From: Saprospiraceae bacterium
Lineage (GTDB): Bacteria > Bacteroidota > Bacteroidia > Chitinophagales > Saprospiraceae
Assembly: GCA_019187225.1 (NCBI GenBank)
Contig: JABAQQ010000041.1
Location: 62,001-126,000 of the forward strand
DNA: 64,000 nt
Direction of reading: 5' to 3'
Below the pieces are notes generated by a model. The model was not told where the DNA came from. It made no database searches and worked only from the letters and a program-made list of their open reading frames with translations. The translations under genes were made by a program, and so were the position numbers. Below, one piece after another: positions 1 through 64,000 of this stretch (within the stretch, counting starts at the first letter, position 1; each line of letters starts with the position of its first letter).

Positions 1-329
1 CCACCCAGCACATGGTACACCCCCCTGTACTGATTCGTATCCTCGATGGCCATCAGGTCGCGAATGTTTTCCACTACGCACACCAGCGAGCGGTCGCGCC
101 GCGCATCCGCACAGATATGGCATACCGCTTCGTCCGCAAGGTTATGACAAACCTGACATTCACGGATACCTTCCCGCAGCGCTGTAATCGCAGCAGTGAA
201 CTGCTCCGTTGCGCTTTTATCTTGCTTCAGCAAATGTAATACAAGCCGCAGCGCCGATTTCCGCCCGATCCCGGGCAGGGAGGCAAAGGCTTCCACCGCT
301 TTTTCAATCAACCTGGAAGAGAACGTCAT
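1..329 (-). CDS. recR: Recombination protein RecR, N-terminal part (cut by window edge)
   Basis: The minus strand reads in frame from an ATG at 329 to the window edge, giving 109 residues. It starts with a helix-hairpin-helix stretch (SLPGIGRKSALRL), followed by the RecR zinc-finger cysteines (CQVCH and, further on, CHIC), and then the start of the Toprim domain (VCVVENIRDLMAIEDTNQYRG). RecR works with RecF and RecO to load RecA on gapped DNA in recombinational repair. The end of the gene lies outside the window. Its start is set by the ATG directly before the FSSRLIEKAVEAFASLPG stretch typical of the family. Confidence 0.93.
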   Translation of the reverse strand, partial: MTFSSRLIEKAVEAFASLPGIGRKSALRLVLHLLKQDKSATEQFTAAITALREGIRECQVCHNLADEAVCHICADARRDRSLVCVVENIRDLMAIEDTNQYRGVYHVLG

Positions 330-373
330 GCTCTGAATTTTGAGGTAAAAATAGGGCGCCCGCGCGAATCCGT

Positions 374-407
374 AAAAAAAGCGGTAACGAACAGACTCGT
401 TACCGCT
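374..407 (-). terminator. Intrinsic terminator after the UspA-like gene
   Basis: Perfect 11-bp stem (380-390 with 397-407, arm AGCGGTAACGA) and a 6-nt loop. On the minus strand the hairpin is followed by a run of seven T (374-380). It lies about 60 bp downstream of the stop of the minus-strand UspA-like gene and upstream of recR, so it separates the two units. Confidence 0.85.
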
Positions 408-466
408 GCAATAAAATACAACTCTACTGTGGTTTGCCTTTACTAAGTGGTTCTTAACGGTTTGGA

Positions 467-1312
467 TCAACGCACAGGCACACTCAATACCGGTATGGAA
501 GAGTGATTGGCCGTATTTTCGACCACGCTGCCAAATAATAAATGCGTCACTCCTTTTCGCTGGTGGGTAGCCATTACGATCAAATCCGCTTCTTCCTGTC
601 GCGCAAAATCCAGGATCGTAGATTCTTCGTTGAATGTATTGATGTTGATAAAAGTGCTCACCTTTTGCAGCCCGGTGCGCTCCGCGAAGGTGGCAGAAGC
701 CTCGTCAATTTGTTTTTTCGAACTGAAAGCCTTCGGATTGTTCAGGTACAGCACCTTGACCTTGAAATGCCAGTACTTTTGCCACTCGGCCAGATAACGA
801 AATGCATGCTCCTGATCTTTGTCCAGAGTAGAAGCCAGGACGACGGTTTTAGGGTTGAACTCCCCGGAATTTTCCGGAACAGCCAAGACCGGGCACGGCG
901 CAGTCCGAATGACTTTTTCAGTATTGGATCCCACAAAAAACTCCAGGGCGCCGGTTGCGCCTTTTGTCCCCATCACGATCAGGTCAGCGCCATCTTCCTC
1001 CGTAACCCGCCGGATGGAGGAATGCAACAATCCCTCTTCAATACGGGTATCAATTTCCACTTTGGCAAATTTCGGCTCGGTGATCAGTTCTTGTTTCAGG
1101 TGGCGAAATTCATCGGCAGCCATGTCGTAATAATCCTTCATGTTGTACATGCCGGCGAATTCATATTCCGGCAGCACCGGGGCATACGCGATGGCTGTAT
1201 TGGTATGCAGTATGGCCAGCCTTGCATGGCTCTTGGCAGCGATGGTGGCCGCTACATGCAATGCATGTTTGGCATTGACAGAAAAGTCGGTGGGAACGAG
1301 TATTTTTTTCAT
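467..1312 (-). CDS. Universal stress protein, two tandem UspA domains
   Basis: 281-residue cytoplasmic protein. The ATG at 1312 opens directly into the Usp signature MKKILVPTDFSVNAKHAL; the reading frame is open further upstream but without family sequence, so the longer start is rejected. Domain 1 (about 1-145) ends with the nucleotide-binding pattern GTKGATGALEFFVGSNTEKVIRTAPCPVLAVP. Domain 2 ends with a similar ATHQRKGVTHLLFGSVVENTANHSSIPVLSV. The G-x2-G-x9-GS/T motif fits ATP-binding tandem Usps common in Bacteroidota. The physiological role is not evident from the context. A strong terminator follows it at 374-407. Confidence 0.88.
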   Translation of the reverse strand: MKKILVPTDFSVNAKHALHVAATIAAKSHARLAILHTNTAIAYAPVLPEYEFAGMYNMKDYYDMAADEFRHLKQELITEPKFAKVEIDTRIEEGLLHSSIRRVTEEDGADLIVMGTKGATGALEFFVGSNTEKVIRTAPCPVLAVPENSGEFNPKTVVLASTLDKDQEHAFRYLAEWQKYWHFKVKVLYLNNPKAFSSKKQIDEASATFAERTGLQKVSTFININTFNEESTILDFARQEEADLIVMATHQRKGVTHLLFGSVVENTANHSSIPVLSVPVR

Positions 1313-1404
1313 AAGAGGGCTGTACATCGTGAAATACAACGGCAAAAGTCCCTGCTGTCTGCCTGCCAAACCATGATTATGGTCAACGGCAGAGATGAAT
1401 TTGA

Positions 1405-2145
1405 TCAATAAGGGTATTTTACATCGGTCAGGAACAAACCTTGCGGCGGCACACTCAGGCTTTTTTTCAGAAGTGTCTGCGTTTCCAAAGCTGATCTTAC
1501 ATCGGTCAGATCAATTTTCCCCAATGCAACGTTCATGCAGGCGCCGACGATCAGGCGCACCATGCCGCGCAAAAAGCGGTTGGCCGATATGTAAAAGATC
1601 AGCCGGTATTCGTCGGGGCTGTGGGTCCACAACGCCGATTTTACCGTACAGGCATAGCCTTCCGTGCTGCTGTCCGTTTTGCAAAAAGGGAAAAATACGG
1701 CGTATTTCGGAAGCAGATCCGCCACTTCCTGCATTTTTTGAACCTCCGCTTGCCCGCTTTGTGGAAAGAACCAGGCGGTTTCTGTTGCGAATGGATCTTT
1801 TCTCAGGGCAATATGATATTCATAACTGCGCTCGAATGCGTCATACCGGGCGTGTGCATCCTGATGAACCGTGCGGATGGAATACACTGCAATGTCATTT
1901 GGCAAAATACTGTTGAGTCCGCGAAGAAAGGTCGGCGGTATATCACCTCCGGCATCGAAATGCGCCACATAGTAACGGGCATGCACACCTGCATCGGTGC
2001 GCCCGCAGCCCGTCACGCCGACAGGTTGCCGGAGGATGGTTGAGAGGGCCGCTTCTAAGGTCGTTTGAACCGAAGGGGCATTGGGCTGCACCTGCCAACC
2101 GCTGTACCGCGAACCGAGATAAGAAAGGGTGAGAAAATAGCGCAT
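1405..2145 (-). CDS. truA: tRNA pseudouridine(38-40) synthase TruA
   Basis: 246 residues, the normal TruA length. It isomerises uridines 38-40 in the anticodon arm of tRNAs. The catalytic motif GRTDAGVHA is present with the nucleophile Asp at residue 51; the N-terminal SYLGSRYSGWQVQP and the later RSYEYHI and FLRGMVRLIVGACMNVALGK stretches are all typical. It lies 22 bp downstream of the phosphatase gene on the same strand and may be co-transcribed with it. Confidence 0.94.
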   Translation of the reverse strand: MRYFLTLSYLGSRYSGWQVQPNAPSVQTTLEAALSTILRQPVGVTGCGRTDAGVHARYYVAHFDAGGDIPPTFLRGLNSILPNDIAVYSIRTVHQDAHARYDAFERSYEYHIALRKDPFATETAWFFPQSGQAEVQKMQEVADLLPKYAVFFPFCKTDSSTEGYACTVKSALWTHSPDEYRLIFYISANRFLRGMVRLIVGACMNVALGKIDLTDVRSALETQTLLKKSLSVPPQGLFLTDVKYPY

Positions 2146-2167
2146 GACAGCAGGCGAAATAAGATAC

Positions 2168-2635
2168 TTACCCGTTCAATAAGGTCATATGGCGACGAAT
2201 AAATTGATCGCAAGCCGCTTCAAGCATTTGAAATACCCGGTCGAAGCCGTCATCGTCGTAATAGGGATCGGGAACGGAGCGGTCCTGACCGGGGTAAATT
2301 TCATTTAAGATCAGATCCACTTTGGCGCGATGTTCATCGGAGCGGGCATGGCGCAATACGTCGCGGAAATTTTGGGTATCCATGACAAATATTCTGTCGA
2401 ATTGCTCAAAATCGCCGGGATGAAACTGCCGTGCGCGTTGGCCGGTGATATCAATGCCGTATTGCCGGGCGGTCTTTACCGAGCGGCTGTCGGGCATTTC
2501 CCCTGCATGCCAATGTCCCGTACCGGCGCTGTCCACTGTCCAGTTGAGCCCTGCTGCCTGGGCTTTGTGTTGCATGATCCCTTCGGCGAGGGGGCTCCGG
2601 CAAATGTTGCCGAGACAAACCATAAGTATTTTCAT
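2168..2635 (-). CDS. Low-molecular-weight protein-tyrosine phosphatase
   Basis: 155 residues, cytoplasmic. The P-loop CLGNICRS with nucleophile Cys7 and Arg13 is at the extreme N-terminus, which fixes the start at 2635. The general-acid loop VPDPYYDDD lies near residue 120. Family members dephosphorylate phosphotyrosine proteins; the substrate here is unknown. It precedes truA on the same strand with a 22-bp gap. Confidence 0.92.
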   Translation of the reverse strand: MKILMVCLGNICRSPLAEGIMQHKAQAAGLNWTVDSAGTGHWHAGEMPDSRSVKTARQYGIDITGQRARQFHPGDFEQFDRIFVMDTQNFRDVLRHARSDEHRAKVDLILNEIYPGQDRSVPDPYYDDDGFDRVFQMLEAACDQFIRRHMTLLNG

Positions 2636-2700
2636 GTGTGAGAGGCGTGTGAGACGTGAGGGGCATAAGTGATCTCTTCACGCCTCTCACGTCTCTCACT
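2636..2700. repeat. Short repeated words with imperfect dyad between phosphatase and DUF3078 genes
   Basis: The 65-bp spacer consists almost entirely of variants of GTGAGAC/GTGAGAG on the left and their complements (CTCTCAC, GTCTCTCAC) on the right, so the transcript could fold into a long imperfect hairpin. It belongs to the short-word repeat class seen at many other gaps in this window. Confidence 0.6.
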
Positions 2701-3687
2701 CTAAAAGATTTTGTTGTATTTTAACAGAAAGGCCCCTGTCCATTGTCCGCCCCGGCCTTCGTAGGGGAGTTTCGCAAGGTCTTCGCTGCCGAAATTTTTC
2801 TGCACTTTCACATTGTGGTCGTAGAAATATTCGCCGAGCAGATCGAGCGAGAGTCCCTTGAAAAGGGCAATGCTTAAATTGTTGGTGAACAGCACGTCTA
2901 TATTTTGCGGCTCATCCAGGTAATTGGAGAATAGGCGCAGGCCGTTTGTAATCGAGAGGCGGTTATCGAAATATTTGTTGTTGTAAGCGGCTTTGAATTC
3001 GGAGCCGAGGCCAAAGAACGTTTTTTTGCCTTCGTCGTTGCCGTGAATGTTGAGATCGGCAATGCTTTGGTCAGCTACATAAATGAATTGAATGCCACAG
3101 GGAGAATAAAAAAACGACAGATGGGCATTGGGCTTATAGTCTACACCCGGTGCAAAAGTGACCTGCAGGGGCGCAAAAAGTTTGGCCACAACATTATCGG
3201 TGCTGTCGTTGATCGGGGTGAGATAATTGCTTTTATACGTTTTCAGCAAAAGGGTCTGCGCAAAAAAGTCAACAGCCGCGAACCACTTGTCGCTGCCCAT
3301 TTTGCGGCCGTATCGCGAAGTGAGGCGCAGCACATCTAAGTTTTTCAAAAATCCCCTGGGCAGGGTTGGATCGCTTGACCGCAGTTTCTGCGCCGAGAGT
3401 TGGATGGAAAAAGCATTGTTCCAGAACCACTTGTCTTCCTTGCGATTGGCAAACAAAGTACCGAGCCCTCCGATGCCAAAGCGACCTCCGCCGCCGCCTA
3501 CGCGCGGATTGATCAGGCCCATACCGGCGAGATCAAGACCGATTCCGCCACCAGTCGTCCAGCCGAAGGTATCTTTCGCAGCCATAGCGGACACTTCTTT
3601 GAGGCGGGCGTCGCCGGCTTCCTGCGCGTGGAGCAACGTCAGGTTGAAGAAAAAGAGAATAGAAAGCAGTGTTTGTAAATGCTTCAT
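2701..3687 (-). CDS. DUF3078 family protein, exported, probable outer-membrane associated
   Basis: 328 residues with a cleavable signal peptide (MKHLQTLLSILFFFNLTLLHAQ). The sequence after it, DTFGWTTGGGIGLDLAGMGLINPRVGGGGGRFGIGGL, is the hallmark opening of the Bacteroidota-specific DUF3078 family. The rest is rich in alternating aromatic/polar residues and ends in an aromatic (YNKIF), as in outer-membrane beta-strand proteins. No function is known. It is not tightly coupled to its neighbours. Confidence 0.75.
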   Translation of the reverse strand: MKHLQTLLSILFFFNLTLLHAQEAGDARLKEVSAMAAKDTFGWTTGGGIGLDLAGMGLINPRVGGGGGRFGIGGLGTLFANRKEDKWFWNNAFSIQLSAQKLRSSDPTLPRGFLKNLDVLRLTSRYGRKMGSDKWFAAVDFFAQTLLLKTYKSNYLTPINDSTDNVVAKLFAPLQVTFAPGVDYKPNAHLSFFYSPCGIQFIYVADQSIADLNIHGNDEGKKTFFGLGSEFKAAYNNKYFDNRLSITNGLRLFSNYLDEPQNIDVLFTNNLSIALFKGLSLDLLGEYFYDHNVKVQKNFGSEDLAKLPYEGRGGQWTGAFLLKYNKIF

Positions 3688-3737
3688 AGTCAGTTATAAG
3701 TTTTGTGAATGGTCAAAAGCCGATGGGTTATGCTTTT

Positions 3738-4604
3738 CTAACCCCGCGGGGCGCCGGGGGCAAGAAGGTTCTCATCCTGCCCTTCCGGGTAGAATACTTC
3801 GATTTTTTCGGAAGCCAGTTTGCTGAGCGGGATGATTACCTCGCTTTTATCGGTTTGCAGTGTCAGGGAGGTGGCATCTATGCCAATCACCTTGCCGCGC
3901 ATACCGATGATGCGGATGTCGTCGCCGACGACAATTTTATTGCGGTTGTAACCGCCTGCAAGGTAGTTAGAGAGCAATTCGCGCGAAGCCAGCCCGTATC
4001 CGATGGCAAAAGCCAGGGCCAACGCTCCAATGATAATGGAAATATTGATGGCCATAAAGCCTGTATTGATCTTGGCCTGGGCCAGTGCGCTCACTGCAAC
4101 AGTGACAAAAAGAAAATAAAAAACCGCAGTGGAGATGACTTTTGCGGAAGGCAAACCCATGGATTGGCAAGCCGTCAGCGCAATGCCCCGTATCATATCG
4201 GCGAGGAAAAGGCCGAGCAGGAAGAGGATGAACGCCGAAAACAACGCGGGGATATAATCAATCAGATCGCGCACCATTTGCGTGATCGCCGGGATACCGA
4301 GTATATCGGTGGCAAAAATGACAAAACCCAGCATGAGAATGAGGTAGATCATTTGAGAAAGCACCGAAGATACCTCGATGCGCATACCGCTGCGTTGCAC
4401 GAGATCAATGTCGTTGAGCCTTTCGGCGAGCCCATCCACACCGAGACCGGCAAGGATGCGGCGCACCAATCTGCGAATGCCTTTGGCGATAAGCCAGCCA
4501 ATGAGCATTACCAGCAAGGCGAAGGTCAACTTCGGTATCGCTGCCGAAAAACGGGCCAGCATTTCCGAGAACACCCCATTTTTCAGTTGGTCAAGAAAAT
4601 CCAT
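3738..4604 (-). CDS. Mechanosensitive ion channel (MscS-like) family membrane protein
   Basis: 288 residues from the ATG at 4604 (MDFLDQLKNGVF...); a longer frame adds ten hydrophobic residues that look non-coding. Several membrane segments are visible: ALLVMLIGWLIA, VLSQMIYLILMLGFVIFA, ALFSAFILFLLGLFLA, VFYFLFVTVAVSALA and the pore-like IIGALALAFAIGYGLASRELL. A short MscS-type beta domain follows (NKIVVGDDIRIIGMRGKVIGIDATSLTLQTDKSEVIIPLSKL). Members act as tension-gated release valves in the inner membrane. It lacks the large C-terminal cage domain, as in the TM_helix-repeat small MscS branch. Confidence 0.75.
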   Translation of the reverse strand: MDFLDQLKNGVFSEMLARFSAAIPKLTFALLVMLIGWLIAKGIRRLVRRILAGLGVDGLAERLNDIDLVQRSGMRIEVSSVLSQMIYLILMLGFVIFATDILGIPAITQMVRDLIDYIPALFSAFILFLLGLFLADMIRGIALTACQSMGLPSAKVISTAVFYFLFVTVAVSALAQAKINTGFMAINISIIIGALALAFAIGYGLASRELLSNYLAGGYNRNKIVVGDDIRIIGMRGKVIGIDATSLTLQTDKSEVIIPLSKLASEKIEVFYPEGQDENLLAPGAPRG

Positions 4605-4689
4605 GAAATAGCAGGAAAGGAAGATTGTTAACAATACGCCGGATGGAATAGGCCGGCAAGTATATCATTTTCATTCACGTACAACAGCG

Positions 4690-4719
4690 ATGCCCCTCAC
4701 GACCGTTCGTCAGGGGCAT
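4690..4719. terminator. Hairpin, possible terminator downstream of the 99-residue gene
   Basis: 13-bp arms (4690-4702 and 4707-4719, ATGCCCCT core) with one mismatch and a 4-nt loop, just past the stop of the minus-strand gene at 4724. No clear U-tract follows on the minus strand, so termination is plausible rather than certain. Confidence 0.45.
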
Positions 4720-4723
4720 TCTG

Positions 4724-5023
4724 TTATATTGTTTCCGTATCGGATGGGAGCAGCCGTTCATCGTTGCCGCCTCCGGAAGGCGGCCTGCCTTCTGGAATAA
4801 TGGGCGATGAGTAGCGCCCGTCAGCACGCCTGCGCGGGCCGGCTTGCTTGGTGCCAGCAATGAGGTGTGCGGCGGTCTGAAGGGCATTAGGGACGAAAAG
4901 TTCGATCACTCGGCCGAAATGGGACAGTGTGTGGGCCTGGTGGAGGACTTTTTGCTCGATGTCGTTGAGAATTTCATCGTGTCCTTCTCCATTGCCTTGC
5001 CAGAGCTGGAAATTGTTGGCCAT
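4724..5023 (-). CDS. Small hypothetical protein
   Basis: 99 residues; product not recognised. Residues 1-58 (MANNFQLWQGNGEGHDEIL through AAHLIAGTKQAG) look like a compact helical coding segment with good codon use. Residues 60-99 are low-complexity (RRRADGR, PEGRPPSGGG), encoded by GC-rich DNA that contains its own hairpin (GCCGCCT/AGGCGGC near 4765-4783). The C-terminal tail therefore looks like a later extension through repeat DNA. No signal peptide or membrane segment. Confidence 0.5.
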   Translation of the reverse strand: MANNFQLWQGNGEGHDEILNDIEQKVLHQAHTLSHFGRVIELFVPNALQTAAHLIAGTKQAGPRRRADGRYSSPIIPEGRPPSGGGNDERLLPSDTETI

Positions 5024-5132
5024 ATAACGGATTAAGTTTTTTGCGCCCGTTGCCGGGGAGCGGTTACAAGTATGTGTTGGATACTATAAGCAATTCCGGT
5101 TTTGGAGTAAAAAATGTGAAAAAATGGGTAGG

Positions 5133-5738
5133 TCAGGCGCCTGAACCTTCAATGGGGTCTTTGGCATACAATTCATCGTAGATGTTTTGGGCTTTTTGTT
5201 TTGCCCGCATGATCTGCATCTTGATGGCACTTTCCGTTTTGCCCAGTATATCGCCAATATCCTTGATCTGCAAATCGTCAATATACTTCATCATCAGGAT
5301 GGCTTTGTCACCCGGCGGAAGGCGGTCCAGTACTTTAGCCAGCCTTTCCTGTTTCATTTCGAGCAGCACGCTGTCGGGCACTTCCACTTCCTGTTCTTTG
5401 CTTATCCTGCCTACATCTTCGGTGTAGAGCAAGGGTATTTTTTTCTTCTTCCGGATCAGGTCAATGCAATAGTTGTACGTGATCGAATATACCCAGGTAG
5501 AAAAAGAAGACTGTTCGGTGAATTTCGACAGGTTCAGCAATATCTTGATGAAAATGTCCTGCGTGGCATCGCGGGCCAATCCCTCATCTCCCAGCATGGA
5601 AATGCACTTGGCAAACACTTTACTGGCGTAGCGACGGTACAACTGCGTGAAATAGGTCGTGTTTTGCTCCCGTAAATACAGGGCAATCAGTTCTGTATCC
5701 GTGTATTCTTTAGCCTTTTTGGCGGCAATGGACGACAC
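5133..5738 (-). CDS. ECF-type RNA polymerase sigma factor
   Basis: About 201 residues if read from the GTG at 5738; a TTG at 5783 adds 15 residues and is the alternative. Sigma region 2 is clear (LYRRYASKVFAKC...LARDATQDIFIKILLNLSKFTEQSSFSTWVYSITYNYCIDLIRKKKK). Region 4 follows with its helix-turn-helix (LPPGDKAILMMKYIDDLQIKDIGDILGKTESAIKMQIMRAKQKAQ). It directs core polymerase to an unknown regulon. No anti-sigma gene is adjacent, so its control is not visible. Confidence 0.88.
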   Translation of the reverse strand: MSSIAAKKAKEYTDTELIALYLREQNTTYFTQLYRRYASKVFAKCISMLGDEGLARDATQDIFIKILLNLSKFTEQSSFSTWVYSITYNYCIDLIRKKKKIPLLYTEDVGRISKEQEVEVPDSVLLEMKQERLAKVLDRLPPGDKAILMMKYIDDLQIKDIGDILGKTESAIKMQIMRAKQKAQNIYDELYAKDPIEGSGA

Positions 5739-5925
5739 TTTCGGGTAAGTTTGAATACAAATGAAGCAATTCGCTACCCGCAAAGAGACGAAAAAAGCCG
5801 CAAAACAAAGCCTATGCGCAGGGTTTTCTTTAAAACCGTTAATGGGACGTTAAAACGGTATCTGCGTCACAACCTTGTCAGCAGAAATTTTGCCCGCTCC
5901 CTTTCTTTGCAGTAAAATTTTTTTT

Positions 5926-5998
5926 TGACATTTGACAGCCGGACGTTTGACTTTGGAAAAAATATCCGGCATATGGATGTCAAACGCCCCATGTCAGG
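5926..5998. repeat. TTTGACA-type short words and inverse copies upstream of the thioredoxin gene
   Basis: Left part carries repeats of a 7-nt word like TTTGACA; the right part carries the complement (GTCAAAC, GTCAGGC) about 40 bp later. It fills the space between the divergent sigma-factor and thioredoxin genes and so overlaps their promoter region. Confidence 0.5.
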
Positions 5999-6019
5999 CA
6001 ATTCAACTTCGGTAAAAAC

Positions 6020-6529
6020 ATGAAGCTCCCGTTCTTACTCCCGGCGCTACTCACCTTTTCCACTTACGCAACGGCGCAAAACGCCCAACCCACCGCCAAT
6101 TTCCCGTTCAATATCCCGATGCTAAAACCCGACAGCACGGCGGTGAACACCAACGATATCCTGAAAAAAGGCAAGCCTACGGTGCTGGCATTCTGGCTGA
6201 CGACCTGCGTGCCTTGCCAGGTCGAGCTCACTGCTTATGCGAAAAACTTCAGCAAATGGCAAAAAGAAGCCGATTTCCGCCTGTTGGCGGTTTCGATTGA
6301 TTTTCCGGAGCGCTTCCAAAAAGTAAAACAAATGGCAATGGAGAAAAACTGGCCCTTCCCCGTTTACTGGGACTACACCCGCGCTTTTAAAGCCGTGCTG
6401 CCAGGCAGTTTAAATGGCCTGCCGCAGGTGTTTTTATTCGATAAGAACGGGACGCTGGTGTGGCAGCATAAGAAATATGTGACGGGGGATGAGTTGAAGT
6501 TGTTTGAAAAAATTAAGGAATTGAATTGA
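6020..6529 (+). CDS. TlpA/ResA-like thioredoxin-fold protein, exported
   Basis: 169 residues with a signal peptide (MKLPFLLPALLTFSTYATAQ). Thioredoxin fold with active site CVPC (Cys63 and Cys66), preceded by KPTVLAFWLTT and followed by LLAVSIDFPE and the cis-Pro loop GLPQVFLFDKNG. Such proteins reduce or exchange thiols in the periplasm, for example for cytochrome c maturation or oxidative defence. No partner gene is adjacent. The ATG at 6020 is the only start compatible with the signal peptide. Confidence 0.85.
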   Translation: MKLPFLLPALLTFSTYATAQNAQPTANFPFNIPMLKPDSTAVNTNDILKKGKPTVLAFWLTTCVPCQVELTAYAKNFSKWQKEADFRLLAVSIDFPERFQKVKQMAMEKNWPFPVYWDYTRAFKAVLPGSLNGLPQVFLFDKNGTLVWQHKKYVTGDELKLFEKIKELN

Positions 6530-6626
6530 AGTTGAGTACGCCGTGCCGGAATGCTTGGTGCCGGATTATCAGTTCAGACTTAAAACATGTTAAAAATATC
6601 ACGAAAGGCGAAACGGCGCCATCAAT

Positions 6627-9062
6627 TCACTCATTTCGCAAGGATTTCACGGGATTCGCCAATGCCGCTTTCACGCTCTGAAAACCCACCGTCAAAAACG
6701 CGACCGCTCCTGCTACTGCTCCCGCCACTGCAAAAATCCACCATTGAATATCAATGCGATAGGCAAAATCGGAAAGCCATTTGTTCATAAAAAAATAAGC
6801 GGGCGGCGAGGCGATGAGAATAGCGATGCCAACAAGTTTTAAAAAATCTTTTGTCAAAAGACCGGTAATGCCGGAGACGCTTGCGCCGAGCACCTTGCGC
6901 ACGCCGATCTCCTTGGTTCGTTGGGCAATGATGAGCGTGGCGATGCCGAACAATCCGAGGCAGGCGATCAAAATAGCCAGGCCGGTGGCGATGCCGACGA
7001 GTTGGCTCAGGCGGCTTTCGGCGCGGTATTGTTTGTCAATATTGTCGTCGAGAAAAGCATAGTTGAAGGCCTGGCCGGGCGCGACTTTTTGCCAGGCGAG
7101 CCGCAGGGTGGAAAGTGTGGCGGGGATATCGCTGCCCGCGATTTTGACGGAAAGTTTGGGGTTGGGCGTATCCTCAAAATTCCAGTCCGAAGCAGTGCGG
7201 ATGATGCCGATGGGATCGTAAGCCATCACGAGCGGCTGCACGGCGCTGTGCAGGCTTTCAAAATTGAAATCCTTTGCCACCCCGATGACCTCGAACTCGC
7301 GGAAAGGTTCCGGCATTTTTTGACCGCTTTCCACGCTGAATTGCCGGGCGTAGGCTTCGTTCACGATGACGGCTTTTGCATCGGAAATGTTGTCCCTCGA
7401 AAAATGGCGACCCGACGCCAGCGCCACGCCGTGCATCGGCAAAAAACGGTCGTCCACGCCGTTGAGCATGAACCTGCGGAATTTTTGGGTGGCCGGTTCG
7501 GTGTAGCCCGCACTCGTCCAACCGGGCGTCCCGAAAGTATGCGCCGACAGCGCCCAATCGCTGAAACCGGGTTTGCCATCGAGTTCATTGCGCAGCAATT
7601 CGAGTATTTTTTTCCCTTCCGCCCATTGGTCGGTCAGCCGCGCACCGGAGCGTTTATAGGGCAGTACCACCACCTGCTCTTTGTCGTAGCCGAGGTTTTT
7701 GTTTTGTAAAAATTGCATTTGCCGCAGCATCACGAGTGTACTGATGATGAGCAGAACGGATAACATGAACTGAAATCCCACCAATCCGCGCAGGACGGCG
7801 TATCGGTTGCCGCCGGCTTTTGAAACCACGCCGCGCAGGGTCAGAGCAGGTTTAAAGCCAGACAATACCAACGCCGGATAAACGCCCGAAACCAAGCCCG
7901 TCGCAAGTGCCAGAGCCGTCAGCAACAACAGCGTCTGCGGCGAAAAATCCAGTGCCAGCTGCTTGTCTGCTAAATCGTTAAAAAACGGCAACGCCGCCGA
8001 CGCCAGCAACAAACCGACCAAAACCGACACGCCCGCTGTGAGCACCGCTTCGTTCCAGAATTGGGCCATGAGTTGCCCCCGCGTGGCGCCGGTCGCTTTG
8101 CGCACGCCGACTTCTTTTGCCCGCATCACCGAGCGCCCTACGGCCAATGTCGTGAAATTGATGCACGCCAGTCCGAGGATGAGCAACGCGATGCCTGCCA
8201 GAATGTAGGAATAGCGCCGGTCGCTCACAGGTACCAGGCCCAGCGGAAAATCTTTGTTCAGGTGGATGTCGGTCAAGATTTGGAAGCCCACCTCATATTC
8301 GCCCGGTTTGTAGTCCGAAGCCACTTTGCCGTCCACGAAGGGGGCGAATTTGGCTTCGAGTTCCCGCACCTTGTTCGCCTCGTCGAGCAGAATGTAAGTC
8401 TCCACCACCACGTTCGTCCAACTCGTTCTGGCGCCCGGCGGCATCTGCGAAGCGCCTTTTTCAAAAGGCACGATAATGTCGTACCGGATGCTCGAATTGC
8501 CCGGCGCTTTTTCGGCGATGCCCGTGACCGTGAAATGCGTCCATTCGCCGCCCACCTGCAGCGTAAGCGTCTGGCCGAGGGGATACGGGTCGCCGAAGTA
8601 TTTGAGACCGGTTTCTTCGGTGATGACCGCCGAGTGTATATCGCTCAACACATTCTCCACCTTGCCTCTCGACAGTTTAAAATCGAAGACCTTGAAAAAA
8701 GACGGTTCCGCGAAATGCACTTCTTCCAATTCGGAAAAGTTGCCCTTTTTCGCCAGCGTGTTGATCGTATAATAACGCACAACCTGCTGGATTTCAGGAA
8801 AATTGTCGCGCAATTCCTGCCCCAGCACCACTGGCGTGACGGTGTTGAAAAACACGTCGCCTTTGAAATGTTCTTTCACCCAGACGCGGTAAATGCGTTC
8901 GGCTTTGCTGTGGAAGCGGTCGAAGGTCCACTCATCCCACACGTAGAGCGACAGCAGCATGACGATGGCCGTGCCGATGGACAAACCGGTGATGTTGATG
9001 AAGCCGGGGCCTTTGTGTTTGAGGAGGTTGCGAAGGGCGAGGTGAAAGTAGTTGTGGAACAT
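6627..9062 (-). CDS. FtsX/MacB-type ABC transporter permease
   Basis: 811 residues. N-terminal MFHNYFHLALRNLLKHKGPGF... with a first membrane helix (NITGLSIGTAIVMLLSLYVW), then a large MacB-type periplasmic domain, then FtsX module 1 (about 285-410: YILAGIALLILGLACINFTTLAVGRSVMRAKEVGVRKATGATRGQL). A second periplasmic domain and FtsX module 2 (IATGLAILIACLGLFGIATLIIAQRTKEIGVRKVLGASV...) complete it. Bacteroidota have many such stand-alone duplicated permeases. The ATPase partner is not in the window. Probably substrate export or envelope stress, not assignable further. Confidence 0.85.
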   Translation of the reverse strand: MFHNYFHLALRNLLKHKGPGFINITGLSIGTAIVMLLSLYVWDEWTFDRFHSKAERIYRVWVKEHFKGDVFFNTVTPVVLGQELRDNFPEIQQVVRYYTINTLAKKGNFSELEEVHFAEPSFFKVFDFKLSRGKVENVLSDIHSAVITEETGLKYFGDPYPLGQTLTLQVGGEWTHFTVTGIAEKAPGNSSIRYDIIVPFEKGASQMPPGARTSWTNVVVETYILLDEANKVRELEAKFAPFVDGKVASDYKPGEYEVGFQILTDIHLNKDFPLGLVPVSDRRYSYILAGIALLILGLACINFTTLAVGRSVMRAKEVGVRKATGATRGQLMAQFWNEAVLTAGVSVLVGLLLASAALPFFNDLADKQLALDFSPQTLLLLTALALATGLVSGVYPALVLSGFKPALTLRGVVSKAGGNRYAVLRGLVGFQFMLSVLLIISTLVMLRQMQFLQNKNLGYDKEQVVVLPYKRSGARLTDQWAEGKKILELLRNELDGKPGFSDWALSAHTFGTPGWTSAGYTEPATQKFRRFMLNGVDDRFLPMHGVALASGRHFSRDNISDAKAVIVNEAYARQFSVESGQKMPEPFREFEVIGVAKDFNFESLHSAVQPLVMAYDPIGIIRTASDWNFEDTPNPKLSVKIAGSDIPATLSTLRLAWQKVAPGQAFNYAFLDDNIDKQYRAESRLSQLVGIATGLAILIACLGLFGIATLIIAQRTKEIGVRKVLGASVSGITGLLTKDFLKLVGIAILIASPPAYFFMNKWLSDFAYRIDIQWWIFAVAGAVAGAVAFLTVGFQSVKAALANPVKSLRNE

Positions 9063-9074
9063 AGGTGATATAAA

Positions 9075-9167
9075 CCTCCGTTATCACGCTACCTAAAAAA
9101 ACCCCTTTAAACATCTCAAACAAATGATGATCTCAAAAGGGTTTTTTAGGCAGCGTGATAACGAAGG
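9075..9167. repeat. Long inverted repeat between the FtsX gene and the lipid cluster
   Basis: Arms 9075-9107 and 9134-9167 are near-perfect reverse complements (shared TTATCACGCT and CCTAAAAAA blocks; a few mismatches) around a loop of about 26 nt. It lies 13 bp upstream of the FtsX start codon on the minus strand, where it could act as a leader attenuator, and also insulates the divergent plus-strand cluster. Confidence 0.75.
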
Positions 9168-9345
9168 TTGTGGTTTTGAACTTGAGAATAGAAATATTGC
9201 CCCACACCTCATGCCGAAATGTTTGGCAATTGATTGTCAGTGTTTTAAAAAAGAAAAATCGTGGCTGGTCGTTCGGTTTCGGACGCTTGGGTGTGCGGGG
9301 GCGGACGGTTGCACAATGGATGTGTATGTTTTTGCGAAAGAAATC

Positions 9346-9353
9346 TAATTTTG
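9346..9353 (+). promoter_or_regulatory. Candidate Bacteroidota promoter -7 box of the lipid cluster
   Basis: TAATTTTG fits the TAnnTTTG -7 consensus of Bacteroidota housekeeping promoters and lies 33 bp before the UbiA start codon. No convincing -33 TTG box is present at the usual spacing, so the call is tentative. Confidence 0.4.
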
Positions 9354-9385
9354 CTTTAGATTTTTGAATACAAAAACAAAAACCG

Positions 9386-10336
9386 ATGGACATCCTTCAC
9401 CCTCCCGCCCATTCCAGCTTCTTCCGCCGCGCCTGGATATACAGCCGCGAAATGTTTCCCCTGCACTTGTACCTGCCTTACGTATTGGCGCTCTATGCCT
9501 GCCTCAACTTTGCGAGCCAAGCCATCGCCGGTGGGCCGGTGGTGTTCGATATCTACGGTTTGACGGGCGTGATCTCGGCTTTCTGTATGATGCTGTTGTT
9601 GCGCACCTTCGACGAATTGAAAGACGTGGAGATTGACAAAGTGCTTTTCCCTGAGCGCGCGCTGCCGCGCGGCGACGTGAAGGTTTCGGACGTTCGCATC
9701 CTTTCCATCGCCAGTTTTTCGGTGTTGTTACTGGTCAACCTCTTGTTTGCCCCGCAAACATGGCTGCCCTTTTTTATCATGATCGTCTATGCCCTGCTGA
9801 CCTTCAAATGGTTTTTCGCAGAAAAAATCCACCGCGAGAACCTGTTCCTGACCATGCTGACGCATCAGCCGTTGCCGCTGTTCATCAACTATTACCTCAT
9901 CCACACTGCTCTGACATCCGGGGGAGCCAATTATTCCTTTACGTCGGATCATGTTATTCTGCTGTTGCTGTTCTCTTTGCCTGTGACGGCGTGGGAAGTG
10001 GCGCGCAAGATCCGGGGACTCGGCAAGGAGACTGACTACGTCACCTTTTCGCGTATTTTCGGCCCGCGTGGAGCGACGCTTATTCCTTTTATCTTCCTGA
10101 TGTTCAGCGGTGGTTTTTGCCTGTACACAGGCTGGAAACTCGGCTTGCACAGCCTGTTTTTCCTCGTCACTTCGGTACTTATGGCATTTGCGGCTTACTT
10201 CTTTACCCGCTTCATTTTGCAGCCGACCGAGCGGAACAATGTTTTGAAAAACACGGCCCTTGTGTTCACAACCCTGCTCTTTTTCAATATGCTGTTTCAC
10301 CTGCTGTGGAAATACGAGGTGCAATGGCAACTGTGA
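9386..10336 (+). CDS. UbiA-family membrane prenyltransferase
   Basis: 316 residues, eight to nine hydrophobic segments. The first Asp-rich prenyl-diphosphate/Mg site is visible as FDELKDVEIDK (Asp76, Asp80, Asp84) followed by PERALPRGDV. A second, more degenerate charged loop is AWEVARKIRGLGKETD (about 202-217). UbiA enzymes transfer prenyl chains to acceptors such as quinone rings or, in archaea, to geranylgeranylglyceryl phosphate. The company of HMG-CoA reductase, a CarS-like protein and a CDP-alcohol transferase favours a lipid acceptor, but the acceptor cannot be read from sequence. First gene of the block; its stop overlaps the next start. Confidence 0.85.
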   Translation: MDILHPPAHSSFFRRAWIYSREMFPLHLYLPYVLALYACLNFASQAIAGGPVVFDIYGLTGVISAFCMMLLLRTFDELKDVEIDKVLFPERALPRGDVKVSDVRILSIASFSVLLLVNLLFAPQTWLPFFIMIVYALLTFKWFFAEKIHRENLFLTMLTHQPLPLFINYYLIHTALTSGGANYSFTSDHVILLLLFSLPVTAWEVARKIRGLGKETDYVTFSRIFGPRGATLIPFIFLMFSGGFCLYTGWKLGLHSLFFLVTSVLMAFAAYFFTRFILQPTERNNVLKNTALVFTTLLFFNMLFHLLWKYEVQWQL

Positions 10337-12927
10337 TGCAATACGGCGGCAAGGCATCGAACCTTCTCAGGATGCAGGCGGCCGGTTTTCCGGTTCCGCC
10401 GTTTTTTGTGGTGCCCCGCGAAACGGTAGCAACGATGTTGGCGCCGCTTTCAGCCGATATCGAACGATTCTGTGCCGCCCTTCCCCGTTTCGATGACGCT
10501 CAACTCGCGCAAAAAGCCGGGGAAATACAACAAAAGATCAAGAGCCTTAACCTGCCCGCGTCTTTTCCCGAATCCATTGCGGCCGACTGCCGCCGGCTCT
10601 TTGGCGACCAATTTCGCGTGGCCGTCCGTTCTTCCGCCGCCGGAGAGGACGGCACGAAGACCTCCTTCGCCGGTCAACACGCTACCTTTTTGGGCGTTCG
10701 CGAGGCCGATCTGGTTGAAAAAATATTGGCTGTCGTCGCTTCCGCTTATAGCGCCAATGCGCTGAAATACAGGATATTGCGCCAACTGTCTGTCCGGGGA
10801 ATACAAATAGCAGTCATCGTCCAGCAAATGGTGGACGCAGCAAAATCAGGTGTCGGTTTTTCCATGAATCCGGGAGGTAATCTGGCCGATGCATTGATCG
10901 TTGCCGGGTACGGCATGGGGGAGGGCGTCGTCGGCAGCCGTGTAGAAACGGATACTTTCGTCGTACACCGTCCAACAGGGGCATTGGAAAGCCACATTAC
11001 ACCAAAGCAAACCGCGCTGGTATTTTCTCCAGGGCGAGGAGTGGTCGAAATGCCCGTCGCCGACGAGAAGCGCAACAGTCCGGTGTTGACGGAGGAGGAG
11101 GTCCGGCAGGTTTGGGACCGGACGTTGGCTGCCGAAACCCTGCTGGGCGTGCCTTCCGATATCGAGTTCTCTTTCGACCGGGAGGGCAAGTTGTTCATCC
11201 TACAGATGCGCCCTATCACTACGCTCGACCGGGAAAAGATCAAGATCCTTGACAACACGAACATCGTCGAAAGTTACCCGGGCTTGACCCTCCCACTTAG
11301 TTTCAGTTTTGCTGCGAAGGCGTACGAACGGGTATTCAGCAGCAGTTCGCGCGCATTTCTGGTTCCCCGATCTGCAATCCGCGGCTTTTCGGACGTTTTT
11401 CAAAACCTGCTGGCGCATTGCAAAGGCCGGGTGTATTACCGCTTAGACAACTGGTACCGGATGATGTCGCTGGTGTACGGGTCGCGGCGTTCGATGCAGG
11501 CCTGGGAAAAGGCTGTCGGCTTAGCGCAGGGCGAAAGCCATTCCATGCACTTTTCATTTTGGAAAAAAGTCCGGACAGTCCTGGCCTCAGTATGGCTTAT
11601 TTTAAATTACCGCCAGGGAAACAAGCGGTTTTTTGAGGAGTTTTATAAAAACTACGCCGTTTTGCGCGATTTCAGAAGCCATCTCTCCTCGCCGGAACAG
11701 CTCTGGCGGCACTACGAAAATGCGACCGGGCGGCTCTTCCGTCCCTGGCATCTGACGCTGGTGAACGATTTTCTGGCTTTCAAAGCGTTTGGCTGGCTGC
11801 AGGAACTGACAAAACAGTACGGCGACGATTACTCTGAAAGTCTGGCCAACGATCTGTTGTGCGGGCAGGGTGGTGTGGAATCGGAGGAAGCAATATTGTC
11901 GGTGTTGGAATTGAAGGAAGCGGTAAAAAACGACGCGGAATTGAGTGCACTTTTTCGTTTGCCCGCCGGCGACATCCTACCCCTGCTCGCCGGACCGAAA
12001 TACCGGATGTTTTACGAAAAGCTGCACCAGCACCTGGAAAAATACGGCGACCGCACGCTGGAAGAATTAAAACTGGAGGTCAAATCGCCGCGCAGCCACC
12101 CGGAAATTTTCATCGGATTGCTCAAAAATCAACTGCTTTCGACCGTAACTTCCCTTGATTTCAGGAGAAAGCAAGTGGAAATAAGGCAAAACGCTGAAAA
12201 TAAAATCGCCACATACCTGCGCTGGTGGCAAGCGCGAACCTGGTTGTTCCGGGCGGCACGTTCGCTCGCTGCCTACGGCCTGAAAAACCGGGAGAACATG
12301 CGTTTTTGCCGAACCCGGGCCTACAGCGCTGTAAAAGATATTTTCGCGGAAATCGGAAAAATGATGGCCGAAAAACAAGTGATTGCCCATCCGGAAGACG
12401 TATTCTGGCTCGAAATCGAAGACCTTCGGGCATTTTGTCCCGGCGAAGACCGCACATCCAAAATCCAAAAAATTGCCGCGCTGAAAGCCGCATTTGAAAC
12501 CTATCGCGACCTGCAATTGACCGACCGCATCATGTACATAGGTGACGAATTGCCTGGATTTGGCTCAAGAACGTGGAAAAAACAGCCCGGGGCCAAATAT
12601 TTCCAGGGCATTGCAGTATCGAAAGGCATCGTGACAGCACCGGCAGCAGTCATTACCGAGCCGCGCCTCGACGCCGACGTTCGGGGAAAGATCCTGGTCT
12701 CTAAAATGACCGATCCCGGCTGGATTTTCCTGATGGCACAAGCCGCCGGTCTGTTGAGCGAAAAAGGATCGCTGCTCTCGCACACTGCTATCGTGGGTCG
12801 GGAATTGGGCATTCCGGTGGTGGTGGGCGTGACGGAGGCGACAAGTATTTTCAAAAACGGAGATATGCTGCGTTTGGATGGAAACGCCGGGACAGTTGCT
12901 TGGGCAGCGCATGTTCAGGAAAGTTGA
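10336..12927 (+). CDS. Rifampin-phosphotransferase/PEP-synthase-like ATP-grasp and phosphohistidine protein
   Basis: 863 residues from the ATG at 10336, which overlaps the UbiA stop as TGATG (another ATG at 10324 is possible). N-terminal PPDK-type ATP-grasp: GGKASNLLRMQAAGFPVPPFFVV, then VAVRSSAAGEDGTKTSFAGQ and the metal/ATP segment PSDIEFSFDREGKLFILQMRPI. A long helical middle follows. The C-terminal swivelling His domain has SHTAIVGRELGIPVVVG with the phosphoryl-carrying His about 47 residues from the end. There is no PEP-binding TIM barrel, so it is not a PEP synthase. Length and order match rifampin phosphotransferases, which move the beta-phosphate of ATP to a small molecule. Translational coupling to UbiA suggests a lipid-related acceptor, which is inference. 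Confidence 0.8.
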   Translation: MQYGGKASNLLRMQAAGFPVPPFFVVPRETVATMLAPLSADIERFCAALPRFDDAQLAQKAGEIQQKIKSLNLPASFPESIAADCRRLFGDQFRVAVRSSAAGEDGTKTSFAGQHATFLGVREADLVEKILAVVASAYSANALKYRILRQLSVRGIQIAVIVQQMVDAAKSGVGFSMNPGGNLADALIVAGYGMGEGVVGSRVETDTFVVHRPTGALESHITPKQTALVFSPGRGVVEMPVADEKRNSPVLTEEEVRQVWDRTLAAETLLGVPSDIEFSFDREGKLFILQMRPITTLDREKIKILDNTNIVESYPGLTLPLSFSFAAKAYERVFSSSSRAFLVPRSAIRGFSDVFQNLLAHCKGRVYYRLDNWYRMMSLVYGSRRSMQAWEKAVGLAQGESHSMHFSFWKKVRTVLASVWLILNYRQGNKRFFEEFYKNYAVLRDFRSHLSSPEQLWRHYENATGRLFRPWHLTLVNDFLAFKAFGWLQELTKQYGDDYSESLANDLLCGQGGVESEEAILSVLELKEAVKNDAELSALFRLPAGDILPLLAGPKYRMFYEKLHQHLEKYGDRTLEELKLEVKSPRSHPEIFIGLLKNQLLSTVTSLDFRRKQVEIRQNAENKIATYLRWWQARTWLFRAARSLAAYGLKNRENMRFCRTRAYSAVKDIFAEIGKMMAEKQVIAHPEDVFWLEIEDLRAFCPGEDRTSKIQKIAALKAAFETYRDLQLTDRIMYIGDELPGFGSRTWKKQPGAKYFQGIAVSKGIVTAPAAVITEPRLDADVRGKILVSKMTDPGWIFLMAQAAGLLSEKGSLLSHTAIVGRELGIPVVVGVTEATSIFKNGDMLRLDGNAGTVAWAAHVQES

Positions 12928-12945
12928 ACATGCACGCCTAACAAT

Positions 12946-13025
12946 ATTTCCCGCAGATTTGTGCAGGTGGAGATCAAAATCTGCGACTATCTGCGCAAAT
13001 TTTTCTGCGTAAATCTGCGGGAAAT
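12946..13025. terminator. Inverted repeat between convergent genes, possible two-way terminator
   Basis: Perfect 15-bp arms (12946-12960 and 13011-13025, ATTTCCCGCAGATTT) enclose 50 nt filled with further ATCTGCG words in both orientations. It sits between the convergent stops at 12927 and 13049. It belongs to the short-word repeat class of this window. Confidence 0.6.
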
Positions 13026-13048
13026 GGCTCTATGCCCCTCCTGCAAGA

Positions 13049-13582
13049 TCACCCGCCTTCCCAGATCCGCGTTTCAGACCCCGGAACGACCACGACGTCG
13101 TATCCTGCACGTTTGGCCTGCGCCACCAGTTTTCTCCGGAGCATACCGGGATAAAAGGCATTAAAAAAATAGTGCCCACCCCGCATTTTATTGATCTTTT
13201 TCAACAGATCGTAACAGGATGAAGCGCAGCGCTGGCCGAAAAAGGAATAGTCATACGACGGCTCCAGGATGTTTTGGTGATAAAAATCCAGCAGAAATGT
13301 TTTTTCCGTTTCGGTGACGGGGATGGTAACAAGCGTTTCCTGCTTTCCTTTGTAGCGTTGTGCCCATTCGTCCGGCGTGAGTTGCTGGAAAATGCAGTTT
13401 TTCGCCTTCGGTTTGGAGATAATGTGTATCCGGTTTTTGTCGCGGTATTGAAAGTCATAAATAAAACCGTCCAACTGAATGCCGACATGGCCGCCTCCTT
13501 TACCGCCGAGTTCTTTCGGCTCGTGGCGATGCTGCCATCGGCGGATTGATCCATGTATAATGCGGACAATGATGTGTTGCAT
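13049..13582 (-). CDS. Probable permuted papain-fold (NlpC/P60-like) protein
   Basis: 177 residues, no signal peptide. The order His-then-Cys (GGHVGIQLDGFIYDF near residues 30-45, then FGQRCASSCYDLLKKI near 114-128) is that of circularly permuted papain-fold amidases or acyltransferases such as the YiiX/LRAT-like group. These cleave or transfer acyl/amide groups, often on lipids or peptidoglycan. The call rests on motif order only. It is divergent from the HMG-CoA reductase fusion gene with a 46-bp gap, so the two probably share a control region. Confidence 0.5.
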   Translation of the reverse strand: MQHIIVRIIHGSIRRWQHRHEPKELGGKGGGHVGIQLDGFIYDFQYRDKNRIHIISKPKAKNCIFQQLTPDEWAQRYKGKQETLVTIPVTETEKTFLLDFYHQNILEPSYDYSFFGQRCASSCYDLLKKINKMRGGHYFFNAFYPGMLRRKLVAQAKRAGYDVVVVPGSETRIWEGG

Positions 13583-13628
13583 CGGACGAGGAAGGAGGAC
13601 GGTTTAAAAGTCAAGCAAAGTAAACGAA

Positions 13629-15944
13629 ATGGAACCATATCCGATAGTACCCGGCAGGGGGCTGGCCACAAAAGACGCGATGGAGGTGCGTCTTGCTTAC
13701 CTTGATATTCTCGGCTACGACCTGGAGAACCTTTCGCAAACCAGTCTTCAACCGGAAGATATCCGGCACAACATCGAATCCAACATTGGTTCGGTGGAAA
13801 TCCCCCTTGGTCTCGCCGGGCCGCTGCTGTTCCGGCACGACGGGTCGCAGGAAATGGTGTTCGCCCCTGCCGGTACGCTCGAAGGCGCCTTGCTGGCGAG
13901 CATGAACCGTGGCGCAAAAGCCGTCAGCCTCAGCGGTGGGTTCGGCGCGGCGGTGCTGCACCAAAAAATGGTGCGCTGCCCAATGTTCATTTTCAGCAGC
14001 CCCGGCGAAAGCCTGCATTTTAAAACCTGGGTGGAAGAGCGCTTTTCGCAGATCAAAAACACAGCCGAACAACATTCCAATCACGCCAAACTCCAGAGTG
14101 TGCTGCCTGTCGTCACGGGCGAAAGCGTCCACCTGAAATTCACCTATACCACCGGCGATGCCGCCGGGCAGAACATGACCACGATCTGTACCTGGCATGC
14201 CATTCTCTGGATAAACGACGGATTTACAGCGGATACAGGAATCAAGCCGCGGCATTTTGTCATCGAAGGCAACGGCGCTTCCGACAAAAAGGTGTCCTTC
14301 TTTTCGATACAGAACGGCCGGGGTGTTCACGTCGCATCCGAATGCGAACTGCCGGAACGCGTCATCGAAAAAGTGCTGCGCACCAATTCCGATGACTTGC
14401 TGCTGTGCTACAACCACTCCATCAAAATAGCCCGGCTCGACGGCATGGTGGGTTACAACATCAACGTTGCCAATGCGGTAGCAGCCATTTTTGTCGCCAC
14501 AGGGCAGGACCTCGCCAGTATTCACGAATCGGGTGTGGGCATGCTCGCGCTGGAAAAAACGCAGACCGGATTGCACTTCAGCCTGCATTTGCCAAATCTG
14601 GTGATCGGGACGGTTGGCGGCGGCACGCACCTGCCCAGGCAACAAGAGGCGCTGGCACTGATGGGTTGCCGGGGAAAAGGGAAATTGCCGCGCCTGGCGC
14701 AGATCATCGCCGGCTTTGCGCTCGCGCTCGAAATTTCCACTTTCTCAGCCATCGTCGGCGGGCAATTTGCCAAAGCGCACGAAAAACTGGGGCGCAACAA
14801 ACCCGTTAAATGGCTCACGAAAAGCGAGATCAACCGCGATTTTGTTCAGTCGTTCCGGGGCGGAAGCCTTGAAGGACGGGAAGTCCTTTCGGTGCATTTT
14901 CCGGAAGGGCGCATCGTGGAAAACGGCGTCATCATCGGGCTGCAAAGCCGGGTGAATCAAAAATTGACGGGCTTTGTGCCGTTGGAAATGGAATGGAAAA
15001 ATTTGTCGCAGCCGGGCAAACCTGAAACAACGCGCGCACTGTTGAAGGTCAAGCCCTTAGACACGGAAGTGATGGAAGGGCTGCACCTCATGGCGGCCCA
15101 CATCGATCCTTCGCTCGCCGACTACCTTTATCAGTTCTGCGAGGTGCTGGAATACCGCGATTGCCATAAAAAGGAATTGGCGATCTATCAATTGTTGCGC
15201 GACAAAGGCCAGTGTTGCACCCCGGAATTGTTCGGCATCAAAACGGACGAAGCGCGGGAGATTTACATCGTGATGCAGGAATGGCTCGACTACGGGGAAA
15301 TGAGCGTCATTCATGCTGAAAACCAGCCCGAACGCTGGTCGAAGGAAAACATCAAATCGGCCATTCGTACGATCGCTGAAGTACATGATGCGTTGGCGGA
15401 TGCAGTTCCCCCCGGTATTCCGGTATTCGAACCCTGGAAAGCTGCGCCGCTGTATCAACAATTCGCCCGCATTCTTGAAAAAGAATACGCCGACGGGCCT
15501 TTGCATCCGCTCGTCTTGCGTCTTTTCGGTTTTATGGATGAACTGGAAGTTGAACACCAGAAGATTTCAGTCAAAAAAACGGTCATTCACAATGATTTCA
15601 ATACCCGGAACGTAGCAGTCCGGCAAAACGGTGACATCTGTATTTACGATTGGGAACTGGCGGTGCAGAATTTCGCGCAGCGCGATGTGGTGGAGTTTCT
15701 GAGTTTCGTGCTGCCGGAGCATTTCGATGTCCGCGACGCAGAGGAATTCCTGCGGTTCCATTTTTCGCTCCAGCAATCCTGCCCGGATTGGGCGGTGTGG
15801 AAACAAGCTGGTGTGTATGCACTCAAAGAATTCCTCGTGACGCGTGTTTCGTTTTATCTTACGGGGCGTATTTTGCTGGATTTTGAATTTGCCGAAAGGA
15901 TATTTCGCAATGCCTTCCGCTTGATTGATCTGCTGAAAAAATGA
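13629..15944 (+). CDS. Class I HMG-CoA reductase fused to APH/choline-kinase-like phosphotransferase
   Basis: 771 residues. Residues 1-400 are a class I (eukaryote/archaea-type) HMG-CoA reductase: AGTLEGALLAS (Glu85), TTGDAAGQNM, EGNGASDKK (Lys220), VANAVAAIFVATGQD (Asp294), IGTVGGGTHLP and AKAHEKLGRN (His384) give the complete catalytic set. It makes mevalonate from HMG-CoA with NADPH. Residues about 465-771 are an APH-fold kinase: LLKVKP strand Lys, KKELAIYQLL helix Glu, hinge IVMQEWLDYGEM, catalytic HNDFNTRN (His654, Asp656, Asn661) and metal-binding DWE (Asp674). No membrane anchor. I know of no standard HMG-CoA reductase with this partner; the kinase substrate is unknown. Its stop overlaps the next start (ATGA). 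Confidence 0.92.
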   Translation: MEPYPIVPGRGLATKDAMEVRLAYLDILGYDLENLSQTSLQPEDIRHNIESNIGSVEIPLGLAGPLLFRHDGSQEMVFAPAGTLEGALLASMNRGAKAVSLSGGFGAAVLHQKMVRCPMFIFSSPGESLHFKTWVEERFSQIKNTAEQHSNHAKLQSVLPVVTGESVHLKFTYTTGDAAGQNMTTICTWHAILWINDGFTADTGIKPRHFVIEGNGASDKKVSFFSIQNGRGVHVASECELPERVIEKVLRTNSDDLLLCYNHSIKIARLDGMVGYNINVANAVAAIFVATGQDLASIHESGVGMLALEKTQTGLHFSLHLPNLVIGTVGGGTHLPRQQEALALMGCRGKGKLPRLAQIIAGFALALEISTFSAIVGGQFAKAHEKLGRNKPVKWLTKSEINRDFVQSFRGGSLEGREVLSVHFPEGRIVENGVIIGLQSRVNQKLTGFVPLEMEWKNLSQPGKPETTRALLKVKPLDTEVMEGLHLMAAHIDPSLADYLYQFCEVLEYRDCHKKELAIYQLLRDKGQCCTPELFGIKTDEAREIYIVMQEWLDYGEMSVIHAENQPERWSKENIKSAIRTIAEVHDALADAVPPGIPVFEPWKAAPLYQQFARILEKEYADGPLHPLVLRLFGFMDELEVEHQKISVKKTVIHNDFNTRNVAVRQNGDICIYDWELAVQNFAQRDVVEFLSFVLPEHFDVRDAEEFLRFHFSLQQSCPDWAVWKQAGVYALKEFLVTRVSFYLTGRILLDFEFAERIFRNAFRLIDLLKK

Positions 15945-16447
15945 ATCACCACCTCGCTTTTATTCTCGTCCCGCTCATCCTGTCCAACGTGCTGCACATG
16001 TTCTGGGTGAAAAAAGATCTGACGCCCGGTTGGGCCGTTCCGGTATGGCCGAGTCTTTTCGGGGCGAACAAAACCTGGCGTGGGTTCGCGGTGTTGCCTT
16101 TACTGAACGGGCTTTTCAGCGCGGTTCTCAGTCCTTTATCCGGCATCGAGACTGGAAAGGGTTTTTGGATCGGCATTGCCCTCGGTTTGGCCTATATGCT
16201 CTCCGAATTACCCAATTCCTGGATAAAGCGGCGCGCCGGTATTGCGCCGGGCGGCAGCGCGGCATCCAAAGCCTGGTTTTTTGCCATTTTGGACAAAACC
16301 GATTCGAGTTTGGGCATAAGTTTGGCGTGTCATTTTATTTTCCAATTCAGCCTGTGGCAGACCGCGCAACTTTTTCTCATTGCGGTTTTTTGCCACGCCT
16401 TTTTTTCCTGGATTTTGTTGGTTTTGGGCGTAAAAAAGCATTTTTGA
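15941..16447 (+). CDS. CDP-archaeol synthase (CarS)-like integral membrane cytidylyltransferase
   Basis: 168 residues with about five membrane segments. Family marks: GANKTWRGF (residues 41-49, matching the GKTWRG motif of CarS), SELPNSWIKRRAGI (88-101, matching GDLxxSFIKRR) and ILDKTDSSLG (116-125, matching the DQLDFVLG acidic motif). CarS converts unsaturated archaetidic acid plus CTP into CDP-archaeol; the bacterial relative CdsA does the same for phosphatidate but is usually larger. Start overlaps the HMG-CoA reductase stop by 4 bp, so translation is coupled. Ends 3 bp from the convergent methyltransferase gene. Confidence 0.8.
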   Translation: MNHHLAFILVPLILSNVLHMFWVKKDLTPGWAVPVWPSLFGANKTWRGFAVLPLLNGLFSAVLSPLSGIETGKGFWIGIALGLAYMLSELPNSWIKRRAGIAPGGSAASKAWFFAILDKTDSSLGISLACHFIFQFSLWQTAQLFLIAVFCHAFFSWILLVLGVKKHF

Positions 16448-16449
16448 GG

Positions 16450-17019
16450 TCAAAAAATAAAAGGAATAAGCTTCCGGGTGCGCGAAGTGTAATCCTTGTA
16501 GGTTTCTCCAAAATGCGCGGTCAATACCGCTTCTTCCAGCCGGATACGGTGCAGCACCGCCACCAACGGGCACGTGACGAGCAAAACAAAGCACAACCAG
16601 TTTTGCATGGCAAGCCCCAAACCGAGGTAATACAGCATAAGCCCAGTGTAGGCCGGATGCCGGATGTATTTGTACATGCCGTTGGTTTTTAAGGTATGTT
16701 GCCTGAGAATGGCGATTTGCACGGTAAATGCCGGGCCCAGGCTCAATACCGCTGCCCATCGCAGTGCCAGCCCTGCAAAAACGAGCAACACGCCCGTATA
16801 TGCCCAAAATACAGGTAAATCAATGCGCCCCCAACCCCTGAAAAAGACCAAAACACTGAGCAACAGCGCCCCCGGTACGAGTAGCCGGAACAACAAAAGA
16901 CTGTTGCCATCCCGCACCAGCCCGATGCCGGAAGATTCGCCTTTTCTGGTCACGTTGATCCATATCCCCGAAAAAGCAATGATACAAACTAAAAATACAA
17001 TGAAAATACCGCTCAACAT
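16450..17019 (-). CDS. Isoprenylcysteine carboxyl methyltransferase (ICMT/PEMT)-like membrane protein
   Basis: 189 residues from the ATG at 17019 (a TTG two codons upstream is possible). Several membrane helices, then the ICMT core: LGPAFTVQIAILRQHTLKTNGMYKYIRHPAYTGLML and, after a helix, EEAVLTAHFGETYKDYTSRTRKLIPFIF. Such enzymes methylate prenylated or lipid head groups with SAM at the membrane. The neighbours suggest a prenyl or phospholipid substrate, but this is inference. Its first 20 bp overlap the first 20 bp of the divergent CDP-alcohol transferase gene. Confidence 0.82.
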   Translation of the reverse strand: MLSGIFIVFLVCIIAFSGIWINVTRKGESSGIGLVRDGNSLLLFRLLVPGALLLSVLVFFRGWGRIDLPVFWAYTGVLLVFAGLALRWAAVLSLGPAFTVQIAILRQHTLKTNGMYKYIRHPAYTGLMLYYLGLGLAMQNWLCFVLLVTCPLVAVLHRIRLEEAVLTAHFGETYKDYTSRTRKLIPFIF

Positions 17020-17560
17020 ACCCAACGTTTTGTCTTTGTACCGGTTAGCGTCGTTCCCTTTCGTGCTTTACTTAGCATGGACGGGTCAGGAACGGCTTTT
17101 CGTCTGGTTTCTCTGCATCAATTTAGTGACCGACATCCTCGACGGACTGATCGCCCGGGCTTTCAACATGATGACGGAGATCGGCGCAAAACTCGATTCT
17201 TTGGCCGATGTAGGCACTTATATCCTTGCCTTTCTGGGCATTTATTTGTTCAAAAGTGCAACGTTCAAGCCTCATGTGTTTTCCTTTTCCATTTTTATCG
17301 GGCTGTTCGTGTTGTGCAACCTGTTCTCCCTGCTCAAGTTCGGGCGTTTTCCCAGCCTTCATTTGTATTCCTGGAAAATCGGCGGATATATCCAGGGATT
17401 CTTTTTCTTCGTGTTGTTCGTGTTCGGTTTCAACACGCCCTTCTACTATTTTATGGTGACTTGGGGCATTCTGGCTTTTTTGGAACACCTCGTTATTCAA
17501 GTGATGATAAAGGAAATGAAATCAAATGCGAAAGGATTGTACTGGATTTTGCGGAAATAA
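17000..17560 (+). CDS. CDP-alcohol phosphatidyltransferase family protein
   Basis: 186 residues, integral membrane. The family signature D-x2-DG-x2-AR-x8-G-x3-D-x3-D is complete (Asp45, Asp48-Gly49, Ala52-Arg53, Gly62, Asp66, Asp70). NIPNVLSLYRL at the N-terminus fixes the start at 17000. The enzyme swaps CMP on a CDP-lipid for a polar head group such as glycerol phosphate, serine or inositol phosphate. With the CarS-like gene 500 bp away it could supply the head-group step of the same lipid, though an ordinary phospholipid substrate is also possible. It overlaps the start of the methyltransferase gene on the other strand. Confidence 0.9.
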   Translation: MKIPLNIPNVLSLYRLASFPFVLYLAWTGQERLFVWFLCINLVTDILDGLIARAFNMMTEIGAKLDSLADVGTYILAFLGIYLFKSATFKPHVFSFSIFIGLFVLCNLFSLLKFGRFPSLHLYSWKIGGYIQGFFFFVLFVFGFNTPFYYFMVTWGILAFLEHLVIQVMIKEMKSNAKGLYWILRK

Positions 17561-17756
17561 ATGGGTAGGTTCTGAAAAACACCGGCAGGTCTGGCTGGAC
17601 ATGATCCCTCCGATGGAAAAATACCACGACCGGCGGGGGGAGATGCACATCCTATTCGTCGGGTTGGAGAAAGGCAAAGATGCCGACACCTTCAAGCCGC
17701 TGTTGAAAGTCGTTTTGGACACTTGGGGAGAAATAGAAGCGGCGATGAAAGAATAG
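17526..17756 (+). CDS. Small unrecognised ORF, possibly a gene remnant
   Basis: 76 residues; overlaps the end of the CDP-alcohol transferase gene by 35 bp. The part after residue 14 (EKHRQVWLDMIPPMEKYHD and on) reads like a helical, charged globular fragment and has ordinary codon use. The first 14 residues lie in the other gene and look accidental. It may be the C-terminal remnant of a lost gene. No family recognised. Confidence 0.3.
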   Translation: MRKDCTGFCGNKWVGSEKHRQVWLDMIPPMEKYHDRRGEMHILFVGLEKGKDADTFKPLLKVVLDTWGEIEAAMKE

Positions 17757-17766
17757 CCAGGAGTGT

Positions 17767-19296
17767 TCACCCCGAATGATCGCTGACCATCAGCCACTGC
17801 CCGCCGATCTTCTGCATCAGGATGGAAAAATGCCCTCGCAGCGGCTCGTTTTTTTCCGGGAAAACGAGGTTGAAACGCCCCACGACATAATAAAATTCAT
17901 CGTTCAGCCGCGTCAGGCACATGTTGTCAAAATACAAGGTGCCCATTTTGCCCGGCGGATAATGCTTGTGATAATTCTGCCGGATGTTCTCGTACCCGTA
18001 TGTCACCCCCGACCGCGATATGGTGCGAATGCTGTCGGACATCAGGTAGGCGCTCATGTAACAATCAATACTGCCCCGGTTCCAGCAATCTTCCTGTTTT
18101 TTGAAATTGTCGCGGATGGCTTTTTCATCTGCGGCAACGATGGCATCCTGCCACGACGCCAGGAGTTGCGCAAAGCGCTGCACGTGCGCGTGGTATTTCC
18201 GGCCCAAGCCCTGGTCGGTGTTGGTCTGAAAGGCGATAGAGAATCCGTATTTGGCGGAGTATTCCACCTGGGTCAGATAGCCGGGCATGATGCCAGCGTG
18301 GCCGAAGAATTTGCCGAGGGCTGTTTGCCAGACAAAAGTGCCGAGTCCGTAGCCGGTATCAGCGGGTTTTCCTGTTTTAAAATTAACGGGTTCAATAAGT
18401 TGTGCATACACATCCGGTTGGAGCACTTTGCCATTGTGCAGCCATTTCAGCCACCCGGCCATATCCTCCGCATTGGTCACAAAGCCGCCGCCGCACCACT
18501 CAAATTGTGGGTTCATGGCGTACAAACCATTTTCGACCGTCTTTTTCGGCAGATTGAAAAAGTTGTCGTCGCCGACATAGCCCTGCACCAGCCCGGGCAA
18601 AGCGCGTTGGGTGGACGGATAGGTATGGCGCAGTTGAAATGGATCGAGCAATCGCTTTTGGGCCTGCCGGTAAAAAGCATCACCCGTCACTTTTTCGATG
18701 ATCAGGCCGAGCAACTGATAATTCGTATCGGAATAGCCCCAGCCTTCGCCGACGGGGTGAACCGGAGGGAGGTCGAGCAAAACAGCAAGACATTCCTGCG
18801 GCGTCCAGGTGCGGAAGGGTTGGGATTTTACTTCATTCAAAAACGACTCCTGAAAAATGTAGCGGGGCAGGCCGCTGGTGTGGTTCATCAGCGAGCGCAC
18901 GGTCAGGTTGGCCGCGTTGGGCAGGCGGTAGTACCAGGCGTCCTTGTCCGCTGAAAAATACCGGGCGACCTTGTCGTCTAAGTTGATCTTTCCTTCCGAC
19001 ACCAATTGCAGGGCCACGACCGAAACGAACGTTTTGCCGGTGCTGCCCGTGAACATTTGACCGCCTGCGGACATGGCTTTTTTCAATTCAACGTCCTCCA
19101 ACCCCGCCGCTAAACTGATGAGCCGGCCGTCGGGCAATACCGCCGCCAGCGTAGCGCCCGGTAGCGCGTCGGCAGCAACGATGCTGTCGAGGGTAATTTG
19201 CATTTTTTCCCGCAACAACAGGAAATCGCTTTGCGCAGCGCAGAGCGATGTAAAAAAGATAAATACGGTTGAAATGGCAATTCTTCTTGTAAGCAT
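17767..19296 (-). CDS. Secreted serine hydrolase (class C beta-lactamase family) with C-terminal SnoaL/DUF4440-like domain
   Basis: 509 residues with signal peptide (MLTRRIAISTVFIFFTSLCAAQ). The beta-lactamase/DD-peptidase motifs are STGK (Ser85, Lys88), the tyrosine motif YSDTNYQLLGLI and HAG near residue 330. Residues about 385-509 (EKAIRDNFKKQEDCWNRGSIDCYMSAY...) resemble a SnoaL/DUF4440 cone fold. Members are esterases or D-amino-acid amidases rather than resistance enzymes in most cases. A serine hydrolase with the same core lies at 57050, without the extra domain. Substrate not inferable. Confidence 0.88.
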   Translation of the reverse strand: MLTRRIAISTVFIFFTSLCAAQSDFLLLREKMQITLDSIVAADALPGATLAAVLPDGRLISLAAGLEDVELKKAMSAGGQMFTGSTGKTFVSVVALQLVSEGKINLDDKVARYFSADKDAWYYRLPNAANLTVRSLMNHTSGLPRYIFQESFLNEVKSQPFRTWTPQECLAVLLDLPPVHPVGEGWGYSDTNYQLLGLIIEKVTGDAFYRQAQKRLLDPFQLRHTYPSTQRALPGLVQGYVGDDNFFNLPKKTVENGLYAMNPQFEWCGGGFVTNAEDMAGWLKWLHNGKVLQPDVYAQLIEPVNFKTGKPADTGYGLGTFVWQTALGKFFGHAGIMPGYLTQVEYSAKYGFSIAFQTNTDQGLGRKYHAHVQRFAQLLASWQDAIVAADEKAIRDNFKKQEDCWNRGSIDCYMSAYLMSDSIRTISRSGVTYGYENIRQNYHKHYPPGKMGTLYFDNMCLTRLNDEFYYVVGRFNLVFPEKNEPLRGHFSILMQKIGGQWLMVSDHSG

Positions 19297-19422
19297 TATA
19301 TGACCCGAATTTTACGAACTTCGGATGGCAAATATCCAACAGACTAACCAATCGCCCATGCAAAAACGACTGGCAGCCCTGCCCTTTCCCTGAACAACGC
19401 AACAATGCCTTGAAAGCGAAAA

Positions 19423-20121
19423 GTGCCCAATGACAGTCAGGGCAACCCCTTCCTCACGCCGCAGTTCACCTGGGCTTACGAACTCACGCACACTTTCCGG
19501 CAGCGCTTCGTCACCACATTGTCGTACAGCAAAACGACCGACAACATCACCCAAGTCATCAAACCCGACCCCGAACTGCCGCGCGTAACCATCCAGACGG
19601 ACGACAACATCACCGCTTTCGAATACTACGGCGCTACGGTGGCCGCTACTCTCGAACCGGCCAAATGGTGGTCGAGCGTCAACAATGTCAACGTCTTTTA
19701 CGGAAACTTCACGGGCAACGTGGCGAATACGCCCCTCGACGACGGCACGGTCAATTTCAACCTGAGCTCGAACAACACGTTGACCCTCCCCAAAGGATGG
19801 GCCGCCGAAGTCAATTTTTCTTACGAAGGCAAACAATTGTATGCCTACATGGACCTGAACCCCCGCTGGCAACTTTCCTTAGGCGTTCAGAAGACGCTGT
19901 GGGAACGCAAAGGAACCATCCGCTTCAACATCAGTGATATTTTTTGGACCATCAATCCCTCCGCCGACCTGGCGTTCACCGATTACCTCGAACGATTCGA
20001 CGTGAAACGCGAAACGCGGGTAGCGAATCTGTCGTTCACCTATCGCTTCGGGAACAATAAAGTGGCGCCGAGCCGACGGCGGCAGGGCGGAGCGGAGGAA
20101 GAGAAGCGGCGGGCGGGATGA
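19423..20121 (+). pseudogene. C-terminal remnant of a TonB-dependent-receptor-like outer-membrane beta-barrel protein
   Basis: About 230 residues resembling only the last part of the Bacteroidota OMP_b-brl_3 family: NPFLTPQFTWAYELTHTFRQRFVTTLSYS, long beta strands with alternating aromatics, ending FTYRFGNN plus a charged tail. There is no signal peptide, plug domain or ATG start (opens at a GTG), and the roughly 600 upstream residues expected of the family are missing. A hydrolase gene on the other strand ends the space 126 bp before it. It is best read as a truncated, non-functional leftover. Confidence 0.7.
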
Positions 20122-20388
20122 AGGGTGTTTTTCACGCTCTTGCACTCAATTCATATTCAATTTCATCGTCCGGCAAAAAGTCCCGATGATGTGATCCGTT
20201 GTTTTGTCAACAATGCATCTATGAATGGAGTTGCCGCCCGTGTAGTCCTTGTTGATGTGCTCCTGCATTGCTGCTGCCTTTTCCTTTGTCATTGCCTGAA
20301 TGCCGTCCTAAAATGAAATCGTTACAAGGTCCTGAATGTCGGAAAGCAGCACTTGCCGCAATATGACTTTGTCGCCGAAAATGGTGGG
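20122..20388. other. Intergenic, nothing recognised
   Basis: No convincing ORF, RNA gene or promoter. It follows the receptor remnant and leads into the inverted repeat at 20389. Confidence 0.5.
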
Positions 20389-20547
20389 ATAAGAGCATGT
20401 TGGGGATTTTCTCATCGGGCCAAAAACGAGGGCTTCTTTCGCGTTTTTGAAGGAGCATAGCAGGATCTACGTGATTGAAAAAAGATGAAAAATGGCGGAA
20501 AAAGAACCGTTTTTGGCCCGATGAGAAAATCCCCAACATGCTCTTAT
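20389..20547. repeat. 40-bp perfect inverted repeat around a 79-bp core
   Basis: Arms 20389-20428 and 20508-20547 are exact reverse complements. Each arm contains the core GCATGTTGGGGATTTTCTC, which recurs downstream of the PBP1A gene. The right arm overlaps the last 4 bp of the DUF262 gene, including its stop codon. The size and symmetry would fit a small non-autonomous element or a very strong terminator; no transposase is present. Confidence 0.85.
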
Positions 20548-22253
20548 ATCTTCCAAACACCGCAAGCTGTTTTAGCAAGCCCTATCTGTCGGTGTTCGAT
20601 CATTTTAGTTGTCCATGTTTGATTGGTAATTTGTTTTGTAATAGCATATTTACTGGATTCATAAATTGCTTTTTTTTCTAAAAACGGCTTGGCAGCCGCT
20701 TCTTTATTGTTTTTTGTAGGTTCTAAAAGCGTCAGGTTACCTATCATAAAAAGGTATTTAGAGTGTTGTTCCTCAGTGAATTCTGTTCGCCAATCTTCGT
20801 TCAATGATTCCGGCAAAATATGCTCTATGGTACCTTCGTCGGTTTCAAAGTCAAATTTGGCGCCATCCGGTAATTGTGCGTTAAGTTTATATAGTATGTA
20901 ACGTACGATCTTTTTCTGCTGACTATTATTAGTATTGAACGAACGAAGTTCAAAATACTTCCTGAATTCATCATCCTGCAAATAAATATCCTGTAGTTCA
21001 GCAATGATATCTTTGGCTAATGTTAATCGTACACTAAATATATCTATTGCAACACGATTATATACCTCTTCCATCCTATTAGTTTGAAGTTTTCCAATAA
21101 CATTATAGCGAAATGACAAGTTTACAACAGCACGTAATACTTTCTTAAACTCTACTATAGGTAATTTTTCAAATGATGCCATAAGTAGTGGATAACATTG
21201 TGTTACATTGAATAGAGTCAGAGCATTTATTAATTCTTCAGTATCTTTATCTGTTTTCCAATAATCGTCATATGGATTGGATAATGCATTGTAAATATAA
21301 GCTTGAGATTCTAAATGGTCTAATAAATCTAATACATCGCTATCTTTTTTCACAATTTGCTTAACGGCTTTAAATAAATATTCTTTTGGGACAAGTTCAC
21401 GTCTTGAATTGAGGTAATGTCGCAGAAAAACGGGAAATTTTTTCAATCCGATTGCATCTACAATTTTCTTCCATTGAGTTTTAACCACTGCTAAATCACT
21501 TGGGCTTTTACTTACTAATGAAAACATAAAGTTTTTCAATAGATCAGTAGCAGTGAGATCAACGCCACGTGAATTTAACGTCTCAAATACTGTATAAGCG
21601 TTTAGTTCATCTTTAACTGTAATTTGAATAAAGCGCAAATTATCAGCAACAAAATGAGTCAGAAATTTAGTAATTTCTTCGCCTTTGGGATTTATCTTAA
21701 ACAGATCATCAAGACGATTCAAAAAGAAACGATAAGCATTCCAAAGTAATTTTTCCGAATCAGATAATTTTGATATGGATACTGGTTGTCTAAACTGGAT
21801 TAGGCGGGATTGATAAAAGCCATCGTTATTTTCATTCAAGAATAATTTACTGGAATAGGTAAGTGAGGCAGGATCCTTCTGTCCAATAAATTGACGGGTC
21901 AGAATCTCTACACGCTCTTGATTAGCTTCCGTCTCAATACCCTTTTCTGCTAAATCTTGGATTGTTTTTATTACGGCCAATGCTAATATGCTCAGCGTGG
22001 AGAATCGTTGCTGGCCGTCAATGATCTGAAATTGCCGCTCTGACTCTCCTATAGATTGCAACACGATAGAGCCCATATAATGTGGTTCATCATGCCGGAA
22101 GGAATACAACAAGTCATTCCACAAATCCTCCCAGTTGTCTTCTTCCCAAGAATAGTCACGTTGAAAAAGCGGCACCCGGTAAATTTTACCATTTCCCAGA
22201 ATATCATTCAAACTGACTGTTTTTGTATCCAACAAGTTAGTAGATGCTGCCAT
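20544..22253 (-). CDS. DUF262/DUF1524 protein (GmrSD-like single-chain nuclease)
   Basis: 569 residues from the ATG at 22253 (MAASTNLLDTK); upstream ATGs at 22262 and 22295 are possible. N-terminal DUF262: YRVPLFQRDYSWEEDNWEDLW and IIDGQQRFSTLSIL, the ParB/Srx-like nucleotide-binding DGQQR motif. C-terminal DUF1524 HNH-like: GTIEHILPESLNEDWR... and IGNLTLLEPTKN. GmrSD enzymes cut DNA with modified cytosines as type IV restriction against phages. It is markedly more AT-rich than neighbours, which suggests acquisition by transfer. No other defence gene adjoins it. Confidence 0.88.
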   Translation of the reverse strand: MAASTNLLDTKTVSLNDILGNGKIYRVPLFQRDYSWEEDNWEDLWNDLLYSFRHDEPHYMGSIVLQSIGESERQFQIIDGQQRFSTLSILALAVIKTIQDLAEKGIETEANQERVEILTRQFIGQKDPASLTYSSKLFLNENNDGFYQSRLIQFRQPVSISKLSDSEKLLWNAYRFFLNRLDDLFKINPKGEEITKFLTHFVADNLRFIQITVKDELNAYTVFETLNSRGVDLTATDLLKNFMFSLVSKSPSDLAVVKTQWKKIVDAIGLKKFPVFLRHYLNSRRELVPKEYLFKAVKQIVKKDSDVLDLLDHLESQAYIYNALSNPYDDYWKTDKDTEELINALTLFNVTQCYPLLMASFEKLPIVEFKKVLRAVVNLSFRYNVIGKLQTNRMEEVYNRVAIDIFSVRLTLAKDIIAELQDIYLQDDEFRKYFELRSFNTNNSQQKKIVRYILYKLNAQLPDGAKFDFETDEGTIEHILPESLNEDWRTEFTEEQHSKYLFMIGNLTLLEPTKNNKEAAAKPFLEKKAIYESSKYAITKQITNQTWTTKMIEHRQIGLAKTACGVWKI

Positions 22254-22320
22254 TGTATACATTTTGCGTTTGCTTTGCAAATGTACACTTTTCAATAAAT
22301 TAGGCTGTTGCGATTTGGGA

Positions 22321-22410
22321 TTTTAATGACTTTTGGTGTTCCTCTACTCTAATGGGGCATCCTCAACCGCGACGAAGTACGCGGTTTTAATGATTTTTGT
22401 GTTCCTCTAC
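22321..22410 (+). repeat. Two-copy direct repeat upstream of the DUF262 gene
   Basis: A unit of 26-27 nt (TTTTAATGA...TGTTCCTCTAC) occurs at 22321-22347 and 22385-22410, 64 bp apart, with one substitution and one indel. The spacing is like a CRISPR repeat-spacer unit, but only two copies exist and no cas gene is near. Confidence 0.6.
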
Positions 22411-22440
22411 CAAGTGAATGGGCCCCCGTAAGGGCCAAAA

Positions 22441-22890
22441 TCAATTAAATACATACACTGCTAAAATCACAATCAGCAATGCTGTCAGCAGGGCGATTTT
22501 GCCGAGCGGTTCTGTTTTTTTCAGGTGCATTTCGGCATCGCCTTTTTTCGCTTTGCCGCCTTCCGAACCGATAATTCCAACCAACGCGGCTAAAATCAGC
22601 ACGAGCACTAACTTCGCGATAAGCATCGGCATATTCGCCAGCATTCCCCAATACGGCGTCATTAGAAAAATCCCGGAAATGACCAGCAGGGTCAGGCCGA
22701 TATGACCCATTTTGCTCAGGGCAAGGATGTTCAGCCGGAATTTCAGGGCATCCTGCTTTTCCATTTTAGCGCTGGCCATACCCAGAAACATGAATGCGAA
22801 ACTGGTGCCGAGGCCCATAGCCAGGCCTATGAAATGGATGATCAACATGATCTCACGCATGGCAGTTAACAGGTTGGTGAATGAATTCAT
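22441..22890 (-). CDS. Four-helix integral membrane protein, unknown function
   Basis: 149 residues from the ATG at 22890 (MNSFTNLLTAMREIM); an earlier start at 22932 would add 14 residues. Four hydrophobic helices: LIIHFIGLAMGLGTSFAFMFLG, GHIGLTLLVISGIFLM, LIAKLVLVLILAALVGIIG and IALLTALLIVILAVYVF. The His in the first helix and the HIGL in the second recall small haem- or copper-associated membrane families (DUF2269/CopD-like), but no firm assignment is possible. Confidence 0.6.
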   Translation of the reverse strand: MNSFTNLLTAMREIMLIIHFIGLAMGLGTSFAFMFLGMASAKMEKQDALKFRLNILALSKMGHIGLTLLVISGIFLMTPYWGMLANMPMLIAKLVLVLILAALVGIIGSEGGKAKKGDAEMHLKKTEPLGKIALLTALLIVILAVYVFN

Positions 22891-23017
22891 TACAGCGCCC
22901 ACGGCAGGCAGCACGGCCCCGGTGGTGCGCATCGGTCAAAAATAGGTAAACCTGAAAAAGCAACCAAGAAGTCGCCTGCAAAATAGCTGTATCCAACGAA
23001 TCCTGGAATGACAGGAC

Positions 23018-23311
23018 TCATTCCCGAACAGTACCCGAAAAAACGCTCGCTTTGGAATTGAACGGACTCCCAGACGATCTGCGGAAAGAGACCACCTGGC
23101 CGGTATGCCAGAGGGCGTCGGCGATGGGGCCGTTCAGCATGTTCCAGAACGGGAATACGGCTTTCGCATCGCCGTTGACAAAAACGATGTCGTAATCTTC
23201 CAACCTGCTGCCGGAGGTTTTGAGCAGGTCGCTGGCGGTTTTAAGGTTTTCCAGGGTCATTTTTCTTTTCACATCGAAGTATAAAGGCGAGCTTTCCTCT
23301 CCGCTGCGCAC
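23018..23311 (-). pseudogene. C-terminal remnant of a DinB-family protein
   Basis: The end of the frame (FVNGDAKAVFPFWNMLNGPIADALWHTGQVVSFRRSSG) matches the C-terminal part of a Bacteroidota DinB-like four-helix family. The N-terminal half, with about 100 residues and the first metal ligands, is missing; the frame runs open into the end of the peroxidase gene with no proper start (only a GTG). The break coincides with the peroxidase stop at 23321, so a deletion joined the two genes. Confidence 0.65.
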
Positions 23312-23320
23312 AACACATTG

Positions 23321-24662
23321 TCAATTACACCCCGTCTCCACGCGGGACAATGGGTCATTATTCGGAAAACAGTTGCCCGACAGCGTCTGAACCGGTGCAT
23401 ACCGCTCCAGATTCGGATCGTACAGACCATTTTCAAGAAACTCGACCAGGTCGGTCATTTCTTGTCCCGTCAAACCCAGCGGACGGAATTGTGCCGCAAT
23501 CTGTCCGGCCGGAACGTCGGGATTTTCCGGAATGCCGTTGTTGAAGTATTCCACCACTTCCCGCAAGGATTGTTTGCTGGCGCCGTGGAAATAGAAACCT
23601 GTATTTTTTAGGTTATACAACTGCGGGACTTTGAATTTGTACATGTCTTCCGGCAATCCCGTGAAGCCGCCGCGTCCGAAATTGCGCTTGTCCGAAGGAC
23701 CGGTCATGGCCGTTTTGGTAAAGGTTCTTGACACCCAAAGCATAGAACCGGTGCGGCGAGCTGTTCAGCGACGGACTGTTGTGACAGCTGACGCAGCCGG
23801 CTTTTCCAAAGAAAACCAAAGCGCCATTTTTCTGCTGCTCTGTCATAGCCGTCTTATCTCCTCTCAACCAGCGCTGGAAAGGCGCTTCGTTGGTCAGGAT
23901 CGTGCGGAAATAGGCGGCAATGGCAAAAGCCGCAGTTTGGCGGGTGTAACGTTCACTTGCCGGAATATCCGGAAAAGCCGCATCAAACATGGCGGTATAA
24001 CCCAAAGAATCGGTGACCTTCTTGTTCACGACCTGCCGGTGGACAATCAAGGCTCTTTCATTGTTGGCTTCCAATCCCTGCAATCCTTTGAAGTTGATCT
24101 CCACGAGCGAATCCTGTTGCCAAACCGATTCTGTGCCGATATTGACGCCAAATGAACCGAAAGTCCCAGCCCACAAGGCGTTGGTGACATAGGTCGTATT
24201 GATAGTTGGCAGCGGCCGGGCGCCCTGTGCATCCACATCGTCGCCTGTATACAAGGGATTTTTAGAACGGCCTTCGCCGCTTTGACCAAATCCGATCGCC
24301 CCGTCGGCAATGCCCTGAAAACGGCCCGCGGTGAATCCTCTTGCAGGAACATGGCAACTGCTGCAGGAATAAGTCGCTTTTGAAACCGGGTAGGTGGGTT
24401 CCACACCAAGACCAGTTTCAAAAAACAGCATCCGCCCCAACTCCACCTTGGTCGCCGTGACCGGATTTTTAACATCCTGGTTCGGTAGCGCAGCATAATC
24501 GCCGCTGACAGGCATAATATAGGCTTCAAATGAACCGGTGGCCGATTTCTGGTTCAACAGGTCTTCCAAAGCAATGTCCACATTGGTTGCCGGCTCGTGG
24601 ACGCAGGACAAAAAATAACCGGTGGCAGCGATGAAAAGAAAAACCGTAAATGTTTTTTTCAT
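23321..24662 (-). pseudogene. Di-haem cytochrome c peroxidase/MauG-like lipoprotein, frameshifted
   Basis: Reading frame from ATG 24662 carries a lipoprotein signal (FLSC, Cys20), first haem site CSSCH (Cys100-Cys103-His104) and second haem site CVSCH near residue 290. The frame is lost around 23690-23715, but a second frame (ending at 23321) continues the family seamlessly with SDKRNFGRGGFTGLPEDMYKFKVPQLYNL and on to the C-terminus. One extra base near the NGHD/TGPSDK junction explains it. The intact protein would be about 447 residues and would reduce peroxide in the periplasm with cytochrome c electrons. It could be a recent mutation or a sequencing error. Confidence 0.85.
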
Positions 24663-25077
24663 TAGAAAACAGGATTTTTAGATTATTATGAGGGTGATCA
24701 AAATGCTCCTTTGGCCCTCGTGCCGGACGGCGAGGGTGACAAAACAGATAAAAAACAGAGGGGGGAGTGATAATTTGGAAGAAAGGCGCAAGATAAAGTC
24801 ACCGCTTGCCTTAATTTGATGATTTAGGTCATTATGCCGGTATTTTAATGAGAATTTAAGGAGAGCTCCGCTGGTTCGGGGCATGTCCCGTTCCAATCAG
24901 CAATTTCCAGTTAAACCGGTTTCCTTTGACGCCTCGCCTTGTTCATCGTATGGTTGTTGGGGGTAGGACGATTCGCCATTCCCTGACACCCGACTAAAAA
25001 GCATTTGTCTAATACCCTCTGGCAGGACTATCTTTCAGCCGCCCTTTTCCGGTCTGTTCACCTCTCCGCTCGCTGCC
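24663..25077. other. Intergenic, probable divergent promoter region
   Basis: 415 bp between the divergent peroxidase and sugar-dehydrogenase genes. A 72-codon frame on the minus strand (24678-24896) has no coding character. No clear operator or RNA element seen. Confidence 0.5.
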
Positions 25078-27189
25078 ATGAAAAAAAAGAATCTCTTCCT
25101 GTTTGTCTTATTTCCCTTTTCCCTCTTTTCTCAACCCAAAATCCAGCTCCAGGACTTCGCCTCCGGCTTCACGCGTCCGGTGGACATCGCTCATTGCGGC
25201 GACAGCCGCCTTTTTGTGGTAGAACAAGCCGGTTACATCTGGATCCTCGACAGCCTCGGCAACCGCCTCCCGGAGGCTTTTCTCAACATTGATGCACGGG
25301 TACGTTCCACCGGCAATGAACAGGGTTTGCTGGGACTCGCTTTTCCGCCCGACTACGCCGAAAAAGGCTATTTTTATGTCAATTATACCCGTGAAACGGA
25401 CGGCGACACGCGTGTTTCGCGCTTCTCCCGCGATTCGTTAAACCCCAACAAGGCCGACCCTGACAGCGAACTGATCCTGTTCACGCAGGATCAGCCTTTC
25501 GCCAACCACAACGGCGGTTGTCTCAAATTCGGTCCCGACGGCTATCTGTACATCGCGCTCGGCGACGGCGGTTCCGGCGGCGACCCCCAGAACAACGGTC
25601 AGAAAAAAAACACGCTGCTTGGTAAGATACTGCGCCTCGACGTGAGCAACAGCAGCGTCACGGAGCCTTATGCCATACCGGCGGACAATCCTTTTGTCGG
25701 CAATCCGGATTACCGCCCCGAAATATGGTCGCTCGGCTGGCGCAACCCCTGGCGCTTCTCCTTCGACCGGCTCACCGGAGATTTGTGGGCGGGCGATGTC
25801 GGTCAGGGCACATACGAGGAAATTGATTTTGAACCGGCCAATACGGACGGGCTCAATTATGGCTGGCGTTGCAATGAAGGGCTTCATAACTACAACACGA
25901 ACGGCTGCCTTCCCGCAAGCAATTACATCAGCCCCATTTTTGAATATTCTCACGGTTCGGGCAACGGCTGCTCGGTGACCGGCGGATTCGTGTACAGGGG
26001 AGTGAAATACCCCGATTTATACGGGTGTTATTTGTTCGCCGACTATTGCAGCGGTCGTTGGTGGTATACCCGCCGCAATGCCGACGGCACTTTTACTACG
26101 GCGCAATTGGCCAATCTCAGCGCTTACGAGTACAGCAGTTTCGGGGAGGATAAAGACGGCGAGTTGTACGTAACGCTGCTCGACGATGGTAAAATTCAGA
26201 AAATCAAGGAATTATGTTCGCCCTTTCAATTGAATTTGGAAAATATTTTTAGCCCCGTGTGCGCCAATTCTTTGAGCGGCTACCTATTCGTCAATTCAAC
26301 GGGCGGTACAAATCCCGTCACTTATTCGTGGTCGAACGGGCAGGCAGGTCCAGAACCTTCTATTATTTATCTCAATCCCGGTATTTACACAGTTGCAGCA
26401 ACGGATGGTGCCGGTTGTGTGCGGCACGATACTTTTGAAATTGAACAACTCGGGCCAGGTATGCCGGTGTTGAGCGTCAACGATACCATTTTTTGCGAGG
26501 GCCAGAATTTTGTGCTCACTGCATCGAATCTGCCGTCGCCACATGAGCTGAAATGGTTCAAAGACGGCGAAGCCATTTCGACAACCACCTCCTCCGATAC
26601 AACATTCGTCCTTGCATTCACGGAACCAGGTGTATACCAGGTTCAGATTATGGACAGCGTTTGTTCGAATTTGTATTCCACACAGATTTTCATGGTGGAA
26701 AGCGAAGCGCCGGCCATCCTCGTTGAAAATTACGACAATCTTTCCATTCAGGGGAATTTTGCCAGTATTCAATGGGTCGTTTTCAATTACGATACCCAGA
26801 TGTGGGATTCGATACCCGGTGCAACAGGATTGGAATATCAGGCGCCGACCGAAGGTTTGTTCAGCGTCCGGGTCATTGACCTGTACGGCTGCGAATTGTT
26901 ATCGCCACCGGTTGGCATTGCCAGCACGGCACTGCCACCATCCGTCCGCCGCTTTTCGCTTGCTCCCAATCCCACCGGCGGCAATATGCTGTTGGATATG
27001 GAGTTGGACAAAACGGAGCACATTGCCATCTCGCTGAGTGATACGCAGCAGCGGCAGCTCTTCATGCAGACGCATCAGATTCGGAAGATTTCACTCCCCA
27101 TCGATCTGCGGGCCTTGCCGGCAGGAACCTACTTTCTGAATATCCGGATGGAAAGCGGGCGCATCGTGCGGCAGGTGCTGAAGCATTAG
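25078..27189 (+). CDS. Secreted PQQ-dependent sugar dehydrogenase (glucose/sorbosone type) with T9SS sorting domain
   Basis: 703 residues. Signal peptide MKKKNLFLFVLFPFSLFSQ, then a six-bladed GSDH propeller (about 22-385): GFTRPVDIAHCGDSRLFVVEQAG, GNEQGLLGLAFPPDY, NHNGGCLKFGPDGYLYIALGDGG, GWRNPWRFSFD and EEIDFE. Ig/PKD-like repeats follow (about 395-620). The last 80 residues (LAPNPTGGNMLLDME...LPAGTYFLNIRMESGRIVRQVLKH) are a type A type IX secretion signal, so the enzyme is exported to the surface or medium. It probably oxidises sugars with PQQ. Confidence 0.88.
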   Translation: MKKKNLFLFVLFPFSLFSQPKIQLQDFASGFTRPVDIAHCGDSRLFVVEQAGYIWILDSLGNRLPEAFLNIDARVRSTGNEQGLLGLAFPPDYAEKGYFYVNYTRETDGDTRVSRFSRDSLNPNKADPDSELILFTQDQPFANHNGGCLKFGPDGYLYIALGDGGSGGDPQNNGQKKNTLLGKILRLDVSNSSVTEPYAIPADNPFVGNPDYRPEIWSLGWRNPWRFSFDRLTGDLWAGDVGQGTYEEIDFEPANTDGLNYGWRCNEGLHNYNTNGCLPASNYISPIFEYSHGSGNGCSVTGGFVYRGVKYPDLYGCYLFADYCSGRWWYTRRNADGTFTTAQLANLSAYEYSSFGEDKDGELYVTLLDDGKIQKIKELCSPFQLNLENIFSPVCANSLSGYLFVNSTGGTNPVTYSWSNGQAGPEPSIIYLNPGIYTVAATDGAGCVRHDTFEIEQLGPGMPVLSVNDTIFCEGQNFVLTASNLPSPHELKWFKDGEAISTTTSSDTTFVLAFTEPGVYQVQIMDSVCSNLYSTQIFMVESEAPAILVENYDNLSIQGNFASIQWVVFNYDTQMWDSIPGATGLEYQAPTEGLFSVRVIDLYGCELLSPPVGIASTALPPSVRRFSLAPNPTGGNMLLDMELDKTEHIAISLSDTQQRQLFMQTHQIRKISLPIDLRALPAGTYFLNIRMESGRIVRQVLKH

Positions 27190-27216
27190 AGCGCATATTG
27201 AGGGTTTTCGCGACGG

Positions 27217-27290
27217 GAGACAATCCCCAACATGCTTAGTTTCCCTTAGTAATTACCGTAATGGGATAACCTCCAACATGCTTAGTTTCC
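27217..27290. repeat. Two copies of the CCAACATGCTTAGTTTCC repeat downstream of PBP1A
   Basis: An 18-bp unit is repeated exactly at 27227-27244 and 27273-27290. The first copy extends into the core GCATGTTGGGGATTGTCTC (minus, 27217-27235), shared with the inverted repeat at 20389-20547. The second copy includes the PBP1A stop codon and is followed by a decayed version of the core. The gap lies between convergent genes. Confidence 0.75.
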
Positions 27291-29945
27291 TCCCTCCAAC
27301 TGGTCGCCAAATGTGTCGTCGGGTTTTTTCTGTTTTTGCCCCGGCACGGTGCCGTCCTCGTTCAGTTGGTCGTTGTAGATGTCAGGATAAAATTCTTCTT
27401 CGTCCTGCGTGGGCGCCGCTTCTCCTTCGGTATAGTTGGCACAATCGAGTTCAATGCCCAGATCGCCGGAGGGACGCACAAAGCGGGCATTGAAGTCGTA
27501 GCCCGATTTCGGATCTTTTTCCAGCCGGTTGATGAATCCGGCGAATATCGGCCTCGCCATGCGCGAACCTTGCCCGTCGGAAAGCGAGAGAAAACGGATC
27601 CAGCGGTCTTCGCCACCCACCCAGGTGCCCACAACGAGTCGCGGCGTGACCCCCATAAACCAACCGTCGGTTTGATGTTGCGTGGTACCGGTCTTGCCGC
27701 CTACTTCACTTTTAAGCGTATTGATGCCCGGGGCGCCGGCCACGTTGTATTTCAGCATTTGCAACATGACGTAATTGGCGTTGGGCGGCAAGGCCGGGTG
27801 TTCTTCCGGCAATGAACTGTACACGCGCCGGCCGTTTTTGTCCCGTATTTCCTTGATCACATAGGGTTTGCCGTAGATGCCTTTGTTGGCAAAAGTAGCA
27901 TAGGCGCCAGTCATTTCCCACACCGTCAAGTCAGCAACACCGAGGCAGATAGAGGGTTGTTTGGGTATCCGGTAGCGCCCATTCAGGCCGAGCGAAGAGT
28001 CAATGCCCATGTTGTTGCAAAGGCCGCGAACGGGTTCGGTATCGCCCATTTGTTTCATCAGGTAGGTGCTGATGGAATTGACCGAGTTTTTGAGCGCCTC
28101 TTTGAGCGTCATGCGGAGGCCGGAGTAGGTATTGTTGGAATTTTTCGGCGTCCAGTCGGTGATATTGGTAAAATTCTGATAACGCGCCGAAATGGTCACA
28201 GGCTGATCATATACAGAAAAACAGGGGCTTATGCTTTGCTGCGCCACTGCCGTTGCGTACACGAAGGGTTTGAATGTAGAGCCTACCTGACGGTCGGTTC
28301 GGATGTGGTCGAACTGGAAATGTTTGAAATTAATACCGCCCACCCAGGCTTTTATTTCGCTGGTGGTAGGGTCCATCGCCAGGATGCCGCATTGCAGGTG
28401 CATGCGGTGGTATCGCAGGCTGTCCATGGGCGACATGACGGTTCTTTTTTCCAAACTGGGGCTGTCCCAGGAGAAAATGGTCATATCCACCTTGGTCTCG
28501 AACGCCTTTTTGGCAGCGGCTTGCAGGGCTCGGTACTGATTTTTGATTTCCTGCCATTCCGGGCCATTCAAAATGCGGCGGTAGGCAGCCGCCTGCTCCA
28601 CCGTGGCCGTACCGTCGGCGACCATCTGACTGATAGAACCGGCTTTTGCTTCTTCTTCCAGCATTCGTTTTATATCGACATCGCGCAATTCAAAATTGTA
28701 TTTTCGTTGCATTCTGTCGGTGAGCGCATCGAAATATTTGGGGCGAAGGTTTTGGTAGCGTTCGCTTTCGCGGATACGATCCCACAATGCTTCTTTTCTG
28801 ATTTCAATCTCTCGCGCAGTCGTTTCCCGGTTTCGGTAAGTCCAGGGGTCGCGGCCTTTCCAAACCTGAAAAAATCGCGCCTGGAGTTTTTTCATGTGCT
28901 CCTGCATGGCCGCCTCGGCATGTTGCTGGTACACCGGGTCAATCGTAGTATATATTTTCAATCCGTCTTTATAAATGTTGTATTTCGAGCCGTCGGGGCG
29001 GCGGCATTCGGGTGCGTCGAGTATAGCCGCCAGGTCTTTTTTCAATTCCGCACACAGATAAGGCGCTCTGTCGTCGGTAAAAGTCACTTTTTTAAAGCGG
29101 CTCATATCAGGCGGAATGACTTTCAATTTGTCAAATTGTTCTTTGGTGATAAATCCGTTGTTGTACATCTGATACAGTACGATCCAGCGCCGTTTCATGG
29201 CGCGTTCGGGGTAACGCACGGGATTGAAATAAGAAGGATTCTGCAACATCCCGATCAGTAAAGCTGCTTCTTCAATTTTCAGGTCCGCCTGATTTTTGCC
29301 GAAATATACTTCCGCCGCCGCATGTATGCCGTAAGCGTTGTTGATAAAATTGAACTGATTGAGGTACATGGCGAGTATCTCCTCTTTTGTATAACTCCGT
29401 TCCAATTTGACCGCCGTGATCCATTCACGCAATTTCATGTAGATCAACTTGGTTGTCTTTCGCATCTTGCCCATTCCGGAAAAATCTCGGTCGGAATACA
29501 GCATTTTTGCCAGCTGCTGGGTGATGGTGGAACCGCCTCCCGCGCTCTGATCGCGCAACAGGATGGTACGGAATATCACCCGCGCCACTGCCCTCGCATC
29601 AATACCGCAGTGTTCGCGGAAACGTTCGTCCTCGGTAGCGATGAGCGCATTGACAAGGTGTGGACTGAGGTCTTCGTAAGCGACCGGCACGCGGTTTTCG
29701 GTGAAGTAGCGCCCCAACACTTCACCGTTGTTTGCCAGCACTTCGCTTGCTAAGGAAAGGCTGGGATCCTCCAGTTCGCGGAAAGAAGGAATGGCTGTGA
29801 AATTGATCGTCAGGAACAAAATAGCGACCGCCACAACGCCGCCCGCCAGCAATCGCCACGTCCAACGGATGATGGAACGGTACAGCGGTTGGCGTTTTTC
29901 CTGCAAAGCGGCCTTGAGGGCTATCAAATGCTGAGGTTCGTTCAT
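27282..29945 (-). CDS. Penicillin-binding protein 1A (bifunctional transglycosylase/transpeptidase)
   Basis: 887 residues, one N-terminal membrane anchor (LLAGGVVAVAILFLTINF). Glycosyltransferase 51 domain: catalytic ALIATEDERFREHCG (Glu105) and GGGSTITQQLAKML, then RSYTKEEILAMYLNQ and IEEAALLIGMLQNP. Transpeptidase domain: GSTFKPFVYA (nucleophile Ser near 550), KNSVNSISTYL and KTGTTQHQTDGWF. It polymerises and crosslinks peptidoglycan in the periplasm. The acidic, Gln-rich C-terminal tail is variable. The gene ends inside a repeat copy. Confidence 0.94.
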   Translation of the reverse strand: MNEPQHLIALKAALQEKRQPLYRSIIRWTWRLLAGGVVAVAILFLTINFTAIPSFRELEDPSLSLASEVLANNGEVLGRYFTENRVPVAYEDLSPHLVNALIATEDERFREHCGIDARAVARVIFRTILLRDQSAGGGSTITQQLAKMLYSDRDFSGMGKMRKTTKLIYMKLREWITAVKLERSYTKEEILAMYLNQFNFINNAYGIHAAAEVYFGKNQADLKIEEAALLIGMLQNPSYFNPVRYPERAMKRRWIVLYQMYNNGFITKEQFDKLKVIPPDMSRFKKVTFTDDRAPYLCAELKKDLAAILDAPECRRPDGSKYNIYKDGLKIYTTIDPVYQQHAEAAMQEHMKKLQARFFQVWKGRDPWTYRNRETTAREIEIRKEALWDRIRESERYQNLRPKYFDALTDRMQRKYNFELRDVDIKRMLEEEAKAGSISQMVADGTATVEQAAAYRRILNGPEWQEIKNQYRALQAAAKKAFETKVDMTIFSWDSPSLEKRTVMSPMDSLRYHRMHLQCGILAMDPTTSEIKAWVGGINFKHFQFDHIRTDRQVGSTFKPFVYATAVAQQSISPCFSVYDQPVTISARYQNFTNITDWTPKNSNNTYSGLRMTLKEALKNSVNSISTYLMKQMGDTEPVRGLCNNMGIDSSLGLNGRYRIPKQPSICLGVADLTVWEMTGAYATFANKGIYGKPYVIKEIRDKNGRRVYSSLPEEHPALPPNANYVMLQMLKYNVAGAPGINTLKSEVGGKTGTTQHQTDGWFMGVTPRLVVGTWVGGEDRWIRFLSLSDGQGSRMARPIFAGFINRLEKDPKSGYDFNARFVRPSGDLGIELDCANYTEGEAAPTQDEEEFYPDIYNDQLNEDGTVPGQKQKKPDDTFGDQLEGGN

Positions 29946-30064
29946 GAGCAGAGAGGTTTCGGGTTAGCCGGTTGCCGGTTTGGAGTTCGTGTTTCTAAGG
30001 ACAAAAGTAACAAGCCTTTTTGGCAATCCATGATCCATTCCTACTATCCGTTCGTTTATAGTGA

Positions 30065-30949
30065 TCAAACGTCGAGGTTGCGCAGGCATATTTCTAAGCT
30101 GTCGCGCCAATAGGGAATCGTTATACCAAACGCCGTTTTTATTTTTGTCTTGTTCAAAAGGCTGAAAGGCGGGCGCTGTGCAGGCGTGGGATAGTCTTTC
30201 GTTTCGATGGGATTGACGCCGCATGGCATCTTTTTTATGTCGAAAATCGCTTTTGCAAAATCGTACCAACTCGTGACGCCCTCATTGGAATAATGCCAGA
30301 TGCCTGAAGCATTTTCAGATGTAATTTCCTTATTTTCAATTTTTTGAATCACCTGTAAAATCGCGCCAGCCAGATCGGGAGCATACGTGGGCGTTCCGAT
30401 CTGGTCAAAAACCACATTTAGTTGGGGGCGTTCGGCGCCGAGTCGCAGCATGGTTTTGACGAAATTATTGCCAAATTCAGAGTACACCCATGAGGTGCGT
30501 ACGATCATGGCAAGTGCATTGGCTTTCAAAACCGCGCGGTCGCCGGCGAGTTTGGTTCGGGCATACACGCTTTTTGGGCTAACGGGGTCGTTTTCACGAA
30601 AGGGCGTGTTCTGCCGGTTGTGATAAACATAGTCGGTGGAAAGGTGTACGAGCGGAATACCCTGCGCGGCGCAGGCTTCGGCGAGGTTTTTTGCGCCGGT
30701 CACGTTGATCTTGCGCGCTTTTTCCGGCTCGCTTTCGGCTTTGTCCACGGCTGTATAAGCCGCGCAGTTGACACACCACTTTATTTTGTCGTCCCGGAGG
30801 ACCCTGAAAAAAGGAAACACCATCCTGCCGTCGGTGATGTCGAGTTCCGGATAGTCATGGAAAATAAAGCGCCATTGCGGGTATCTGGCGGCGAGTTGCC
30901 GGAAACACTGGCCTACCTGCCCGTTGGCACCGGTGACGAGAATGGTCAT
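30065..30949 (-). CDS. rmlD: dTDP-4-dehydrorhamnose reductase
   Basis: 294 residues from the ATG at 30949, which opens into the NAD-binding MTILVTGANGQVGQCF (GxxGxxG). Catalytic Tyr-Lys motif as YARTKLAGDRAV, plus HLSTDYVYHN and the RTSWVYSEFGNNFVKTML stretch of RmlD. It reduces dTDP-4-keto-rhamnose to dTDP-rhamnose for surface polysaccharide. No other rml genes are adjacent. 60 extra upstream bases in frame are rejected because they lack family sequence. Confidence 0.92.
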   Translation of the reverse strand: MTILVTGANGQVGQCFRQLAARYPQWRFIFHDYPELDITDGRMVFPFFRVLRDDKIKWCVNCAAYTAVDKAESEPEKARKINVTGAKNLAEACAAQGIPLVHLSTDYVYHNRQNTPFRENDPVSPKSVYARTKLAGDRAVLKANALAMIVRTSWVYSEFGNNFVKTMLRLGAERPQLNVVFDQIGTPTYAPDLAGAILQVIQKIENKEITSENASGIWHYSNEGVTSWYDFAKAIFDIKKMPCGVNPIETKDYPTPAQRPPFSLLNKTKIKTAFGITIPYWRDSLEICLRNLDV

Positions 30950-31069
30950 TTTGATCGTATTGTTGCACGTTTCATTTGGCGGGGCAAACATAACCATTGT
31001 ACCGGGCACTTAAACAGCCGCTTCTCATTCAACCTCACAGGTTTTATACCTTTGTACAAAATTTGGCTG

Positions 31070-33328
31070 ATGAAAATTCCTTTACTCCCCCTTATCCTCC
31101 TCGTCACAGTACCGCTTTGCGCTCAATTTCCCGAACGCACGTTAAGAATACAAAAGACAAACACACCCATTCATGCAGACGGTGAACTCGACGAAGCTGC
31201 CTGGCAAAACGCCGCAATTCTTACCGATTTTCAACGCCAGTTCCCGGTAGATACAGGATTGGCGACGGCGCGGACCGAAGTGCGCATGACCTTCGACGAC
31301 CGGCATTTGTACATAGGCGCCGTGTGTTGGCAGCCAAGAGAGGATTATACTATTCAAAGCCTCAAACGCGATTTCGCCGCGGGCACCAGCGACGTACTGA
31401 ACCTGCTATTCAACCCTTCAAAAGACGGCTTGAACGGATTTTTATTTGGTGTCAGCCCCCTCAACGTACAGCGTGAAGCGCTCATCGATAATGGCGCTAC
31501 ACAGTCGTTCGAATGGGATAACCGCTGGGAATCGGCTGTGCGGAATCACGACGACCGTTGGGTACTGGAAATAGCGATCCCGTTCAAAACCCTTCGTTAT
31601 TCGGTGCTTCCGGGAGAAAATTCATGGAAGATCAATTTTGTACGCACCCGCATTAAAAATTGGGAGGTCAGCACCTGGCATCCTGTGCCGCAGCAATTCC
31701 CGCCCAACAACCTGGCATTCACCGGAACGTTGATCTGGGATGCTCCGCCCCCCAAACCGGGCGCCAACGTCGCCCTCATACCCTATGTCACCGGCGGTTA
31801 TTCCCTGGATTACCAGCGCGATAAAAACTCGTTGGAAGTCGTTGAGAAACAGGACAAATGGACCCGCAATGCAGGTGGCGATGCCAAAATAGGCATCACG
31901 CCGGCGCTCAACCTCGACCTGACGATCAATCCTGATTTCAGCCAGGTGGAAGTAGACCGACAGGTAGCGAACCTGAGCCGTTTCGAGTTGTTTTTTCCGG
32001 AAAGGCGGCAGTTTTTTCTCGAAAACCGCGACCTGTTCTCCATGTTCGGTTTTCCGGATACACGGCCGTTCTTTTCCCGCCGCATCGGGCTGGCACGCAA
32101 CCCCCTGACCCGGCTCAACGAAACGGTACCGATCATCGCCGGCGCGCGCCTCAGCGGAAAATTAACGGACGATCTGCGCGTCGGCCTGCTGAACATGCAA
32201 ACCGAAAGGGTGAACTGGGATACGGCCCTGGCGCTTCCGGCAGCCAATTTCACCGTGGCGACCGTTCAACAAAAAGTATTCGGAAGAAGTGCGGTGAGTG
32301 CCGTTTTCGTCAACAAACAGAATTTCCTGGATAACCTCAATGAATCGCAGCGCGCCGATCATCAACCCTGGAACCGCGTGGCAGGACTGGAGTATAATCT
32401 TTACTCGAAGGACAACCGCTGGGAAGGCGAGTGGTATTACCACCGTTCTTTTTCGCCGGATAAGGAACAGCGCGGCCATACTTTGGCACACTTTCTCGGT
32501 TACAACGACCGCTATTTCGGCGCCTACCTCGGTTATCAAATGGTTGACAGCAACTACACTGCCGAAACCGGTTTTGTGCCACGCATCGGTTTCCAGACTT
32601 TTATCCCCGGTATCCGGCGCACTTTTTACCCCAAAAGCAAAACGATCAATACCTGGACGGTAGGATTTGAAGGCACGCAAACTTATTCACTCGATTTTCA
32701 GGAAACCGACCGCGATGTGGCGGTGTATTGTTCCGCAGAAATGAAAGATCAGACATTTGTCAATGTAGTGATCTGGAATGCTTACACCTACCTGTTCGAG
32801 CCATTCGACCCGACGAATTTGTACGAACCGGGTACGCTCCCCTTGCCCGATAGCCAGGGATACACATATACCGGTGCGCGGTTTCGGTTCAACAGCAGCA
32901 CTGCTTACAAATTTCAGGGGACGATTGACCTGTCGGCAGGAGACTTTTTCAACGGCAATTTTGTGCGCGCGGAAGGGGAGTTGCGGTACCGCTGGCAGCC
33001 GGTCGGTATCCTCGCATTGGGATATAGCTACAACCACATCCGGTTGCCGGCGCCGTATGCTTCTGCGGATTTTTGGCTGATCGGGCCGCGCGCGGAATTG
33101 TCGTTTGCGCGCAATCTGTTCGCCAGCGCTTTTTTTCAATACAACACACAGATCAATAATTTTAACGTCAACGCCAGGATCCAATGGCGTTTTGCACCGG
33201 TTTCCGACGTTTTTTTGGTGTATACGGACAATTCCTTTGCAGAGGCCTTACCCAATACCCAGGCGAAGTTCCTGACGCCGAAAAACAGGGCCTTGGTGCT
33301 GAAAGTAGTGTATTGGCTGAATGTGTAA
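31070..33328 (+). CDS. DUF5916 family exported protein (CBM9-like domain plus beta-barrel)
   Basis: 752 residues from ATG 31070, which is followed by a signal peptide (MKIPLLPLILLVTVPLCAQ). N-terminal CBM9-like fold: TPIHADGELDEAAWQNA, FDDRHLYIGAVCWQP and WVLEIAIPFKTLRY. Then the hallmark DUF5916 segment LNLDLTINPDFSQVEVDRQVANLSRFELFFPERRQFFLENRDLF and a C-terminal beta-barrel ending MQ/aromatic-rich strands. Common in Bacteroidota outer membranes; function unknown, carbohydrate binding suggested by the fold. The TACCTTTG at 31047-31054 fits a -7 promoter box. Confidence 0.85.
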   Translation: MKIPLLPLILLVTVPLCAQFPERTLRIQKTNTPIHADGELDEAAWQNAAILTDFQRQFPVDTGLATARTEVRMTFDDRHLYIGAVCWQPREDYTIQSLKRDFAAGTSDVLNLLFNPSKDGLNGFLFGVSPLNVQREALIDNGATQSFEWDNRWESAVRNHDDRWVLEIAIPFKTLRYSVLPGENSWKINFVRTRIKNWEVSTWHPVPQQFPPNNLAFTGTLIWDAPPPKPGANVALIPYVTGGYSLDYQRDKNSLEVVEKQDKWTRNAGGDAKIGITPALNLDLTINPDFSQVEVDRQVANLSRFELFFPERRQFFLENRDLFSMFGFPDTRPFFSRRIGLARNPLTRLNETVPIIAGARLSGKLTDDLRVGLLNMQTERVNWDTALALPAANFTVATVQQKVFGRSAVSAVFVNKQNFLDNLNESQRADHQPWNRVAGLEYNLYSKDNRWEGEWYYHRSFSPDKEQRGHTLAHFLGYNDRYFGAYLGYQMVDSNYTAETGFVPRIGFQTFIPGIRRTFYPKSKTINTWTVGFEGTQTYSLDFQETDRDVAVYCSAEMKDQTFVNVVIWNAYTYLFEPFDPTNLYEPGTLPLPDSQGYTYTGARFRFNSSTAYKFQGTIDLSAGDFFNGNFVRAEGELRYRWQPVGILALGYSYNHIRLPAPYASADFWLIGPRAELSFARNLFASAFFQYNTQINNFNVNARIQWRFAPVSDVFLVYTDNSFAEALPNTQAKFLTPKNRALVLKVVYWLNV

Positions 33329-33337
33329 AAAATGGCT

Positions 33338-33383
33338 GTTGATTGTTGATCCGGTTGATTGTTGATTTGGTTATTTGTTGACT
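33338..33383 (+). repeat. Three tandem 16-bp units upstream of murB
   Basis: Units of 16 bp built from two GTTGATT-like heptamers plus two bases occur three times, the last decayed, immediately before the murB start at 33393. They replace any normal leader and overlap the likely promoter. Confidence 0.7.
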
Positions 33384-33392
33384 TTTGCAGGA

Positions 33393-34403
33393 ATGAAAAT
33401 CCAGGAAAGCGTTCCCCTATTGCCTTTCAATACTTTCGGTCTCCCTGCCAGGGCGCCGAATTTTGCAGAAATTCACAGCCTCCAGGATCTGCGCGAAGCG
33501 TTGCGATCCGGTATTCGTCCTGTTTTTGTGTTGGGCGGCGGCAGCAACGTATTGTTCACCCGGGATCCGGAGGGTTTGGTTTTGAAAAACTCCATTCGCG
33601 GGATTGAAGTTGTTCGCCGGTTCAAAAACCGGATATGGGTGCGTATCGGCGGCGGCGAGGTGTGGCACAATTTCGTGTTGTGGGCTGTACAAAACGGATA
33701 CGGCGGTGTGGAAAATCTGAGCCTGATCCCCGGCACCGCAGGCGCTGCACCCGTGCAAAACATCGGCGCATACGGAGTGGAGCTGAAGGATGTGTTTGTG
33801 GGTCTTCAGGCAGTCGACCTCGCTACGGGACGACTCCGGCATTTCAGCCGAAAAGACTGTCGCTTCGGGTACCGCGACAGTTTTTTCAAAAAAGAAGGCA
33901 AAGGGAAATACTGTATTACTTCCGTGACGCTATCGCTTACTATACAAAAGCACCGCATCAACGTTTCCTATGGCGACATTCTCAAAATACTGGAAGCCGA
34001 AGGTATAAATCAACCCGGGATTGCCGATGTGAGCCGCGCCATTATCCAAATCCGTTCTTCCAAGCTGCCCGATCCAGCCAAAACCGGCAATTGCGGTTCA
34101 TTTTTCAAAAACCCGGAAACCGATCGCACGGTGCTGGAGCGTATCCGTCTGACACATCCGAACGTCCCCTCTTATGAACTGCCGGGCGGCAGGGTAAAAA
34201 TCCCGGCGGGTTGGCTCATCGAGCAGTGCGGCTGGAAAGGCAAGCGGGTGGGCAATACGGGTTGCTACGAAAAACAGGCACTTGTATTGGTAAACCACGG
34301 CGGCGCAACCGGTGAAGAAGTGAAAAATCTGGCTTTCGCCATCATAGGATCGGTGGAACAAACATTCGGGGTGCGGTTGGAGCCGGAGGTGAATATTTTG
34401 TAG
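33393..34403 (+). CDS. murB: UDP-N-acetylmuramate dehydrogenase (type I MurB)
   Basis: 336 residues from the ATG at 33393. FAD-binding segments FVLGGGSNVLF and LSLIPGTAGAAPVQNIGAYGVE; active-site Ser in TGNCGSFFKNP and C-terminal Glu in RLEPEVNIL; NTGCYEKQALVLVNHGGATGEEV is typical. It reduces UDP-GlcNAc-enolpyruvate to UDP-MurNAc with NADPH, an essential wall step. It is not in a mur cluster here. Confidence 0.93.
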   Translation: MKIQESVPLLPFNTFGLPARAPNFAEIHSLQDLREALRSGIRPVFVLGGGSNVLFTRDPEGLVLKNSIRGIEVVRRFKNRIWVRIGGGEVWHNFVLWAVQNGYGGVENLSLIPGTAGAAPVQNIGAYGVELKDVFVGLQAVDLATGRLRHFSRKDCRFGYRDSFFKKEGKGKYCITSVTLSLTIQKHRINVSYGDILKILEAEGINQPGIADVSRAIIQIRSSKLPDPAKTGNCGSFFKNPETDRTVLERIRLTHPNVPSYELPGGRVKIPAGWLIEQCGWKGKRVGNTGCYEKQALVLVNHGGATGEEVKNLAFAIIGSVEQTFGVRLEPEVNIL

Positions 34404-34443
34404 GGAATGCGTCATTGGTCGTCATGGATGAAAATACCCCAAT

Positions 34444-34478
34444 AAAAAAAGCCGTCCAGTCTTTTCGACTGGACGGCT
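34444..34478 (-). terminator. Strong intrinsic terminator, minus strand
   Basis: Perfect 12-bp stem (34450-34461 with 34467-34478) and 5-nt loop, followed on the minus strand by seven T (34444-34450). It lies about 160 bp past the end of the minus-strand esterase gene and also closes the murB side. Confidence 0.85.
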
Positions 34479-34636
34479 ACAACATAACCATGAAAACAAT
34501 TAACCAATCAAATGTTAGCCCTTTCGCCATAGTATTTTCAAAAAACCATGCCAAACCGGGCGAACGACGTGTAATTTTGTCTCCGGGTAATGTTAAAATT
34601 TTTAAGCGGTCGTATTTCGCAGCCAAACGGCAACAA

Positions 34637-35896
34637 CTACCGGCCCAATACCAGTTTTTTCACTGCAAATTGCCGCCGCTCATTTTCCCAGTCCATGAGC
34701 CGGACAGTGTAAACGCCTGCAGGTAGTCCGGAAACACGCACAATGCCCTGGTCTTGAATGTTGTGTTGTTGAAAAACAATTTTACCCGAAAGGTCGGTCA
34801 TCACAAGCGAGGCTTGCCGTATATCACCTGGAAATTGAATTTGAAAAACCCCGCTTACCACAGGATTGGGGTATGCCGACCAGTTTTCCGCCTCATGTTC
34901 AGCTTCATCCACCGCCGATGTCTGGCAGACGAGAAACTCCAGCATGGTGGTCACATTCACCCAAAAAGTATCTATGTGCGGTACATACGCCGGTTGACTC
35001 GATTCGTAAATATTGGTGTGTCCACCGCCCGGAACCGGATGCAGGTTGTGTAACAAACCCACCGATTCCGCTTTCTGATGGACCAGACTGCTGCCTTCCA
35101 GAAACGCAAGGCCGGCAGCAAGACCGGAAACGAACGGTACCGTTTCATCAGCTGTCCCGTGAATGCTCACCACTGGAACATCATGGATATCCACCCAATC
35201 GCTCCGGTAGAGACCGCCCGACATATTCACCACCGCTTTTATGAAAGAAGGGTACGCCTGATTGGAGGCCGTACCGGTGTTGCCATTCAGACCGCCATTG
35301 GCATCTATGGCATTTTGGATGAAAGAAGGCACTACGTCGGCGCTGTCTAAAAAGCCCGCGTGTAAGGCTGCCACCGCACCGGCTGAATAACCGCCGATAA
35401 AAATATTGTCCGCATCGGCGCGGAAAAGATTGCTATTGTCGGCGTCGTCCCGGAAAAAGCGGACTGCCGCTTTCATGTCGTTGATTGCCCTGACAGCCTG
35501 GTCGAAAATCTTTATGGAATCGGGGAAGCCCAACACAAAAAACGGATACAGCCGGTACTGAACGGAAGCGGCTATGTAGCCTTTTTTTGCCAGCAGTTCG
35601 CACCACTTTTTCATATCGCCCTTGTCGCCGAAGATAAAACTGCCCCCGTGCGCTAATATCACCACCGGACGGGCGGAAAGGTTGTCGCCTTCAGGTTCGT
35701 AGATATCTATCGCCAGGTTGATCTGCTGGTTGAGTTGATTGGTATTGGCACCATAATTCACAGTCGTTTTTTTGACCGACGTAAAGACGTCATCCTTGTA
35801 CCGCGAGCCGTCGCAGCCGGGATTTTGAGCGGACAACGTTGAAAGGTTCGCCAGCAATAAAAACAGGACAGAAAAGGGTAGAATGATTTGTTTCAT
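34637..35896 (-). CDS. Secreted alpha/beta-hydrolase (carboxylesterase-like) with T9SS sorting domain
   Basis: 419 residues. Signal peptide ending LSTLSAQ, then an alpha/beta fold: PVVILAHGGSFIFGDKGD (oxyanion loop HGGSF), nucleophile elbow IGGYSAGAVAALHAG (Ser171), HGTADETVPF acid loop and catalytic His in GGGHTNIY. A C-terminal type IX sorting domain follows (SAYPNPVVSGVFQIQF...LPAGVYTVRLMDWENERRQFAVKKLVLGR). Likely releases acyl or feruloyl/acetyl groups from extracellular polymers. Confidence 0.88.
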   Translation of the reverse strand: MKQIILPFSVLFLLLANLSTLSAQNPGCDGSRYKDDVFTSVKKTTVNYGANTNQLNQQINLAIDIYEPEGDNLSARPVVILAHGGSFIFGDKGDMKKWCELLAKKGYIAASVQYRLYPFFVLGFPDSIKIFDQAVRAINDMKAAVRFFRDDADNSNLFRADADNIFIGGYSAGAVAALHAGFLDSADVVPSFIQNAIDANGGLNGNTGTASNQAYPSFIKAVVNMSGGLYRSDWVDIHDVPVVSIHGTADETVPFVSGLAAGLAFLEGSSLVHQKAESVGLLHNLHPVPGGGHTNIYESSQPAYVPHIDTFWVNVTTMLEFLVCQTSAVDEAEHEAENWSAYPNPVVSGVFQIQFPGDIRQASLVMTDLSGKIVFQQHNIQDQGIVRVSGLPAGVYTVRLMDWENERRQFAVKKLVLGR

Positions 35897-35974
35897 ACAA
35901 TTGAATTTAAAGCAAATGTAGACGGTTCAAATTAAGAACGTAAACAGATCGCCGGGTACTTGTTGGTATTTGGC

Positions 35975-36009
35975 AAAAAAACAGGCAGCCCCCCGGGGAA
36001 GGCTGCCTG
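35975..36009 (-). terminator. Intrinsic terminator after the DUF2911 gene
   Basis: 9-bp stem CAGGCAGCC (35982-35990 with 36001-36009), 10-nt loop, then a T run on the minus strand (35975-35980). Confidence 0.8.
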
Positions 36010-36056
36010 AAGAATATCATTTGACCGATTGCACAAACGCCTGGAGGCATCGGACT

Positions 36057-36084
36057 CAATCCGAAATCTGCAATCCGAAATCGA
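36057..36084. repeat. Four heptamer repeats (AATCCGA/AAATCTG type) after the DUF2911 gene
   Basis: Strict 7-nt period: CAATCCG and AAATCTG/AAATCGA alternate four times, starting 1 bp past the DUF2911 stop. The same word family occurs at 37079 and in inverse form at 37027 and 61946. Confidence 0.8.
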
Positions 36085-36085
36085 A

Positions 36086-36949
36086 TTATTTCATTCCGGC
36101 TTTCTTTTTCCACTCTGCAATGGATTTGTCGTTCATACGCGGATAGTCACTGTTGCCGTCGGCTTTGGCCAGTTCGGTGCTTTTTTCGGCTGTGGCAATG
36201 GCGTCTTTGTAGCGACCCAATTCGGCCTGGATGAGCGCTTTCTGGCGGACGATCCAGAATTTTTCGCCACCTTTTTCGAGAGATTTGTCTACCCATGCCA
36301 AGGCTTGCGCCATGTCTTTTTTCTCCTCGTAGTAGTAGCGTGCAGCAGCGTAGTAGGCGCCGGCAGATGGGCCGTCCAGCGTTGCTTTGATATCGGCCAT
36401 GACTTTCGAGTCTGTATCCACCGTGATGGGCACGACGACTTTGGTGTATTCCCAGCTGATCTCGAGATCCGCGCCGTTGTTGCGCAGGTTGTTGAAATTC
36501 ATGGTAAGAGTCTCAACGGCATCGCGCAGCGATTGTGCAGGAACGGTAACGCGGGCTGCCACGTCTTCTTCCTTATAATCTTTGCCGGGTGTACCCCAGA
36601 AATTGGTGTTTTTGTAGAAAATGACCGACCATTCTTTTTCACCCGGAATCGTGTAGAGGGCATAAGTGCCTTTCGGAAGTTTACCGCCGCCAACACTGGC
36701 ATCGTCGCTGAAAGTCACTTTGGTAGCAGCGTTAGCGCCGGTGCGCCACATTTCACCGAAAGGAACCAATTCGCCGAATATCTTGCGGCCTTTGGCGCTG
36801 GGGCGGGAATATTCCAGGTCTACTTTGATCAGGCCAACTTCCTGATTGACTTTGCAGACTGGGCTGGGTGCGGGGGTTTTGATCTGAGCGAGCGCCGGCG
36901 CGTATGCAACCAGCAAAAGGAGAGCAGTTAAATAGAAAAGTTTTTTCAT
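36086..36949 (-). CDS. DUF2911 family exported protein
   Basis: 287 residues from ATG 36949 (signal peptide MKKLFYLTALLLLVAYAPALAQ). DUF2911 core: VDLEYSRPSAKGRKIFGELVPFGEMWRTGANAATKVTFSDD, LPKGTYALYTIPGEKEWSVIFYKN and VETLTMNFNNLRNNGADLEISWEYTKVVVPI. After it a TPR-like helical tail (about 200-285: AYYAAARYYYEEKKDMAQALAWVDKSLE...). Common in Bacteroidota, function unknown. Upstream in-frame codons (to 37006) are not coding-like. Confidence 0.85.
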   Translation of the reverse strand: MKKLFYLTALLLLVAYAPALAQIKTPAPSPVCKVNQEVGLIKVDLEYSRPSAKGRKIFGELVPFGEMWRTGANAATKVTFSDDASVGGGKLPKGTYALYTIPGEKEWSVIFYKNTNFWGTPGKDYKEEDVAARVTVPAQSLRDAVETLTMNFNNLRNNGADLEISWEYTKVVVPITVDTDSKVMADIKATLDGPSAGAYYAAARYYYEEKKDMAQALAWVDKSLEKGGEKFWIVRQKALIQAELGRYKDAIATAEKSTELAKADGNSDYPRMNDKSIAEWKKKAGMK

Positions 36950-37026
36950 GTTGTAACAAAGTTTAGTGTCGTAACACAAACACAAGATGGGAAAAATGGT
37001 TGGCAAAGGTAAAATGATTGTTGATG

Positions 37027-37105
37027 GCAGATTACAGATTGCGAATTGTTAACTTATTTCCCGGCTGAGTATTTTTGCAAATCCGAAATCCGAAATCCGA
37101 AATCG
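37027..37105. repeat. Inverse pair of heptamer repeats upstream of the acetyltransferase gene
   Basis: Three copies of GCAGATT-like heptamers (37027-37047) face three perfect copies of AAATCCG plus a partial fourth (37079-37105). They flank 31 bp and end just before the ATG at 37110. The two halves are of complementary word type. Confidence 0.75.
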
Positions 37106-37109
37106 TCTA

Positions 37110-37562
37110 ATGCTCACTTTTTCCTGCCTGCCGTTTGGCCAACTCACGCCCTTTGAATTGTACGACATCATGGCGCTGCGCCAGGAAGTATTTATCGTGG
37201 AGCAAAATTGCCCCTACCTCGATGCAGATGGAAAAGACCTTGCCTCCTGGCACCTGATGGGGCGCAATGAAGCGGACCACCTCATTTGTTATACCCGGCT
37301 GCTTCCGGAAGGTGTGTCTTATAAAGGTTATGTTTCCATCGGACGGGTTGTTTCGTCGCCTTCGGCGCGGGGGACTGGCGCAGGCAGAATACTGATGCAG
37401 CGCAGCATCGAGATGTGCCGGCATTTGTTTGGCAATCAACCGATTAAAATTGGAGCACAATCGTACCTTGTAAAATTCTATGAAAGTTTCGGCTTCCAAT
37501 CCACCGGCGAGGAATACCTGGAAGATGGAATTCCGCATACCAAAATGATCCTTGGACACTGA
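37110..37562 (+). CDS. ElaA-like GNAT N-acetyltransferase
   Basis: 150 residues, cytoplasmic. ElaA marks: LTPFELYDIMALRQEVFIVEQNCPYLDADGKD, acetyl-CoA loop VVSSPSARGTGAGRILM and the final VKFYESFGFQSTGEEYLEDGIPHTKM. Substrate unknown. It follows the heptamer repeats with no room for a longer leader. Confidence 0.88.
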   Translation: MLTFSCLPFGQLTPFELYDIMALRQEVFIVEQNCPYLDADGKDLASWHLMGRNEADHLICYTRLLPEGVSYKGYVSIGRVVSSPSARGTGAGRILMQRSIEMCRHLFGNQPIKIGAQSYLVKFYESFGFQSTGEEYLEDGIPHTKMILGH

Positions 37563-37585
37563 TTCCATTTCCGTCTGGTCCTCTC

Positions 37586-37613
37586 AACCGGCCAACCCTT
37601 CAACCCGTTAACC
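37586..37613 (+). repeat. Four AACC-based octamer repeats upstream of the phosphatase gene
   Basis: AACC recurs at exactly 8-nt steps (37586, 37594, 37602, 37610) in the 58-bp gap between the acetyltransferase and phosphatase genes, a period-8 relative of the heptamer loci. Confidence 0.65.
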
Positions 37614-37620
37614 TTCATTT

Positions 37621-38313
37621 ATGCCAAAATTTGCTATTTCCGACATTCACGGCTGCCGCAAGACTTTCCTGGCGCTGCTCGACAAGATCGCTTTTTCAAA
37701 AGGAGATCAATTATACCTGCTCGGCGATTATGTGGACAGGGGCCCCGACTCGAAAGGCGTGCTCGACGAGATTTTTAATTTGCAAAAAAACGGCTATGCC
37801 GTGCACTGCCTGCGCGGCAACCACGAAGAAATTCTCCTGCGTTCGCTCTACGACCCCGTAGGACTGGAAAACTGGTTGCTGACCGATGGCAAAAAAACAA
37901 TGGACAGTTTTGGCGTCGAAGTGACGTCCGACATACCGGATACCTATCTGGATTTTATACGCGAACTGGATTATTACTTCGAGGTGGATGAATACATTCT
38001 TGTGCATGCCGGGCTCAATTTCAATTTATACGATCCACTGGAAGACCAACGCGATCTGCTGATCATTCGCAGGTGGTACGATTTTATCCGTTATGACTGG
38101 CTGGGGCAACGCATCGTCCTGCATGGCCATACGCCTATGCCGTATTATGACATTGAAGAACAACGCCTTCATTTGGGACAAAACCGGTATCTGGACCTCG
38201 ATGCAGGATGTGTTTATACCGGCAGCGACCGCCCCGACCGCATGGGTCTGGGACATTTGTGCGCGTTTGATATGACCAACCGGATGCTGATGTTTCAGAA
38301 AAATGTGGAATAA
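37621..38313 (+). CDS. Calcineurin-like metallophosphoesterase (PP2A/diadenosine-tetraphosphatase-like)
   Basis: 230 residues. All metal-site motifs are present: SDIHGCRKT (Asp8, His10), GDYVDRGPDSKGV, RGNHEEILLR, VHAGL and HGHTPMP. Members act as Ser/Thr protein phosphatases or hydrolyse Ap4A in the cytoplasm; these options cannot be separated here. Confidence 0.9.
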   Translation: MPKFAISDIHGCRKTFLALLDKIAFSKGDQLYLLGDYVDRGPDSKGVLDEIFNLQKNGYAVHCLRGNHEEILLRSLYDPVGLENWLLTDGKKTMDSFGVEVTSDIPDTYLDFIRELDYYFEVDEYILVHAGLNFNLYDPLEDQRDLLIIRRWYDFIRYDWLGQRIVLHGHTPMPYYDIEEQRLHLGQNRYLDLDAGCVYTGSDRPDRMGLGHLCAFDMTNRMLMFQKNVE

Positions 38314-38399
38314 ACCGGGAGTTTTTGCCGGAAGCGTTTTCCGCATTGTGGTCTGGGGCGAATCCATCGGCGGCATAAATAAGGGTACAGGATTAAAGA

Positions 38400-38449
38400 G
38401 TTTGAGGGTTTCAGGTTTATGTGAAACCAAAACGCTGAAACCCTCAAAC
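38400..38449. repeat. 15-bp inverted repeat between convergent genes
   Basis: Arms 38400-38414 and 38435-38449 (GTTTGAGGGTTTCAG) are exact complements with a 20-nt loop, overlapping the last 6 bp of the tocopherol-cyclase-like gene. It can act as a terminator for both converging genes, though no T run follows. Confidence 0.7.
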
Positions 38450-39418
38450 CAATATTTCCACCTGGCCGGCGACTTCCAGCCCGGCGTTTCTGCCTGTGCC
38501 TTCAAAAATACGGCGATCGTTTTCCAACAACTCCGCCTGCACTTCGGCCTGCAGGCTTTCGTTGATCTTTCCCGTCATTTCACCGGAAATGGGCGATTTC
38601 AACGCCGTGCCGGGCGCTTGTTTTGCCAGCAAACGCAGTTCCGTTTTGGGGTTTTTAAAAATCAATTCCACATGTTCATCGCTGATTACCAAAAACTTGC
38701 GTGCACCGGTATACGTTGCGAAGCGAAATAAGCGACCGTCGAGCCAAAAGCCGCTGATAAAACCGATGAAATAACTGCCCAACCAGGGTATGTGCGCCAC
38801 CGAAGCCATCAACGAGGCCCGGTCGTGCGCATCAAAATGATTGGTTTGCATCCAGACGTAGGCGCGCGGGAACGACCGACCCCAGTCTTTCTCGATATAG
38901 CCCTTGCCGTTGGAGAAATCAATTTCTTCCTTTCCGATTTTCAATTTCCCCTCCAAAGTATGATGCAAGCTCACAATACCGTGAAAACACTCCATGAACG
39001 GTACAAACGAATACCAGCCCATGATGCCGGGCGCGCCGAGCATTTTCGGCCAGGGAGACGTATTTTGAAAGCTTATTTCGCCGGAAATACCCGGCAGATC
39101 GAGGCTGATCTTCTCCTGGGAAAACGTATTATTTCCTACTGCAACTTCAAAGCACCGCGCCGCCGGTCGAAAATCATCCGCCGGAAAACGGTGATACTGC
39201 GCCCGGCAGGCTTTACCATCCATGACCTGGACGAACGCGTGTTGTCTGCCGTTTTCATCCATGGATATACCCGGAATAAACGCCATGGCATGCCGCTCGT
39301 CGGGCGAAACGGCCTTGAAATACCAGCCTTCAAAGTAGCGGCGGGTGCGACCCCAGCCGTGGTATTCGTCGGGATACCAGGTCGCACGCAGGCGTCTGAC
39401 GAGGTTAGAAGGTATCAT
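38444..39418 (-). CDS. Tocopherol-cyclase-like family protein
   Basis: 324 residues. Typical features of the family: [23 protein letters not shown] near the N-terminus, [26 protein letters not shown], and [23 protein letters not shown] in the middle. The plant enzyme (VTE1) closes the chromanol ring of tocopherols; bacterial members are less defined and often probably lipocalin-like lipid-binding or cyclase proteins. Tocopherol synthesis is not expected in this organism. Its start overlaps the aroC stop by 4 bp (translational coupling). Confidence 0.75.
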
Positions 39419-40551
39419 GGTTGGAAGGTTTCAAGGTTGCTGACACGGTGGCGGAGAAAATGATCAGCCAATACAAGCGCGGCCATAGCCTCTACGATCG
39501 GAACAGCCCGCGGAACCACACAGGGATCGTGGCGACCCTTGCCTTTCACCGTGACCGGCTCGCCCGAGGCGTTCACCGATTCCTGGTCGCGCATGATGGT
39601 GGCAACCGGCTTGAACGCCACGCGGAAATAAATATCCATCCCATTGGAGATGCCCCCCTGAATGCCGCCGGAAAAGTTGGTGACGGTGGAGGGTGGAGGG
39701 TGGAGGGTAGAGGGTGCCAAGCCTTCTACCTTCAACCCTCCACCCTCTACCCTGAAAAGGTCATTGTGCTCGCTGCCCAGCATCTTCACTCCTTCGAAGC
39801 CGGAGCCATATTCGAAACCTTTGGCTGCATTGATGCTCAACATTGCTTTTCCGAGGTCGGCGTGAAGTTTGTCGAATACCGGCTCGCCGAGGCCGGGCGG
39901 ATAGCCGCGCACCACGCCGGTGATGACACCCCCAATAGTATCGCCCGCTTTGCGCACTTTTTTAATAAAGCGGATCATTTTTTCGGCCATGGCAGGATCG
40001 GGGCACCGAATATCATTGTTTTCAGTGAGTGAAAGATCGAGTTCGGAGTAGTTTCGCTTCAGTTCCAGGTGACCAACCTGACTTACATAAGCCTGTATTT
40101 CAATACCTTGTGTTTTCAAAAGCAATTTTGCCAAAGCGCCGGCTGCCACACGCGCCGCCGTTTCGCGGGCACTGCTGCGGCCTCCGCCCCTGTAGTCACG
40201 ATGACCGTATTTGGCTTGCCAGGTGTAGTCGGCATGGCTGGGCCGAAAGGCTGTGGCAAGGTGGTCGTAATCACGGCTGCGCTGATCTTCGTTGGGGATG
40301 AGGAAAGCAACAGGCGTACCGGTCGTTTTTCCTTCGAACACGCCGCTCAGTACCTGCACCGTATCGCTTTCCTTGCGTTGGGTCACAATGGCGCTCTGTC
40401 CCGGCCGGCGTCGGTCGAGCTCGCGCTGAATAAAGTCGAGGTCAAAATCCAGACCTGCCGGGCAGCCGTCCACAATGCAGCCGATGGCAGCGCCATGCGA
40501 TTCGCCGAAGGTGGTGATGCGGAAGAGAGAGCCGAATGAGTTGCCGGGCAT
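39415..40551 (-). CDS. aroC: Chorismate synthase, with an in-frame repeat insertion
   Basis: 378 residues from the ATG at 40551 ([20 protein letters not shown]). All family motifs are present: [54 protein letters not shown] and a final [18 protein letters not shown]. It makes chorismate from EPSP with reduced FMN. About 22 extra residues ([10 protein letters not shown]...HPPPST) come from a heptamer-repeat hairpin between LFR and TNFSGG; the length is a multiple of three, so the protein stays in frame. Divergent from trpB2, with which it may share control. Confidence 0.93.
39685..39756. repeat. Heptamer-repeat hairpin inside aroC
   Basis: 72 bp: four copies of GGTGGAG (one changed to GGTAGAG) followed by five reverse-type heptamers (CCCTCCA, CCCTCTA and variants). 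Exact 7-nt period; the two halves pair as a hairpin. 72 is divisible by 3, so aroC is kept open. Confidence 0.85.
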
Positions 40552-40758
40552 AAGGGTAAAAAGAGGGTGGAAAATGAGTGAAAAACGAAGCAAATAACGT
40601 TCATTTGGGGATTTAGAATAAGCCTTCGACCGAATTATCTGTCTTTTCGGATTTTTGATCTCATTTTTTTCCTACAAAAATTACTGTTTTTTTAGCGCTT
40701 TCGCCATTTTTACCCTCTTTTTCTGCATATTTTCACTTCACCAACATTTTCCACACCG

Positions 40759-42129
40759 ATGAAGCATCGCAAATTTCTGCTCGCCGAAACCGATATTCCC
40801 ACCCACTGGTACAACATCGTGGCCGACATGCCCAACAAGCCCCTTCCGCCGCTTCACCCCGGTACGAAAGAACCCATCGGGCCGGAAGCATTGATGCCTC
40901 TGTTTCCAATGGAACTTATCAAACAGGAAGTCACCGGAGAAAAATGGGTAGAGATACCCGATGAGGTACGCGATCTCTACACGTTGTGGCGTCCTTCCCC
41001 TCTTTACCGGGCCTATGAGTTTGAAAAATTACTTGGCACTGATTGTAAAATTTACTACAAATACGAAGGTGTCAGCCCTTCCGGCTCCCACAAACCCAAT
41101 ACCGCTGTGCCGCAGGCCTATTACAACAAACAGGAGGGCGTGAAACGCATCACCACCGAGACAGGCGCCGGGCAGTGGGGTAGCGCACTGAGTTTCGCCT
41201 GCAACCACTTCGGCATCGAATGCGAAGTGTACATGGTGAAGATCAGTTACGAACAAAAGCCCTACCGCAAACTGCTGATGAATACCTGGGGCGCTAAAGT
41301 GTTTGCCAGTCCCACCAACCTGACCAATGCCGGCCGTCAGATTCTCGCCCAGGACCCAAACTCGCCCGGCAGTCTCGGCATCGCCATTTCCGAAGCGGTG
41401 GAACGCGCCGCGATGAACGACGATACCAAATACGCGCTCGGTTCCGTGCTCAACCACGTGCTGATGCACCAGACCATTGTTGGACAGGAAGCGCTGAAAC
41501 AAATGGAAATGGCCGGCGATATGCCCGATATTGTGGTGGCGCCATTCGGCGGCGGCTCCAATTTTGCCGGACTTACTTTTCCTTTTCTGCGCCTGAATCT
41601 GGAAGAAGGCAGGAACATACGCGCCATCGCAGCCGAACCGGCCTCCTGTCCCAAACTCACCCGTGGCGTTTTCCGCTATGATTTTGGTGATACGGTGGGC
41701 ATGACGCCTCTGTTGCCAATGTTCACCCTGGGGCACAAATTCGTGCCTTCCCCCATCCATGCCGGCGGATTGCGCTACCATGGCGCAGGGGTGATCGTTA
41801 GCCAGTTATTGCACGATAAACTTATTGAAGCACAAGCGGTTATGCAAAAAGAGTGTTTTCAGGCAGGCGTGGATTTTGCCAAAGCCGAAGGCATCCTGCC
41901 GGCACCGGAGGCAACGCATGCACTGGCAACGGTGGTACGCGAGGTACAAAAAGCCCGCGAGGAAGGCCGCCCCAAAACAATCCTTTTCAACCTGTGCGGA
42001 CACGGTTATTTCGACATGTCGGCTTATCAGCAGTATTTTGAAGGAAAGATCGTGGATCACGAACTCACGGCAGCGGACATCGAAGCACTTATTGCAGAGA
42101 TTGATACGCCGGAGATTTTGGAAGCTTGA
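40759..42129 (+). CDS. trpB2: Tryptophan synthase beta chain, TrpB2 type
   Basis: 456 residues, longer than the alpha-associated TrpB1 (about 400). PLP lysine in EGVSPSGSHKPNTA (Lys112), GAGQWGSALSFACNHFG, and the phosphate-binding GGGSNF; the extended N-terminus (FLLAETDIPTHWYNIVADMP) and KPYRKLLMNTWGAKV are TrpB2-specific. It condenses indole and serine to tryptophan without TrpA. Sits head to head with aroC, so aromatic amino-acid genes are grouped. Confidence 0.93.
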   Translation: MKHRKFLLAETDIPTHWYNIVADMPNKPLPPLHPGTKEPIGPEALMPLFPMELIKQEVTGEKWVEIPDEVRDLYTLWRPSPLYRAYEFEKLLGTDCKIYYKYEGVSPSGSHKPNTAVPQAYYNKQEGVKRITTETGAGQWGSALSFACNHFGIECEVYMVKISYEQKPYRKLLMNTWGAKVFASPTNLTNAGRQILAQDPNSPGSLGIAISEAVERAAMNDDTKYALGSVLNHVLMHQTIVGQEALKQMEMAGDMPDIVVAPFGGGSNFAGLTFPFLRLNLEEGRNIRAIAAEPASCPKLTRGVFRYDFGDTVGMTPLLPMFTLGHKFVPSPIHAGGLRYHGAGVIVSQLLHDKLIEAQAVMQKECFQAGVDFAKAEGILPAPEATHALATVVREVQKAREEGRPKTILFNLCGHGYFDMSAYQQYFEGKIVDHELTAADIEALIAEIDTPEILEA

Positions 42130-42219
42130 CTGAGAAGGAGCAGCAGTTTTGTTATTTTCACCGCTGGTAAGTAACCCGGCATTGTACTGTGCCCGCTTGT
42201 TTGAAAATAAATTTATCGC

Positions 42220-45200
42220 ATGAAAATAACAACTGCTCTGCTTCGCTCCTTCATCGCTTCAACCCTTATTCAGATTACTATTCCTTGTTTTGGCCAAATT
42301 ACCTTTCCGAAAGCGGCGCCTTCCGACGAAAGACCGGCGCTGTTCGCTTTCACCAATGCCACTATTTATGTGGATTACAAAACCCGCATTGAAGGCGCCA
42401 CCTTACTTATTCGCGACGGGAAAGTGGAAGTCTGTGGCCTTAAGGTCATCATTCCAAACGGCGCCGTAGTGACCGACTGCACAGGAAAAACAATTTACCC
42501 GGCATTTATTGATCTGTATGCCACCGACTTTGGCCTGCCGGTTCCTCCGTCCCCGGCCGGAGGAGGGGGAGCGCAGGGAGGTGGACCCGGACAACGCCCG
42601 CCACAACCTTTGTCCAATAAAAAGGGGCCGTTCTCCTGGAATGAAGCGCTCAAACCAGAATACAGCGCTGCCGAAGTATTCTCTACCGATGCCAAGGCCG
42701 CGGAGGAATGGCGCAAGGTCGGCTTCGGCGCCGTTTTGACCCATCGGGCCGACGGTATTTCGCGCGGTACGGGCGCTTTCGTGACTTTAGCGGATGATCA
42801 GGAACACGAGACCATTCTGACAACTCAGGCTGCTCACTTTCTCTCATTCAGAAAAGGAACGAGCACACAGAATTATCCTTCCTCACTCATGGGGTGCATT
42901 GCACTTATACGCCAAACCTATCTGGACGGACAATGGTACAAGACTGAAGGTTATAAAGAAGAGCGCAACCTTTCGCTGGAAGCCTGGAATGCCGCCCAAA
43001 GCCTGCCCCAAATCTTTGAAGCAGGCGACAAGCTCGACGTGCTGCGCATCGCTCAGATCGGCAAAGAATTCAACGTCAAATACCTCATCAAAACGGCTGG
43101 CGATGAATACCAACGCCTCGATGCGATCAAAGCAAGCGGCCATACACTTCTTGTGCCGCTTGCTTTTCCTGAGAACTACGATGTGAAAGAACCTTATACT
43201 GCCCTGAATATTCAGTTGAAAGACCTGAAACATTGGGAAATGGCTCCGTCCAATCCCGGCCGCCTGGAAGCAGCGGGTATTCCTTTCGCACTAACTACGG
43301 CGGGCTTGAAAGACAAAAGCAAGTTTTGGGACAATCTGCGCAAAGCAATTGAATATGGCCTTTCGGAACAAACGGCTTTGCAGGCCCTGACCTATCACCC
43401 GGCAAATTTCATCGGCTTATACGCCCTCTCCGCCGGTAGCCAGGGGGTTGCCGTCGGAAGCCTCGAGCCGGGCAAAATCGCTAACTTCGTCATTACCTCC
43501 GGCAATATTTTTCAAAAAGATACAAAGATCCTTCAAAACTGGACACAGGGTAAACCACTCGAAGTTACAGCTCCCAATTACTTCACCGCCAACCCTGGCC
43601 GCCTTGGCACCTATAAACTCCAGGTCGGCAAAGAATCCTATACCCTCTTGTTAAAAGGAAAACCTGAAGCGCCGGATGCACAGGTCATGAAAGCCGACAG
43701 TTCCAAAGTCAAAGCCAATCTCACTGCAACTGCAGCCGGCCTTGTCACACTCTCTTTTCAGCCAGATACCGTGAACAAAGGTTATATCGAACTTTCCGGC
43801 ACAGCCGACACAAAGGAATGGACGGGCCGTGGAACCTTACCCAATGGCGCCTGGACCGACTGGCGCGCTGAATTCCTGGCGCCCACAGGGCCGGACAAGC
43901 CTACCAAACAAAACCCCGTCGTAGAGCCAACGGTCGGAGAGGTCATTTATCCTTTCACCGCATTTGGCTGGAAGACAAAACCCAAAGCGGAAACAATGTT
44001 GATCCAAAACGCTACCGTCTGGACAAATGAAAAAGACGGTATCGTGCAGAACTGCGATGTGCTGATCTCTAATGGAAAAATTCAAAAGATCGGTCGCCAA
44101 TTGCCGGTGCAGGATAACGCTTTGCTTGTGGATGGCACCGGAAAACACCTGACCGCAGGTATCATAGACGAACATTCGCACATCGCTGTCAGCCGTTCGG
44201 TCAACGAGGGTACACAAGAATCGAGCGCGGAGGTACGCATCGGCGACGTCCTCGATGCCGAAGACATCGACATCTACCGTCAACTTGCAGGTGGCGTCAC
44301 AAGCAGCCACCTACTGCACGGTTCGGCCAACCCGATCGGCGGCCAAACCCAACTCATTAAATTGCGCTGGGGCGCCACGCCGGAAGAGTTGAAATTCCAG
44401 AACTGGCCTGGCTTTATCAAATTTGCCCTCGGCGAAAACGTGAAGCAAAGCAATTGGGGCGACAACAATCGCACCCGCTACCCGCAGACACGCATGGGCG
44501 TGGAGCAAACCTATGTGGATTACTTCACCCGCGCACAGGAATACGGAAAGGAGCGAAAACCCGGTAAGGCTTACCGGAAGGACCTCGAACTGGAAGCTTT
44601 GCTTGAAATACTGGAATCGAAGCGTTTTATCACCTGCCACTCTTACGTGCAATCCGAAATCACTATGATGATGCGTGTGGCGGAAAAATTTGGATTCAAA
44701 CTCAACACCTTCACCCACATACTCGAAGGTTATAAAGTAGCCGATAAAATGGCGAAACACGGCGCAGGCGGTTCGTCGTTCAGCGACTGGTGGGCATACA
44801 AATATGAGGTGTATGAAGCCATTCCATACAACGCCAAGATGATGGCCGACCGGGGTGTACTCGTCGCTATCAATTCCGACGACGCTGAAATGGCGCGCCG
44901 CCTCAACCAGGAAGCCGCTAAATCAGTACTGTACGGTGGCATGAAAGAGGAAGATGCCTGGAAAATGGTGACCCTCAATCCCGCCAAACTCCTGCACGTG
45001 GACGACCGCGTAGGGAGCATCAAGATCGGAAAGGACGCCGACCTCGTACTGTGGAACGAAAATCCACTATCGGTCTATGCCCGCGCCGAAAAAACCTGGG
45101 TAGACGGCATATTGTATTTCGACCGTCAGGAAGACGCCCGGCTGCAGGAAGAAGTAGAGCGGGAACGCGCCCGTATCATTCAGAAATTGCAGGCAACGCC

Positions 45201-45279
45201 CAAAGGCGAAGAGCGAAGAGAAAGACCTTCTTTACCCAAGAAGTATTACGATTGCGACAGCACAGACGATGAGGGGTAG
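42220..45279 (+). CDS. Exported tandem amidohydrolase, N-terminal half probably inactive
   Basis: 1019 residues with a signal peptide. Residues 35-450 are an amidohydrolase-like barrel in which the metal motif HxH is replaced (FIDLYATDF), interrupted by a Gly/Pro-rich linker (GGGGAQGGGPGQRPPQP). Residues about 590-990 are a second, complete barrel: AGIIDEHSHIAVSR (His652, His654), later KRFITCHSYVQSEI, FTHILEGYKVADK and VAINSDDAEMARRL (metal Asp). The C-terminal barrel is likely the catalytic unit of a periplasmic imidazolonepropionase/dipeptidase-like enzyme; substrate unknown. Confidence 0.83.
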   Translation: MKITTALLRSFIASTLIQITIPCFGQITFPKAAPSDERPALFAFTNATIYVDYKTRIEGATLLIRDGKVEVCGLKVIIPNGAVVTDCTGKTIYPAFIDLYATDFGLPVPPSPAGGGGAQGGGPGQRPPQPLSNKKGPFSWNEALKPEYSAAEVFSTDAKAAEEWRKVGFGAVLTHRADGISRGTGAFVTLADDQEHETILTTQAAHFLSFRKGTSTQNYPSSLMGCIALIRQTYLDGQWYKTEGYKEERNLSLEAWNAAQSLPQIFEAGDKLDVLRIAQIGKEFNVKYLIKTAGDEYQRLDAIKASGHTLLVPLAFPENYDVKEPYTALNIQLKDLKHWEMAPSNPGRLEAAGIPFALTTAGLKDKSKFWDNLRKAIEYGLSEQTALQALTYHPANFIGLYALSAGSQGVAVGSLEPGKIANFVITSGNIFQKDTKILQNWTQGKPLEVTAPNYFTANPGRLGTYKLQVGKESYTLLLKGKPEAPDAQVMKADSSKVKANLTATAAGLVTLSFQPDTVNKGYIELSGTADTKEWTGRGTLPNGAWTDWRAEFLAPTGPDKPTKQNPVVEPTVGEVIYPFTAFGWKTKPKAETMLIQNATVWTNEKDGIVQNCDVLISNGKIQKIGRQLPVQDNALLVDGTGKHLTAGIIDEHSHIAVSRSVNEGTQESSAEVRIGDVLDAEDIDIYRQLAGGVTSSHLLHGSANPIGGQTQLIKLRWGATPEELKFQNWPGFIKFALGENVKQSNWGDNNRTRYPQTRMGVEQTYVDYFTRAQEYGKERKPGKAYRKDLELEALLEILESKRFITCHSYVQSEITMMMRVAEKFGFKLNTFTHILEGYKVADKMAKHGAGGSSFSDWWAYKYEVYEAIPYNAKMMADRGVLVAINSDDAEMARRLNQEAAKSVLYGGMKEEDAWKMVTLNPAKLLHVDDRVGSIKIGKDADLVLWNENPLSVYARAEKTWVDGILYFDRQEDARLQEEVERERARIIQKLQATPKGEERRERPSLPKKYYDCDSTDDEG

Positions 45280-45294
45280 GGGTTAAACAAACGG

Positions 45295-45332
45295 ATAGGG
45301 GATGTTCCACGTGGAACATCCCCTATTTTTTT
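45295..45332 (+). terminator. Perfect palindrome plus T-run, terminator that contains a parS site
   Basis: A 32-bp perfect palindrome (45295-45326) with no loop, followed by eight T on the plus strand, 15 bp past the amidohydrolase stop. Its centre is TGTTCCACGTGGAACA (45303-45318), identical to known ParB-binding parS sequences of Pseudomonas-type. It thus looks both a terminator and a centromere-like site. Confidence 0.8.
45303..45318. promoter_or_regulatory. parS-like ParB binding site 1
   Basis: TGTTCCACGTGGAACA, a perfect 16-bp palindrome matching the parS consensus (TGTTnCACGTGnAACA). A second identical copy lies 427 bp away inside thrC. parS sites normally cluster near the chromosome origin, and a candidate oriC lies 9 kb to the right. 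Confidence 0.8.
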
Positions 45333-45400
45333 ACCTCCCATTTCTTTCTTCCCTATCTTGATTGCACTTTGTCCGGAAAAAGTGCAATTCAGGAAATAGT

Positions 45401-46696
45401 TCAATGCCGCAACAACCATTCTTTAAAAGAAGCGTAATCCGGTTTCATTCGGACTGCGGTTTTTTCCTTGTTCGCCAGTGTCGCCAACCGCTCGGGAATG
45501 ACAATTTTTCTCCCCAGAATTATCTCCACATCTTCTGCAAATTTGGCAGGGTGGGCGGTTTCGAGAACAACACCCGTACAAACATTTTGCTTTTGATATT
45601 TCCGAAGCGCAAGGTATCCAACCGTCCCATGCGGGTCCAATACATAGTTGTGTCGCTTGTCCGCTTCCTGCATTGCCTCTCTTGTTTCTTCGTCTGAAAA
45701 ACTGAAGCCAACTACGTCTTCGCGCATCATGTTCCACGTGGAACAATACAAATCCAGCATCCGGGTAAAATTAGACGGAGCCCCTACGTCCATCGCATTG
45801 CTCAGTGTCCGGACAGAAGGACGAGGATGGTATTTCCCCGTTTCCAGGTATTCCGGTATCACATCATTCGCATTGGTTGCGGCGACGAATTGATGTACGG
45901 GCAAACCCATCTTCCTGGCAAAAAGCCCGGCGGTCAGATTTCCGAAGTTGCCCGAAGGCACGGAGAAAACCAATGGGGAGGGCAACGGTGTTACCTGTTT
46001 GTACGCTTCAAAATAGTAAAACGACTGCGGGATCAGCCGGGCAATGTTGATGCTATTGGCCGAACTCAGCCGTAGTTTATCTGTGACATTTGCATCCAGA
46101 AATGCTGCTTTGACCAATGCCTGGCAATCGTCGAAAGTTCCTTCCATTTCCAATGCCGTAATGTTGTGACCCAACGTCGTCAGTTGTTTTTCCTGCAAGG
46201 GACTGACTTTTCCGGAAGGGTAAAGTATGACCACGCGGATACCCGGTGTTCGATGAAAACCTGCGGCCACCGCTCCGCCAGTATCGCCCGAAGTGGCAAC
46301 GAGGATAGTCAGTTCTTGGTCCTCTCCGCGATTGAGCCACGACATGGTCTGAGCCATAAAGCGTGCACCAAAATCCTTGAAGGCAAGGGATGGCCCGTGA
46401 AACAATTCAAGTATGTAGGTATCATCATCCAACCTTACCAGCGGGGCGGGAAAGTCAATGGCATTCCGGATGATGTTTTTTAAATCCGGATCCGGAATGG
46501 CATCCTGCAAAAGGTTTTTGGCAACGGTAAAAGATATCTCCTGAAACGAGTATTTCTTCAATTCCCTGATAAAGCGCCCGGGTAGCGCAGGTATCTCAAC
46601 CGGCATAAAAAGTCCGTTGTCGTCGGGCAAACCTTTCATCACCGCCTCCCGGAAGGAGACACGCAGGTTGTGGTTATTCGTGCTGTAGAGTTGCAT
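45401..46696 (-). CDS. thrC: Threonine synthase
   Basis: 431 residues. PLP-binding region LELFHGPSLAFKDFGARFM (Lys near 108), ILVATSGDTGGAVAAGF, PSGKVSPLQEKQL and SGNFGNLTAGLFA are typical of ThrC. It makes threonine from O-phosphohomoserine. The second parS-like sequence (45730-45745) is read as the codons around STWNMM in this gene. No thrA/thrB neighbours. Confidence 0.94.
   Translation of the reverse strand: MQLYSTNNHNLRVSFREAVMKGLPDDNGLFMPVEIPALPGRFIRELKKYSFQEISFTVAKNLLQDAIPDPDLKNIIRNAIDFPAPLVRLDDDTYILELFHGPSLAFKDFGARFMAQTMSWLNRGEDQELTILVATSGDTGGAVAAGFHRTPGIRVVILYPSGKVSPLQEKQLTTLGHNITALEMEGTFDDCQALVKAAFLDANVTDKLRLSSANSINIARLIPQSFYYFEAYKQVTPLPSPLVFSVPSGNFGNLTAGLFARKMGLPVHQFVAATNANDVIPEYLETGKYHPRPSVRTLSNAMDVGAPSNFTRMLDLYCSTWNMMREDVVGFSFSDEETREAMQEADKRHNYVLDPHGTVGYLALRKYQKQNVCTGVVLETAHPAKFAEDVEIILGRKIVIPERLATLANKEKTAVRMKPDYASFKEWLLRH
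45730..45745. promoter_or_regulatory. parS-like ParB binding site 2 inside thrC
   Basis: Exact copy of TGTTCCACGTGGAACA within the thrC coding sequence; the palindrome is unlikely to be required by the protein. Confidence 0.78.
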
Positions 46697-46754
46697 GGGT
46701 CGTGTTGCGATTCAGGCGGCGACTGCGAGTCACCGTCTGAGTTGGAAAGAGAAG

Positions 46755-48356
46755 TTAAATTTTCGTGATCACAAATTCCACCCTCCGATTCTGCGCACGC
46801 AGTTCGTCTGTGCTGTTGTCATTGAGCGGATACTTAGGGCCGTAACCCACCGTGGCAATCCGTTTCGGGTCAATGCCTTTTTGCACCAAAAAATCTTTGA
46901 TGGCTTCGGCTCGTTCTTCTGAAAGCCGGAGCAAATCCTCCGCTTTACCAACGTTGTCCGTGTGACCTTCCACTCGGATTTGAAGCCCCGGCATTTCGGT
47001 CAGGGTAGCGGCGAGTCGCTCCAGTTCGCTGTAGGATTCTTCCAAAATAACGGGTTTGGACTGCTGGAAAAATATCGGAAGCAATTCGATTTTGGCATTT
47101 ACCTCCAGCGGATCCATTGGAAGATTGAGGTAATGTTCATCGAAGTAATAATAATCGCGGCGAAAAAATATTTCCTCGACCGATCCCGTAAATCCGGGCT
47201 TTTCAGGTTTCAAATGAAATTTCACACCTTTAGGCACTTTCAGGCGAAAAGTGCCATCGGTCGCGGTGATAGCATTGGCCGCGTTGCCATCCGTCCAGTA
47301 GCGAACCTGTGCCTTAGGGAGAATATTTTTGGTCTTGCGATTAATGACACGACCGATGATCTCGATTTCCGTTGGTTGCGGTGGTGCAATTTGCACCCGA
47401 AATATATCGCTGTTGCCGTCGCGTTTCGAAGTGAAGTAGAGATAACCGGAAGTCATGTTGAAATACGGCTGACCGTCGTCGGCAAAGGAGTTGATGGGTT
47501 CGACGGCTTTATAGGGCGCCGACCAGTTTTTCCAGCTATCGTCGAGACGCCGGCAAATGTAGATATCGCTGCCGCCGGAGCGATTGGAAGAAAAAAACAG
47601 GGTGGTATTGTCTTCCGATAAAAACGGCGAAGTCTCGCGCATGGGCGAGTTCACAGCATTGCCCAAATGCTGCGGCGCGCTCCACTTGTTCTCGCCTTCG
47701 CGGAAGCACACGTACAAATCCATATCCTTCGAGTCGAAACGGTTGGCCGAAAGGATCAGTACTTGTCCGTCAAAACTCATGGTCAGGCTCACATCGGAGG
47801 TGATGGTATAAAAATCTTTGATCTCCACAGGCTTCGGAAAGCCCCAGGTACTGTCGCTGAGCCGGCGGACAATCGAAAAGCCACGACTCATGTTCCCCCG
47901 TGCATCGAACTGATTGACGACGTAGAATGCGTTCGGGTCGGGCGTAATGGTAACGATGCTGTTGGGCAAGGCGTTGTTGAGGGGATAACCGGGGTGCATC
48001 GGAACTTCAAAACCGGAAGAATCCACCCGGACTGCCCACACGTCCTGATTGTAAGGGGAGCGCACGGGGTTGTAGACAGCCGTTCCTGCCATTTCAGTAT
48101 AAATACTTGCCAGCATACGTTCGTACCGTTCCGGGGAAAGCGTTTTGGATTGCTCGATACTGTCCAGCAAAAAAGTGTGTTCGAACTCCGGATAACCGAC
48201 GCGGGTAAAGTACAAGGTCCTGCCATCGCGGCTCGGCACAGGCGTGATCTCATCGTAGATGGAATTGATGAAATCGGGGAGTTTTTCCAACTTAAAGTCT
48301 TGTGCAACAATGGATTGGAACGTAGCAAGAAAAAGAACGAGGAAAAAATTTTTCAT
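46755..48356 (-). CDS. OmpA-family outer-membrane protein with PD40 (WD40-like) propeller
   Basis: 533 residues from the ATG at 48356, signal peptide MKNFFLVLFLATFQSIVAQ. PD40 repeats around 30-320 (SRDGRTLYFTRVG, LSEDNTTLFFSSNRSGGSDIYICR, GYLYFTSKRDGNSDIFRV), then a CarboxypepD_reg-like domain (EIIGRVINRKTKNILPKAQVRY), and a C-terminal OmpA peptidoglycan-binding domain (VEGHTDNVG...LSEERAEAIKDFLVQKGI...GYGPKYPL). Related proteins anchor the outer membrane to peptidoglycan; in gliding Bacteroidota some link to T9SS. Confidence 0.88.
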   Translation of the reverse strand: MKNFFLVLFLATFQSIVAQDFKLEKLPDFINSIYDEITPVPSRDGRTLYFTRVGYPEFEHTFLLDSIEQSKTLSPERYERMLASIYTEMAGTAVYNPVRSPYNQDVWAVRVDSSGFEVPMHPGYPLNNALPNSIVTITPDPNAFYVVNQFDARGNMSRGFSIVRRLSDSTWGFPKPVEIKDFYTITSDVSLTMSFDGQVLILSANRFDSKDMDLYVCFREGENKWSAPQHLGNAVNSPMRETSPFLSEDNTTLFFSSNRSGGSDIYICRRLDDSWKNWSAPYKAVEPINSFADDGQPYFNMTSGYLYFTSKRDGNSDIFRVQIAPPQPTEIEIIGRVINRKTKNILPKAQVRYWTDGNAANAITATDGTFRLKVPKGVKFHLKPEKPGFTGSVEEIFFRRDYYYFDEHYLNLPMDPLEVNAKIELLPIFFQQSKPVILEESYSELERLAATLTEMPGLQIRVEGHTDNVGKAEDLLRLSEERAEAIKDFLVQKGIDPKRIATVGYGPKYPLNDNSTDELRAQNRRVEFVITKI

Positions 48357-48451
48357 AAGCACGGCAAAATTACGGTTGCCTATTGAAACGGCGTAGGTTC
48401 ATTCATTGTACAAAACCCGTTAATTTTATCCCGAAAAAATCATTCAACCCA

Positions 48452-49039
48452 TTGGATTTTGACCTCCTCATTTCGAACATTTCTCAGCATGTGCGTCTCA
48501 ATCGCGCTGAATGGGATTTATTTACATCCCTTTTAGAAGCCAGGTCGATTCGAAAAAAGGAATTCCTTCTCAGAGAAGGAGAGGTGTGTCGGTACGACTA
48601 TTTTGTCAGAAAAGGTTGTCTGAAAGTCTGCTACACGGATGAAAAAGGAGCGGAATGTATCATCAAGTTTGCAATCGAAAACTGGTGGGTCATAGATCTG
48701 GACAGTTTCCTGAATTACATGCCATCTTTTTACTACATACAGGCAGTGGAAGATACGGAACTGTTCCAGCTCAGCAAGTCCAATTACGACTTGTTGCACG
48801 AGCGAATACCCGCGATGCAGCAATTCTCGAATAAGAGATGGCAGGAAGGATTTATAGCGCTTCAAAAACGCATCTCCCAAAATTTGTCGCTTACCGCCGA
48901 GGAGCGATACGCTCACTTCAAATTAAAGTATCCCAGCCTGGAACAACGTATCCCTCAAAAACTCATCGCCGCATATATTGGCGTCACACCGGAATTTCTG
49001 AGCGTATTAAGAAAAAAGTGGGCGACTTCGCTTTCTTAA
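48452..49039 (+). CDS. Crp/Fnr-family transcription regulator
   Basis: About 195 residues from the TTG at 48452 (LDFDLLISNISQHVRLNRAEWDLF); the frame opens earlier at TTG 48383 but those residues look non-coding. Cyclic-nucleotide-like domain (RKKEFLLREGEVCRYDYFVRKGCLKVCYTDEKGAECIIKFAIENWW) and a C-terminal winged helix (IPQKLIAAYIGVTPEFLSVLRKKW). The effector and targets are unknown; the DoxX gene 58 bp downstream is the obvious candidate target. Confidence 0.85.
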   Translation: MDFDLLISNISQHVRLNRAEWDLFTSLLEARSIRKKEFLLREGEVCRYDYFVRKGCLKVCYTDEKGAECIIKFAIENWWVIDLDSFLNYMPSFYYIQAVEDTELFQLSKSNYDLLHERIPAMQQFSNKRWQEGFIALQKRISQNLSLTAEERYAHFKLKYPSLEQRIPQKLIAAYIGVTPEFLSVLRKKWATSLS

Positions 49040-49096
49040 TGTACCTTAAGTGTTTTCGTTTCTGCCCGGTCGTCCTTTGCAGTAAAAAATAAGGGC

Positions 49097-49540
49097 ATGA
49101 AACAATTTCATTTTTTCACCGATCACAACTTAACAGGCTTAGTATTGCGTCTGACACTTGGCTTCATTATGTTGCCGCATGGCGCACAAAAATTGTTTGG
49201 CCTCTTTGGAGGCTACGGGTTCAAAGCTACTATGAGTTTCTTTACTGAAACCATGAAATTACCCTGGATTATTGCATTCCTTGTAATTGTCATCGAGTTC
49301 TTTTGCTCGGTCGGACTCATTGCCGGTTTTAGCAGCAGATCATGCGCAGCGCTGATTTGCATAATCATGATTGGCGCCATTGTTACGACCAATTACAGCA
49401 ACGGTTTTTTTATGAACTGGTCCGGCAATCAAAACGGAGAAGGATTCGAATATCACCTTTTGATAATAGGAATCTGTATCGCTTTGATAGTAACTGGCAG
49501 CGGTGGATATTCGATAGATGGTTTAATTAGCAGACAGTAG
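49097..49540 (+). CDS. DoxX family membrane protein
   Basis: 147 residues, four hydrophobic helices. DoxX opening: NLTGLVLRLTLGFIMLPHGAQKLFGLFGGYGFKATMSFF, then VIVIEFFCSVGLIAGFSSRSCA, a third helix and LLIIGICIALIVTGSGGYSIDGLI. The family is linked to redox/thiol stress protection. Downstream of a Crp/Fnr regulator on the same strand. Confidence 0.87.
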   Translation: MKQFHFFTDHNLTGLVLRLTLGFIMLPHGAQKLFGLFGGYGFKATMSFFTETMKLPWIIAFLVIVIEFFCSVGLIAGFSSRSCAALICIIMIGAIVTTNYSNGFFMNWSGNQNGEGFEYHLLIIGICIALIVTGSGGYSIDGLISRQ

Positions 49541-49604
49541 AAAACCACTATGTGAATCTATAAGAACCATATACCCTCATTGTATGCGTCGTTTGCGGAC
49601 GGAA

Positions 49605-50780
49605 TCAATTCAATCTTTCCCAAATCCCTGCGATTCCCTGCCCGCCTCCGACACAAGCCGTCACCATGCCGTATTTCTGATTGCTGCGTCGCATTTCGTT
49701 GAGTATCTGCACTGTGAGTTTGGCGCCGGTGCAGCCCAGCGGGTGACCGAGCGCGACGGCACCACCATTCACGTTCACAATGTCAGGGTTCAGACCGGCT
49801 TCTTTGATCACTGCCAGGGCCTGCGCGGCGAAAGCTTCGTTGAGTTCGATGGCTTCGATGTCGTCGAGTTTCATGCCAGCCTGCTTGAGGGCTTTGGGGA
49901 TGGCCGCCACAGGGCCGATACCCATGTAAAGCGGTTCCACTCCTGCCACCGCGCACCCGGCCAGGCGTGCAACGGGTTGTAACCCAAGTGATTTCATCAT
50001 TTCTTCCGACATCACCAATACGAAAGCTGCGCCGTCGGAAGTTTGGGAGGAGTTGCCTGCAGTTACTTTTCCATCGCTGGCGAAGGCCGGACGGAGTTTG
50101 GCCAGACCTTCCATCGTCGTGTCGCGGCGAACACCCTCATCCATATCCACGATGTGGAACGACTCTTTGCGTTTGTCATTTTCGACCCACACATCGGGTA
50201 CCTTCACCGGCACGATCTCGTCTTTGAATTTACCTGCATCAATGGCGGCGGCGGCACGTTGGTGGCTGCGCACAGAAAACGCGTCTGCCTCTTCCCGGCT
50301 GATATTCCATTTCTGCGACACCGCTTCAGCGGTAAGGCCCATACCCACGAGGTAGTCGGGGGTGTTGGCGGCGATGTTATAGTTTGGCGCGAGCTTGTAG
50401 CCGGTCATGGGAATGAACGACATGCTCTCGGTGCCGCCGGCGACATAACAATGCCCCATGCCTGCGCGGATCTTGGCGACGGCGATGCTGATGGTTTCGA
50501 GGCCGGAAGCGCAATAGCGGTTGACCGTCATACCCGGAACGTCTTTGCCGAGAGCGCGGGTAGAAATCAGGCGGCCGATCTGCAAGCCCTGCTCGCCTTC
50601 CGGGTTGGCGCAACCGACGATGCAATCGTCTACCATTTTCGGGTCGAGTTGCGGTACCTGGGCGAGCAAATGTTGGATGACATCTACGGCCAGGTCGTCG
50701 GGGCGGTACGATTTGAATCCGCCTTTGCCGGCCTTGCCTACTGCGGAACGGTACCCGGCGATGATATATGCTTCTTGCAT
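49605..50780 (-). CDS. Acetyl-CoA C-acyltransferase (3-ketoacyl-CoA thiolase)
   Basis: 391 residues, normal thiolase length. Nucleophile Cys90 in [10 protein letters not shown], catalytic His in [15 protein letters not shown], and second Cys in [17 protein letters not shown] is present. It cleaves 3-ketoacyl-CoA in beta-oxidation or condenses acetyl-CoA. The other beta-oxidation genes are not in the window. Confidence 0.93.
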
Positions 50781-50921
50781 GGTGGCTACAAAGTTTATTG
50801 GAATGGGTCAGCGATTTCTTTTTGTTCGATAGCGTAATTTCGCTTCACTGCAAAAGTAAACAGAGTGACCGCAAATTCGTTTACCCCGCGAATATCTTAA
50901 TAATGTTTATTACAAACGCCG

Positions 50922-53303
50922 TCACTCCGACCTGAGTGACGAAACCGGATTCGCCAACGCCGCTCTCACACTTTGCACTCCCACCGTCAATACTGCCACG
51001 GCGAAAGTTGCCAGCAGGGACATTGCAAAAATGCCCGCCCCGACCGAGATACGGTAGGTATAATCCTCCAGCCACGCGTTCATCACCCACCAGGCCAGCG
51101 GAGCAGCCAGAATAAATGCGATGATAATCAAACGGGTATATTCCTTCCCGAACAACCAAAGGATGCCGGGAACACTGGCACCGAGCGTTTTGCGGATGCC
51201 GATTTCCTTGCGTTTGCGGGTCACTATGAAGGCCGCCAGACCGTACAGACCGAGACAACCGATAAAAATGGCTATGCCCGCACATGTGCGCACCAACCTC
51301 AGGATCATGTTCTCCGTTTCCAAAAAATCATCCATGCGTTCGTCCATGAAGCGATGTTCGTAGTAATGGTCGGGGTAGTGACGCTCCCACACTTCCCTGA
51401 TCTGCGCCAATGCTGAAGTTGGGTTGCCCGGTATAAGTTGCACGGCACAGGTTTGATAACCGGCAGCATAACAATTGATGACAATGGGCGATATCGGTTC
51501 TGAAAGTTGCCAGTTGTGAAAATCCCGGATCACACCCACCACCGGCGCCGCCTTCGCTTCGATCGAGATCTTCTTGTTCAATATTTCATCGGGCGAAGCG
51601 AGGTTGAGTTTTTTAACAAAGGTTTCATTCACAATATATTCACGGGTAGTGTCGCCCGGTTGAAGGTTGCGCCCTGCCACCAATTGAAGTCCGAACGTTT
51701 CAAGATAATTAGCATCTGCCGGTTTTGTGTTCACCAGCCAGGGTTCGCCTTCGGGGCGATTCTCATAGCGAACGCCCGTCTGGTTGTTGGCGTCGGCTGC
51801 GGGCGGTTGGTAACACAAGGACACGCTTTGCACGCCGGCAATCTGCGAGAGTTGTTGTTGCAGGCTTTTCATATTGTGCCTATCGGGCACTTCGAGCGTA
51901 AGCACCGCACCGGGACGAAATCCCCAGTCGGCCTCCTGCGCGTAACGCATTTGTTCTGTGACCACTGCAGCACCGATTATGAGCACCTGGGAAATGACGA
52001 ACTGCGAGGACACCAACACCCGGCGCAATGAAAGGCCGCCCATGTTCGGCACATCGGCAGCGGCTTTCAATGAAACCACCGGGTTGAAACCGGATTGCAT
52101 CAAACCAGGGTAAAAGCCCGCCAGGAAAGTCAGGAAAATACCCAGAATGACCAGAAATGCTGCCAAAGCCGTCAGTAATGAAACATCAAAGTGCAGGTTT
52201 TCATCGAGCCAGTTGTTCAGATAAGGCAAAGCGATGCGGGCGAGCAAAAATCCGGCGATCAAAGAAGCAGCAACGATCAACGCCGTCTCGAACATAAATT
52301 GCCAGAACAATTGTCCGCGTGTGCTTCCCAACGATTTACGCACGCCCACTTCCCGGATACGGTTAAGGGCTTGTGCCGTCGCCATATTGACAAAATTGAC
52401 GCAAGCGGTAATAAGCAGGAACAAGCCGATGAATCCCAGGGCCCAAAGGTATTTTTTGTCCATGCTAAAGCCGTATTCCGTGTCGAAATGCAGGCCGGGC
52501 ATGGGCCTGGCTTTGTACGTGAACAGTTCGGGGGATTCCGGATGGGGGTATTTTTTATTGATGAAGGGCATAAAAGCCTCCAGTTCGCGGATGTCGTGTC
52601 CTTCCTTCAACAACGCGAAACAATAGTTATCCCCCCGGGCACCGGCCCAGGAATCGAGGCCATTGGCCGATGCGGAGGAAGATTTCAGCGTCGCCCAGGA
52701 ACCGAGGATTTCCTGTTTATAGTCCGTATTGTTGGGCAACTCTTGCATAACCCCTACCACGCGCAAGTCAGTTTCGTTGTTGAGGCGCAGAATCTTTCCA
52801 AGGGCGTTGGTTGAGCCGAAATATTTTTGCGCCAGCTTTTCGGAGATCACTACCGTATTGGGTTCGGCCAGGGCGCCGCCGTCGCCGTGGAGCAGCGGTA
52901 GATCCAGGATTTCGAGGTATTCCGGTTCCACCCAGGCGAATTTTTCCGTCTCTTTGAATTTTTCCTTTTCTCCCCCGTCATTGACAACGCTGACAAGTAC
53001 CTCATCCTGTCCCGAGCGCATGGCTGTTTTTTCCAAAAAAGCGCACTCCGCGCGGAGTGTCTTCGACATTGGGGTTGGCACGCCGGAAAAGGGCATCAGG
53101 GTCTCCGTTCGCACGTCCATTACGACGCGGGCCGTGCGACCTGCATTCTTGTGGTAGGTATCGTAACTGAGGTGATATCGGATGAGCGCGAAGATCAGGA
53201 TGCCGCAGGCAACGCTCAACCCCAATCCGAGCACGTTGAGCAGTACATAATCGCGTTGTTTTGAGATTTTACGAAGGGCGACGGTGAGGTAGTTGTGGAT
53301 CAT
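50922..53303 (-). CDS. FtsX/MacB-type ABC transporter permease
   Basis: 793 residues with the same layout as the permease at 6627-9062: N-terminal MIHNYLTVALRKISKQRDYVLLNVLGLGLSVACGILIFA, MacB periplasmic domain, FtsX module (LGFIGLFLLITACVNFVNMATAQALNRIREVGVRKSLGSTRGQLFWQFMFE), second periplasmic domain and second FtsX module (CAGIAIFIGCLGLYGLAAFIVTRKRKEIGIRKTLGASVPG). Paralogue rather than copy. No ATPase partner nearby. Confidence 0.85.
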   Translation of the reverse strand: MIHNYLTVALRKISKQRDYVLLNVLGLGLSVACGILIFALIRYHLSYDTYHKNAGRTARVVMDVRTETLMPFSGVPTPMSKTLRAECAFLEKTAMRSGQDEVLVSVVNDGGEKEKFKETEKFAWVEPEYLEILDLPLLHGDGGALAEPNTVVISEKLAQKYFGSTNALGKILRLNNETDLRVVGVMQELPNNTDYKQEILGSWATLKSSSASANGLDSWAGARGDNYCFALLKEGHDIRELEAFMPFINKKYPHPESPELFTYKARPMPGLHFDTEYGFSMDKKYLWALGFIGLFLLITACVNFVNMATAQALNRIREVGVRKSLGSTRGQLFWQFMFETALIVAASLIAGFLLARIALPYLNNWLDENLHFDVSLLTALAAFLVILGIFLTFLAGFYPGLMQSGFNPVVSLKAAADVPNMGGLSLRRVLVSSQFVISQVLIIGAAVVTEQMRYAQEADWGFRPGAVLTLEVPDRHNMKSLQQQLSQIAGVQSVSLCYQPPAADANNQTGVRYENRPEGEPWLVNTKPADANYLETFGLQLVAGRNLQPGDTTREYIVNETFVKKLNLASPDEILNKKISIEAKAAPVVGVIRDFHNWQLSEPISPIVINCYAAGYQTCAVQLIPGNPTSALAQIREVWERHYPDHYYEHRFMDERMDDFLETENMILRLVRTCAGIAIFIGCLGLYGLAAFIVTRKRKEIGIRKTLGASVPGILWLFGKEYTRLIIIAFILAAPLAWWVMNAWLEDYTYRISVGAGIFAMSLLATFAVAVLTVGVQSVRAALANPVSSLRSE

Positions 53304-53436
53304 TCTTTTGTAAATCTTTCTTTTCCCGGATGTAAAAATCCCCTTTTTGTGTTGTGATAATGGAAAGACCGCCTAAGAGATTTTTACATCATGGAAAAGG
53401 AGGATTGTGGGTTTTGAAAGTGGAACATATCAGCAG

Positions 53437-54117
53437 TCAGAACAGTCGCCACTCATCGCTCATTTCTTCCTGCAAATCCGGAGCATCATATCCGGGTTTG
53501 TTCAATTTTTCCGATACACGGTACAGGGTAAGGGAGTTGTCAGCAACAGGGTGCATCAGTTGAAGAATGGAATCGGGCGGCAAGTCCGCCAACCAGGATT
53601 GCTGTGCTTCCCGGCCGGTCAAAATCACAGGCATTCGGTTGTGCAGGGCCGACATTTCGCGGTTGGGGGTAGTCGTAATGATAGAAAAAGTGCGTTTGAC
53701 TTCAGCGCCGTGTTTCCACTCATCCCAAATTCCGGCCATAAACATCAGGTCGCCAATTTGCAGCAATATCCGGTAGGGGATTTTTCTTCCGCCCGGCTCA
53801 TGGCGCCATTCGTAAAAACTGTCGGCCGGCACGAGGCATCTTCGACTGTGAACCGGTTCGCGGAAAGAAGGTTTTTCTTCGATGCCTTCAGCGCGGGCAT
53901 TGATGAGTTTGCCATTGTTTTTGCCGTCAGCGCTCCAGTGCGGTACGAGTCCCCAATTCATCGTTTGCAAAGCGCCGGGATTGTCGTTGGCGATTACATA
54001 AGCCGGGTGCGTCGGCGCGATATTGAAACTGATCTTCAATTCCGCCGGGCGCTGGATGTCGCGCAGTTGGGTGTCGAGTTGTTTGGGTTTTGGGGCGAAG
54101 GAGTAGCGACCGCACAT
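53437..54117 (-). CDS. SRAP domain protein (SOS-response-associated, YedK/HMCES type)
   Basis: 226 residues starting MCGRYSF, with catalytic Cys2 exposed after removal of Met1. FNIAPTHPAYVI, INARAEGIEEKPSFREPVHSRRCLVPADSFYEW and LHNRMPVIL are the family motifs. The protein crosslinks to abasic sites in single-stranded DNA and protects them. It flanks the candidate oriC. Confidence 0.93.
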   Translation of the reverse strand: MCGRYSFAPKPKQLDTQLRDIQRPAELKISFNIAPTHPAYVIANDNPGALQTMNWGLVPHWSADGKNNGKLINARAEGIEEKPSFREPVHSRRCLVPADSFYEWRHEPGGRKIPYRILLQIGDLMFMAGIWDEWKHGAEVKRTFSIITTTPNREMSALHNRMPVILTGREAQQSWLADLPPDSILQLMHPVADNSLTLYRVSEKLNKPGYDAPDLQEEMSDEWRLF

Positions 54118-54122
54118 GGTTG

Positions 54123-54150
54123 GTGATTGGTTATCAGTTATTGGTTATCG
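54123..54150. repeat. Four heptamer repeats (GTTATCA/GTTATTG type)
   Basis: Strict 7-nt period, four units, starting 6 bp beyond the SRAP start codon in its leader region. Confidence 0.75.
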
Positions 54151-54239
54151 GAATACCCGGAGGTTTTGTTTTATGGATTGCAGGTTTTTATACAAGAAAA
54201 ATCCGCTTTTTACAAATCATGTTGGGTAAATTGAGCAGG

Positions 54240-54680
54240 AAAATTTACAATTTATTCATTTTCAAAACGTTCAGCGGAAAAACAGATTGTTTCGGGATGT
54301 TACAAACAGTAGGGATTTTTATATATTTAAAGGTTTTATCTTCAGTGACCAGGCAAATTATCTTATAGGTGCATAAATGTGGAAAACTGTGTGCTTTACC
54401 CACCTTATTCCACATTTACCCGTTGGATATCACCAGACATTTTAAAAAATGTGTCTGCAGTGTGAATAGGACGGCGTTTATTCTGCACACATTCACACAA
54501 GCGCACGTAAAGAAAAGGTAAACACCCGGTTTTTGAACATTTGATAACCTGGTTGTTTAAAACGTTATAAATCATTGATTCAAAAAGTGTCGCACCGTGG
54601 ATAACATGTGCATGAAACGGGTAACTGTTTTGGAAAATGCAAATGCAATGATGCGTTACGACGTTTTCCACAAATTAACA
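54240..54680. other. Candidate chromosomal replication origin (oriC)
   Basis: A gene-free AT-rich region. DnaA-box-like 9-mers (consensus TTWTnCACA): minus TTTTCCACA at 54378-54386; plus TATTCCACA 54406-54414; minus CTATTCACA 54461-54469; plus TTCTGCACA 54481-54489; plus ACATTCACA 54489-54497; minus TTATCCACG 54596-54604; plus TTTTCCACA 54664-54672. Two are exact and most others have one mismatch. An AT-rich stretch (54301-54360) to the left could unwind. dnaA is not adjacent, as is common in Bacteroidota. parS sites 9 kb away support origin proximity. Confidence 0.6.
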
Positions 54681-54799
54681 GCCCTGATGATGGCCGCAGG
54701 CCTGAGATATTTAAACTCATTAAAACTTATAACGGATAATGGCATTGCGGAAAAGTAAAATGAAGAAGGGTTTTACTTTTGTTTGAAAAAATGGGAGAC
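54681..54799. other. Intergenic tail between candidate oriC and repeat
   Basis: No ORF or RNA element recognised; still AT-rich. Confidence 0.4.
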
Positions 54800-54873
54800 G
54801 TTGGACGGTTAGACTTTTGACGTTGGACAATCCTGATTTCATCATCGCGCTCTCCAAAGTCTAACCGTCCAAC
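54800..54873. repeat. 18-bp perfect inverted repeat upstream of the haem A synthase gene
   Basis: Arms 54800-54817 and 54856-54873 (GTTGGACGGTTAGACTTT) are exact complements; the left side also repeats GTTGGAC at an 8-nt step. It ends 17 bp before the start codon at 54891. Confidence 0.8.
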
Positions 54874-54890
54874 ATCAAAAATCACGAGAC

Positions 54891-55970
54891 ATGAAATTGA
54901 AATACGCGGACGAAAACCGCATCCCGCGCGTGGTTCGTATCTGGCTCATCGCCGGTTTGGTTATGATCTTTATGCAAGTGGTAATCGGCGGTATCACACG
55001 ACTGACAGGCAGCGGTTTGAGCATCACCCGTTGGGAAATCGTGACCGGAACAGTGCCACCCCTGAACGAAGCCAAGTGGGAGGCGGAATTTGAATTGTAC
55101 AAACAAACGCCTCAGTATCATAAGATTAACCGGGGGATGACTCTCAGCGAGTTCAAATTCATTTATTTCTGGGAGTATTTTCACCGCTTGTGGGCGCGGT
55201 TGATGGGATTGGTTTTTATTTTTCCATTCATGTGGTTTCTGGGGCGGGGTATGTTGTCGCGCAGGCTGATGTTGCGCTTGCTGGTGGTGGTGGCGCTGGC
55301 CGGCCTGGAAGGATTTTTCGGTTGGATCATGGTAGCCAGTGGTCTGATCCATCGCCCCTGGGTGAACGCTTACAACCTGACCCTGCACTTATGCATGGCG
55401 CTGGTGATATTCGGATATTTGTTGTGGACCCTCTTTATCGCATATCAACCGAAGCCACCGGTATTTGCGCACACTGCATGGAGGCGCTTTGGCTGGGCGA
55501 TGGTGGCGGTAGCATTTGTTCAGATCGCGTTGGGCGCCCTGATGTCCGGTTCCAAAGCGGGGTTGTTCTATCCCACCTGGCCCGATATGAACGGCGAGTA
55601 CTTTCCATCTGTGTTGTTCGACGGCGGCCACTGGACAACCGACAGTTTTATCCATTACGATACCAATCCCTTTATGCCGGCGTTGATCCAATTCCTTCAT
55701 CGGAATACGGCTTATGTGTTGACCATTATGGTGTTGTATTTCGCCTGGAAAATGTGGAAAACGGATTTAACCCCCGCTTTGCGGAGAGGGGTAGGGGCGC
55801 TGGTCGTTGCATTGGGCATGCAGGTTTTATTGGGCATTATTACACTGATCAACTGCAAAGCGACCGTTCCTGTGGATCTGGGCGTACTGCATCAAGCCGG
55901 TGCAGTTGTGCTGTTTGGAATATTGCTGTATGTCAATTACCAGATGACTGGCAGGCATCAAACCCGGTGA
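54891..55970 (+). CDS. ctaA: Haem A synthase (COX15/CtaA type 2)
   Basis: 359 residues, eight membrane helices. GGITRLTGSGLSITRWEIVTG after the first helix, EYFHRLWARLMG (haem-ligand His), LTLHLCMALVIFG, FPSVLFDG and QFLHRNTAYV, VDLGVLHQAGAV give the paired His layout of the COX15 family. It oxidises the C8 methyl of haem O to haem A for cytochrome aa3 oxidase. Oxidase genes are not in the window. Confidence 0.92.
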   Translation: MKLKYADENRIPRVVRIWLIAGLVMIFMQVVIGGITRLTGSGLSITRWEIVTGTVPPLNEAKWEAEFELYKQTPQYHKINRGMTLSEFKFIYFWEYFHRLWARLMGLVFIFPFMWFLGRGMLSRRLMLRLLVVVALAGLEGFFGWIMVASGLIHRPWVNAYNLTLHLCMALVIFGYLLWTLFIAYQPKPPVFAHTAWRRFGWAMVAVAFVQIALGALMSGSKAGLFYPTWPDMNGEYFPSVLFDGGHWTTDSFIHYDTNPFMPALIQFLHRNTAYVLTIMVLYFAWKMWKTDLTPALRRGVGALVVALGMQVLLGIITLINCKATVPVDLGVLHQAGAVVLFGILLYVNYQMTGRHQTR

Positions 55971-56174
55971 GCTTATAATTTCTCAAATTTTTATCCGTTT
56001 TTTTATTTAAAATGCGTTGAGCAGTCTCAGAGACGGAGTGTTGCTGCATTTGTTTACCGGTTTTCCATACTTTTGCCCAACCCGGTCGGCGCTGGAAAAA
56101 CGCGGTTGTCTCATTAGCCATTGTACATTGACAATTTTAATGTACACGCAGGACAACCTCGTTCCCCCCACTCC

Positions 56175-56209
56175 TATTCCGTATTTAGCTATCCGCATTC
56201 CGTATTCTG
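56175..56209. repeat. Five heptamer repeats (TATTCCG type) upstream of an alpha/beta hydrolase gene
   Basis: Strict 7-nt period over 35 bp, five units (TATTCCG, CATTCCG, TATTCTG and variants), ending 3 bp before the start codon. Confidence 0.8.
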
Positions 56210-56212
56210 CCA

Positions 56213-56995
56213 ATGAACGAACTGATAAAAGAAGAAAATGGCTTCCGGTACATTGAATCGGGCACGTCAGGCGAAACCCTTCTCCTGCTGCACGGGCTTT
56301 TTGGCGCTTTGAGCAATTTTGAAGGCATTATCAAGCGTTTTTCCGGAAAGTATAATGTCGTGGTGCCGATCCTGCCCATTTACGAAATGCCGATTTTTGA
56401 AGTTTCCGTGATGGGTTTGGTGGATTTTGTGACCAAATTTGTCCATTTCAAAGGTTACGAAAAAGTGCATTTGCTGGGCAATTCGCTCGGCGGTCACATT
56501 GCCTTGTTGTATGCACTGGCGCACCCGGAACTCATCGGATCCGTCACGCTGACTGGCAGTTCGGGTTTGTTCGAAAGCGCTTTTGGCACCGCTTTTCCAA
56601 AAAGGGGCGATTACGAATACATCCGGAAAAAAACGGCCGATACCTTTTACAATCCATCGGTGGCAAGCAAGGAATTGGTGGACGAAGTGTTCGGCATTGT
56701 CAACGACCGCAACAAGGCAATTCGCGTGGTGGCAACTGCCAAGTCGGCCGTGCGACACAATCTCGGCGACAAGTTGCACAAAATCAAAGCGCCCACCCTT
56801 CTCATCTGGGGCAAACAGGACAATGTAACGCCGCCTTTCGTAGGCGAAAAATTTCACGAGCTGATCGAGAATTCGCGCCTCTATTTCCTCGACGAGTGCG
56901 GCCACGCGCCTATGATGGAAAAACCCGAAGAATTCAACGCCATCCTGGAAGATTTTTTGAAAGAAGTGACACAGGTTGTACCCTACCCATCGTAG
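56213..56995 (+). CDS. Alpha/beta hydrolase
   Basis: 260 residues, cytoplasmic. LLLLHGLFGALSNFEG oxyanion loop, nucleophile elbow LLGNSLGGHIALLYA (Ser near 102), acid loop LIWGKQDNVTPP and catalytic His in DECGHAPMMEKPEEF. Typical esterase/C-C hydrolase fold; substrate unknown. Preceded directly by heptamer repeats, leaving little normal leader. Confidence 0.88.
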   Translation: MNELIKEENGFRYIESGTSGETLLLLHGLFGALSNFEGIIKRFSGKYNVVVPILPIYEMPIFEVSVMGLVDFVTKFVHFKGYEKVHLLGNSLGGHIALLYALAHPELIGSVTLTGSSGLFESAFGTAFPKRGDYEYIRKKTADTFYNPSVASKELVDEVFGIVNDRNKAIRVVATAKSAVRHNLGDKLHKIKAPTLLIWGKQDNVTPPFVGEKFHELIENSRLYFLDECGHAPMMEKPEEFNAILEDFLKEVTQVVPYPS

Positions 56996-57049
56996 CAATG
57001 CTCCCATAATTACCATGATTTGTAGGGTACAAACTGAGTTAATTATCCT

Positions 57050-58546
57050 TTACGGCTGTAAACGGTTGTCAATCAGGCTTCTGACATAAGATTTCAACGC
57101 CTCGGCGCCCATGTCGTAGTTCGACATGATGGCGACGATGTAGCCGCTGCCGGTGTTGATATCCAAACCGCTGTTGAGCCCCGGAAAACCTCCGCCGTGA
57201 CCCACCGTTTTGCCTACCGCCGGCATCCCGATCTCAAAACCATAACCGTAGCCGGCGCCGGATTGATCCTGCCACATTTTATCCAGGGAAGCCTGGCTCA
57301 ACAATTTTCCGCTTTGCAACGCCCGTGCAAAACGGTGCAGATCGCGTACGTTGGAATAGCCGCCGCCGGCAGGACCACCTTTGAGTACGTGCATGAACAG
57401 GTTGTTTTTCCAGGCATTGCTGCCCTGCGGAATATAACCTTCGGCCAGGTTTTCCTGCGGTCGGTCGAGTTCGTAGCAGTCGGAATTTTTCATGCCTGCC
57501 GGCTCATAAATATGTTGGCGGATGTAGTCGAAGTAATTCTCGCCGGAGGCTTTCTCGATGACGACGCCTAAAAGCAACATGCCGGTATTGCTGTACTGGA
57601 AACGGGCGCCCGGCTCGAACGAAAGCGTATCGCCTTTCACCAGTGATTTGTAGTCGTCCACCTGCCGGAACAGGTCGCGCGAACTTTTAAAATAGGTGTC
57701 GTTGAAATAGCTGCCGAGACCGGATGTGTGAGAAAGCAGGTGGTGCACCGTCACGCGGTCGATGATGCTTTTGGGCAGCCAGCTTTCGTCCACGTATTTG
57801 CTGATGGGGTCGTCGAGGCGAACCTTGCCTTTTTCCACGAGTTGCATCACTGCCGTAGCCGTGAACATTTTGTTCATCGAACCAAGGTTGAATTTGGTTT
57901 CGATGTTGTTGGCCACGTGCCACGATTTCGTGGCTTCGCCGCAGGCTTTTTCGAGCAATACTTTGTCGCCTTTGGCGATCAATATCGTACCGGAAAAAAT
58001 ATCCTTTTGGCACAACTCGTCCAATTTTCGGCTGAGCACGTCAACGAATTCGGTTTCGCTCAGCGGTTTTTCTGCTGATTTGGCGGCAGCGGGCGTACGT
58101 GCCGGGGAAAAATTGAGCCTTTCGATGCGTTGTTCCGGCCCTTCGAGCCTGAAACTGAATCCGTGCCAGCTGCCGAACAAACGGTCTTTGGCGATGATCG
58201 TCATACCTTCCCGTGCCGGTGTGTAGGAGCGAACACTGTAAAAATCGAGACCGCCGGTTTGTTTGTAAGTGCCTTGGAGAGCGTTGATGATCTCGTCGGT
58301 GGGGACGAATTTGCGGAATTCATCCCCTATATGACGGTCAATGAATAGTTTGATTTGTTCGGGGTCGTTGGAATTGACAGCTTGCAGCAATGCCGTGATG
58401 CGTTCGCCGGGGATGCCGGCAGGAAGCCGGGTGTCGTCGGTGAAGCTGTTGTTGGCTGGCTGTTGTGCCCCCAGCGCGTGCGTGAAGAGAACGAAGAAGA
58501 GGAAGCCACCAACCCACCGGGTCGTTTGGCGTGCGAATGAAGTCAT
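57050..58546 (-). CDS. Secreted serine hydrolase (class C beta-lactamase family)
   Basis: 498 residues with signal peptide (WVGGFLFFVLFTHALGAQ). An N-terminal DUF3887-like helical/alpha-beta segment (about 45-145, ITALLQAVNSNDPEQIKLFIDRHIG) precedes the hydrolase core: GSMNKMF (Ser223, Lys226), tyrosine motif YSNTGMLLLG and VGHGGGFPG. Likely a periplasmic esterase or peptidase. Confidence 0.88.
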   Translation of the reverse strand: MTSFARQTTRWVGGFLFFVLFTHALGAQQPANNSFTDDTRLPAGIPGERITALLQAVNSNDPEQIKLFIDRHIGDEFRKFVPTDEIINALQGTYKQTGGLDFYSVRSYTPAREGMTIIAKDRLFGSWHGFSFRLEGPEQRIERLNFSPARTPAAAKSAEKPLSETEFVDVLSRKLDELCQKDIFSGTILIAKGDKVLLEKACGEATKSWHVANNIETKFNLGSMNKMFTATAVMQLVEKGKVRLDDPISKYVDESWLPKSIIDRVTVHHLLSHTSGLGSYFNDTYFKSSRDLFRQVDDYKSLVKGDTLSFEPGARFQYSNTGMLLLGVVIEKASGENYFDYIRQHIYEPAGMKNSDCYELDRPQENLAEGYIPQGSNAWKNNLFMHVLKGGPAGGGYSNVRDLHRFARALQSGKLLSQASLDKMWQDQSGAGYGYGFEIGMPAVGKTVGHGGGFPGLNSGLDINTGSGYIVAIMSNYDMGAEALKSYVRSLIDNRLQP

Positions 58547-58859
58547 AATCGCAAAAATTTTTGTTGTTGATAAATGTTTCGAGGTTGCTGTGACACAAGG
58601 TTACGGCAGGAGGTGACATGTCTACGAAGTTTTTCGTAGTTTAGGTGGGAATAACTCGACCAACGACATTTTTGAGCAAGCGAGCGTTGATTTTGACGCA
58701 ACCCACTGAACGGTGAGATCAAAACTTACTCGAAAGCGTTCGCAACGGAGGTATCGGACACGACTGAAATGCGTTGATGTTGATTATCAGACAAAAAAAT
58801 AAATATATCATTATAAATCCCTTCGCAAGTTACCGATTTTTGCCCCTTAAACCCGCACC
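58547..58859. other. Intergenic, divergent leader region
   Basis: 313 bp between divergent genes. It holds a small hairpin (58622-58639, CTACGAA/TTCGTAG). No other element recognised. Confidence 0.4.
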
Positions 58860-61800
58860 ATGTCTGATCCGCTTTCGCTTCATATTTTTCTTTCCTGCGA
58901 CCAAAAAGACGTCGCCACCGCGCAGGACCTGCAGCGTCAACTGAAACTTGCGTTCGACCCGGTACAGTACAAGCTCGTTTTCTGGAGCAGGGAAGACGTG
59001 CCGCCGGAGGAATACCGCGCAAAGGCCAAAGCCTTTCTCGAAAAGACCCATTTGTTCGTCGCGGTGCTGTCAATGAACTATGAGGACACGCCCGATGTGC
59101 GCTGGGAAGCCGCCACTGCCGTTGAAATTCAGCGCAACCGCCCGGCATTGCAGATACTGACCGTGCTGGCGCGCAACGTCGCTGTGCCGGCGCTGCTGGC
59201 GAATTTTCAAACGGCGCTCCCTCCCGGAGAAACCATTGAAAGTCATGGACTTGCGCGTGATCGCCAACTGCTTCGCGCCGCAGAGAGCGCCAAAAGCGTG
59301 CTGGCCGCCACTCCGCGCTCCAACGAAATGCCGGAGGCTAAAATTGAGCTTCCGCTGGCCGTTCAGGACATCCGCGAACGCCTGCTTGCCCAAACCGACC
59401 GGATCAACCACGCGCCGCTGCTGACATTGCTCAAACATATTATCGAAAATGTAAAAACCAAACGCGTGGTGCTGGATGTGGAGGAAAAGTTCAAACTGTT
59501 GCGCGAACAAACGCGGCTTTCACAAATTTCCGCCTCCGAACTGGCCGAAAAAGCGCGGCCGATAGAAATTGAATTGCAACATCTGATCAGTGACTTGCCG
59601 GAAGCCGATCTGGTCAGGAACTGGAAGCAGGTATTCATTCGCGATTATTTCCATTTTACCGACGGCAGCCGCTCTGCTGCCACGGTGCCGCCGTTTTTTG
59701 TTCCCGCCGACGAAATTGCCATCCCTGAAACGCTCAACCTCCCGGTCGGCCCGCGTGGACAAGAGGCTATGGAGCAGATCGGCCTTTTATCGTTTGAGCA
59801 AAAAAACGATTTCCGCCGCAGCCTGCTGCTGGCGAAAGACGCCCTGGCCGTCAAAAATTACACCCAGGCCTACGCGCACTGCGACCATGTGCGCACAAAA
59901 ATTGACCCGCAGTCGGCTCAACTGTATGAATACCTGCTGATCACGTTCATGCAAAAGGAAACACCGGGCCGCATTCTGCAGGAAGCGGCGAAAGGCAACG
60001 ACCGGATGCTGCAATACGTGTTGCTCTATGCCGAGCGATACCGAAAGTACCAAAACGACGGCAAATGCCCCTCATCCACCGGCCTGCACAACCTCGCCAT
60101 TGCCTCCGAAAGCCTTTCCGACGCGGCCCTGAAAATATACCACCATATGCCCAACGATTCGGTGCGGCACACGGGCAAACACGCCGAATCGGTTCCGGAC
60201 AATCGCCGCCTGATGCGCATCATTCTGGATAACACCCTGAAGATATGCCGTTTGGTGTATCCGTCGGAAGAATTGCTGGAAGCAGCGGTCGTTGAAAGTT
60301 GCGGCGGCGGCAAATGTCATTGGCTGAAACGGGTGGACGTCATCGGCAACCATTTTCAGTTCATCCCCGACGGTCATTTCGACCTGCTGGGAGAGATACA
60401 GGAATTGCTCGACCTGTTGCAGGGCATGGAGGCCGAGCAGCCGGGCAAAATCGTGAAGCAAGGCGATCTGCTGCGGGAAGACCTGTATTTCAGCCTCGTT
60501 GCCAAACGCCAGGCCTTGCAACAACAGATTGCAGAAGATGTCCGCCGCCGCCGCCCGTTTACCGACCAGCGTGCCTCGATCATCCGGTTTGTGCAAAGCT
60601 GTCTTTTGGGGGCTGAAATGTTTACCGATCACGACCAGGATGGGAGGGGGCAATCGTTTTATCGCATGGCGCTCGAATACCTGCTGCCCGGATTGCTCGT
60701 ATCGCCCGACCCAGCCGCCAATTTGCCGTTGCGCTGGTTCGACCTGGACGAAAACGGCGAGGTGCGCGCCCATCCGGATTGCGCGGCTTACGAATTCGAC
60801 GTCCGCGCCATTGTGCAAAAAATTGTCCACGACCTTGCCGGTCGCGCGGGTTGGTTGCAGGTGCAGCCGAACATCAAGGAAAGCGTTTATCTCGATTTCG
60901 CAGCTGATGTAGAGGCCGATTACGAAGAGGTGAAAAAGGGGTTGCAATGGACGGATTTCCGGCGCATCAAGGACGAAGATGCCCGGCGGCAGGTGATCTC
61001 CTGTCTCCGCCGCTGGGTCATTGCATGGCGCGCCTATCCGGAACGCGGGCGTGTTTTTCTGGAAAATTGCCATCGCGAACTGTCGGGCGATGGACTTCTC
61101 TTGTGGTTTCGGCACGACCCTGATCAACTCGCTACCCATCCTCAAACCCTTGCATTGGGTTATAACGCCCAGGCGGAGTTAAAGATGATCCACGAAGCGT
61201 TGCTCGCCATGAATGTGCCGGACACTTCGGCATCGTCTGAAGACCCGGAATCGGCGCTGAGAAAAACCATCGCCGATAACTTATTCAACAAGAGTATTTT
61301 ACCAGTTTATGAGAAACTGAAGGCAGGTGACGAACAACAGCGCCCACTGGCAGCCCGCCTCTTGCGCGAAGCCCTGAGCAACTACCGGCTCCACCCCGAT
61401 ACCCGTTACCTCGATCTGGTGTGGCGGGAACTCACGGAAGAGCTGAAATTCTGCTGGATTGATATCACGAAGGACGGCAAAGAAAAAACCTTTGTCTCCG
61501 TCGCCGGCTTCGATCCGGTGGCGGTCCTCCATCGGCTGAACGAAAATCATCCTCAATTTTATTCTATGCTGGTCGCCCGCGAACGCATTGCCGACCGCCG
61601 CTTAGCCAACCAGGTAGAGCGTTATTTTCGCGAGATCAGCGAATTCCGCCACGAAAATCGTCGCCCGGAACGCGAACTCGCCATTGATATTTTGCTCAAT
61701 ATCAAAGGCATATACCGCTATTTTCCCAAACAGGAATACCTCGAACTGCCCCTGCGCGAGCTGACCGGCAAGGGGCGCATTCGCTGGAATGCTTTGCTGC

Positions 61801-61946
61801 TCGGCATTTTCCCGCTCACCGAAAATCACTACGAAAACCGATTCTACGGTTTTGAATACAAATGGGAACGATCGGAGATCCGGCGTTTACTGGACGATCA
61901 ATTCACCGAAATGCAGCGGGTGTTGCGCGAAACGGGCGCCCTGTAG
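58860..61946 (+). CDS. TIR-domain protein with large uncharacterised C-terminal region
   Basis: 1028 residues. Residues 5-130 resemble a TIR_2-type fold: LHIFLSCDQKDVATAQDLQRQL, FWSREDVPPEEYRAKAKAFLEKTHLFVAVLSMNYEDTPDVRWEAATAVEI (possible catalytic Glu83 or Glu89) and LPPGETI. Residues 130-1028 are mainly helical without recognised domain: no NACHT/P-loop, no TPR signature, though parts (about 310-400) are TPR-like in spacing. TIR domains in bacteria often cleave NAD as a defence or signalling effector; sensing would fall to the unknown region. Single gene, heptamer repeats directly after the stop. Confidence 0.6.
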   Translation: MSDPLSLHIFLSCDQKDVATAQDLQRQLKLAFDPVQYKLVFWSREDVPPEEYRAKAKAFLEKTHLFVAVLSMNYEDTPDVRWEAATAVEIQRNRPALQILTVLARNVAVPALLANFQTALPPGETIESHGLARDRQLLRAAESAKSVLAATPRSNEMPEAKIELPLAVQDIRERLLAQTDRINHAPLLTLLKHIIENVKTKRVVLDVEEKFKLLREQTRLSQISASELAEKARPIEIELQHLISDLPEADLVRNWKQVFIRDYFHFTDGSRSAATVPPFFVPADEIAIPETLNLPVGPRGQEAMEQIGLLSFEQKNDFRRSLLLAKDALAVKNYTQAYAHCDHVRTKIDPQSAQLYEYLLITFMQKETPGRILQEAAKGNDRMLQYVLLYAERYRKYQNDGKCPSSTGLHNLAIASESLSDAALKIYHHMPNDSVRHTGKHAESVPDNRRLMRIILDNTLKICRLVYPSEELLEAAVVESCGGGKCHWLKRVDVIGNHFQFIPDGHFDLLGEIQELLDLLQGMEAEQPGKIVKQGDLLREDLYFSLVAKRQALQQQIAEDVRRRRPFTDQRASIIRFVQSCLLGAEMFTDHDQDGRGQSFYRMALEYLLPGLLVSPDPAANLPLRWFDLDENGEVRAHPDCAAYEFDVRAIVQKIVHDLAGRAGWLQVQPNIKESVYLDFAADVEADYEEVKKGLQWTDFRRIKDEDARRQVISCLRRWVIAWRAYPERGRVFLENCHRELSGDGLLLWFRHDPDQLATHPQTLALGYNAQAELKMIHEALLAMNVPDTSASSEDPESALRKTIADNLFNKSILPVYEKLKAGDEQQRPLAARLLREALSNYRLHPDTRYLDLVWRELTEELKFCWIDITKDGKEKTFVSVAGFDPVAVLHRLNENHPQFYSMLVARERIADRRLANQVERYFREISEFRHENRRPERELAIDILLNIKGIYRYFPKQEYLELPLRELTGKGRIRWNALLLGIFPLTENHYENRFYGFEYKWERSEIRRLLDDQFTEMQRVLRETGAL

Positions 61947-61980
61947 ATTTCGGATTGTGGATTTCGGATTTCGGATTATA
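61946..61980. repeat. Five heptamer repeats (GATTTCG type) after the TIR gene
   Basis: Strict 7-nt period, GATTTCG three times with two variants, beginning on the last base of the stop codon. It is the inverse of the AAATCCG-type word seen at 36057 and 37079. Confidence 0.8.
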
Positions 61981-62002
61981 GAATGACCTCAATGACTTTA
62001 AA

Positions 62003-62806
62003 TTACTCCTCTTTTCTCGCTCCGATGGAATACACCATTGGGATGATATCTTCGAGGCCACGTATGCGGAAATTGCCGTCTTCGCCCTTCACCGTTTTGT
62101 CGAAACAATCGAAAGGCGAATAAGGATACTCGTTCAGAAACTCGATGCGCAATCCCTGACCCGTGAGGCTGTTGACAACTTCTGAAAGGCTGTGATTCCA
62201 GCCGTATTCCCTGTATTCGATACCGGCGCTGCGGTCGGCGTAAGTACCTGTTTGTTCGGTTTCGATGACGCCGGAGTTGTGGTAAGGATATTTTATGAAT
62301 TCCATCTGATCGTCGAACATCCAGACAACAGGATGAAATTCGGCGATATAGAAAAAACCGCCGGGTTTCAGAAAGTGATTCACCACCTGCGCCCAGCGGG
62401 TCAGGTCGGGCAACCAACCGATCGTCCCGTAAGAAGTGAAGACAATGTCGAACTGACCTTCCAGGTGTGCTGGCAAGTCGTACAGGTTGCAGCAAACAAA
62501 GTGGGCGGGGATGTCCAACTCTGCGGAAAGTTGCCGGGCGTATTCGATGGCTTTGTCGGACAGATCGCAGCCGGTGACCTGAGCGCCGAGCCGCGCCCAC
62601 GAAAGGGTGTCCTGCCCGAAGTGGCATTGCAGGTGGAGCAGCGATTTTCCGCGCACGTCGCCGATTTCGCGCAGTTCGATAGGGGTGAGACTGATACCGC
62701 CCTGTTTCCACTTTTCCACATCGTAGAACTCCGAATTTTTGTGGACTTCGGTCCGCAGGTTCCAGCCTTGCCGGTTAGCGGTAAAATATTGATCGTAATT
62801 TTCCAT
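62003..62806 (-). CDS. Class I SAM-dependent methyltransferase
   Basis: 267 residues from the ATG at 62806 (MENYDQYFTANRQGWNLRTEVHKNSEFYDVEKW). SAM-binding motif I HLQCHFGQDTLSWARLGAQVTGCDLSDKAIEYAR, motif IV FDIVFTSYGTIGWLPDLTRW. Resembles family members of small-molecule type; substrate not known. The upstream frame to 62887 has no coding character and is rejected. Confidence 0.88.
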   Translation of the reverse strand: MENYDQYFTANRQGWNLRTEVHKNSEFYDVEKWKQGGISLTPIELREIGDVRGKSLLHLQCHFGQDTLSWARLGAQVTGCDLSDKAIEYARQLSAELDIPAHFVCCNLYDLPAHLEGQFDIVFTSYGTIGWLPDLTRWAQVVNHFLKPGGFFYIAEFHPVVWMFDDQMEFIKYPYHNSGVIETEQTGTYADRSAGIEYREYGWNHSLSEVVNSLTGQGLRIEFLNEYPYSPFDCFDKTVKGEDGNFRIRGLEDIIPMVYSIGARKEE

Positions 62807-62922
62807 GTTTGATGTTGGTTCAATGTTGCCCGCAGATACAGTCCTCGTTAAAACTACAACAGGTAAAACTGTCTTTTTTACTGTCACTACCCCCGCCTGC
62901 GTTCCTTCGGCGGGTAAACCTG

Positions 62923-64000
62923 CTACTGCAGCTCCTCTCTCCCCAGGTATCCCCCTTTCGCCTGCCAGAGTGGGTCTGCATTGAGGAGTTTTTGGCGAAT
63001 AGCCGACTCGTAATCCAGTTTTTCGTACGATTCCGCCTTCGACCGCACCTGCCCGCCAAAATCGTAGTTTTTCAACGCGGGAAAAGAATTTCCCAGCGCT
63101 TCCGGCACGTCGGGCAGGCGGTATGAGACAATTCCATTGGCAGGCTTGGTATTAACTTCCCAGTTAATGTTGGGAGTTCCCGTACGCGTACGAGAGAATA
63201 CCAGTACATCAAAATTACCAACACATTGGGTCGCCACCAGGCGGTTGTCAGCCAAGACGGTCGGTAACAGATCGAAAGCCGGCGCCGGCAGATTCGCGGG
63301 AATATCCGGATAAAAAAAGTCGCTGAAATAAGTGTATCCGCCGCTCGATGCGTCGCTGCCATTCACCTGCGCGCGGAATCCATTGTAGGGCTTCGGCCCG
63401 GGATTGAATACGTCGTTGGAAACTGGTTCAAAGATATCCACATCGCTGAATACGGGGATGGGACCACCGGGTGCACGCAGCAGGTCGCCCATAGCAAGAA
63501 ATTTCAAAGCCGTGGTATCCACCAGGCCATCCACTTTATATTGCCAGGCGGCGGTGAATGGGAAAGTCAGGTTGGCCGGCGCGGCAAAAATGGGCAGCAA
63601 TATATTCGCGTCAACAGTAGTGGTCAATGAGGGACCGTTCACGTCGTTGAAAAGGATAAAACGCCACATCGGCTGGCCATTGATGCGGATTCGAAGCCAA
63701 AATTGACCGGTGTGCAGGATGCGGTATTGGCCGGTAAAATTGTTTGATGGTTGGGGGCGCACAAACGTCAGACCGTCGGGCACAATGATGGTGTCCACCG
63801 ATGTCACACCCGTAAACGTTACGTTCAGATCAGTCACCTGTTGGTAGTTCAGTTCCCGCAGGTTGATACTTTCGCCCGAAGAAAGGTTCGTATAGGTCGT
63901 CAGGTGCAGCGTGGTGTCTTTCACCCCTGATCCGGGCGCTTCGATGGTGGTAATTTTTACCACCGTGCAGTCGAAACGGTTGTCTGCCAGGGTATCCGGC
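62923..64000 (-). CDS. Unrecognised secreted or surface protein, 5' end outside the window
   Basis: The frame is open through the right edge, so the true start lies beyond 64000; 359 residues are visible. The visible part is rich in Thr, Asn and aromatic residues in beta-strand spacing (LRELNYQQVTDLNVTFTGV and so on), with no membrane segment. The C-terminal 50 residues (VRSKAESYEKLDYESAIRQKLLNADPLWQAKGGYLG) are charged and helical, not a T9SS domain. No family recognised. Confidence 0.55.
   Translation of the reverse strand, partial: PDTLADNRFDCTVVKITTIEAPGSGVKDTTLHLTTYTNLSSGESINLRELNYQQVTDLNVTFTGVTSVDTIIVPDGLTFVRPQPSNNFTGQYRILHTGQFWLRIRINGQPMWRFILFNDVNGPSLTTTVDANILLPIFAAPANLTFPFTAAWQYKVDGLVDTTALKFLAMGDLLRAPGGPIPVFSDVDIFEPVSNDVFNPGPKPYNGFRAQVNGSDASSGGYTYFSDFFYPDIPANLPAPAFDLLPTVLADNRLVATQCVGNFDVLVFSRTRTGTPNINWEVNTKPANGIVSYRLPDVPEALGNSFPALKNYDFGGQVRSKAESYEKLDYESAIRQKLLNADPLWQAKGGYLGREELQ

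Follow-up and report, generated by a model that had tools for sequence, protein, structure and literature searches.

A gene that joins an HMG-CoA-reductase-like (HMGR) domain to an APH-fold kinase domain lies at the heart of a gene block in a Saprospiraceae genome, and this HMGR-kinase fusion is the main point missed by an earlier, sequence-only reading of the same DNA. We propose, at somewhat less than even confidence, that the block directs the synthesis of a polar (phospho)lipid other than an archaeal ether lipid, proceeding by reduction of a CoA thioester, phosphorylation, activation with CTP and transfer of a head group. The order of the genes, namely reductase, kinase, CTP-using enzyme and CDP-alcohol transferase, would reflect consecutive steps. 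The block lies in the window, by which we mean the whole 64,000-nucleotide stretch of DNA analysed, and consists of the following genes.

9386..10336, plus strand: UbiA-superfamily membrane transferase, best NCBIfam match PRK13592
10336..12927, plus strand: protein with PPDK_N and PEP-utiliser mobile domains (dikinase of the PEP-synthase/RPH type), start uncertain (10306-10336)
13049..13582, minus strand: 177-aa protein between the PPDK-like gene and the fusion, with relatives adjoining the block in loci L157 and L046
13629..15944, plus strand: fusion gene, HMGR-like domain at about 13629-14800 and APH-fold kinase domain at about 14823-15941
15941..16447, plus strand: CarS-like membrane protein of the CTP-transferase family, its start overlapping the fusion stop (ATGA)
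16450..17025, minus strand: ICMT/PEMT-type membrane methyltransferase, start ATG 17019 or TTG 17025
16979..17560, plus strand: CDP-alcohol phosphatidyltransferase, start 16979 or 17000, motif DG..AR........G...D...D

The gene block and its distribution

The genes listed by the sequence-only reading (UbiA, RPH-like, class I HMGR-type domain, CarS-like, ICMT-type and CDP-alcohol transferase) are all present and in place, and both of the stop-start overlaps it described can be read in the letters. TGATG links UbiA (stop 10334-10336) to the PPDK-like gene (ATG at 10336, with 10306, 10324 and 10333 as other possible starts), and ATGA links the HMGR gene (stop 15942-15944) to CarS (start 15941). The HMGR gene product of 771 aa matches PF00368 with 334 bits over residues 19-389 and PF01636 with 48.8 bits over residues 514-721. 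The 177-aa minus-strand gene was likewise overlooked, and its product has no family match at E 0.01 in a Pfam and NCBIfam scan. Relatives of the ICMT-type gene are found in L027, L046, L048 and L157. The CDP-alcohol transferase matches PF01066 with 67.8 bits (cut-off 22), resembles ClsA, archaetidylinositol-phosphate synthase and PgsA weakly, and carries DG..AR.{8}G...D...D, read by eye, which we take to be the CDP-alcohol phosphatidyltransferase motif. Elsewhere in the window, a GmrSD-type restriction protein with PF03235 and PF07510 is encoded at 20544-22295 on the minus strand (PADLOC HEC-06, 687 bits); the gene sits in a local G+C dip of 0.380 against about 0.52 and was likely acquired. 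At 58860-61946 on the plus strand lies a gene for a protein of 1028 aa that has a TIR domain (PF13676, 32.3 bits) at its N terminus.

A scan for close relatives of the fusion, with one genome per species, gave 24 further loci, hosted by Kordia, Winogradskyella, Bizionia, Psychroserpens, Saprospiraceae, Chitinophagaceae, other Bacteroidota and one Bdellovibrionales. The fusion reaches the contig end in L037, L044 and L047, and the DNA downstream can be read in the other 21. A CarS-like gene, 35-51% identical to that of the window, directly follows the fusion in 17 of the 21, and such recurrence of the order argues that the pairing is not due to chance; the gene is missing there in the other four (L028, L029, L033, L049). 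A CDP-alcohol transferase lies within about 1.2 kb in 12 of the 24 fusion loci, a PPDK-like gene belongs to the same locus in eight, and a window-type UbiA in two. Both the frequent CarS neighbor and the CDP-alcohol transferase favor the polar-lipid pathway. Two extra loci reached via CarS, L157 and L158, are consistent with the set, and L157 is complete, with fusion, CarS, CDP-alcohol transferase, ICMT, 177-aa gene, PPDK-like gene and UbiA. A class draw of 295 genomes gave strong CarS-like matches (E <= 1.2e-26) in six, the window's own genome among them, the remaining 4 of 10 matches being weak. In a phylum draw, the CarS profile matched strongly in only one of 395 genomes, the window's own (231 bits); the other 34 matches reached at most 31.5 bits, and no other genome of its family or order in this draw matched. 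The gene set is conserved, but rare and patchy, occurring in Bacteroidota, one Bdellovibrionales and one Streptomyces plasmid.

The surroundings of the fusion are not uniform. In L030, L040, L050 and L158, the fusion and CarS are accompanied by a divergent PPDK-like gene, then by methyltransferase and desaturase relatives, with an acyltransferase also present in L030, L040 and L050 (the L050 copies were those run through Pfam). A short UbiA-like gene is found in L030, L050 and L158, and a Pfam scan of those of L030 and L050 gave no recognition. The methyltransferase and desaturase genes that run with the set count in favor of the polar-lipid pathway. A second type of surroundings is seen in L029, L033 and L044, where P-loop kinases and an NTP_transf_5-type gene (Pfam on the L029 and L044 copies) lie some kb from the fusion in the first two and directly before it in the third; L029 and L044 also have a PPDK-like gene. 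On a plasmid of Streptomyces sp. NBC_01435, a fusion matching at 35.5% over 99% is preceded by GH3 and followed by a thymidylate-kinase-like protein, with NRPS-type genes around, and no CarS match was obtained in the plasmid collection. The kinase directly after it (L159, 17327-18121) is a P-loop kinase similar in type to those of L029 and L044.

Taken with the four loci in which CarS is missing, these contexts indicate that the fusion product is not always used with CarS, which weighs against the polar-lipid pathway. They raise another explanation, namely that the fusion supplies a small soluble metabolite, such as a natural-product building block, and that the adjoining lipid genes of Bacteroidota represent a separate step or shared mobility. 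The Streptomyces copy amid NRPS and GH3 genes would fit this, as would the sporadic distribution, the two P-loop kinases with the NTP_transf_5-type gene in L044 (where the contig ends inside the fusion and CarS cannot be judged), and the same set in L029 and L033, with no CarS after the fusion. However, the overlap or tight spacing of fusion and CarS is kept across very divergent hosts, including a Bdellovibrionales, and we consider a soluble product rather improbable.

The polar-lipid pathway draws further support from a plasmid of Roseinatronobacter sp. S2, which carries an unfused reductase with E684 together with a UbiA, a PEP/pyruvate-binding (PPDK-like) protein and a DUF3419 gene, presumably of the betaine-lipid type. 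The further genes of this set encode a 440-aa membrane protein, a 282-aa protein and an AMP-binding enzyme. The 440-aa protein has no Pfam match, and we read it from its motifs as presumably polyprenol-kinase-like.

The fused reductase and kinase, and the supply of isoprenoids

Residues were mapped in human HMGR numbering for 25 fusions, being the 24 loci and the window, with no motif-based selection. E559, R590, D690, K691, K692, N755, D767 and H866 are retained in all 25, and among them are Glu559, Lys691, Asp767 and His866, which we take to be the catalytic residues of class I HMG-CoA reductase. S684 is replaced by Glu in 24 fusions and by Asp in one, and is therefore acidic in every copy; H752 is Asn in 25 of 25; K735 is lost in 24 and kept in one; M655 has become Ser or Ala, and M657 Gln, in all. 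Excerpts of PMC9500038 name Ser684 and Lys735 as HMG-site residues. Measured against class I HMGR, the 25 fusions have the catalytic residues and depart at the HMG-site Ser684 and Lys735. The window fusion scores 268.3 bits with NCBIfam TIGR00533, short of the cut-off of 441.8. It shares the domain family and all catalytic residues with the class I enzymes (TIGR00533; human 1dq8, Methanothermococcus 6hr7), but differs from them at S684, K735 and His752, in that DAMGMN reads DA[AS]GQN, and in the attached kinase.

Since the catalytic residues are kept and the acyl-site residues changed, the chemistry appears to be preserved, unlike the acyl site. By the aligned residues, the HMG-carboxylate pocket is altered in the fusions, and this suggests that the acyl substrate is something other than HMG, probably one without a free carboxylate. 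The retention of catalytic residues in 25 of 25, beside the changes at S684, H752 and K735, is among the points in favor of the polar-lipid pathway. Against it, D684 and the loss of K735 are also present in Vibrio-type class I HMGRs (three of the three read), so the fusion is not alone in having such changes. A tree that took in 26 fusions, but neither L028 nor L049, sets the fusions, together with the Streptomyces copy, apart from all other HMGRs with support 0.944.

Four of the six stand-alone HMGRs from plasmid records were read, L163 and L165 being left out. The stand-alone class I HMGRs of Vibrio and Photobacterium (L160, L161, L162) have D684, DASGQN and Met735 and keep H752; the genes adjoining that of V. 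fluvialis are for molybdate transport. An HMGR-like gene on a Sinorhizobium medicae plasmid (L164, 6001-7065) has Lys590, Thr684, Arg692 and Ala735, lies among genes for acyl-CoA carboxylase subunits, indolepyruvate oxidoreductase and MmgE/PrpD, and is perhaps another repurposed HMGR. Eight rows of class II-like stand-alone HMGRs, from genomes that carry the fusion, aligned unreliably and were excluded from the residue table.

The C-terminal domain appears, from its motifs and predicted fold, to be an alcohol kinase of the homoserine/choline-kinase fold. H.D.N.RN and YDWE are found in 23 of the 25 fusions, the pieces used for L047 (contig end) and L048 (assembly split) being without that stretch. 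We take the catalytic loop H.D....N with a metal-binding D to be the APH-type kinase motif. The predicted model of the domain has a pLDDT of 89.6 and a pTM of 0.90, and its nearest folds by Foldseek are YtaA, choline kinases, homoserine kinase 2ppq (TM 0.56/0.66), LicA, spectinomycin kinase APH(9) and N-acetylhexosamine kinase. That alcohol kinases are the nearest folds to a model of this quality favors the polar-lipid pathway, but the TM-scores are modest (0.41-0.56 by query length), which counts against it. A sequence-only PDB search with the domain gave short and weak matches, mostly to protein kinases. In its motifs and fold, the domain thus resembles the small-alcohol kinases of the APH family (choline kinase, homoserine kinase 2ppq, YtaA), but it sits behind a reductase and the TM-scores to them are only about 0.4-0.6.

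The presence of an HMG-CoA reductase gene is commonly taken as a sign of the mevalonate pathway. A second explanation is that mevalonate continues to be the product of the reductase and is phosphorylated by the fused kinase to the 5- or 3-phosphate, the mevalonate phosphate then feeding isoprenoids or serving as head group or backbone of a lipid. All catalytic residues, together with R590, K692 and N755, are kept; the kinase fold resembles that of homoserine kinase, whose substrate homoserine also ends in HO-CH2-CH2-; and the fusion of a reductase to a kinase suggests consecutive steps. Opposed to this are the loss of K735 in 24 of 25 and the acidic residue 684 in 25 of 25, at positions given an HMG-site role in the excerpts of PMC9500038, and the pathway content of the host genomes.

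HMGR and GHMP kinases were searched for in 20 genomes and dxr in 24. A dxr match was found in nine of the 24, one of them a fragment, and the fusion is the sole HMGR match in eight of these nine. More than one HMGR match was found in 11 genomes, 10 of them without a dxr match, and among the 20 genomes searched, 10 of the 11 dxr-negative ones carry another HMGR match, which is again unfavorable to mevalonate as the product. Six genomes (G298, G304, G305, G306, G308, G312) have dxr and the fusion as only HMGR match. All six are metagenome-assembled by title, so that absence in one proves little, but the six together count. G302 was dropped from this set for a second HMGR, G307 for a diphosphomevalonate-decarboxylase-like gene in the bin (163.6 bits, cut-off 171.35) and G310 for a dxr match that is a fragment at a contig end; G295, with IspE and one HMGR match and no dxr match, was not counted. 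In L181 (56-3052), from the flavobacterial bin G307, a DGGGPS-like UbiA (168 bits with PRK12872.1-3, below cut-off) lies near the decarboxylase-like gene.

The six MEP genomes gave 15 GHMP matches. Over cut-off are six IspE, four homoserine kinases and one galactokinase; two more best fit the heptose-phosphate kinase HddA below cut-off, one is weak only and one is without family. None of the 15 reaches the mevalonate-kinase cut-off of 163 bits, in a search that covered mevalonate-pathway variants of the GHMP type. With the fusion as only HMGR match and no GHMP kinase over that cut-off in six MEP-pathway genomes, its product probably does not feed isoprenoids. The same six genomes support the polar-lipid pathway, and we regard mevalonate as an unlikely product of the fusion. 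PF08540 was uninformative as a marker of HMG-CoA synthase: it matched in 3 of 24 genomes and gave nothing in Kordia jejudonensis (G299), a genome with a stand-alone HMGR and with two adjacent GHMP matches.

The window's own genome has no dxr match, and carries a second HMGR (TIGR00532, 278 bits, cut-off 260) beside a gene read as a candidate type 2 IPP isomerase, as well as a mevalonate-kinase-like gene elsewhere (69.7 bits, cut-off 163). The fusion there is therefore an extra copy. The claim that the HMGR of the block is the mevalonate step of an archaeal-type lipid finds no support here, as its HMG pocket is changed and the separate TIGR00532 enzyme is present in the genome.

CarS, UbiA and the archaeal-type lipid question

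The CarS-like protein of the window scores 18.3 bits with PF01864, below the gathering cut-off of 22. PF01864 matches all 17 members of the alignment (the window and 16 relatives) at E <= 0.1, with a best E of 4.5e-9, against 7 of 17 for PF01148 (best 2.2e-4), and a PDB search gave a single match at E <= 1, to CDP-archaeol synthase 5guf. By this profile comparison, the protein is nearer to CarS than to CdsA, as had been proposed. It has the family, size and KR.LGI..G stretch in common with archaeal CarS (PF01864, 5guf), but falls below the Pfam cut-off and is distant from the solved enzyme (profile E 0.007), and no G1PDH was found in its genome by PF13685. Together with the CDP-alcohol transferase, it suggests lipid chemistry.

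The window UbiA had been put forward as a DGGGP synthase, and this identification was rejected by its NCBIfam scores and by the UbiA tree. It scores 130 bits with PRK13592 (cut-off 443), whereas the two DGGGPS-named models listed give it only 25.5 and 20.8 bits (cut-offs 296 and 353). A better candidate, the most DGGGPS-like UbiA of the genome, is on contig C9; it scores 82-158 bits with three DGGGPS-named models, all below cut-off, including 158 bits with PRK12872.1-1 (cut-off 278), and 182 bits with PRK12872.1-3, also below cut-off. In a tree of sequences from the genomes examined here, with L172 left out, the window UbiA groups with UbiA proteins linked to PPDK and with the short UbiA-like proteins found in L030 and L050 (support 0.989). 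The remaining five UbiA proteins of its genome fall outside this group, and that of C9 is in a different clade. A fold model (pLDDT 72, 3 sequences) resembles UbiA enzymes generally (TM about 0.5-0.6), its nearest solved structure by E-value being a weak match, DGGGPS 7bpu.

A PPDK-like gene adjoins UbiA in all 12 places matched by the UbiA profile, which come from 10 genomes and include two pieces of a single gene; this holds even where the fusion lies on another contig. In G295 the pair is preceded, at a distance of about 1 kb, by a CDP-alcohol transferase. Judged by these comparisons, the window UbiA belongs to a family other than DGGGPS, paired with a PEP-synthase-like gene. Relatives above 300 bits are found in 8 of 26 fusion genomes, each adjoining a PPDK-like gene, and relatives at 74-77 bits in G296 and G298. 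UbiA as an essential partner of the fusion was rejected on this count, and its lack in 18 of 26 genomes also tells against the polar-lipid pathway as we describe it.

GGGPS and geranylgeranyl reductase are, as the sequence-only reading stated, absent from the window; a GGGPS and a gene of the GG-reductase family lie outside it in the same genome, on C4 and C35. The genome-wide check proposed for the missing genes thus succeeded for GGGPS (C4:23820-24488, 132.9 bits, nearest solved relative 4jej) and for a GG-reductase-family gene (C35, 162 bits, cut-off 158.8), and not for G1PDH. The one PF13685 match in this draft genome (completeness listed 100) was rejected as a G1PDH candidate, being AroB (331.9 bits, cut-off 305). 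GGGPS was found in 22 of 24 fusion genomes, a count made among fusion genomes only; of the 24 searched, G298 and G313, which have fusion and CarS, gave no match.

These results bear on a third explanation, in which the block serves an archaeal-type pathway to isoprenoid ether lipids, UbiA being the DGGGPS and CarS and the CDP-alcohol transferase acting downstream. It can call upon the CarS-family membership, the GGGPS, DGGGPS-like UbiA and GGR-family gene elsewhere in the genome, the GGGPS of 22 of 24 fusion genomes, and the weak structural match of UbiA to 7bpu. It has to contend with the poor scores of the window UbiA as DGGGPS beside a better candidate, the lack of a G1PDH match with PF13685, the changed HMGR pocket, fusion and CarS with no GGGPS match in G298 and G313, and the absence of UbiA relatives above 300 bits from 18 of 26 fusion genomes. 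We hold this explanation to be quite improbable, and the archaeal-lipid reading of this block to be mostly wrong. The organism may still make an isoprenoid glycerol lipid through the unlinked GGGPS, GGR-family and DGGGPS-like genes, but this part of the earlier suggestion finds no support in the window block.

Excerpts of PMC7852524 describe Bacteroidetes GGGPS homologues with in vitro activity, and archaeal-type lipid genes in the FCB group in which GGGPS and DGGGPS homologues are present and G1PDH is missing, as in the window's genome. In the same excerpts, CarS is not detected in Cloacimonetes MAGs. The window differs from those FCB MAGs in that CarS is present, the adjoining UbiA does not resemble DGGGPS, and the block includes an HMGR-kinase fusion.

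The proposed pathway and its meaning

The polar-lipid pathway would begin with the reduction of a CoA thioester to a primary alcohol by the HMGR-like domain, whose catalytic residues are in place; the acyl substrate we infer. The fused APH-type kinase, identified by motif and fold, would act on the reductase product and phosphorylate the new HO-CH2-CH2- end. The CarS-like protein, as its family suggests, may then use CTP to turn a lipid phosphate into a CDP-lipid, and the CDP-alcohol transferase, recognized by family and motif, would join the CDP-lipid and the alcohol phosphate. In a subset of genomes, including that of the window, the UbiA/PPDK-like pair, the ICMT-type methyltransferase and the 177-aa protein may further modify the product. 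By analogy, the alcohol phosphate is somewhat favored as head group over lipid backbone. Glycerol 3-phosphate is the head-group substrate of PgsA.

The open-access literature, to which the search was largely confined, holds no description found by us of this fusion or gene set, and most subscription literature was outside its scope. The portion of PMC12419801 consulted concerns a different neighborhood, HMGR with a GHMP kinase. The HMGR-kinase fusion is apparently undescribed, and it is testable. A broader proposal, which we offer as speculative and doubtful in full, is an undescribed class of bacterial phospholipid. Its head group or backbone would be a diol phosphate, made from a non-HMG CoA thioester by an HMGR-derived reductase and a homoserine/choline-kinase-type kinase and activated by a bacterial CarS relative, and an HMGR lineage would have been drawn from isoprenoid metabolism into this role and transferred among Bacteroidota, Bdellovibrionota and Actinomycetota.

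The HMGR lineage considered here is fused to a kinase, has a rebuilt carboxylate site, is the only HMGR match in six MEP genomes, and adjoins a CDP-lipid gene in most loci. If our reading holds, it can be misleading to annotate HMGR and CarS genes of bacteria as genes for isoprenoids or archaeal-type lipids, and the new lipid could be sought in cultured strains such as Kordia jejudonensis.
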